DNA from: a bacterium BMS3Abin04
GTDB lineage: Bacteria; Bacteroidota; Ignavibacteria; Ignavibacteriales; Melioribacteraceae
Assembly: GCA_002898175.1 (NCBI GenBank)
Contig: BDSW01000295.1
Location: forward strand, 1-38,961
Direction of reading: 5' to 3'
Length of the DNA: 38,961 bases
Of this stretch, positions 1 to 38,961 are shown one piece after another. The translations under genes were made by a program, and so were the position numbers. Each line of letters begins with the position of its first letter. Position 1 is the stretch's first letter. The notes below the pieces were generated by a model. That model worked only from the letters and a program-made list of their open reading frames with translations. It did no database searches and was not told the DNA's origin.

Positions 1-27
1 AATAATTTCTTTTTCAATAATTTATTT

Positions 28-56
28 AAGGCGGATAATTTCCGCCTTTTTGTTTT
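28..56 (+). terminator. Rho-independent terminator of a gene upstream of the window
   Basis: Perfect 8-bp stem aaggcgga/tccgcctt (28-35/41-48), 5-nt loop, followed by a T-rich tract. Confidence 0.8.
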
Positions 57-67
57 AAGAGGTAATT

Positions 68-583
68 ATGGATAGGCTTTGGTCTCCGTGGCGCTCAAAT
101 TATATAGAGTCTTTTAGTAAAAAAAATAAGGACGATGAATGTGTATTTTGCAAAGCTATAAGTGAAGATATACAAAGTGATGATAGTTTGATTATTTATA
201 AAGGGGAAAAAGTTTTTGTTATGCTGAATTTATTCCCTTATAATAACGGTCACTTAATGATAATTCCTTACAGACATATTTCCGATCCCTTATTGCTTAC
301 TGAAAAAGAAACAACTGAAATAATGAAGTTGAATAAAATGGTAATGGCTGCAATAACAAAAGTAATGAATCCGCAAGGATTTAATTTTGGAGCGAACTTC
401 GGTAAAGCTGCCGGTGCCGGTATACACGAGCATATTCATTTCCATATAGTTCCTCGCTGGATGGGCGATACTAATTTTATGCCTGCTTTAGGAGAAGTTA
501 AAATAATTTCTCAAGATTTATTGCAGACTAAAAAAAATCTTATGGAAGCTATTTCTAAATTACGCCTTATGCAAGAGAAATGA
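68..583 (+). CDS. HIT family protein (histidine triad nucleotide hydrolase/transferase)
   Basis: HIT motif HEHIHFHIVPRW; N-terminal LWSPWRSNYIE and C-x2-C (CVFC) typical of the Ap4A-type HIT family. Confidence 0.9.
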   Translation: MDRLWSPWRSNYIESFSKKNKDDECVFCKAISEDIQSDDSLIIYKGEKVFVMLNLFPYNNGHLMIIPYRHISDPLLLTEKETTEIMKLNKMVMAAITKVMNPQGFNFGANFGKAAGAGIHEHIHFHIVPRWMGDTNFMPALGEVKIISQDLLQTKKNLMEAISKLRLMQEK

Positions 584-638
584 ATGATGGAGTTTAATAT
601 GAATATATTATTGTGGCATAATAATAAGAGGATTTATA

Positions 639-1430
639 GTGATAAGCTGGAGTTTATTGAAAAATGTTTATTTATCAGAGATTAAAACTGATATTGAAAA
701 GTATTCTGACTTTCCGACAGAAACCATAAAAGAAGAAGATATTGCTACTTTGCCGAAACCTGTTCAAAGATATTTTAGGTATTGCGGTTATATCGGTAAA
801 GTAAAAATGGTTAATGCAAAAATCGATCTTGAAAACGTTTTTTTGAAAAGAGCACCAAATAACAAATGGATGCGATTGAACTGTCGTCAGTATAATTCGG
901 TTTCTAAACCAACGAGAATTATTTATTTAAAAAATAATATTTTAGGAATTATTCCTTTTGAAGCTCGTGATAAATGCCAAAACGGAAAAGGCAATATGCT
1001 TATTAAACTCTTAAAGCTATTTACTGTAGCTGATGCAAAAGGTTTAGAAATGGACAAGTCTGCTTTAGTAACGGTTTTGTCCGAAACATTTATTATACCG
1101 ACTTACGCATTACAAGATTATATAGAGTGGGAAGCAGTTGATAATAATAATGCGAAAGCAACTTTAACATATAATGACATAAAGGTAAGTGGAGCTTTTA
1201 ATTTTAACGATAAAGGAGAGATGGTTAGCTTTTATACAGATGACAGATATTTTGCAGAAAAAGATGGAGCATATAAAAAAATACCATGGTCAGTTATAGT
1301 GGATAATTATATGGAAAAAGACGGAATTAAGTTTCCATGCGAGATAAAAGTTATATGGCATTATGAGAGTAGCGATTTTGAATATTTCAAATGTAAAATT
1401 TCAAATATAGAATATAACATAATGAAATAA
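639..1430 (+). CDS. Uncharacterised protein, resembles the DUF6544/DUF6920 family
   Basis: Open frame from GTG; LPKPVQRYFRYCGYIGK N-terminal motif typical of this DUF. Confidence 0.6.
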   Translation: MISWSLLKNVYLSEIKTDIEKYSDFPTETIKEEDIATLPKPVQRYFRYCGYIGKVKMVNAKIDLENVFLKRAPNNKWMRLNCRQYNSVSKPTRIIYLKNNILGIIPFEARDKCQNGKGNMLIKLLKLFTVADAKGLEMDKSALVTVLSETFIIPTYALQDYIEWEAVDNNNAKATLTYNDIKVSGAFNFNDKGEMVSFYTDDRYFAEKDGAYKKIPWSVIVDNYMEKDGIKFPCEIKVIWHYESSDFEYFKCKISNIEYNIMK

Positions 1431-1776
1431 AGCACGAACGCACAGCAATGTATATAAAAAATAGGTGAATCAGTAGTAAATTAAAGAGAAAGTGTTAGTG
1501 CCCGTTTTAACTTTTATGTAATTTGATAGTATGAGGCGCACAATCGCTTACTTTTCGTATTCTTAACGTCAGCAGAAAATAAATGATTATTGTCCTGGAA
1601 AATTCATACTAAATAGATTTAATGGTGTTAAAGAAAAGGAATATTCTGTTTTATAAAAATTAAACTGCAAAGAAATATTTTCTATTTAATTATTGCATTT
1701 TAGAACTTCACCGAGTAATATTGTTTTTAATTTTTCAAAAACAAATCACCATTGTATTTTTTAGTAAGGATAAGTA

Positions 1777-2697
1777 ATGCCCGATAAATTTGAAAAGATT
1801 GAAACTACAAGAGTTAAAGAACTGGATGAAATATTAGGAAAACCATTTAAAGTATTAGATGATGGTTTTATAAGAGTTGTCGATTACATGGGTTCCGATT
1901 CATCCGTTGTACAGGCGGCAAGAGTTTCATATGGAAAAGGAACAAAGAAAAAAAGACAAGATCGTGGACTGATTCGTTATTTATTGCGTCATAAACACAC
2001 AACGCCTTTTGAAATGTGTGAGATAAAATTTCATATCAGGATTCCTATGGATGCATGGAGGCAGTGGATTAGACATAGAACCGCTAATGTAAATGAATAT
2101 TCTACAAGATATTCAATCGCTATTGATTCATCACAAACTACTCAGCCTGATGAATGGAGAATCCAGTCAAAATCAAATAAACAGGGAAGTACAGGTTATT
2201 TTGATTCCCAAATAGGTACAGAGTTTTCCGAAGATGAAAAGAAACTGCATAATTTAGCACGTGAGACTTACAATAAACGAATTAAAGCGGGAGTTGCTCG
2301 GGAGCAGGCAAGAAAAGATTTACCGCTTTCTACTTATACCGAAGCATATTGGAAAATAGATTTACATAATTTACTCCATTTCCTTAAACTTAGAATGGAG
2401 AAAAATGCACAATTGGAAATTAGAAAGTATGCTGAAATTATTGGAAATGAAATTGTTTCCAGATGGGTACCGTACACATGGGAAGCTTTTCTAGATTATC
2501 AAATGAATTCTTATAATTTATCACATATAGAAATGAAAATATTAAGGAGCATGCTCCAGGAGGATCATGAAACAGTTATCCTAATAGCTTCTGAGGCTGG
2601 CTGGTTGAAAATGAAGGAAGATAAATTAATAATGAATTTGGAAAGAGCGGAATTTGAAGAAAAATTGGAAGAGCTCGGAGTAAAGAAACCATGGTAA
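1777..2697 (+). CDS. thyX: FAD-dependent thymidylate synthase
   Basis: ThyX signature RHRTANVNEYSTRYS (RHRx7S) plus HTTPFEM. Confidence 0.95.
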   Translation: MPDKFEKIETTRVKELDEILGKPFKVLDDGFIRVVDYMGSDSSVVQAARVSYGKGTKKKRQDRGLIRYLLRHKHTTPFEMCEIKFHIRIPMDAWRQWIRHRTANVNEYSTRYSIAIDSSQTTQPDEWRIQSKSNKQGSTGYFDSQIGTEFSEDEKKLHNLARETYNKRIKAGVAREQARKDLPLSTYTEAYWKIDLHNLLHFLKLRMEKNAQLEIRKYAEIIGNEIVSRWVPYTWEAFLDYQMNSYNLSHIEMKILRSMLQEDHETVILIASEAGWLKMKEDKLIMNLERAEFEEKLEELGVKKPW

Positions 2698-2888
2698 AAT
2701 TATTATTTTTGTTGAAAATTTATTACTATAACCATTTTTAATAATTAGGAATTCTTTTTCGAAATATCTCTTATTCTTGATATTTTTAAATTTACCTCAG
2801 ATTATTAAGCCCTTAGTATTCGTTTGGTTCCTTCGAGACCTTTATTTTTAAATAGCAAAAAATCAGTTTTAAGATTTATCGAAAAGTT

Positions 2889-3371
2889 ATGAAGAAAATT
2901 ATAATTGCTGCAATATCAGAAAATAACATTATTGGTAAAAATGGAATATTACCTTGGAAGTCAAAAGAGGAAATGACAGTTTTTAAACAATTAACAACGA
3001 ACAACCCGGTTATAATGGGAAGGAAAACTTATGATTCATTAAAAAGAGTTTTAAAAGGAAGAACAAATTTAATTCTTTCTCATTCTGTTAATGAAAGAAA
3101 TGAAAAAAAAGAAGTAAAATTTTTCAATTCATTTTCTTCCGTCTATAAATTTTGTGAAAAGGAAAACTATGAAAAAGTTTTTATTATCGGGGGTGGGGAA
3201 GTTTTCAAGGAGGAGATTAATAATGTTGATGAGATGTTTATCTCAATTATGAAAGGGGATTTTGAAGGGGATGTGTTTTTCCCTGAGATTAATGAAAATA
3301 TATGGCACATTAATATGGTTGTTTATTATAGTGATTTTATTCTGTACAAATATATCCGGAACTCAAATTAA
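2889..3371 (+). CDS. folA: Dihydrofolate reductase
   Basis: IAAISENNIIGKNGILPW, MGRKTYDSL, IIGGGEVF motifs. Confidence 0.93.
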   Translation: MKKIIIAAISENNIIGKNGILPWKSKEEMTVFKQLTTNNPVIMGRKTYDSLKRVLKGRTNLILSHSVNERNEKKEVKFFNSFSSVYKFCEKENYEKVFIIGGGEVFKEEINNVDEMFISIMKGDFEGDVFFPEINENIWHINMVVYYSDFILYKYIRNSN

Positions 3372-3419
3372 TTTATTTTAGTATTTTTATCCTTCGTTAA
3401 AATATATATCTTTAGACTA

Positions 3420-5294
3420 ATGTCAGAAAACAAAATTAAAATATTACCGAGTAATTTATCCAATAAAATTGCAGCCGGAGAAGTTGTTCAACGACCTGCG
3501 TCGGTGGTTAAAGAATTACTTGAAAATTCTATCGACGCCAAAGCGAAAGGCATTGATTTAGTTGTAAAGCGGGCAGGTAAAGTGTTGATTCAAGTAGTTG
3601 ATGACGGTATTGGAATGAGCGAGGAAGATGCTCTCCTTTGCATTCAGAGGCATGCAACAAGTAAGATATATGATTATAAAGATTTAGAAGCTATTAAAAC
3701 CTTCGGGTTTAGAGGCGAAGCTTTAAGTTCAATTGCAGCAGTAAGTTTATTTGAATTGAGAACGGAGCGGGAAGAAGATGAGCTTGGGACTTCTTTATAT
3801 AACGATGAGTCTTCTGAAATTTATATAGAAAAAAATAGTTTTGCCAAAGGAACATCCATCTCGGTAAAAAACCTATTTTTTAATACACCTGCGCGTAGAA
3901 ATTTCTTAAAATCAAATGCTACGGAACTGAAACATATAATCGATACGTTCAAAAAAACAGCTTTGGCTCAGCCGGCAATTCATTTTAAATTGTGGAATGA
4001 AGATGATTTAATTTTTGATTTCCCAGCCGGTAGTATTGAGGATAGAATGAAATCGGTTTTTGCAGACAATATATTAGATGCTGTCATTGAAGTTAAGGAA
4101 ATTACCGATTTCCTTTCAATTACAGGTTTTACGGCTAAACCGGCATTCCTTAAAAAAAGCAAGGGCGAGCAATATTTGTTTATAAATAAAAGGTTTGTTA
4201 TTAATAGGTCGATAAACCATGCTGTGTTTTCTGCATATGAGCATTTGTTGGAAAAAGGGGATTATCCGTTCTTTGTATTGTTTATTTCATTAGATCCCTC
4301 TCGAATTGATATAAATATTCATCCTTCTAAATTGGAAGTAAAGTTTGAAGATGAAAAAGATATTTACTTGTTTGTTCAATCTGTAGTGAAAAAAAGTATC
4401 GGTTCATTTGATTTAACTCCGGCAATGACTTTTGATCCTAACAAACCTGAAAAGGAGAAATTAAAGTTCGATAATTTTAGAAATGTAAGGAAAGATGATT
4501 ACAGTGATAGACCAAGTTTTCTAGATAGAGAAGATCGGCGAAATAAATCTAGGAAAAGCATATTTGATGAAAATGAAATTGATATGATTTTTAGTTCCAT
4601 TAATAAAGAAATTAAAAATAGTGCTCCCGCCGGCTCAATTACGCATCCTTTTGAAAAACAATCGGAGCAAGAGATTTATCATGTTCCAACTAATAAAAAA
4701 GCCGTTCCCGATAACGAAGTAAGCGATTCAACCTTTATAGTTTCCTTGCACAACAAATATATTTTAACGCAGATAAAAAGCGGGTTAATGATAATTGATC
4801 AGCATGTTGCCCACGAAAGAATTTTGTATGAGAAAGCATTAAAATCTTTTGAAGCTAATTTACCGTTTGCACAGCAGCTTTTGTTTTCTCAAACAATACA
4901 TATGGATCCGGCAGACTTTGCGTTAGTAAAAGAACTTGAACCTTATCTTTCCAAATTGGGATTTGCATTAAAATATTTTAGTAAGAATACTTTAGTCATT
5001 GACGGTGTTCCGCCGGATATTAAAATAGGGACGGAAACAGATACACTCATGGAAATACTTGATGAATATAAGAAAAACCAAAGAGAAAAAAAGCTTGAAA
5101 CCCGTGATAATATGGCCGCATCGTTTTCTTGTAAAGCAGCAATTAAAGCAGGCGATAAATTAAGTGAACAGGAAATGCGTTTGTTGATCGATCAGCTGTT
5201 TGCTACTTCAATGCCGTATGTTTGTCCCCATGGCAGACCTATTGTAATTAAGATCCCTCTCGATGAATTCGACAAAAGATTTGGTAGGACCTAA
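3420..5294 (+). CDS. mutL: DNA mismatch repair endonuclease MutL
   Basis: GHKL ATPase motifs (LLENSIDAKA, DDGIGM, TFGFRGEALSSIAAV) and C-terminal QHVAHERILYE / CPHGRP. Confidence 0.97.
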   Translation: MSENKIKILPSNLSNKIAAGEVVQRPASVVKELLENSIDAKAKGIDLVVKRAGKVLIQVVDDGIGMSEEDALLCIQRHATSKIYDYKDLEAIKTFGFRGEALSSIAAVSLFELRTEREEDELGTSLYNDESSEIYIEKNSFAKGTSISVKNLFFNTPARRNFLKSNATELKHIIDTFKKTALAQPAIHFKLWNEDDLIFDFPAGSIEDRMKSVFADNILDAVIEVKEITDFLSITGFTAKPAFLKKSKGEQYLFINKRFVINRSINHAVFSAYEHLLEKGDYPFFVLFISLDPSRIDINIHPSKLEVKFEDEKDIYLFVQSVVKKSIGSFDLTPAMTFDPNKPEKEKLKFDNFRNVRKDDYSDRPSFLDREDRRNKSRKSIFDENEIDMIFSSINKEIKNSAPAGSITHPFEKQSEQEIYHVPTNKKAVPDNEVSDSTFIVSLHNKYILTQIKSGLMIIDQHVAHERILYEKALKSFEANLPFAQQLLFSQTIHMDPADFALVKELEPYLSKLGFALKYFSKNTLVIDGVPPDIKIGTETDTLMEILDEYKKNQREKKLETRDNMAASFSCKAAIKAGDKLSEQEMRLLIDQLFATSMPYVCPHGRPIVIKIPLDEFDKRFGRT

Positions 5295-5356
5295 TTAGCT
5301 GATTACGAAATCTAATTCTAAAAGTATTAATTTTAAAAAATATATTAATTTTAGTA

Positions 5357-5377
5357 GAACAGATTACTAATCTGTTC
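5357..5377. repeat. Perfect palindrome, 10-nt arms with 1-nt centre (gaacagatta c taatctgttc)
   Basis: Direct inspection; a half-site-like gcagattagtac follows at about 5411-5422. Confidence 0.7.
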
Positions 5378-5512
5378 GCTTGTGTCTGGCTACCGCAAAC
5401 TGTAAATAAAGCAGATTAGTACCCATTTCAAAGTAGTATACATAAATTCTAATTAAAGTAAACTTTATTAAAACTATTTAATAGCTATAATTCTAAACTT
5501 CAGGTATATTTT

Positions 5513-5640
5513 TGCATGCAATTATTTTCGTCAAAAAAATGAGATGAAATTATTATACTGATTATAATAAAAAGAGAAGCATTAGATAACTAATTTATTA
5601 ATATGCCTAAAAATAAAAGAAAAATAGATAGGTATTAAGT
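5513..5640 (-). pseudogene. Decayed copy of the C-terminal end of an MFS transporter (paralogue of the 7802-6534 gene)
   Basis: Closely matches about 6569-6695 at nucleotide level. Translation FLLFLGILIN*LSNASLFIIISIIISSHFF aligns with FPLFISVLINWLSYAPLFIIISIIISSSFF, with TGG changed to TAG. Confidence 0.8.
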
Positions 5641-5687
5641 TCTCTTGGTAACGGTACGACTGTTCCCGTATAGCAAAAATCTTTCTT

Positions 5688-5722
5688 CAAACATCCGATG
5701 TTTTTTAATCATCGGATGTTTG
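5688..5722. terminator. Strong hairpin downstream of higA; terminator-like or palindromic element
   Basis: Perfect 13-bp inverted repeat caaacatccgatg / catcggatgtttg with 9-nt loop. Confidence 0.5.
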
Positions 5723-5788
5723 CATTTGCGATTTACATAATTGATGATAGCATTTTTGTCGAGGAGTGGAATTAACAGAGAAGAAATA

Positions 5789-6070
5789 TTATACTAATAC
5801 TTTAACGCGAGATAATCTAACTTTCTTTCTCGCTTTAGACAAGTTAAAATTCTGCTGCATATTTAACCATAGTTCAGGTGTAGTATTAAAGGTTTTGCTC
5901 AACCTTAATGCCATTTCTGTACTAATACCTGAATGACCATTAATCAATTCCGACAAAGTATTGCGTGTAACTCCTAAAGCTTTAGCTGCTTCTGTAATTG
6001 TAATGTTTAAGGGTTTTATGTAGAGCTCCTTTAAAATTTCACCTGGATGTTCAGGGTTGTGCATTTTCAT
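5789..6070 (-). CDS. higA: HigA-family HTH (XRE) antitoxin
   Basis: [57 protein letters not shown] is the characteristic HigA/VapI HTH. Confidence 0.92.
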
Positions 6071-6092
6071 TTTTGAAATTCCTTTTCTTTAT

Positions 6093-6373
6093 TTAATGAT
6101 AATCTAAATAATCCATATCATGTATATCACCTTTTTCAAATCTAAAAACTATTTTCCAGTTCCCGCTTACGTTTATTGACCAATATCCTTTATAATCACT
6201 ACTTAATTTATGTAAGTTAAAACCCGGAAAAATTTTAAGTCTTCAATATTTTTTGCTGATTGAAGAAGAGTTAAAAGCAATTTCAATCGCTTTCTATGAG
6301 TCTGATGTATTTTAGATGAATTGCCATTCTCAAAAAACTTCTGAAGTTCTTTATGTTTTATAGATTCAATCAT
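6093..6373 (-). pseudogene. higB: HigB-type toxin, interrupted by a 1-nt frameshift
   Basis: N-part MIESIKHKELQKFFENGNSSKIHQTHRKRLKLLLTLLQSAKNIEDLK, then after a frame change at the A/T run 6228-6236: FPGFNLHKLSSDYKGYWSINVSGNWKIVFRFEKGDIHDMDYLDYH*. Confidence 0.87.
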
Positions 6374-6533
6374 TTGTAATACAACATAAGGTGACAACTG
6401 TCAATTGTCAATGAAAAAGATTAAATGTTTTTTGATTTGTTCCATCTCCTTCTGAGAAGCAATTCTCAGCAAAGGAAAAATAATATAAATATATCTAAGT
6501 CATAAATTAAATTTAAAATATATAGAATCAATA

Positions 6534-7802
6534 TTATTCTTTTTGATTCACGGCAGATGCTGTATAGTTACATTCAATTCTTTTCGTAAGAAAAAATGAA
6601 GATGAAATTATTATACTTATTATAATAAAAAGAGGAGCGTAAGATAACCAATTTATTAAAACACTTATAAATAAAGGGAAAATAGTAATCGTTAAACTTA
6701 AAGCCCCGAAAACTCCAGCATATAAAGCTCTATTGTTATCTTTTGAAATTTCAATAAGCATACCGCCGAAAGAAATTTTGTGTGCACTTAATGCACTTCC
6801 GCTTATAAAGAATAAAACTGCAAAATATTCAAGAGTTGAAAAATAAGCTAGTAAAATTGCAATTATCGGCAGCATCCCTTCGAGAACTATAGCAGCTCTA
6901 AGAACACCTTTGAAAGAATATTTTTTAACAATGTAATTCCATAAAAAATTTGAAAGAATCATTCCGATAATTTGAAATAGAAGAAAATTACCGACAAGTT
7001 CTTCATTTAAATGGAATTTATCTTTTGCTAAAGCAATATAAAATGGAATTATTGTAAGTGAAAATCCGGCAAGGTTGGAAATGATTATAAAATACTTAAG
7101 ATTTTTATCTTGACGTAGAACAGAAGGGATAGATCGTACTAATTCAGAAAATGTGAGTCGGGGATTTATCACTTCCGTGGCGGATTCTTTTACTGCAATA
7201 AATCCGAATGAAGCAATAATAAGCAAGCCGAAAGCTAATAGAAAGGCTATTTCGTAGTTTTGAGGATATTGATAAAGTTTAAGAACTTGGCGTACGGCAA
7301 GTGCGGAGACAAGAATTCCGATGCTGCTTAACAATTGTCTGATAACAAAAAATTTCTTTCTTAGTTCTCCCTTTATACTTTTCCCAAGCATATCCGTATA
7401 TGAAACACCGGCAAATGCACCGCTTAATGTAAAGATTATCATCCAGAAGTAAACCATTAAAATAACCGTAGTGGGAGACATTGACTTAAAATAGGAAAGT
7501 GTTAAGGCAACGCCTCCAAGTGCTAATACCCGTAGGTAAATACCGGTTAAAAGGTAGTTCTTTTTCTTCGGTTTCTTCGATAAAAACGCCGCAAATAAAA
7601 GCTGAGAGAAAACGGGTACCCCAATTAAAATTGTTGTTAGAATACCAAGCTGAAACTTTGTACCTCCGACTAATAAAATCAATCCAGGAAGAACTGTATT
7701 TCTATCAGCAAAAGTTTGAGCAAACGCCAACCACAGCGAATGCCAAGCAAACGCAAAGAAATTTCTTTTTTCATTTAGCGGTTTTATATTATTGCTTGGC
7801 AA
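6534..7802 (-). CDS. MFS transporter
   Basis: About 12 hydrophobic segments; MFS-like layout; N-terminal FFAFAWHSLWLAFAQTFADRNTVLPGLI. Confidence 0.8.
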   Translation of the reverse strand: MPSNNIKPLNEKRNFFAFAWHSLWLAFAQTFADRNTVLPGLILLVGGTKFQLGILTTILIGVPVFSQLLFAAFLSKKPKKKNYLLTGIYLRVLALGGVALTLSYFKSMSPTTVILMVYFWMIIFTLSGAFAGVSYTDMLGKSIKGELRKKFFVIRQLLSSIGILVSALAVRQVLKLYQYPQNYEIAFLLAFGLLIIASFGFIAVKESATEVINPRLTFSELVRSIPSVLRQDKNLKYFIIISNLAGFSLTIIPFYIALAKDKFHLNEELVGNFLLFQIIGMILSNFLWNYIVKKYSFKGVLRAAIVLEGMLPIIAILLAYFSTLEYFAVLFFISGSALSAHKISFGGMLIEISKDNNRALYAGVFGALSLTITIFPLFISVLINWLSYAPLFIIISIIISSSFFLTKRIECNYTASAVNQKE

Positions 7803-8124
7803 AATATTCCTTTACAGCATCTAATGGAGCTTTTTTGCTTGTTATAAAAGGTGTAATACCAAGTTTTTCTTTAATAATTTCAAAACTATCTTTACCCATT
7901 TTCTTACCGATGAATACATTGCATTGTGGGAGCAGTTCAACAATTAAATCCGGTTTACTTTGATGTTCCTGCCCGTATTCCGTTATTGCATAAGGATTCT
8001 TAATCTCTTTTGTAAAGTTTCCGTTCATATCGAAAAGGGAAAAAGAATATGTAATTCCGAAATGTCTTTTCCAAACTTCACAGTCTTTATCAGTTGCAAC
8101 TGCAATAAATTTATCTGAGTTCAA
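7789..8124 (-). CDS. NifX/NifB-type dinitrogenase FeMo-cofactor biosynthesis domain protein
   Basis: IAVATD... start, FSLFD, and VFIGKKMGKDSFEIIKEKLGITPFI typical of pfam02579-like proteins. Confidence 0.7.
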   Translation of the reverse strand: MNSDKFIAVATDKDCEVWKRHFGITYSFSLFDMNGNFTKEIKNPYAITEYGQEHQSKPDLIVELLPQCNVFIGKKMGKDSFEIIKEKLGITPFITSKKAPLDAVKEYFAKQ

Positions 8125-8261
8125 TTTGATTCTTCCTTTGGTCAGGCATTTTCTAATAGTTAATAAATTACTGCATTGTAAAATTACATGAATCTTATAT
8201 TAGTTTACAGCATCAAATAATTTTTGTATAATTTATTTTAAAAATAATATAGGGTGTAAAA

Positions 8262-8609
8262 ATGTTACAGACAAACTTAACGCATATTACAAGCGAAGAT
8301 CAATTTAATGAAATTATTAACAATAATGAAAACGTAATGGTTTGCTGCGGAAGAATGGGCCCGATGTGCGTTCCGGTTTATGAAATAATGGAAGATTTGA
8401 AAGGAGAATATTCTAATGTTAAGTTTGCGGATATGGAGTTCGATATCCCTTCAGCTCATATAATTCGCAATTTACCAGAATGCAGAACTTTTACCGGATT
8501 ACCATTTACGGTTTATTATAAGGATGGGAAACTTGTTAAAGCTACAAGCAGTATCCAGGACATGGATCAGGTTACATCAATTATAAATAACGAACTACTT
8601 AACCAATAA
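8262..8609 (+). CDS. Thioredoxin-like protein with non-canonical active site
   Basis: Thioredoxin-like order with cis-Pro-like TGLPFTVYYKDGKLV; VCCGRMGPMCVPVY in place of WCGPC; directly upstream of trxB. Confidence 0.75.
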   Translation: MLQTNLTHITSEDQFNEIINNNENVMVCCGRMGPMCVPVYEIMEDLKGEYSNVKFADMEFDIPSAHIIRNLPECRTFTGLPFTVYYKDGKLVKATSSIQDMDQVTSIINNELLNQ

Positions 8610-8627
8610 ATATTTACAGAAACGCCA

Positions 8628-9551
8628 ATGAGAGATTATAATTTTGATGTTATTGTTTTGGGAGGCGGACCGGCGGGATTGACTGCCGGTATTTACCTTT
8701 CGCGTGCTAAAGTAAAGTCCGTTATCTTAAACGAAGGTACAGTCGGTGGTCAGACTGTTTTAACACATGAAATTGCAAACTATCCCGGAATTGATAGTGT
8801 TAACGGTTTTCAATTAGCACGAACTATGAAAAACCAAGCTATAAAGTTCGGCTGCGAAGTACGTGGACATTTGAAGATTACAAAGGTTGAGTTGAATGGT
8901 GACCTAAAGAGAATTGAAGTTAATAACAAAGAAACTTATACTGCGAATGCTGTGATAATTGCTTCAGGGGGAAAATCTCGAACCCTTAATGTTCCCGGAG
9001 AAAATAAATTTAAAGGAATGGGAATTTCTTACTGTGCTACATGCGACGGGGATTTTTTTACCGGTAAAGATATTATAGTTGTCGGCGGCGGTAATTCTGC
9101 TTTGGAGGAGGCGGTTGCTTTAACCAAATATGCTAAATCCGTTACAATTGTTCATCAGTTCGATAATTTTCAAGCATTCCCACATGCCGTTAAAGAAGCT
9201 CAAAACAATGATAAGATTAAGTTTATTATGGAATCCGAAATCACGGAATTTATAGGAGATGAGCAGCTTGAGAAAGTGAAGATTGAAAATCAGAGGACAA
9301 AAGAAATATCTGAAATGGAAATTGACGGTGTCTTTATTTTAATTGGTTATGTCCCTAATACTGAGATGTTTGAAGGAATTATTGAATTAAATGAAAGCAA
9401 AGAAATAATTACCGATAAAGATTTAAAGACCAATATCCCTGGTGTTTTTGCAGCCGGTGATTCTGTTCAGAAGAAATACAGACAAATAACTACAGCCGTA
9501 GCAGACGGAACTATTGCAGCCCTCAACTCTATTAAATATATCAATTCTTAA
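8628..9551 (+). CDS. trxB: Thioredoxin reductase
   Basis: GGGPAGLTAGIYLSRA, redox motif CATCDG, GGGNSALEEA, FAAGDSVQKKYRQITTAVADGTIAA. Confidence 0.93.
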   Translation: MRDYNFDVIVLGGGPAGLTAGIYLSRAKVKSVILNEGTVGGQTVLTHEIANYPGIDSVNGFQLARTMKNQAIKFGCEVRGHLKITKVELNGDLKRIEVNNKETYTANAVIIASGGKSRTLNVPGENKFKGMGISYCATCDGDFFTGKDIIVVGGGNSALEEAVALTKYAKSVTIVHQFDNFQAFPHAVKEAQNNDKIKFIMESEITEFIGDEQLEKVKIENQRTKEISEMEIDGVFILIGYVPNTEMFEGIIELNESKEIITDKDLKTNIPGVFAAGDSVQKKYRQITTAVADGTIAALNSIKYINS

Positions 9552-9556
9552 AATTG

Positions 9557-9599
9557 TGCAAACTAAACAATTATCCAAAAGTTTAGTTTGCATTTTTTT
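9557..9599 (+). terminator. Rho-independent terminator after trxB
   Basis: Perfect 12-bp stem tgcaaactaaac/gtttagtttgca followed by T7. Confidence 0.9.
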
Positions 9600-9697
9600 A
9601 TTTTAGTATTAACTTGCAAATTGTATCCTAATCAAGTACTTTTCACAATTCTTATATCAATATTTATTCCTAACTAACTCAAAATAAAGAGGGTAGA

Positions 9698-11533
9698 ATG
9701 CAAGAGAAACTTATAGAATGTGTCCCTAATTTTTCCGAAGGACGCGATATGACAATAATTAAACAAATTACTGATGAGATTGAAAAAGTTGAACATGTAA
9801 AATTACTTGATGTTGATCCTGGCCCGGATATGAACAGAACTGTTGTTACGTTTATTGGATCGCCCGATGGAGTTAGTGAAGCGGCATTTAATGCAATTAA
9901 AAAAGCTTCGGAATTGATTGACATGACTAAACATCACGGATCACATCCGAGGATGGGAGCAACGGATGTTTGTCCGTTTGTTCCGGTCAGCGGGATAACT
10001 ACGGAAGAATGTATCGAGTTATCAAAAATAGTAGCAAAGCGTGTTGGAGAGGAATTGAAAATCCCGGTATATTTATATGAAAAATCAGCTCAAAAAAAAG
10101 AAAGAGAGAATTTAGCAATCATTCGTCAAGGTGAATATGAAGCTTTACCTGAAAAGCTGAAAAAAGAGGAATGGAAACCGGATTTTGGTCCTGCCGAATT
10201 TAATGCTAAAGCGGGAGCAACCGTAATTGGTGTAAGAGAATTTTTAATTGCATACAATATTAGCTTAAACACAAGAGAAAAATTACATGCTACAGATATA
10301 GCTTTTGAACTTAGAGAGAAAGGAAGATCGGCAAGACGACCGGTTGCTAAACCATTTTATTATAAATCACCGCAAATATTAAAATATAGAGAAGGAGTGT
10401 ATCCTTGCGGTGAATGTGATTTTGTTGGAAAGACATTAGATGAAACAGTTGAGCACTGTAAAAATGTTCATGATTATGATTTAATAGAACTATTGAAACT
10501 AAATGGAATAAATCCCAAAAAGGTTGAAGGAAAATCTGTAAAGAAAAAAGGTAAGTTTAGGTATTGTAAGGCGATAGGCTGGATAGTTAAAGAATATGAT
10601 AGGGCTCAGATTTCTATAAATTTGACTAATTATAAAGTTACTTCTATGCAGAATGTCTTAAACGAAACGAGAAAACTTGCTGCTGAACGCGGGTTAGTTG
10701 TAACCGGAAGTGAAATTGTAGGAATGGTGCCTTTTCCTGCTCTATTAGAAGCCGGAAAGTATTATTTAAGGAAACAGGGAAGACCGACCGGTATACCGGT
10801 AAAAGATATTTTAGAAACTGCCGTACAGTCTTTGGGTCTGCGTGATGTTTCTGATTTTAATATTGAAGAGCGTGTTTTAGGTTTACCGAGAGTTTCGAGA
10901 GATGCTTTGGTTTCTATGAAACTAAATGATTTTGTTGATGAAGTATCACGCGAATCACCTGCACCGGGAGGCGGTTCAATTGCTGCGTTAGCCGGAGCAT
11001 TGGGAGCATCATTATCTTCTATGGTGAGTACACTTACTGCAAACAAACGAGGTACTGAAGAGATTGATGGTATTTTAAATACTGCTGCCGATAAGTGTCA
11101 AGAGATTAAAAATTCACTTATTAGAGCAATTGATGATGACACTAATGCATTTAATGATTTTATGAATGCAAAGCGGTTGCCGGCTAAAACCGAAGAAGAA
11201 AAAAGAGTAAGGGAAAATGCAATGTTGGAAGGACTGAAACAAGCTGTTATGGTTCCATTGAATACGGCAAAACAAAGCTTGGAGGTTATTAAAATTGCCG
11301 AGACTGTTGTTGAATACGGAAATCCGAATTCAATTACGGATGTTGGAGTTGGTGCGCAAATGGCTTACTCAGGAGTATTAGGCGGAATATATAATGTCCT
11401 TATAAACTTAAAAGAAATTAACGATGAAGATTTTGTAAACGAGATGAAAGCAACATGCTCTAAATTGGAATCGGATGCAAAGAAACGTACAGAAAAGTTA
11501 CTAGGAAAAGTAGAGAGTAGAATAACAAAATAA
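9698..11533 (+). CDS. ftcD: Glutamate formimidoyltransferase / formimidoyltetrahydrofolate cyclodeaminase fusion
   Basis: IECVPNFSEGRD N-terminus; AIGWIVKEYDRAQISINLTN; cyclodeaminase domain SPAPGGGSIAALAGALGA. Confidence 0.93.
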   Translation: MQEKLIECVPNFSEGRDMTIIKQITDEIEKVEHVKLLDVDPGPDMNRTVVTFIGSPDGVSEAAFNAIKKASELIDMTKHHGSHPRMGATDVCPFVPVSGITTEECIELSKIVAKRVGEELKIPVYLYEKSAQKKERENLAIIRQGEYEALPEKLKKEEWKPDFGPAEFNAKAGATVIGVREFLIAYNISLNTREKLHATDIAFELREKGRSARRPVAKPFYYKSPQILKYREGVYPCGECDFVGKTLDETVEHCKNVHDYDLIELLKLNGINPKKVEGKSVKKKGKFRYCKAIGWIVKEYDRAQISINLTNYKVTSMQNVLNETRKLAAERGLVVTGSEIVGMVPFPALLEAGKYYLRKQGRPTGIPVKDILETAVQSLGLRDVSDFNIEERVLGLPRVSRDALVSMKLNDFVDEVSRESPAPGGGSIAALAGALGASLSSMVSTLTANKRGTEEIDGILNTAADKCQEIKNSLIRAIDDDTNAFNDFMNAKRLPAKTEEEKRVRENAMLEGLKQAVMVPLNTAKQSLEVIKIAETVVEYGNPNSITDVGVGAQMAYSGVLGGIYNVLINLKEINDEDFVNEMKATCSKLESDAKKRTEKLLGKVESRITK

Positions 11534-11590
11534 ATGAAATTGTGTATCTGTAATGGTTTTATAGCTATTAGACATGGTTTGTGGCAGTAT

Positions 11591-12832
11591 TTAATTATAT
11601 AAATAATAATTACTGGAAATCTTCTTAAACTCGTCTACATCTTTTTTCAGAATAGGTTCAATATCCGAATATTTCCATCTTTTCAAAAATTCCAATCTAA
11701 TTTTATTAGTTCCTATTACTTTATCAAAAGCATTGACTTCTACTTTTGTCGCGAGAGAAAAGATATTCTTGTTGGGATTTAGTTTATGAACGAGTTCAGT
11801 AATAATAAATTGAATCTGAGTGAGTTTAACAGAATGATAATCAGTTATAAAGATTTGTACACCTTTTAATGTGCTGCCTTTTCCAAATGCATAGTATGGT
11901 TTGTAGTAAATTGGACGGAAAATAACTCCCTGTAAATGTCTCTTATTTAATTCAGATGATAATTTTTGAGCATCTATCCATTCGGTAGCAAAAGTTTTGA
12001 AAGGAAGTGTATAACCGACACCAATTGACACTGCATCTCTGAGCTCGCCAATTATTCCAGTCATTGCATAAAAAAATGAAGTTTCCCAAGTAGGAATATG
12101 AGGAGAAGTAGGAACCCAAAGCAAACCTGTCTCTCCAAAAGTCATATTTCTTTTCCAATTTTTCATGGGTATAACAATTAATTTACACCGTTCGTGATTC
12201 CGGAGCATCCCCTCCTCGTTCAACAATTTTGCTAGTTCTCCGGAAGTTAACCCATAGACATAAGGTATTTCAAATTCGCTGACAAAAGACTTATACTTTT
12301 CATCAATTAGATTACCTTCAACAATATTTCCACCCAGCGGGTTTGGTCTGTCTAAAACTACAAATTCAATATTGTTCTCAGCAGCAGCTTCCATTGCAAG
12401 CCCCATAGTAGAAATAAAAGTATATGAGCGCGAACCGATATCTTGAATATCGTAGACCAGAACATCAATTCCTGTCAGCATTTCTTTTGTGGGTTCTCTT
12501 GTTTTGCCGTAAAGAGAATAAACAGGAAGACCGGTGATGCTATCAATTTGGGATTTTACTTTTGCTCCTCCCTCAAAATCTCCCCTTACTCCGTGCTCCG
12601 GTCCGAATAATGCAACAAGGTTGATGTTTTTAAAAAGAATATCAATGGTTGAACGTAATTTGCTGTCTACTCCGGTGGGATTTGTAATAAGTCCAACTCT
12701 TTTGTTTTTCAGTATATCGAAATTTCGTTCTTGCAATACTTCAATACCCAATTTAACTTTTGGTTGCACGGCATTAGTTATATAAGTGACCGAAGTAAAA
12801 AGTATGATTAGAAAAGTAAAGAATGCTTTCAA
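11591..12832 (-). CDS. DUF1343 family protein (NamZ-like exo-beta-N-acetylmuramidase)
   Basis: Signal peptide; GLITNPTGVD, LFGPEHGVRGD, VYDIQDIGSRSYTFISTM, VLDRPNPLGG. Confidence 0.88.
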   Translation of the reverse strand: MKAFFTFLIILFTSVTYITNAVQPKVKLGIEVLQERNFDILKNKRVGLITNPTGVDSKLRSTIDILFKNINLVALFGPEHGVRGDFEGGAKVKSQIDSITGLPVYSLYGKTREPTKEMLTGIDVLVYDIQDIGSRSYTFISTMGLAMEAAAENNIEFVVLDRPNPLGGNIVEGNLIDEKYKSFVSEFEIPYVYGLTSGELAKLLNEEGMLRNHERCKLIVIPMKNWKRNMTFGETGLLWVPTSPHIPTWETSFFYAMTGIIGELRDAVSIGVGYTLPFKTFATEWIDAQKLSSELNKRHLQGVIFRPIYYKPYYAFGKGSTLKGVQIFITDYHSVKLTQIQFIITELVHKLNPNKNIFSLATKVEVNAFDKVIGTNKIRLEFLKRWKYSDIEPILKKDVDEFKKISSNYYLYN

Positions 12833-13431
12833 GAAGAAATCTCCCTTGTAATTGAATTGAAAATAGAATCTGCAGTTTTTGTTATATCTATACTTAGTGT
12901 GGATGTACGTCTTTTATAATTCGTTTTTAATTCTTCAATTTTTATGTATTTTATTTTCTTTGTTACAAGCAAATTGCTAATTTGAACTGAGGCTTTGATT
13001 AAAATTGCAGCCGTTGCAATTTCAGAATAATAATCCTTACTACCGAAATCTTTAACAGTCGCTAAAAATGAAATTACTTCATTGCAATGTTTTATCAAAT
13101 CTATATATAATTCAATTGATTCATTCACTTGAATTTCATTGTTGTTTGATTCGTCTGAAAACAATTGTTCTTTTTGCTTTGGTCGATTATTAAAAATTTT
13201 GGTAAGTTGTTTAAATGTTCCTCTGTATTGCTCAAGCTGAATGCGTGTTTTAGTTAGCCGTTTATTCACTTCGGAATATTCACTTCCTGTTTCGGAAAGA
13301 TAACAAACCATACCTCCAAAACTTGATGCAATTGCCGCCAGTAAAGAAGCAATATTAAATGGATTCCCAATAAGTAATCCGTCTGAAATATCGTCTAAGT
13401 AATCGTCAATTTGTTTGCGGTATAAATCCAT
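12829..13431 (-). CDS. Cyclodeaminase (FTCD_C)-like protein, divergent
   Basis: ASLLAAIASSFGGMVCYLS and EVISFLATVKDFGSKDYYSEIATAAILIKASVQISNLLV align with ALAGALGASLSSMVSTL and EVIKIAETVVEYGNPNSITDVGVGAQMAYSGVLGGIYNVLI of FtcD; 4-nt overlap with the namZ-like gene. Confidence 0.7.
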   Translation of the reverse strand: MDLYRKQIDDYLDDISDGLLIGNPFNIASLLAAIASSFGGMVCYLSETGSEYSEVNKRLTKTRIQLEQYRGTFKQLTKIFNNRPKQKEQLFSDESNNNEIQVNESIELYIDLIKHCNEVISFLATVKDFGSKDYYSEIATAAILIKASVQISNLLVTKKIKYIKIEELKTNYKRRTSTLSIDITKTADSIFNSITREISS

Positions 13432-13437
13432 ATAAAT

Positions 13438-14685
13438 TTAACCTAAGTTGTTATAAATTATTTCGCCATTTTTTACCGTCATGCAGTTTAAGTTTTTCTC
13501 AACGGAATATACAATGTCTGAATATTCACTTGTGTTAAAAATAGCCATGTCGGCTTTTTTCCCTATTTCCAAACTCCCGATTGAGTTTTGCATACCAAGA
13601 GCATTTGCGGCATTAATAGTTACTGCAGAAATTGTCTCTTCAATTGTCATGTTCATTTTTATAGCAGCTAACGACATAATAAAAGTTAAATTAGCTATGT
13701 GAGAAGAACCTGGATTATAATCTGTAGCTAAAGCTATAATTGCATTATTATCAATTAGTTTTCTTGCCGGCGCGTAACCGTAATTTAAAAAGAAAGATAC
13801 ACCGGGCAATAAAACCGCAACAGTATTACTTTTAGAAAGCTTAATAATTTCATCATTATTTAGTACTTCCAAATGATCAACACTCAATGCTTCATGCTTT
13901 AAAGCGGTTTGAAGTCCTCCTATATTATTAAATTGTTCGGTATGCAATCGAAGTTTTAACCCGTTTCTTTCTGCTGAAGTGAAAATATCGTCGATTTCTT
14001 CAGCGGAAAATGCTGTCTTTTCGCAAAACGCATCACAAAAGTTTGCTAACTTATTTTTAGAAATAAAAGGAAGCAATTCATTTTTTATTATGTTGATATA
14101 CTTTACGTGGTCATTTTTATATTCCGGCGGATAAGTATGTGCACCTAAAAAAGTAGCAACAATATTAATTTTATAAATGGAATTAAGTTTTTTTATAACT
14201 TGCAATAACTTAATCTCGTCATAGTAGCTCAAACCGTATCCGCTTTTTATTTCCAACGTTGTTATACCTTGAGAAATGAAATAGTCAATTCTGGGTCGGA
14301 TAGTTTTTAGCAATTCTTCAAACGAAGCATTTCTTACAGCTTTTACGGTAGCATTAATTCCACCTCCGGCTTCGGCAATTTCTTCATAACTTTTACCTTT
14401 CAATTTCATCCGGAATTCGTTTGCGCGGGATCCGGTAAATGCTGTATGAGTATGACATTCAACTAAACCGGGTAAAATAATTTTATCAGCAATATCAATT
14501 TCTTCATCAAAATTAAGTGAAAATATTTTGCTGTTTGGAATAAAGTCTTTCAGAATTTCGTTTTCTATAACAATGGAATGGTTTTCAATAGTAGTAAGAT
14601 TATTTGCGTCAAGACCACGTTTTACATTTTTACCTTCCGTATCTACGGAAACAATTTGGGACGCATTCTTAAAAAGTTTAATCAT
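13438..14685 (-). CDS. hutI: Imidazolonepropionase
   Basis: LPGLVECHTHTAFTGSRANEFRMKLKGKSYEEIAEAGGGI, EIKSGYGL, LATDYNPGSSHIANL. Confidence 0.95.
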   Translation of the reverse strand: MIKLFKNASQIVSVDTEGKNVKRGLDANNLTTIENHSIVIENEILKDFIPNSKIFSLNFDEEIDIADKIILPGLVECHTHTAFTGSRANEFRMKLKGKSYEEIAEAGGGINATVKAVRNASFEELLKTIRPRIDYFISQGITTLEIKSGYGLSYYDEIKLLQVIKKLNSIYKINIVATFLGAHTYPPEYKNDHVKYINIIKNELLPFISKNKLANFCDAFCEKTAFSAEEIDDIFTSAERNGLKLRLHTEQFNNIGGLQTALKHEALSVDHLEVLNNDEIIKLSKSNTVAVLLPGVSFFLNYGYAPARKLIDNNAIIALATDYNPGSSHIANLTFIMSLAAIKMNMTIEETISAVTINAANALGMQNSIGSLEIGKKADMAIFNTSEYSDIVYSVEKNLNCMTVKNGEIIYNNLG

Positions 14686-14775
14686 TATTAAAATGGAATT
14701 TTATAAATGTTTTTTAAGTAAAACTTACATCTAAATCTAATTAAAATCAGGGTTAGATAAATACTTTTAATTTTT

Positions 14776-14807
14776 TTTGTCAATGAAAGAGCATTTTTGT
14801 AAATTTG
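14776..14807 (+). promoter_or_regulatory. Putative Bacteroidetes-type promoter of glgA
   Basis: TTTG (14776-14779), 20-nt spacer, TAAATTTG (14800-14807); fits the TTTG/TAnnTTTG consensus of Bacteroidetes sigma-A. Confidence 0.6.
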
Positions 14808-14837
14808 AAGCTTAAAATTAAAGAATTTAGGAAAAAA

Positions 14838-16331
14838 ATGGCTGCCCCAAGAAAATTAAAAATTTTATTTGTTACTTCAGAAGTTGTTCCTTTTGTTAAA
14901 ACCGGTGGACTTGCGGATGTATCTTCTGCATTGCCGCGTAAGTTGCAGGAAATGGGGCATCATGTAAGAATTGTTATGCCTAAATATGGCGCTATCGATG
15001 AACGAAGATTTAAAATACATGAAGTTGTTAGGTTAAAAGATCTTACTACAACAATTGGGAAAAATGAAGTTACATTTTCTATCCGTTCTTCATTTCTAGT
15101 CGGTGCAAAGGAGAGAGTACAGCTATATTTAGTAGATAATAATCATTATTTCGGAATAAGAAGAAGTCTTTATTCGGATCCTATAACCGGGAAAGATTTT
15201 CCTGATAATGATGAGAGATTTATTCTTCTTGCTAAATCGGTTTTTGAATTAGTTAAAAAACTTGGTTGGATACCAGATATAATTCACTGCAACGACTGGC
15301 AAGGCGGTCTTATTCCCATTTACCTAAAAACAATTTATAAAGATGATCCTATGTTTAGTAATGTAAAGACTGTTTTTACTATTCATAATTTAGCTTATAA
15401 AGGTGAATTCCCTAAATCCTCTTTTGCAAAAACCGGGTTGCCGGATGAACTTAATTCCTCAAAAGAAATTCTTAATGATGGAAAGTTTAGTTTCATGCGC
15501 AGCGGTTTAATATATGCGGATGTTCTTACAACAGTAAGTGAAACTTATGCTAATGAAATTAGTAGGTATAAGGAATTTAGCAACGGTCTTCACGATGTAT
15601 TGAAGAAAAGGAAGGATTCGTTATTTGGCATTACAAACGGTATAGATATTAAATTATGGAACCCTGAAACGGATAAACAAATTCCAAAAAAATACTCTAT
15701 CAAAAATCTTGAAAATAAACTAGTTAATAAAAAAGCTTTAGCAGAAAAATTTGGTTTACAATTAGTAGAAGATAAACCAATAATTGGCTTAATTTCCAGA
15801 CTTTATGACAGTAAAGGAATTGATTTAGTTCAAAAAGCATTTAAAGATTTATTAGGTTTAGACGTATATTTTGTTTTGCTTGGTACGGGCGATAAAAAGT
15901 ACCACCAGTTTTTTGAAAAGGCTTTAATGAAATATCCCGGTAAATTTTCTTGCTACTTAGGTTTTGATGACGGTCTTGCCCATTTGGTAGAAGCCGGAGC
16001 CGATATGTTATTAATACCTTCAAAATATGAACCTTGCGGTCTTAATCAAATGTATAGTTTAGTTTATGGAACAGTTCCTATTGTTCGAGCAACAGGCGGT
16101 TTAGCCGATACAGTTTTTAAGTTTAATGAAAAAGATGGGTCCGGTAACGGTTTTGTATTTAAAAAGTATGATGCTGCAGATATGTTAAAAGAAGTTAAAA
16201 GAGCCGTTAAAATATATAATTCGGATAAAAAAGTTTGGACTAAGATAATAAAAGCGGGAATGCGCTCTAATTTTAGTTGGCAATCTTCAGCTAAAAAATA
16301 TGTTGATATATATAAAAAAGTTTTAAGCTAA
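14838..16331 (+). CDS. glgA: Glycogen synthase (ADP-glucose type)
   Basis: KILFVTSEVVPFVKTGGLADV, HCNDWQ, EPCGLNQMYSLVYGTVPIVRATGGLADTV; ATG at 14838 preferred over the TTG at 14805, which overlaps the promoter motif. Confidence 0.93.
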   Translation: MAAPRKLKILFVTSEVVPFVKTGGLADVSSALPRKLQEMGHHVRIVMPKYGAIDERRFKIHEVVRLKDLTTTIGKNEVTFSIRSSFLVGAKERVQLYLVDNNHYFGIRRSLYSDPITGKDFPDNDERFILLAKSVFELVKKLGWIPDIIHCNDWQGGLIPIYLKTIYKDDPMFSNVKTVFTIHNLAYKGEFPKSSFAKTGLPDELNSSKEILNDGKFSFMRSGLIYADVLTTVSETYANEISRYKEFSNGLHDVLKKRKDSLFGITNGIDIKLWNPETDKQIPKKYSIKNLENKLVNKKALAEKFGLQLVEDKPIIGLISRLYDSKGIDLVQKAFKDLLGLDVYFVLLGTGDKKYHQFFEKALMKYPGKFSCYLGFDDGLAHLVEAGADMLLIPSKYEPCGLNQMYSLVYGTVPIVRATGGLADTVFKFNEKDGSGNGFVFKKYDAADMLKEVKRAVKIYNSDKKVWTKIIKAGMRSNFSWQSSAKKYVDIYKKVLS

Positions 16332-16333
16332 AA

Positions 16334-16912
16334 TTGATGTCCGATAAAGCAGTATTTTTGGACCGAGACGGTACTATTAATAAAGATCCCGGTTATTTGG
16401 GTGAGCCTGATAAAGTTGAGCTACTACCAGGTGTTGCAAAAGGCATTTCATTATTAAGAAATAAATTGAAATTTAAAATAATTGTTATTTCAAATCAATC
16501 CGGGATTACGAGAGGACTTATAAGCAAAAGTGATGTTGATGCAGTAAATAATAAAATAAATGATTTGCTGAAATTGGAAAATACCTCGGTCGATGCTTTT
16601 TATTATTGTCCATACCATCCCGATTTTGATCCGCCGGATAAAACCGAGTGTAGGAAACCTTCTCCAAATATGATACTTAGAGCAGCAAAAGATTTGAACC
16701 TGGATCTATCGAAGTCGTATATGGTTGGCGATGTTTTGTCGGATGTTACTGCCGGCAACAAAGCTGGAACTAAAACAGTGTTGTTAAGGTTAGATGATAG
16801 TGCTAAAACAAATAACTTGAATTATGATGAAAAAACTCCCAATTTTATAGCTTCGAATTTTTTAGATGCATGCAAATTTATTCAAAACGATTATTTAGGA
16901 AATATTTCTTGA
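16334..16912 (+). CDS. gmhB: HAD-IIIA hydrolase, D-glycero-D-manno-heptose 1,7-bisphosphate phosphatase-like
   Basis: FLDRDGTINKDPGYL, ISNQSGITRG, CPYHPD, CRKPSPNMI, MVGDVLSDV. Confidence 0.88.
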   Translation: MMSDKAVFLDRDGTINKDPGYLGEPDKVELLPGVAKGISLLRNKLKFKIIVISNQSGITRGLISKSDVDAVNNKINDLLKLENTSVDAFYYCPYHPDFDPPDKTECRKPSPNMILRAAKDLNLDLSKSYMVGDVLSDVTAGNKAGTKTVLLRLDDSAKTNNLNYDEKTPNFIASNFLDACKFIQNDYLGNIS

Positions 16913-18087
16913 GAAAATTATATATTTTATCCGTTTTATTTATCACTGCATTACTTCTTATTACTGCGTGTAATGATGATCCGACATCAATTGGAGAAAG
17001 TTTAATTCCTAACTCCGACAAAGTAAATGTTGACAGTTTAACTATTACATCCAGCAAAGCTTCGGTAAACAGCTTTATAGAAACTATTAAAAAAGGAACA
17101 TCACCAAGATTACTGCTTGGAAAGTATAAAAATATTGAATCGAGAATGCTGGTTAAATTCTTTTCGCTAATTCCGGATTCTGTTTTAACCCCGTTGAAAG
17201 AGAATCAGATTGATGTCGTTGATTCTTGGGTAGAACTTTATCCGGAATATTCAATAGGCGACTCCTCCAACCAACTTCAATTTTCCGTGAAGCATATTAA
17301 TTCCGGTTGGATTGCAAAGAACTTTGTCTGGGATAGTTTGCAAATGTTAAATTATGACCAGAACGATATAGCGTCGCAATTTGTTTATACAGATTCCTTA
17401 ATTACATTTAATGTAAATACCGACGTTGTAAAAGAATGGTTAAGAAGTAGAGTTGATGACTCACTTCCGGAAAATAACGGACTTCTTTTTACACCTTTGA
17501 ATGAAGGCCGGGTATTGGGATTTCAATCGGTTGCATTTGTAGTAAATGATAAAGCCCCAAAATTAAAAATAGTGGTACATAAACAAGGTGCATTTACCGA
17601 TACTATTACGGCAATACCATCCAGAAGTGTACATGTTATGGATGGAACGAAGCCGGAAGAAACCCCACAAAATATTACATTACAAGACGGACTTGCACTA
17701 CATTCTAAATTTTGGATTGATGTTACTAAAATCCCTCAGAATTCAGCTGTAAATAAATCTATACTAACATTTAACATTAATGTTTCAGCTTCTGATGAAG
17801 GCTCGATAAAAACCGATACTCTCGGCTTGTTTTTTTATAAAGACTCTACAGCAAATGTAGTAGACTCCGCATCAAAAGTTTTATTGATCAGAGAAGGGGA
17901 TCAGTTTAGCGGCGATTTTACACGAATACTTCAGCGTTGGATAGACGGGGATAATAATCAAGGCGTTAGAATTTATCTGACCGATGAAAGACGTGCGCTA
18001 AATAAAGTGGTTCTTTATTCCAATAGTGCCTCTAATATTGCAAAAAAACCAAAATTAACAGTATATTACACTGAAAAGAATAAATGA
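16909..18087 (+). CDS. Putative lipoprotein (DUF4270-like/carbohydrate-binding-like, uncharacterised)
   Basis: Likely TTG start overlapping the upstream stop, giving a lipoprotein signal RKLYILSVLFITALLLITAC; the track start at 16870 would place a non-signal sequence first. Confidence 0.65.
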   Translation: MRKLYILSVLFITALLLITACNDDPTSIGESLIPNSDKVNVDSLTITSSKASVNSFIETIKKGTSPRLLLGKYKNIESRMLVKFFSLIPDSVLTPLKENQIDVVDSWVELYPEYSIGDSSNQLQFSVKHINSGWIAKNFVWDSLQMLNYDQNDIASQFVYTDSLITFNVNTDVVKEWLRSRVDDSLPENNGLLFTPLNEGRVLGFQSVAFVVNDKAPKLKIVVHKQGAFTDTITAIPSRSVHVMDGTKPEETPQNITLQDGLALHSKFWIDVTKIPQNSAVNKSILTFNINVSASDEGSIKTDTLGLFFYKDSTANVVDSASKVLLIREGDQFSGDFTRILQRWIDGDNNQGVRIYLTDERRALNKVVLYSNSASNIAKKPKLTVYYTEKNK

Positions 18088-19337
18088 TGAATAAAATCAC
18101 TTATAAATTACTTATTATTTTTTGGCTTACTTTTCTTCCTAACATTTATGCTTCAGGAGGGTCTATTTATACCCGCTATGGAGTAGGAAACATTTTTTAT
18201 TCCTATTCTGCCAGAAGAATGGGCCTGGGTAGTATTGGAACTTCCTTGCTCGGTACCGGTGATTTGAGTCCGGTTAATCCAGCCAGCTGGTCGAATTTAA
18301 AAGTTACGCGCTTGTCTATTGGAGTGGGTTATAACGGCATTAACCTTAATGATGGGAAAACAAGTGCATTTTATTCAACAACAGATTTTTCCGGATTTTC
18401 AATTGGATTTCCCGTTGATAAGGATTTGGGAATTTCATTTGTAATGGGACTTTTACCATTTTCAACGGTTGAATACGAAGTAGATGTAAATTCTACGGAT
18501 AACAATTTACCTGCCGGCAAATATACTTATAACGGTAACGGCAGTATCAATAAAGTTTATTTGGGAGCTTCATACAAATTACCTCTCAATTTCCAATTTG
18601 GTGCAACTTTTGAATATTACACGGGTGATATCAAGTATTCTTCAACCGCAAGCTTTAAAGAATTTTCACCGTTTGCAAATGCAAAATATATTGAAAACTT
18701 GCAGTATCGTGGATTCGGTACAACATTGGGATTGATTTCAGGCAACATTTCTAAAGGTTTAAGTATTAAAAAAATAACTAATCTAAGACTCGGAATTTCG
18801 CTTAATTTAATTTCCAGCTTAAGAACCGACAGCAGTTTAATTACCATTAATAAGCTGGGTCAATTAAATTCTCTTTCTACTTTGCTTAATACAAATATTC
18901 CTTATAAATTGAGTTTTGGTGCAAGTTTTAATTGGGATACCGATTATTTATTTTTAATGGATTACATTTATCAACCTTGGAGTAAATACGATTTTAACGG
19001 TATATCAAGCAATAACTTACGTAATTTATCGGTTGTAAGTTTCGGTTTCGAATATAAAAATTCCGAAGCAAGGTACACAAACTTTTGGGAACAGATTAAA
19101 TATAGAGGCGGTTTAAGTTTTAAACAAACGCAATATTATATAAACGGTAAAGGAATAGATGAATATTCGGTTCATGCCGGAATTACAGCTCCGTTAGGTC
19201 CAAGGAGCAACATCGATGTGGGTTTAGCATATGGAATAAAAGGAACAAATGATTTAAATTTAATAAAGGAAAATTTTGTTAAAGCAAATATCTCATTAAA
19301 TTTTGGTGAACTGTGGTTTATCAGACAAGAAAGATAA
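18084..19337 (+). CDS. Putative outer-membrane beta-barrel protein
   Basis: Signal peptide followed by GSIYTRYGVGNIF...MGLGSIGTSL and alternating hydrophobic/aromatic strand pattern. Confidence 0.65.
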   Translation: MMNKITYKLLIIFWLTFLPNIYASGGSIYTRYGVGNIFYSYSARRMGLGSIGTSLLGTGDLSPVNPASWSNLKVTRLSIGVGYNGINLNDGKTSAFYSTTDFSGFSIGFPVDKDLGISFVMGLLPFSTVEYEVDVNSTDNNLPAGKYTYNGNGSINKVYLGASYKLPLNFQFGATFEYYTGDIKYSSTASFKEFSPFANAKYIENLQYRGFGTTLGLISGNISKGLSIKKITNLRLGISLNLISSLRTDSSLITINKLGQLNSLSTLLNTNIPYKLSFGASFNWDTDYLFLMDYIYQPWSKYDFNGISSNNLRNLSVVSFGFEYKNSEARYTNFWEQIKYRGGLSFKQTQYYINGKGIDEYSVHAGITAPLGPRSNIDVGLAYGIKGTNDLNLIKENFVKANISLNFGELWFIRQER

Positions 19338-19356
19338 TAAACAAAGGAGTGTACAG

Positions 19357-20646
19357 TTGAAAATAGTGAACAGAATATTAGTAGTTTTACTTACTTTTTT
19401 ATCAGTGGCAAGTGCTGCTAGCACAAAAAATGTTAACAAAAATTTTGTAACAGAAAGCGATAGTCTTAGTCTTATGGCGGAAGTTAGTCTTTTCTTTGAG
19501 GCTTATAAAAATAAACAATATGACGATTGGACTATTGAACAGGGTTTCAAAGTTATTAGTATGAAACCGGATGCATATCCTGAACTCCATATTTATAGAA
19601 AACTGGAAAAAGTAATTTGGGCAGCTCACGACGACAGTACAACTTCTGAAGAGATGAAAAAGAATTTAGCCGATAGTGTTTTGATTTTATATAATAAAGC
19701 TATAAAATATGATACTGCGTATGTTGGAAACTATCTTGTGCACAAAGGTTATGTTTTGGAGACATGGTTAAAAGCACCGCCGGATTCCTCAATTGCAGCA
19801 TACGAAAAAGGGTTTGCTACGGGACAAAAAATTAATTCCAAATCTTACTACATGGATCGATTAGGGCAGCTGTATGCCAATAATGCAACGGATGAAAATA
19901 GTTATAAAATAAAAGCATTAGAAATTTACTCAAAACTCTCGGAAGATGAACCGGAAAATCCGCGATGGACGGAAAGAATGGCTTCTTTGGCAGAGGATGA
20001 AGACCAGTTAATTGATATTATGCATAAATCCTGGCTCATGAATAAAGATAACAAAGAAAAAGCGTGGCGCTACGCTTCTACTTGTATTAAATACCGCGCA
20101 TGGGATAAGGCTATTGAACCACTTGAATTTTTAACGGAAAAGGAGCCTAATGTTATTAACTATTGGAAGGAACTGTCAAGAGCTTATGAAAAATCGGATA
20201 AGGTTGATAAAGCTATTTCCGCATATAAAAAATTAATTAATCTTGAACCTAACAACAGAGATAATTATGTAAATCTTGCACTGCTGTATAAGAAAATCGA
20301 CCAATTAGCTGTTGCACGGTCTTATTTGCATAAAGCGCTAAAAATTAGCCCGGATTGGGATTATCCTGTATACATCGAAGGTACGCTATACGAGCAAGCA
20401 GCTAGGGATTGCGGTTTTAAGTTTGAAGATAAAGTTGTTTACCAGCTAGCTGTTGATACTTATAGAAAAGCTCAGCATATGGGAGGGAATTATTCTGAAA
20501 CCGCTGCAGAAAGAGTAAATGCACTTAAGAATTCAGTACCGACTAAAGAAGATTATTTCTTCCGTCATTACAAGAATAATGATAAAATAAAAATTGGCGG
20601 TAAATGTTACGGTTGGATAAATAAAACAATAACTGTAAGATATTAA
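19357..20646 (+). CDS. Tetratricopeptide repeat protein
   Basis: TTG start with upstream aaaggag; repeats such as EKSDKVDKAISAYKKLINLEPNNRDNYVNLALLYKKIDQLAVARSYLHKALKISPDW. Confidence 0.75.
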   Translation: MKIVNRILVVLLTFLSVASAASTKNVNKNFVTESDSLSLMAEVSLFFEAYKNKQYDDWTIEQGFKVISMKPDAYPELHIYRKLEKVIWAAHDDSTTSEEMKKNLADSVLILYNKAIKYDTAYVGNYLVHKGYVLETWLKAPPDSSIAAYEKGFATGQKINSKSYYMDRLGQLYANNATDENSYKIKALEIYSKLSEDEPENPRWTERMASLAEDEDQLIDIMHKSWLMNKDNKEKAWRYASTCIKYRAWDKAIEPLEFLTEKEPNVINYWKELSRAYEKSDKVDKAISAYKKLINLEPNNRDNYVNLALLYKKIDQLAVARSYLHKALKISPDWDYPVYIEGTLYEQAARDCGFKFEDKVVYQLAVDTYRKAQHMGGNYSETAAERVNALKNSVPTKEDYFFRHYKNNDKIKIGGKCYGWINKTITVRY

Positions 20647-20651
20647 AATAA

Positions 20652-21962
20652 GTGAGCCAAATTATGTTTGAAAACCTGCAAAATGATCCTGAAATTTTTA
20701 ATGTACTTAATTCGGAAATTTCAAGACAGTCTGATTATTTGGAATTAATAGCTTCGGAAAACTTTGTAAGTCTTCCTGTATTAGAAGCTGCCGGTTCTGT
20801 TTTAACAAATAAGTATGCTGAAGGGTATCCTGGTAAAAGATATTATGGTGGCTGCGAATTTGTTGACATGGCAGAGGATATTGCTAGAGATCGATTGAAA
20901 AGAATATTTGGAGCTGAATATGTAAATGTACAGCCGCATAGCGGATCGCAAGCAAACATGGCTGTTTACATGGCGCTATTAAAACCCGGTGATAAATTTC
21001 TAGGACTTAGTTTGGATCATGGCGGACATTTAACTCATGGGTCATTTGTTAATTTCTCAGGTAAAATTTATCATGCAGTGGGTTATAAACTTAACGAGCA
21101 AACAAAAACACTTGATTATAATATAATAGAAGATTTAGCCAAAAAAGAAAAACCAAAACTAATTGTAACCGGTGCCAGTGCGTATTCAAGAGAATGGGAT
21201 TATGCTAAATTCAGAGAAATTGCAGATAAGGTTGGAGCTTATTTAATGTGCGATATGGCGCATCCGGCAGGATTAATTGCAAAAGGACTGTTAAACAATC
21301 CTTTGCCGTATTGTGATGTTGTAACTTCTACTACGCATAAAACTTTACGGGGACCCAGAGGTGGGATCATTTTAATTGGAAAAGATAAAGAAAATCCAAT
21401 GGGAATAAAAACTCTTAAAGGCGACAGGACAAAACTGATGTCGGAAGTTTTTGATAGTGTTGTTATGCCGGGTATTCAAGGCGGTCCTTTGATGCACATT
21501 ATTATGGCTAAAGCAGTTGCGTTCAGGGAAGTCTTACAAGATTCATTTAAAACTTATGCCGAACAGGTTATGAAAAATGCAAAGCAATTATCAAATAAAC
21601 TTGCTGCACTGGGTTATGATATCGTTTCCGGAGGCACAGATAATCATTTAATGCTGGTTGATTTAACTAATAAAAATATTAGCGGTAAAAAAGCCGAAAA
21701 AGCTCTTGAAAAAGCCGGGATAACTGTTAATAAAAACATGATTCCATTTGATACTCGTAGTCCTTTTGTTACAAGCGGTATAAGAGTTGGAACTCCGGCG
21801 GCTACCACCAGGGGAATGAAAGAAAAACAAATGGATACTATAGCCGAACTTATTGATAAAACTTTAAAAAATTATGAAAACGAAGATATATTAAATTCAG
21901 TTCGTCATGATGTTAATGAGCTGTGTAATCAATTCCCTTTGTACCAGGAGCTAAGGCATTAA
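20652..21962 (+). CDS. glyA: Serine hydroxymethyltransferase
   Basis: [41 protein letters not shown]. Confidence 0.97.
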
Positions 21963-21972
21963 ATAATATCAA

Positions 21973-22725
21973 GTGAGATCTCAAAAGACAATAGCAAATA
22001 ATAGTGCGAACCAAGAAGTTGAAATGACATTCCTCGAACACCTTGAGGAATTTCGATGGCGTACAATTTATAGCATTATCGGCGTCCTTATCGGTACTAT
22101 TATTGCTTGGATATTCAAAGATATTTTAGTCGAAAATATCCTCCTTCAACCTGCAATCGATGCTAAAATAACCCTCCAAAATCTTAAACCTTTCGGTCAA
22201 TTATTCCTTTATGTTGAAATTGCAATTATCTGCGGTTTTATTATTAGCATCCCAAATATTTTCTACCAACTTTGGAAATTTATTACACCTGCATTAAAAG
22301 TAAGCGAAAGAAAATATGTATCTTTTATAGTCTTTTTCTCTACGCTTTGTTTTCTATCGGGAATTGTTTTTGCTTATTACGTTATGTTACCGATTACACT
22401 TAAATTTGCTACTCAATTTGGTACAAAAAAAATTGAAAATAATTTTGCAATTGCCGAATATTTTTCAATTATTATAAGTATTATGTTAGCTTCCGGGTTA
22501 ATATTTGAACTTCCGATGCTATCTTTTGCACTTTCAAAAATTGGTATTCTTACTCCTAAACTTATGCAGCGTTATAGAAGGCATTCTATTGTGGTTATAA
22601 TGATAGCAGCGGCAATTCTTTCTCCGGGGACTGACCCGGTTGCACAAATTCTATTGGCAATTCCATTGGTTTTATTATATGAAATAAGTATATTCGTCTC
22701 TAAATTTGCGTCGAAAAAAAGTTGA
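21973..22725 (+). CDS. tatC: Sec-independent translocase TatC
   Basis: MTFLEHLEEFRWR and six predicted hydrophobic segments, GIVFAYYVMLPITLKF, LSPGTDPVAQILLAIPLVLLYE. Confidence 0.95.
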   Translation: MRSQKTIANNSANQEVEMTFLEHLEEFRWRTIYSIIGVLIGTIIAWIFKDILVENILLQPAIDAKITLQNLKPFGQLFLYVEIAIICGFIISIPNIFYQLWKFITPALKVSERKYVSFIVFFSTLCFLSGIVFAYYVMLPITLKFATQFGTKKIENNFAIAEYFSIIISIMLASGLIFELPMLSFALSKIGILTPKLMQRYRRHSIVVIMIAAAILSPGTDPVAQILLAIPLVLLYEISIFVSKFASKKS

Positions 22726-23702
22726 ATAAAAGAAAATTATCAGAAATAAGTCGTCCGATTAAAGTTGAATTGGGACAATTTAATGTTTTATTTAAGGATT
22801 CATTAAAATCTAAAGTAGGTCTTGTTGACCTGGTGGCAAAATATATTCTTCGCCAAAAAGGTAAAAAAATCAGACCGCTTTTGGTTCTTCTCTCCAGCAA
22901 AGTTGCCGGGGGTGTTACTGAAAGAAGTTTTAGAGGTGCAACATTAGTGGAACTGCTTCACACAGCTACTTTAGTGCATGATGATGTCGTTGATTCGGCT
23001 GAAAAAAGAAGGGGTTTACCTTCGATTAATGCTGTTTGGAAAAATAAAGTTGCTGTTTTGATGGGGGATTATCTTTTATCGAGAGGGTTGCTTATATCGG
23101 TTGAGGGCGGTGATTTTGATTTCTTAAAAATTGTTACTGAAACAGTAAAAAGAATGTCCGAAGGGGAACTTTTACAAATTAGTAAAACCAGAAAATTAGA
23201 TATTGATGAAGAAACGTATTTTAAAATTATTTCAGATAAAACCGCCTCATTACTTTCCACTTGCTGTGAAATTGGAGCGGCAAGTACTTCCGATGATGCA
23301 GAGGAAGTACAAGCAATGAAAGATTTTGGAGAAAATCTTGGTATTGCTTTTCAAATTAGAGATGATATATTAGATTTTGTCGGGACTTCTGGACTAATCG
23401 GAAAACCATTGGGTGGAGATATTAAGGAAAAGAAAATTACTCTGCCGCTTATACATTCGCTTAATACAGCGGAAAAATCAAAATCGAATAAAATTATCAA
23501 GTTAATCAAGAATGGCGATAATAAAGCGAATGTAAAAGAGGTTATAGAATTCGTTAAAAAAAGTAAAGGGATTGAATATGCTTATGAAGTAGCCAGCACT
23601 TATTCCGCTAACGCCAAAAAATGTTTAAAGATTTTCCCCAATTCTGAAAGTAAACTTGCTCTTGAAGCACTCGTCGATTTTGTTATTGATAGAAATAATT
23701 AA
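22722..23702 (+). CDS. Polyprenyl synthetase (trans-isoprenyl diphosphate synthase)
   Basis: First Asp-rich motif LVHDDVVD, GKKIRPLLVLLS, second motif IRDDILDF. Confidence 0.93.
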   Translation: MNKRKLSEISRPIKVELGQFNVLFKDSLKSKVGLVDLVAKYILRQKGKKIRPLLVLLSSKVAGGVTERSFRGATLVELLHTATLVHDDVVDSAEKRRGLPSINAVWKNKVAVLMGDYLLSRGLLISVEGGDFDFLKIVTETVKRMSEGELLQISKTRKLDIDEETYFKIISDKTASLLSTCCEIGAASTSDDAEEVQAMKDFGENLGIAFQIRDDILDFVGTSGLIGKPLGGDIKEKKITLPLIHSLNTAEKSKSNKIIKLIKNGDNKANVKEVIEFVKKSKGIEYAYEVASTYSANAKKCLKIFPNSESKLALEALVDFVIDRNN

Positions 23703-23818
23703 AATGATTGACTTAAATCCTATCGTTTAGCATTTCTTGCAAATTTATCAAAAGTGTATTTAAATAATAATTTTATTATCTTAATTTTAACTTAGGATTT
23801 ATAAGAGCACAATAAAAT

Positions 23819-24190
23819 ATGATTTTTTATTCTTTTGGCAAAAGAATTAAGAATTTTGTTAAAATTAAAATTATATCAATTCTAAACTCTAATAAGGTTA
23901 TATCGGAAGAAGCAACTTCTAAAAACGGTATTGTAATATTTTATTATCCTTCCGGAAAAATTAGAGCTGAATGTACATATCGAAACAATGTATTAGAGGG
24001 GGTTTCCAAACATTTTTTCGAAGATGGAAAAGTAAGAGTGAAAGAAAATTATAAAAATGGAAAACTTGAGGGACTTTCAAAATATTATTTTGAAAACGGT
24101 CAAGTAGAATTTGAAAAATATTTTAAAAATGGACTGTTAAAGTACAAAAATCAATTTGATAAAGAAGGGAATTTGATCAATAAAAAATAA
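23819..24190 (+). CDS. MORN/YwqK-like repeat protein
   Basis: Tandem YYPSGKI/FFEDGKV/YFENGQV...YKNGKLEG repeats. Confidence 0.75.
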   Translation: MIFYSFGKRIKNFVKIKIISILNSNKVISEEATSKNGIVIFYYPSGKIRAECTYRNNVLEGVSKHFFEDGKVRVKENYKNGKLEGLSKYYFENGQVEFEKYFKNGLLKYKNQFDKEGNLINKK

Positions 24191-24209
24191 AAAATTGGAC
24201 AAAATATCC

Positions 24210-24238
24210 TTTGCAATTTCACAAATATTTTATATTTT
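24210..24238 (+). promoter_or_regulatory. Putative promoter of the ACIII operon
   Basis: TTTG (24210-24213), 17-nt spacer, TATATTTT (24231-24238), close to the Bacteroidetes TTTG/TAnnTTTG consensus. Confidence 0.4.
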
Positions 24239-24251
24239 CGTCATGTCAATT

Positions 24252-24300
24252 TAGAAATGATTAAAAAAAAAATCGTTGCTTTTTTGGAATATCATTTCTA
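24252..24300 (+). promoter_or_regulatory. 5' leader hairpin of the ACIII operon
   Basis: Perfect 10-bp inverted repeat tagaaatgat/atcatttcta enclosing an A-run/T-run inner stem. Confidence 0.5.
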
Positions 24301-24381
24301 GCTTTTTCCTTTAATATAATTTAATACAACCCTTATTATATTTTTTGCCTCCGTTAGTTTGAGGATTTGTATAGGAAATAA

Positions 24382-24951
24382 ATGAAAAAAACTATATTGG
24401 ATTATACCCTTAAGATTCGTTTACCCATCACCTTGTTTGTCGTTGCCCTTGCTTTTGTTGCTACATTCTACATTTCTAGAGCTGAAAGAGATGGTATTGG
24501 TTATGCCCCCGAGCAGCCGATAAAATTTTCTCATGAACTTCATACGGGTAAAATGGATATCGATTGTCAATATTGCCATACTGGTGTTACAAAAGGTAGG
24601 AATGCCCTTGTTCCTTCCGTCAACATTTGTATGAATTGTCATTCAGTGGCTCGTAAAGACAAACCTGAAATAGTTAAACTAAGAGATTATTACAAAAGCG
24701 GTGAAGTGTTACCCTGGAAAAGGGTGCACAAGGTCCCGGAGTATGCTTATTTTAATCATAGTGTACATGTTAATTATGGTATTAGGTGTGAAAGCTGCCA
24801 TGGTGACGTTAGAAAGTTCGAAAGAATTGAACAAGTTAAGAGCTTTACAATGACCGGATGTTTGGATTGCCATAGACATCCTGAAGATCAATTATCTTAT
24901 ATAAAGAATGTTAAAAAGGGTCCGGAGAATTGCTGGACGTGTCATCGTTAA
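24382..24951 (+). CDS. actA: Alternative complex III pentaheme cytochrome c subunit ActA
   Basis: Five CxxCH motifs (CQYCH, CMNCH, CESCH, CLDCH, CWTCH), N-terminal anchor, first gene of the ACIII cluster. Confidence 0.88.
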   Translation: MKKTILDYTLKIRLPITLFVVALAFVATFYISRAERDGIGYAPEQPIKFSHELHTGKMDIDCQYCHTGVTKGRNALVPSVNICMNCHSVARKDKPEIVKLRDYYKSGEVLPWKRVHKVPEYAYFNHSVHVNYGIRCESCHGDVRKFERIEQVKSFTMTGCLDCHRHPEDQLSYIKNVKKGPENCWTCHR

Positions 24952-24961
24952 CGAGGCTAAA

Positions 24962-25135
24962 ATGGGAAAAAAGAAAAAAATAAATAGGAAAAATTTTTTC
25001 GGAAATGTTGGCATGGGATTACTTTTTATTGGACTTATGAAAAATTTACCATTTAAGTTTTTAAATAATATTAAGCGAAATTCTAAAAAAATTAAAGTAA
25101 CAATTCATCCATCGGCAATAAAACGAAATAAGTAA
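24962..25135 (+). CDS. Small basic protein between actA and actB
   Basis: Open frame MGKKKKINRKNFFGNVGMGLLFIGLMKNLPFKFLNNIKRNSKKIKVTIHPSAIKRNK; ATG at 24962 preferred over the track start at 24908, which overlaps actA. Confidence 0.6.
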   Translation: MGKKKKINRKNFFGNVGMGLLFIGLMKNLPFKFLNNIKRNSKKIKVTIHPSAIKRNK

Positions 25136-25143
25136 GGTAGGAA

Positions 25144-28100
25144 ATGCCAGAATCACAAGAAAAATCTAATAAATTTTGGAAGGGCTTAAAGGATTATTAC
25201 GATGATCCGGAAATATTAAAAGCCAAAGTAAATGAATTTAACGATGGTGTGTCCGACGATTTTGATACCGATCAATTATCGGGAATATCCAGACGTAAGT
25301 TTTTAGCTTTATTAACTGCTTCCGCAGCATTTACTGCAACTGCTTGTACAGATTATAGAGATAAAGGCGAGATTGTACCTTACACAAAAAGACCTGAAGA
25401 AATTATTCCCGGTAAGGCTAATTACTATGCATCAACCTGCAAGGGATGTTCTCTGGAGTGCGGAGTTTTAATTAAAACTCGCGAAGGGCGACCCATTAAA
25501 ATAGATGGTAATCCCGAACACCCGATAAATAAAGGTAAAATCTGCTCAGTCGGACAAGCTTCAATATTAAATCTTTATGATCCTGAAAGATTAACAAACC
25601 CAACAAAAAATAAAAATGAAATTTCTTGGAATGTCGTAGATAAAGAAATAATCGATTTGCTAAAAAATGCGGCTTCTCAAAATAAAAAAATTGCAATAGT
25701 TTCTAATAAAATAAATTCACCTACTTCACTTAAAGTTTTAGAAAAGTTCAAAGAAAAATATCCAACTAGTGAGTTTTATTTTTATGAACTTTTCGGTGAT
25801 AATACGAAAAGGAATGCTTGGGAAAAATGTTATGGGACAAGAAATACACCTTCAGTAAACATAGATAAAGCGGACGTTATTGTTTCACTTGATAGTGATT
25901 TTCTAAGTCGGGAAGGTAATTTTATAGAGAATACCAGATTTTATGCCTCACGAAAAGATATTATGAAAAGCAGCAACTTCTCAAAACTTTTTTCCGTCGA
26001 GGGTGGAATGTCTTTAACAGGAATGAATGCTGATGTTAGGATTAAGTTAAAACCTGAATTTCAACATGAATTTGTTCTTTCTATATTAAATGAGATAATT
26101 TTAGTGCATGGAATAAAATCGAAGTATTTAAATTCAAATCTATTAAGTATTCTAAAAAAATATGATTTTACTGATTTTATTAGCAAACAAAACCTAGATA
26201 AAAAGAAAGTTCATTCTTTAGTTGAAAGCTTAATGAAAAACCAAGGTAAATCGATTGTTATAGCCGGTGATAGTCTTTCTGAAAAAACACATATAGCTGT
26301 TAATTTACTTAATGAAGTATTGAATAATTCATCTCTTTATAACCGGCAATCTGTTAATATTGAATATACTCGCGTTTCATCTATGAGTGATCTTAAAACC
26401 CTTGTGGATGAAATGAAAAATGGAACTGTTGATATTCTTATTAACCTTAATGCTAATCCTGTATATCATTTCCCATCGGATTTGAAATTTGCTGATGCTG
26501 TTAAAAAAGTTACAACAATAATTTCTCTTACTGAATCACCTAGCGAAACAACCGCTTTAAGTAATTATGTTTTACCAATCAATCATGCCTTAGAATCTTG
26601 GGGTGATAGTAATGTAAGGAATAATGTTTACACTTTGCAGCAGCCGGTTATTGCTCCGCTATTTAAAACAAGAGAAAAAGAATCGGTGCTTTTAACTTGG
26701 TTGAGTGAAGATGCAAAAAACTTTACGCATGATATTTATCGTAAATTTTTAATGGATAGTTTCAAAAAAGAAATTTATTCCAAAGAGAATACGGATGTAG
26801 CATTTAAACCTTTTTGGTATTCTGCCGTTCATGACGGATTTGTAGAACTAAACGGGAAAAAAGCTTTACCCTTTAATTTTAATATTAACAATACCGGAAA
26901 TCTTGAAGCACCAAAGGTTCAAAATGGAATTACTCTTCATTTACAGCCAAGTTATTTTGTTGGGGACGGACGACATGCAAACAATGGATGGCTGCAGGAA
27001 ATACCACACCCTGTCACAAAAGTAACTTGGGATAATTTTGCTGCCGTCTCCCTAAAGACTGCCGAGAAATTAAGTGTAAGTTTTAACGACGTAATTAGTA
27101 TTGAAGTTAATAATAAAAAATTGGAACTACCTGTGATGATGCAACCCGGTGTGGCAGATAATCTTATTGTTGTAGAACTTGGGTACGGGAGAGAAAACTC
27201 GGGAGAAGTAGCTGATGGTGTTGGATTTAATGCGAATAAATTTTTATATGCTGAGAATTTAATATCACCTTTTATTTTGACAAATATAAATGTTAATAAA
27301 ACAAAATATATATATAAACTGGTTTCTACTCAGGAACATAATTTTTTAACAAATCCATCGATTAGAAATTTTCAAAAAGTAAGAAAAATTATTTTTGAAG
27401 GGACTTTAGACCAATATGAAAAAGATCCGAAATTTCTCTTACCGGAAGAAAAAGTTTTGCATGGAATCACGAGAGAACATAAATACACAGGTCTCAAATG
27501 GGGAATGGCAATTGATTTAAATAAATGTACCAGTTGTAGTATTTGTGTCGCATCTTGTAACGTGGAAAACAATATTCCCGTAGTTGGAAAAGATCAAGTG
27601 GAAGTTGGAAGGGAAATGCAATGGGTGAGGTTAGACCGTTATTATTCGGGAGAACCTGAAAATCCGAAAGTTAGTACTCAGCCCATGTTATGCCAGCAAT
27701 GCGATAATGCACCTTGCGAAAACGTTTGTCCGGTAAATGCTACAAATCATAGCCCCGATGGTCTTAACCAAATGGTTTATAACAGATGTGTGGGTACAAG
27801 ATACTGTGCAAACAACTGTCCTTATAAAGTTAGAAGATTCAATTTCTTTAATTTCCGCGACCATTTTGCCGATGCATATTATGAAAATGATGTTATTGGT
27901 TTAGTTAATAATCCTGAAGTTACCGTTAGATCTCGCGGTGTAATGGAAAAATGTACGTTTTGTATTCAAAGAATAATGGAAGCAAGAGAAAATGCAATAC
28001 GCGAGGGGAGAGAATTAAAAGGAGATGATGTAAAAACTGCATGTCAAGTTGCTTGCCCTGCAGATGCAATGGTTTTTGGTGATATAAATGATCCTGAATC

Positions 28101-28218
28101 TGAAGTCTCAAAATACAGAGAACACGATATAGGATATCTTGTTCTTAAAGAACTATATGTTAAACCCAACATCACTTATATGGCTAAGCTAAGAAATACT
28201 GATACTGAGGAGGTTTAG
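25144..28218 (+). CDS. actB: Alternative complex III ActB (fused molybdopterin-oxidoreductase-like and Fe-S domains)
   Basis: Tat-like signal [21 protein letters not shown]-terminal ferredoxin-type clusters [46 protein letters not shown]. Confidence 0.93.
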
Positions 28219-29585
28219 TGAATACAGTTGATTATACTCAAGAAGTGCCTATTGTTGAAGGAAGACCAACTTTACAAGAGATTAATGAGCTAATAGCTAA
28301 ACCGCTTGATACCAAACCTGATAAGAAGTTTTATATTGCTTTAGCTGTTACTTTAAGTATGCTTACTCTTGGTGTAATAGGACTTGGACTTTCTTTTTAT
28401 TATGGAACCGGAATGTGGGGAAATAATAATCCTGTTGGTTGGGGATTCCCGATTGTTAATTTTGTTTTCTGGGTCGGAATCGGTCACGCCGGAACTCTTA
28501 TTTCAGCCATACTATTTCTTTTCAGACAAAAATGGCGAAACGGTATTGCCCGTTTTGCAGAAGGTATGACCATCTTTGCAGTAATGACTGCCGGCATTTT
28601 CCCTTTGATTCATATAGGTAGACCGTGGTTAGCCGGTTACTTAATACCTTATCCCAACCAGCACTCATTGTGGGTAGATTTTAATTCACCGCTTGTTTGG
28701 GATGTTTTTGCAGTATCAACTTATTTTGCTGTCTCTTTTATTTTTTGGTATGTCGGGTTAATACCGGACTTGGCAACTTTAAGGGATAGAGCGACTTCAA
28801 AAATTAAAAAGACGGTATATTCACTTTTTAGTTTGGGATGGAGGCACTCAAATAGGCACTGGCAGCATTATGAAATGGTTTATTTGGTTCTGGCAGGGTT
28901 TGCAACACCGCTTGTATTGTCTGTTCATACAATTGTAAGTTTTGATTTTGCGGTTGCAATATTACCGGGTTGGCATTCTACCATTTTCCCTCCGTATTTT
29001 GTGGCGGGTGCAGTATTTTCAGGATTTGCGATGGTTCAGAATGTTCTGATTTTCATTAGAAAAATATTTAATTACGAGCACATCATTACTATTAATACTC
29101 TTGATAGAATGAATAAAATTATCATTTTAACGGGCTCGATGGTTGGTTATGCTTATGCTATGGAATTTTTTACTGCATGGTACAGCGGGGTTCAGCCGGA
29201 ACAGTTTACATTTATAAATAGAGCTTTCGGACCTTATGCTTGGGCTTACTGGATAATGGTTTCTTGCAACGTACTTTTCCCTCAATTGTTCTGGTTCAAA
29301 AAAATTAGAAGATCGATTCCTATTATGTTTATAATAGCTGTTTTAGTAAATGTTGGTATGTGGTTTGAAAGATTTGTTATTACCGTTACTTCGCTTTCAC
29401 GCGATTATTTGCCTTCAAGCTGGGCATATTTTAAACCTACATTTGTTGATATGGCAATTCTTATTGGAAGTTTCGGCTTCTTCTTTACGTGGGTTTTGCT
29501 CTTTACTAAGTCTTTACCGGTGGTTTCAATTGCTGAAATTAAATCCGTTATTCATGGTGCACAACCGACTCACGAGGGGCATTAA
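28218..29585 (+). CDS. actC: Alternative complex III ActC (NrfD/PsrC-like membrane subunit)
   Basis: Multi-[60 protein letters not shown]. Confidence 0.93.
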
Positions 29586-29588
29586 AAT

Positions 29589-30728
29589 ATGACAGATAAA
29601 AATTTATATTGTTACGCTGGAATATTTGATACACCAGACCAAATTATTAATGCGGCTAAAAAAGTCCAATCGGATGGTTATACAAAATATGATGTGAATA
29701 CTCCTTATCCAATTCATGGTATGGATAGTGCAATGGATTTGAAGCCGTCTCTTTTACCTTATGTTGCACTTGTAGTAGGATTTTTAGGAGCTGCTTCGGC
29801 GTTGTTTTTTATGTGGTGGACTAACTCGGTTGATTACCCATTGATTATTGGCGGTAAACCATTTTTTGCATTGCCTGCATACATACCTATTACTTTTGAA
29901 ATAACTGTTTTATCTGCTTCAATAATGACAGTTGTTACAATGTTGTTTGTTATTTTTAAATTTCCTAACAATAGTCATCCTTTACATGATACGGATTATT
30001 TGAAACAGGTATCCGTTAATAAATATGGTATTGTGATTTTAGCGGATGATCCGAAGTTTGACGAGTCGAATATAAAACAAGTTTTTGCTTCTCTTGGGGC
30101 ATCACAAGTTTTCCCAATATTTTATCATGAAGAAGTTATAAATTTTAAGCCTAGAATATTTGAACCGAAATTTATTTGGTTCTTAATTATTTTATTTGTT
30201 CTCGTTTCCGGGTCTACATATATCACTCTAAACAAATTGATGTTTTTACCGCCCTACAACTGGATGATGAAGCAGAATAAAGTAATTGTCCAAGAAAAAT
30301 CGGAATTCTTTAAAAACGGGAAAGGGATGCGAATGCCTGTTGAAGGTACTGTGGCTAGGGGCTTTTTACCTTATGAATTTGTTAACAAACCGGAATTAGC
30401 TGCTAAGGATTTACTTAATCCTCTTTTGCCGACTAAGTACAATTTGGAATTGGGAAAAACAAAGTATAATATTTACTGTAGTCCTTGCCATGGTTACCAT
30501 GCAGAAGGGGATAGTCGATTAAGAGGACAGTTCCCAAATCCTCCGAGCTTACATTCTGAAAAAGTTAGGAGTTGGAGTGACGGCAGAATATTTCATGTAA
30601 TTACAGAAGGACAAAACGTAATGCCTTCCTATTCTTCTCAATTAAGTAGAGAGGAAAGATGGGCTGTTATCTTATATGTTAGAGCTCTTCAAAGATCATT
30701 AAATGCTAAGGAGTCCGATTTACCATGA
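29589..30728 (+). CDS. ActD (DUF3341) fused to an ActE-like monoheme cytochrome c
   Basis: DUF3341-like N-terminus (GIFDTPDQIINAAKKVQSDGYTKYDVNTPYPIHGMDSAM) plus C-terminal cytochrome c with CSPCHGYHAEGDSRLRGQFPNPPSLH. Confidence 0.87.
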   Translation: MTDKNLYCYAGIFDTPDQIINAAKKVQSDGYTKYDVNTPYPIHGMDSAMDLKPSLLPYVALVVGFLGAASALFFMWWTNSVDYPLIIGGKPFFALPAYIPITFEITVLSASIMTVVTMLFVIFKFPNNSHPLHDTDYLKQVSVNKYGIVILADDPKFDESNIKQVFASLGASQVFPIFYHEEVINFKPRIFEPKFIWFLIILFVLVSGSTYITLNKLMFLPPYNWMMKQNKVIVQEKSEFFKNGKGMRMPVEGTVARGFLPYEFVNKPELAAKDLLNPLLPTKYNLELGKTKYNIYCSPCHGYHAEGDSRLRGQFPNPPSLHSEKVRSWSDGRIFHVITEGQNVMPSYSSQLSREERWAVILYVRALQRSLNAKESDLP

Positions 30729-31915
30729 GTAATTCCAACTTTACTGTCGAGTATAATAAGAAAGAACTGCCATCAAGCTTAAGTAAGATTGGATTTCTTT
30801 TATTTGGGCTGGGACTTGTTCTTGTAATTTTGGCATTTTATTTTGATAGTGTTAGAAGTGCTTTTAATAGCGTAATCTTTTTAACTTTTGTTACAAGTAT
30901 TGGTTTAGGGTCCTTATTTTGGATAACGGTTGAATATTTGTCCGGAGCTGTTTGGAGTACTCCTTTTAGGAGAGTAGCCGAATTTTTTGGCGCCTTACTT
31001 TTTATTTTGCCTCTTCTCGCTTTACCCGCTTATTTTAATATGCATGAAATTTATCATTGGACTCATACTGCTGTTGTTGAAGGTGATGAATACTTAAAAG
31101 CAAAAAGTTCGTATCTTGATGTTTCATTTTTCGCTATTAGAAATTTAGTTTTCTTTTTAATTTGGATTATATTTTTCTATTTCATCACCCGCAATTCTTT
31201 GAAGCAAGATGAAAATGGAGATCAATCTTATACAAAGAAAAATTTAAGATGGTCGGCTATTTTTATTCCGTTCTTTGCTTTAACTATTAGTTTCTTTTCT
31301 ATTGATTGGCTTATGAGTTTAGAACCGCATTGGTTTTCTACAATCTTCGGTATTTATTATTTTGCAGGTACCGTTTTGGCTGCTTTAGCAGCAATAACTT
31401 ATACTATTATTAAACTTAATGAACGGGGATATTTTGTTAAGGGATTGAATCAAGATCATTATTACAGTTTTGGAGCATTGCTTTTTGGGTTCATTAACTT
31501 TTGGGCATATATTGCGTTTAGTCAATATTTACTAATTTGGTACGGAAATTTACCTGAGGAGACATTTTGGTTCCTAGAAAAGTGGGAAGGTAATTGGATT
31601 ATCTATTCGGTTTTATTGATTGTTATCCATTTTGTTGTCCCATATTTTGCGCTTCTTTCTCAACCTTCGAAAATGAATCCAAAGCGGCTTAAATTTATGT
31701 CTTTGTGGATACTTGCTGCTCATTATTTTGATTTACTCTGGATTGTTATGCCTACTTATGAAGAAGGATCATACGTCCCAGGCTGGGTAGAACTATCATT
31801 CCCAATCCTGGCAGTTGGACTAATTATTCTTATATTCAATTGGAGAGCAAAAAATAAAAACCTTGTTCCTATCGGTGATCCAAAACTTAAAAGAGGAATT
31901 AATTTTAGACTTTAA
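30725..31915 (+). CDS. actF: Alternative complex III ActF (NrfD-like membrane subunit)
   Basis: Multi-TM; WITVEYLSGAVWSTPFRRVAEFFGALL, SIDWLMSLEPHWFSTIFGIYYFAG. Confidence 0.92.
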   Translation: MSNSNFTVEYNKKELPSSLSKIGFLLFGLGLVLVILAFYFDSVRSAFNSVIFLTFVTSIGLGSLFWITVEYLSGAVWSTPFRRVAEFFGALLFILPLLALPAYFNMHEIYHWTHTAVVEGDEYLKAKSSYLDVSFFAIRNLVFFLIWIIFFYFITRNSLKQDENGDQSYTKKNLRWSAIFIPFFALTISFFSIDWLMSLEPHWFSTIFGIYYFAGTVLAALAAITYTIIKLNERGYFVKGLNQDHYYSFGALLFGFINFWAYIAFSQYLLIWYGNLPEETFWFLEKWEGNWIIYSVLLIVIHFVVPYFALLSQPSKMNPKRLKFMSLWILAAHYFDLLWIVMPTYEEGSYVPGWVELSFPILAVGLIILIFNWRAKNKNLVPIGDPKLKRGINFRL

Positions 31916-31928
31916 ATAAAATTAGATT

Positions 31929-32873
31929 ATGAATGATAAAAGAAAAATAGAAGATGAAATTGATTTTAAGGACCTATTAAGAGATCCTATTCGTTTGTAT
32001 GGGTGGTTCTATCTAATAGTTTTTGTGATTATACTCTTAGGCGGTATTTACTATGTTAAGCATTTGGATGTTATAACTATTAATTCAATGCCTCAAGTTA
32101 TTATTCCGGTTGATTCTACAAAAAATATTGAAGTTGAACTAAAAAAAGGTGGAGTAAAACCCGCCATGGATCTGGATTTAGTTAAAAACCCTACTCCCGA
32201 ATTTATTGCGAAAGGTAAAGAATTGTTTGTTAGTACATGTTCTTCATGTCATGGACAAGACGGTAAAGGGAATGGACCTGCAGGAGGTGCGTTAAATCCG
32301 AAACCAAGAAATTTTCATAGTAAAGATGGGTGGGTTAACGGAAGGTCTTTATTTGAAATGTACAAATCAATCAATGATGGTATAAAGGGTACAGGTATGT
32401 CGGCTTATGAATATTTACCTCCTTCCGATAGAATTGCAATTATTCAATATATAAGAACATTTACGGATTTTCCTAAAATTACAGATGAAGAAATTTTAAT
32501 GGAACTTGATTTTACATATAATCTTTCTGCCGGTACCGCTACTCCTAATCAAATCCCGGTGAAGATGGCTCTGGATAACATTGTTGATGAAAGCAAGGAA
32601 ATACTTAAAAAGAGCAGTTCCATTGCAGAATTTATAGAAAATGATCAATCGCCTGAAGCGTCACTTCTAAAAAGTGTTACATCGAATCTTAAGAGATTTA
32701 TGAATGTTTATATAGTAGCTTTATCCAAACAAGATTTTGATAATTTTACTCAAAAATTAATCTATGATCCTATTTCTTTGGGTCTAAAAAGTTCGGCGAT
32801 TAGATTATCTAAAACACAACTTCGATCAATTTATACTTATCTAGGTAAAGTCTATCAAAGAAAAATATCATAG
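31929..32873 (+). CDS. Membrane-anchored monoheme cytochrome c with an extra C-terminal helical region
   Basis: N-terminal TM; CSSCHGQDGKGNGPAGGALNPKPRNFH; Met-ligand candidate GTGMSAYEYLP. Confidence 0.87.
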   Translation: MNDKRKIEDEIDFKDLLRDPIRLYGWFYLIVFVIILLGGIYYVKHLDVITINSMPQVIIPVDSTKNIEVELKKGGVKPAMDLDLVKNPTPEFIAKGKELFVSTCSSCHGQDGKGNGPAGGALNPKPRNFHSKDGWVNGRSLFEMYKSINDGIKGTGMSAYEYLPPSDRIAIIQYIRTFTDFPKITDEEILMELDFTYNLSAGTATPNQIPVKMALDNIVDESKEILKKSSSIAEFIENDQSPEASLLKSVTSNLKRFMNVYIVALSKQDFDNFTQKLIYDPISLGLKSSAIRLSKTQLRSIYTYLGKVYQRKIS

Positions 32874-33098
32874 ATGAAGTCTTTTTCATTCAAAATAGAA
32901 AAAGCAGTATTATCTCTTGTATTTGTTTTCGTATTCCATAGTGAATACAATGTAGAAACTACCGATAAGATAGGAGTTGGAATTGAGGAGCATCAAGATC
33001 AATATCTTTCTTTAAAAAAATTTGAAACAATACCAAACGTAACTCATGAACCTTATGATTTTAGTCAATTAGAAGGAACGGAATATGGAATCAAATGA
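32874..33098 (+). pseudogene. Chimeric remnant: SCO-like N-terminus joined to CoxA-like C-terminus
   Basis: VETTDKIGVGIEEHQDQYLSL resembles SCO1/SenC N-termini; FETIPNVTHEPYDFSQLEGTEYGIK resembles a CoxA tail; 3' end overlaps the coxC start as coxA-coxC often do. Confidence 0.5.
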
Positions 33099-33714
33099 AT
33101 CGTTTGCACATACTGAATCTCACGTTCATCGTGATGGTGAAGGGGTGAAAATTGGAATATGGTTGTTTTTATTTGCTGAATTAGTTTTGTTCGGCGGAAT
33201 GTTTATAGTTTATACGGTTTACAGATTCAAATATCCCGACCAGTTTCATCTTGCTGCTATGGAGATGAATACGACTTTTGGAACGATAAACACTATTATC
33301 CTTTTAACCGGTAGTTTAACAATGGTATTATCGATAGCGGCGATTCAAAGAAAAAACCGTTTTCTTTCAATTTTATTTGTTGCCTCAACAATATTTTTTG
33401 GATTATTATTCCTAGTGAATAAATTTATTGAATGGTCTAATGAAATTGGAAAAGGAATTTATCCTGGTTCGGATGCACTATTGAAAAAAGGGAACGGGGA
33501 GGTCCTCTTTTTTGATCTGTATTTTGCAATGACCGGTTTACACGGTCTCCATGTATTTATAGGAATAATTGTTCTCACTTTTATGTTGGTGTTTTTATTA
33601 AAAAATAAAATTGTATTTGATAATTATATTAAATTGGAAAACTCAGGTCTTTATTGGCATTTAGTTGTTGTGATTTGGATATTTTTATTTCCGCTTTTTT
33701 ATTTAATTCAATGA
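33085..33714 (+). CDS. coxC: Cytochrome c oxidase subunit III
   Basis: GIWLFLFAELVLFGGMF, FDLYFAMTGLHGLHVFIG, LYWHLVVVIWIFLFPLFYL. Confidence 0.93.
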   Translation: MESNESFAHTESHVHRDGEGVKIGIWLFLFAELVLFGGMFIVYTVYRFKYPDQFHLAAMEMNTTFGTINTIILLTGSLTMVLSIAAIQRKNRFLSILFVASTIFFGLLFLVNKFIEWSNEIGKGIYPGSDALLKKGNGEVLFFDLYFAMTGLHGLHVFIGIIVLTFMLVFLLKNKIVFDNYIKLENSGLYWHLVVVIWIFLFPLFYLIQ

Positions 33715-33725
33715 GGCAAAAAAGA

Positions 33726-34007
33726 ATGATTGATGAACACACTAAAAATAATCATATTATAGATTACGGCACTTATATTTTTGTCTGGCTGGGGTTAATT
33801 GCTTTAACTTCTTTGACTGTAACAATATCGGGTATGCGTTTTGGAAATTATACATTATTCTTAGCATTACTAATTGCTGCTATTCAAGCAACATATGTTG
33901 CTGCAAACTTTATGCATATTAAAACAAGTGAACCTATATTTAAAGTATTTGTCGGAGTAGTTGTTTTTACCCTAATTGTAATATTTATTTTAACTTTTAT
34001 ACTTTAG
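33726..34007 (+). CDS. Cytochrome c oxidase subunit IV (prokaryotic type)
   Basis: YIFVWLGLIALTSLTVTISG...AAIQATYVAANFMHIKTSEPIFKVFV; the track start at 33654 lies deep in coxC, so ATG 33726 is preferred. Confidence 0.82.
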   Translation: MIDEHTKNNHIIDYGTYIFVWLGLIALTSLTVTISGMRFGNYTLFLALLIAAIQATYVAANFMHIKTSEPIFKVFVGVVVFTLIVIFILTFIL

Positions 34008-34068
34008 CAGTTGTTATTTTGTTATCAGATGATAAATTATTTTTATTAGAATTTTAAGGAATTTATTA

Positions 34069-35430
34069 ATGGATTTTTTAGATAAAATAGTACTTCCGCA
34101 ATCTGCAAATCATATGGAATTATTACGCGGGTTGTTAACAATTACGTTTATTATTTTAATTCCTTATCTAAGTATTCTTACAGGTAGTACAATTTATTCT
34201 ATTTTATATCTAAAGAAAAAGAAAACCGGGAAAGAGTCATTATATTTTAAATTCGCTAAAGAATTAATAGATATGGTTACATTGAATAAAAGTATGGCTT
34301 TCGGTTTTGGAATAATTCCTTTAATAACTGCTGTTTTTTGTTATGCTCAATTGTTGGATAAAACCGGATCTTATGTGGCTTATCATCTTACGGTATCTTT
34401 GATCTTTCTAATTGCAGCATTATTGTTCCTTTATACCTATAAGTATGCTTTTCATTTAAAAGACATTTTTAGATTTATTTCCAGCGATAAAATTAAAGAA
34501 AGTAATGATGAGTCGATTGAAGATGAGTTTGAAAAATATTCTTCGACTGCAGATAGAACTTTTAATAAATTTGCCGGTTGGGGATTGTTATTCCTTTTAA
34601 TTGCGGATTATAAACTAATTAATGCAATCCAATTGGCGCTCAATCCGCAAAAATGGGCTCCTAATCCATCATTTCTTTCGGTCTGGTTTTCGGTACCGGT
34701 TATTGTTAACTTTATTACTTTGTTAATTGCTTCTCTTGCAGTAACGGCGATAGTAGTTTTATATATTTATTTTAGACCTAATTCCAACTTTAAAGGCAAT
34801 GATGAGTATTTAAATATTGTAAAAAACTTTTCGCTGAAATCGGGTTTGTTATTTACTTTATTTATTCCGATCGATATCTTACTAAATATTGTTGTTGTTC
34901 CTAGCGCAGCTCTCAATGCAAACATATTTTTGTTTTCGCTAATAGCACTGATCCTAATTTTAATTGCATGCAATTTCTTGTATGTTATGATCAAGGAAGG
35001 AAATCTTAAATACGTTCCTTCAACTCTTTTTGTCTTCATATTAATATTTGCATTTTTAATAGTAAAAGATCAATTTGCATTTGAAACAGCATCAAGCAAA
35101 CATTTTGCCGTACTCGAAAATAATTACGAACAGCATTCTAAAAATTTAAAAGAAAAATTAGGAGTAATTTCTGAAAAAGTCAGCGGTAAAGATATTTTTA
35201 ACGGACGATGTATAGCTTGTCATTCTTTTGATCATAAAGTTGTTGGACCACCTTACAATGAAACCCTTCCGCAATTTGAGGGGAAAATGGATGAACTTGT
35301 TGACTTTATATTGAATCCAAGGAAGATTAATAAAGATTATCCTATTATGCCTAATCAAGGACTCAAACCTAACGAAGCCCGGGCAGTGGCTGAATATATT
35401 ATGAGCGTTTACAAGGAAAATAAAAAATAA
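34069..35430 (+). CDS. Multi-TM membrane protein with C-terminal cytochrome c domain
   Basis: About 8-9 hydrophobic segments, then CIACHSFDHKVVGPPYNETLPQFEGK...YPIMPNQGLKPNEARAVAEYI. Confidence 0.75.
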   Translation: MDFLDKIVLPQSANHMELLRGLLTITFIILIPYLSILTGSTIYSILYLKKKKTGKESLYFKFAKELIDMVTLNKSMAFGFGIIPLITAVFCYAQLLDKTGSYVAYHLTVSLIFLIAALLFLYTYKYAFHLKDIFRFISSDKIKESNDESIEDEFEKYSSTADRTFNKFAGWGLLFLLIADYKLINAIQLALNPQKWAPNPSFLSVWFSVPVIVNFITLLIASLAVTAIVVLYIYFRPNSNFKGNDEYLNIVKNFSLKSGLLFTLFIPIDILLNIVVVPSAALNANIFLFSLIALILILIACNFLYVMIKEGNLKYVPSTLFVFILIFAFLIVKDQFAFETASSKHFAVLENNYEQHSKNLKEKLGVISEKVSGKDIFNGRCIACHSFDHKVVGPPYNETLPQFEGKMDELVDFILNPRKINKDYPIMPNQGLKPNEARAVAEYIMSVYKENKK

Positions 35431-35518
35431 CTGTAATTCTTTATTTCAGTAGAGTTTATCTTTCTTTGTTTGTCTAAGTTTTCCTAAATTTATATTTATT
35501 ATTAATCTGAATTATAAA

Positions 35519-36376
35519 ATGCTAACCGTTTTAAATGCAGTTAAACTTTCTGAAGACTATCTAAATAACAAGAGAATTAAGTCCCCAAGAATAAACGCAG
35601 AAATACTTCTTGCGAGTATATTACATTGTAAAAGACTTGATCTTTATCTTAAATTTGATAGGCCGTTGAAAGAAAGTGAACGCTTAAAGTACCGTGAATT
35701 TATTTCCCGAAGGGCAAAACATGAACCGCTTCAGTATATTGTTGGGAATGTTGAGTTTTTTGGACTTGAGTTAAAAGTAAGTCCTTCAGTACTTATTCCA
35801 CGATCTGAAACCGAATTATTAGTTGAAAAAATAGTTGAGCAATATAAAGATTCAATAGCTCTTAATATTTTAGATATTGGTACGGGCTCGGGAAATATTT
35901 CCATAGCTTTAGCAAAGAATATTCCCGGAGCACGTGTAACTTCAATTGATATTTCAGATGAAGCGCTGGATATAGCAAAAGAAAATGCAATGAATAATGA
36001 AGTATCCGATAGTATTGAGTTTTATAAACTTGATATTCTAAACGGTTCTATAAATTCATTAAATCACAAATTTGATTTAATAGTGTCTAACCCTCCGTAT
36101 GTAAATAAAACAGACTATAAAGATTTGGAGAGTGAAATAAGTGAATTTGAACCTGATATAGCTGTCACGGATTTTGATGACGGGTTAAAATTTTATAAAA
36201 GAATCGGTCAAGTTTCAAAAGACCTTCTAAATAAAAATGGGAAACTTTTTGTAGAGATTGCTCAGGGACAAGCAGATGAAGTAACCGAAATATTTACTAT
36301 AAACAATTTTGTTGATATTAAAGTTCTTAAGGATTATGCTGATATTGATAGGATAGTTTTGGGGGAATTACAATGA
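35519..36376 (+). CDS. prmC: Peptide chain release factor N5-glutamine methyltransferase
   Basis: PLQYIVGNVEFFG, VLIPRSETELLVE, DIGTGSGNISIALA, VSNPPYV. Confidence 0.95.
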   Translation: MLTVLNAVKLSEDYLNNKRIKSPRINAEILLASILHCKRLDLYLKFDRPLKESERLKYREFISRRAKHEPLQYIVGNVEFFGLELKVSPSVLIPRSETELLVEKIVEQYKDSIALNILDIGTGSGNISIALAKNIPGARVTSIDISDEALDIAKENAMNNEVSDSIEFYKLDILNGSINSLNHKFDLIVSNPPYVNKTDYKDLESEISEFEPDIAVTDFDDGLKFYKRIGQVSKDLLNKNGKLFVEIAQGQADEVTEIFTINNFVDIKVLKDYADIDRIVLGELQ

Positions 36377-36828
36377 GAGCTTTAGTTCAAAGAGTTACTG
36401 AAGGCGGAGTTAAAATTCCATCTCATAATTATGACAAGAGGATCAGCAAGGGAATGGTTATTTTACTCGGTGTAAAAGAAAACGATTCTGAAGAGGATGT
36501 TAATTTTGTAGCCGGTAAATGTTCCAACCTTCGTATTTTTGATGATGAGGACGGTAAGATGAATTTATCAGTCAAGCAAATAAACGGTGAAGTTCTTATT
36601 ATATCCCAATTTACATTGTATGGTGATGCAAGAAAGGGTAACAGACCGAGCTATAACGAAGCTGCGCCACCGGATTTAGCGGAATCTTTATACGAAAAAT
36701 TTATTAGTAGATTGCAGTTTAACTTAGGTAGCGAGAAGGTAAAACATGGTATTTTCGGCGCCATGATGGAAGTTAAAATTATTAACGACGGACCCGTTAC
36801 GGTCTTGGTTGAATCTAAGAATAAATAA
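36373..36828 (+). CDS. dtd: D-aminoacyl-tRNA deacylase
   Basis: MRALVQRVTEGGV, SQFTLYGDARKGNRPSY, NDGPVT. Confidence 0.96.
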   Translation: MRALVQRVTEGGVKIPSHNYDKRISKGMVILLGVKENDSEEDVNFVAGKCSNLRIFDDEDGKMNLSVKQINGEVLIISQFTLYGDARKGNRPSYNEAAPPDLAESLYEKFISRLQFNLGSEKVKHGIFGAMMEVKIINDGPVTVLVESKNK

Positions 36829-36846
36829 TTATAGATTAAATAATAT

Positions 36847-37758
36847 ATGAATTTGAAATCTACTCTCTTAATATTTATTGACGGATTAGGTATCGGGAAA
36901 GCCGATAAAAAGATTAATCCGTTTTTCAAGTATAAATTTAAAATATTTACTGAATATTTTAATCAAATACCTAGCCTTAGCAACCGGTATATAGAAAAAG
37001 ACGAAACTGCATTTTTATTCCCGACAGATGCCCATTTAGGAATTCCCGGATTACCTCAAAGCGGTACAGGGCAAACATCAATATTCTGCGGTATAAATGC
37101 AGCAAAGAAAATCGGTAAACATTTCGGTCCCTATCCGTATTCAACATTAATACCAATTATCGAAAAGAAAAATATTTTTGAAGAATTTTTAAGGCTAAAT
37201 AAAAAAGTCGCTTTTGCAAATGCTTATCCGTCAATATTTTTTGATTATGTTAACAAGGGTAGAAGAAGGTTAAGCGTATCCACTTTAAGCTGCATTTTAA
37301 GTAATGTAAAACTGAGATCTTCGACAGATTTAAGACATTCGAATGCAGTAAGCGCCGAAATTGATAATGAATATTGGGTGAAAAAGTTACATTATAAGAT
37401 TCCTATTATTTTGCCTAAGACTGCTGCAAAAAGATTGTTGCGTCTTACCGAACGTAATCATTTTACAATGTTCGAGTATTTTCATACCGACCATTTGGGA
37501 CATGGAAGAAATAAAGGAGATATGGAGGAGAGACTTTCTGTGCTGGATGATTTTTTATTCTATGTATTCACTCACATTGAGAATGATACTAATTTAATTG
37601 TTTGTTCCGACCACGGTAACTTGGAAGATATTTCCGTTAAAACTCACACAAGAAATCCTGCATTAACAATTACTATTGGTAAAGACGCAAAAATACTTCG
37701 CAGAAAAATTAAACATTTATACGACATAAAAAAAGCTATTCTCGGTTTATATAAGTGA
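36847..37758 (+). CDS. Alkaline phosphatase/iPGM-superfamily metalloenzyme
   Basis: FIDGLGIGKADKKINPF, LPQSGTGQTSIFCGINAA, YFHTDHLGHGRN, CSDHGNLEDIS metal-ligand pattern. Confidence 0.8.
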   Translation: MNLKSTLLIFIDGLGIGKADKKINPFFKYKFKIFTEYFNQIPSLSNRYIEKDETAFLFPTDAHLGIPGLPQSGTGQTSIFCGINAAKKIGKHFGPYPYSTLIPIIEKKNIFEEFLRLNKKVAFANAYPSIFFDYVNKGRRRLSVSTLSCILSNVKLRSSTDLRHSNAVSAEIDNEYWVKKLHYKIPIILPKTAAKRLLRLTERNHFTMFEYFHTDHLGHGRNKGDMEERLSVLDDFLFYVFTHIENDTNLIVCSDHGNLEDISVKTHTRNPALTITIGKDAKILRRKIKHLYDIKKAILGLYK

Positions 37759-38961
37759 AACAATATCCCTTTGTTGGTTTTGTTTTAATTTTTATAATTG
37801 GAATTATCCTTTCCAAGTTCTTAAATCCAAGCGAAACTTTGCTTATAGTAATTTTGCTTGTTGCTCTTTCCATAGGGTTATTCATTTCTTTTTTTAGTAG
37901 AATTCATCAACATAAACAAATTGCTGAAATTCTCTTCGCACTTTCAATATTAAGTTTTGGTGCATACCTTTTTAATATTTCTCAGAACAATGAAGCGTCC
38001 TATCCGTTTACGGAACCAAAGATAAAAAAAGTATATATCTATGGAAAAATAACCGATATATCACTAATTAAAAAAAATCATATACAATTGGTTTTGTCTG
38101 TTGATTCTATTAAAAGCGTAAATCTTAATAGTTATAAGACGTTTAATTTACTTTGTAAAATATTCGACCCGTCTACTAAAAATGTCAAATATCTATATAA
38201 TCGATTGGGAATAGGTAATTACTTACTTCTAAAAGGTACGCTCGCCGAAGGGAAAAGAATGCGTAATCCCGGAGAATTTGATTATCAAAAGTATTTAGAA
38301 TCAATTGGAATTTCAGGAACAATGTCGGTCAGTAAAATTCAGAATCTAAAAATTCTTAAAAACAGTACAAGTTTGATTAAGAATAGTATCTTTGCTTTGA
38401 GAAAAAATATTGACAGCTCATTAAGAAAATTAAATATACCTGAGTCTTATGCTTTGTTACGGGGTTTGTTGCTGGCCGATAGAAGTGAGCTTGACTATAA
38501 AACAAAAGAGAATTTTATAAATGCAGGAGTAGTGCATGTACTTGCCGTCTCCGGGCTGCATGTCGGCTATATTGTTTTAATATTTGTTCTACTTTTCAGC
38601 AGGTTCAATATTATACTGCGCTACAGTCTTACCGTTTTGGGAATCCTATTATTCCTTTTAATAACCGGTGTGCATGCTCCGGTTTTGCGGGCTTCCATTA
38701 TGGCAATTATAATTATTGTTACTTTCCTTTCTAATAGAAGTACAAACAGCTTCAACTCCCTTGCTATTGCTGCGTTTATAGTTCTGTTAATAAATCCTAA
38801 CGAGATTTTTAATGCAGGTTTTCAATTGTCGTTTTCAGCTGTTTTATCCATACTGATTTTCTATCCTTACTTTAGAAAACTTATATATAATTTCGTTCCC
38901 GGAAACAATTTAGTGCAAAAGTTACTGCTCTTCTTTGCAGTATCTTTTGCTGCCCAAATAG
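37755..38961 (+). CDS. comEC: ComEC/Rec2-family DNA internalisation protein (truncated by window end)
   Basis: GTG start overlapping the upstream stop; open to window end; AGVVHVLAVSGLHVGYIVLIF ComEC signature and PGEFDYQKYLES. Confidence 0.88.
   Translation, partial: MKQYPFVGFVLIFIIGIILSKFLNPSETLLIVILLVALSIGLFISFFSRIHQHKQIAEILFALSILSFGAYLFNISQNNEASYPFTEPKIKKVYIYGKITDISLIKKNHIQLVLSVDSIKSVNLNSYKTFNLLCKIFDPSTKNVKYLYNRLGIGNYLLLKGTLAEGKRMRNPGEFDYQKYLESIGISGTMSVSKIQNLKILKNSTSLIKNSIFALRKNIDSSLRKLNIPESYALLRGLLLADRSELDYKTKENFINAGVVHVLAVSGLHVGYIVLIFVLLFSRFNIILRYSLTVLGILLFLLITGVHAPVLRASIMAIIIIVTFLSNRSTNSFNSLAIAAFIVLLINPNEIFNAGFQLSFSAVLSILIFYPYFRKLIYNFVPGNNLVQKLLLFFAVSFAAQI

Follow-up and report, generated by a model that had tools for sequence, protein, structure and literature searches.

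The window, by which the whole stretch of 38,961 nucleotides analysed here is meant, is contig C295 of a 3.66 Mb genome that is 92% complete and assembled into 391 contigs. Its forward strand carries an intact set of alternative complex III (ACIII) genes (24382..31915) with 68-93% identity to the genes at the same positions in G002, the closest congener; by homology and order these are actA, encoding a multiheme cytochrome c (24382-24951), actB (25144-28218), actC (28218-29585), actD fused to a cytochrome c (29589-30728), and actF (30725-31915). They are followed on the same strand by a gene for a monoheme membrane cytochrome c (ActE-like; 31929..32873; Pfam Cytochrom_C, E 2.5e-12; 55% identity to G002), which is the last intact gene before a 74-aa ORF with its ATG at 32874 and its TGA ending at 33098. 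Downstream, still on the forward strand, lie two orphan oxidase genes: coxC for subunit III, with an intact frame (33085..33714; Pfam COX3, E 8.9e-14), identified by its PF00510 match together with synteny and 71% identity to G002 at the same position, and coxD for subunit IV (33726..34007; Pfam COX4_pro, E 4.6e-10). After a gap of 61 nt comes a gene for a 453-aa membrane protein with a C-terminal cytochrome c domain (34069..35430; Pfam Cytochrom_C, E 5.3e-6; 64% identity to the gene at the same position after ctaB in G002), which is the conserved last gene of the oxidase cluster. A contig scan with CoxC returned a single remote relative.

With CoxC as the query, the locus was located in 58 related genomes, and the DNA was compared with that of 3 congeners and 12 others. 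The intact locus of the 3 congeners and 12 relatives consists of ACIII, the monoheme cytochrome, SCO (~260 aa), coxA (~548), coxC, coxD, coxB (~205), and ctaB (~294), the gene order at a few of the relatives' loci being read from spacing and tblastn hits. Beyond ctaB, where the DNA reaches that far, stand the ~450-aa membrane cytochrome c, prmC, dtd, and two more genes. In two loci (L089, 6306-7018, and L086, 5747-6454), actF and the gene for the monoheme cytochrome are separated within the ACIII operon by a small gene pair that was judged by eye to be nucleotidyltransferase-like and HEPN-like.

Two deletion junctions in the oxidase cluster

The 74-aa ORF starts directly after the stop of the monoheme cytochrome gene, which is the same place where SCO starts in G002 (with a 2-nt gap), and its 3' end overlaps coxC by 14 nt, an overlap identical to that of coxA and coxC in G001. 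When G002 proteins were searched against the window by tblastn, the two halves of the ORF were recovered separately: CoxA aa 508-546 matched 32973-33089 (67%, E 2e-10), and SCO aa 8-46 matched 32907-33014 (36%, E 0.013), a match that is weak by score alone and was assigned to SCO because it agrees in position, in the start codon, and in the shared GIEEHQ motif. SCO of G002 begins with MKSQK...IEIGIEEHQGSYIPMD and its CoxA ends in NFEEIPNVTHEPYDFSQLEGMEYGTE, and the ORF in the window reads MKSFS...IGVGIEEHQDQYLSL/KKFETIPNVTHEPYDFSQLEGTEYGIK. The SCO remnant (32874..33014) comprises the first ~47 codons, with the signal segment and IGVGIEEHQDQYLSL, and the coxA remnant (33015..33098) comprises the last ~25-26 codons, including ETIPNVTHEPYDFSQLEGTEYG and the segment immediately before the coxC start. 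Nucleotide comparison with sco and coxA of G002 places the first junction at about TTTAAAAAAATTT (33009..33023), between LSL and KKF and inside CTTTAAAAAAA, where microhomology would amount to a few bases at most. The gap is in frame and corresponds to 2221 nt (~2.2 kb) of sco and coxA on G002 coordinates.

Searched as a whole, the 74-aa sequence matched no Pfam family above the cut-off, and among 79 genomes of the family residues 1-74 match as one piece only in the window's own genome; elsewhere in the family the ORF matches the tail of coxA, mostly within intact ~545-aa frames, the rest being cut by contig ends or broken. Having no cysteine and no Pfam match, the ORF shows neither the CxxxC copper site nor the thioredoxin fold of SCO1/SenC, and with only the last ~25 codons of coxA left it is devoid of the PF00115 core and the heme/CuB histidines. 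The parent genes are adjacent and intact in all three congeners (G001-G003), and their outer ends and flanks are kept in the window, which is the picture expected of a deletion-fusion scar. On this comparison, the ORF is evidently the start of the SCO gene fused in frame to the end of coxA by a deletion. The preliminary description had proposed just this fusion, with a junction near LSLKKF and an end in the coxC start region, and all three points are borne out. As the SCO copper site and the CoxA heme/copper ligands are gone, the 74-aa product would have neither oxidase nor assembly activity and is presumably inert.

The same description held a single in-frame deletion responsible for the loss of most of sco, all of coxB, and nearly all of coxA, with coxB standing between sco and coxA. 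One in-frame deletion does account for most of sco and coxA, but coxB lies outside this gap: in every relative with an intact locus it is found downstream of coxD and is followed by ctaB, and the order assumed earlier was mistaken. A second junction is present after coxD (33990..34057, forward strand), where ~1.5 kb, including coxB and the greater part of ctaB, is missing. CtaB aa 266-294 of G002 matches the window here (tblastn, E 0.001), and the last 19 ctaB codons survive at 33998-34057 as an untranslated 3' remnant, out of frame with coxD, that reads YTLAVVILLSDDKLFLLEF and stop vs YVLTVVILLSLDKLILIQF and stop in G002. The end of coxD is altered at this junction from TFIDYSFR to TFIL. The readable ctaB tail after coxD points to a second deletion of about 1.5 kb, independent of the first and out of frame, which removed coxB and most of ctaB at ~33.99 kb.

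Loss of the A-type oxidase from the genome

Within the window's genome no A-type CoxA and no COX2 were found, a search with the exact G002 reference found no CtaB, and no SCO1-SenC protein was found beyond a borderline match inside a 443-aa frame. All three congeners have COX2 and a CtaB, and SCO and A-type CoxA are present in the congeners as well. The pair of subunits I and II that marks an A-type oxidase operon is hence missing from this genome, and the two deletions also took the SCO copper chaperone and the heme O synthase CtaB. Among heme-copper oxidases, the remaining oxygen reductase is one cbb3 with a fused CcoNO and cco neighbours on another contig. As the congeners also carry cbb3, the loss would narrow the choice of oxidases and would not have ended oxygen respiration.

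Heme A synthase (CtaA) was considered as a test of coordinated loss and dropped as uninformative, since none of the six genomes in the comparison has it, the intact ones included (G000, which is the window's own, G001, G002, G003, G006, and G011); five of them have the A-type oxidase with CtaB. The absence of CtaA agrees with the cc(o/b)o3-type oxidase that has been proposed for Melioribacter roseus.

Evolution of coxC and coxD in the window

Saturation of dS between the window and all relatives meant that branch-specific codon models gave no usable omega, and relative-rate and private-change counts were used instead. With G001 as the outgroup, sites unique to the window's genome vs sites unique to G002 numbered 32:11 in coxC (p 0.002) and 19:6 in coxD (p 0.015), compared to 407:352 across a set of 12 neighbouring genes (Fisher p 8e-4); with the more distant outgroup G006 the counts for coxC were 26:18, and the rate difference was weaker and not significant. 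Eight private changes in coxC of the window (D18G, M25I, T31A, L34V, S76G, K92R, G144D, and D195V) and four in coxD, one of them at the junction, fall on columns that are invariant in 15 other genomes, while the congeners each show 0 such changes in coxC and 0-1 in coxC and coxD overall. With the junction residue left out, the odds ratio of private changes in cox vs act genes was 8.9 (Fisher p 1.4e-5). Both coxC and coxD thus appear to evolve under changed constraint in the window lineage.

The excess of ~21 missense changes in the window predicts ~1.3 stop codons (ratio 0.062), and the open coxC frame was dropped as proof of function because so few stops are expected. In ActC (28218-29585), changes in the window vs G002 numbered 24:4 with outgroup G001, 24:3 with G003, and 17:10 with G006, an excess in the window lineage that might follow the loss of a partner surface.

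Orphan coxC-coxD pairs in relatives

The family was searched for ActC and CoxA to obtain genomes with ACIII and without A-type CoxA, and these loci were then read. In G016, G028, G029, G045, and four species of one genus (G020, G058, G059, and G061), the order is ACIII, coxC, coxD, and a gene for a membrane protein or cytochrome, with no room for sco or coxA and also without coxB and ctaB; G045 belongs to another family. This is the same arrangement as in the window, but the orphan coxC of these relatives is only 31-43% identical to that of G002 and no deletion remnants are visible, whereas coxC of the window has 71% identity and both scars can be seen. COX3 was recognised by Pfam above the cut-off in four of the five orphan loci tested, the match in G029 being weak. 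All orphan-coxC genomes inspected keep cbb3 and none has an A-type COX1; besides cbb3 they hold at most PF00115 matches in 680-750-aa frames, which are NO reductase-like by size only. Within the four-species genus, dN/dS was 0.05-0.20 for the orphan coxC and 0.20-0.54 for coxD, values that indicate maintenance of coxC by purifying selection and, less clearly, of coxD. Positions lost throughout the orphans include H15, R16, D17, K113, G144, and D195, and F28, G38, N69, G138, H156, W198, F200, and P203 are retained throughout. A further genome, G007, has lost coxA, coxC, and coxD and kept ACIII.

In G020 (L080), G045 (L091), and G007 (L084), the gene that closes the cluster no longer has its cytochrome c (heme) domain, which is kept in the window and G016. 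The orphan cluster of G045 is directly followed by a P-type ATPase gene (ccoI-like) and ccoNO, so that ACIII and cbb3 are neighbours there.

In the ACIII tree, G029, G028, and the four-species genus form one clade (support 100) that is sister to the window's genus, and the window groups with its intact congeners, so that its loss is independent of the one in that clade. All long-orphaned sequences cluster in the CoxC tree (support 92), perhaps through long-branch attraction, and the AU test did not reject monophyly of all the family's orphan lineages (p 0.17). On these trees, independent losses number at least two and probably three or four.

Short open coxA frames in G096 and G071 were considered as independent truncations and rejected as contig ends, and those in G077 and G070 belong to otherwise complete genes and were not counted. 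In G077, a congener of G007, coxA (L073, 10497-12131) has an internal TAG at codon 467 and the coxC frame is apparently broken near codon 153, which would be either another loss in progress or a poor assembly. In G070 (L074, 8158-9799), a stop and a frame break near the 3' end of coxA may reflect an assembly error or early inactivation.

Discussion

Gene loss in respiratory operons is common. In the window, the catalytic heart of an oxidase was cut out and two non-catalytic subunits were left behind, and relatives keep the same reduced set under selection. Two separate deletions in the ACIII-oxidase operon, accompanied by the loss of the A-type oxidase, are given a probability of about 0.93, as judged from a fragmented, 92%-complete assembly, with a small chance left for a second copy on an unassembled piece.

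The in-frame fusion keeps the frame open up to the 14-nt overlap with coxC and has in this way probably preserved coxC translation and the coxC start region in cis. The intact ACIII presumably passes electrons via c-type cytochromes to cbb3, and CoxC and CoxD may stay bound to ACIII. That the orphan CoxC and CoxD are accessory subunits attached to ACIII is put forward tentatively, because subunit III is the published contact to ACIII and because orphan pairs are maintained elsewhere. On the wider scale, it is conceivable, at somewhat less than even odds, that subunits III and IV outlive an oxidase whose catalytic subunits have been lost repeatedly, and are kept as permanent subunits of ACIII, the window being one such transition with its scars still readable. 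Retention of coxC and coxD without the enzyme core in several relatives hints at a second job. The most fitting view of the window is that of a recent case of a condition that has arisen repeatedly, the survival of subunits III and IV beyond the loss of their oxidase. A search of the accessible literature, in large part outside the subscription journals, found no report of orphan coxC and coxD beside ACIII, nor any description of these two subunits persisting next to it once their oxidase is gone.

Plain decay explains the window's own data no less well than a new role does. The A-type oxidase would have been lost as described, and coxC and coxD would be functionless pseudogenes-to-be whose frames have not yet been hit; this competes with the proposed attachment to ACIII and leaves the scar as it is. 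Private changes at invariant sites, among them D195V and G144D, the loss of the coxD C-terminus at the junction, and an expectation of only ~1.3 nonsense hits for the observed excess all agree with decay, as does the complete loss of coxC and coxD beside a retained ACIII in G007. However, several relatives have retained coxC and coxD in the absence of coxA on the timescale of a genus, at dN/dS values well below 1, so that loss of the catalytic subunits is not always followed by loss of coxC.

It is unlikely that the orphan CoxC and CoxD serve cbb3, as an adaptor between this enzyme and ACIII, instead of ACIII alone. Every orphan-coxC genome inspected keeps cbb3, and ccoI-ccoNO stands directly after the orphan cluster in G045, but cbb3 is located elsewhere in the other orphan genomes and is carried by intact relatives too. 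No COX3-type subunit is known in cbb3 enzymes.

Since the 74-aa ORF retains a start codon, an open frame, and a hydrophobic segment at its N-terminus, the fusion might have created a new small membrane protein with a function of its own; this is very improbable, as the fusion occurs in one genome only, matches no family above the cut-off, contains no cysteine and nothing of the catalytic part of either parent, and has no counterpart at its place in the orphan-coxC relatives. Very improbable, too, is a collapse of the missing 2.2 kb and 1.5 kb by the assembler, a concern of the preliminary description that the fragmentation into 391 contigs would favour, but which is disfavoured since neither junction has a repeat beyond a few bases, the two independent junctions take out exactly the functionally linked genes, none of sco, coxA, coxB, and ctaB occurs on another contig of the assembly, and the changes of coxC and coxD at otherwise invariant positions cannot be produced by an assembly slip.

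If CoxC and CoxD were indeed subunits of ACIII, the subunit list of ACIII would change in a bacterial order, which would fit with subunit III being the docking surface of the known supercomplex. Intact, freshly deleted, long-orphaned, and fully lost loci would then form a natural series for the study of supercomplex disassembly.

In Melioribacter roseus, the cluster for ACIII and a cc(o/b)o3-type A2 oxidase (Mros0045-0040 and Mros0039-0033; PMC3534657, PMC5492636) has the same set as the intact relatives, with SCO, CoxI, CoxIII, CoxIV, CoxII, and a cytochrome c beside ACIII. In comparison, the window is without SCO, CoxI, CoxII, and CtaB, and is left with CoxIII, CoxIV, and the cytochrome gene alone. 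In the ACIII-aa3 supercomplex of Flavobacterium johnsoniae, contact is made via oxidase subunit III (PMC8361435). There, ACIII works with an A-type oxidase, whereas the window retains subunit III and the catalytic oxidase is gone.
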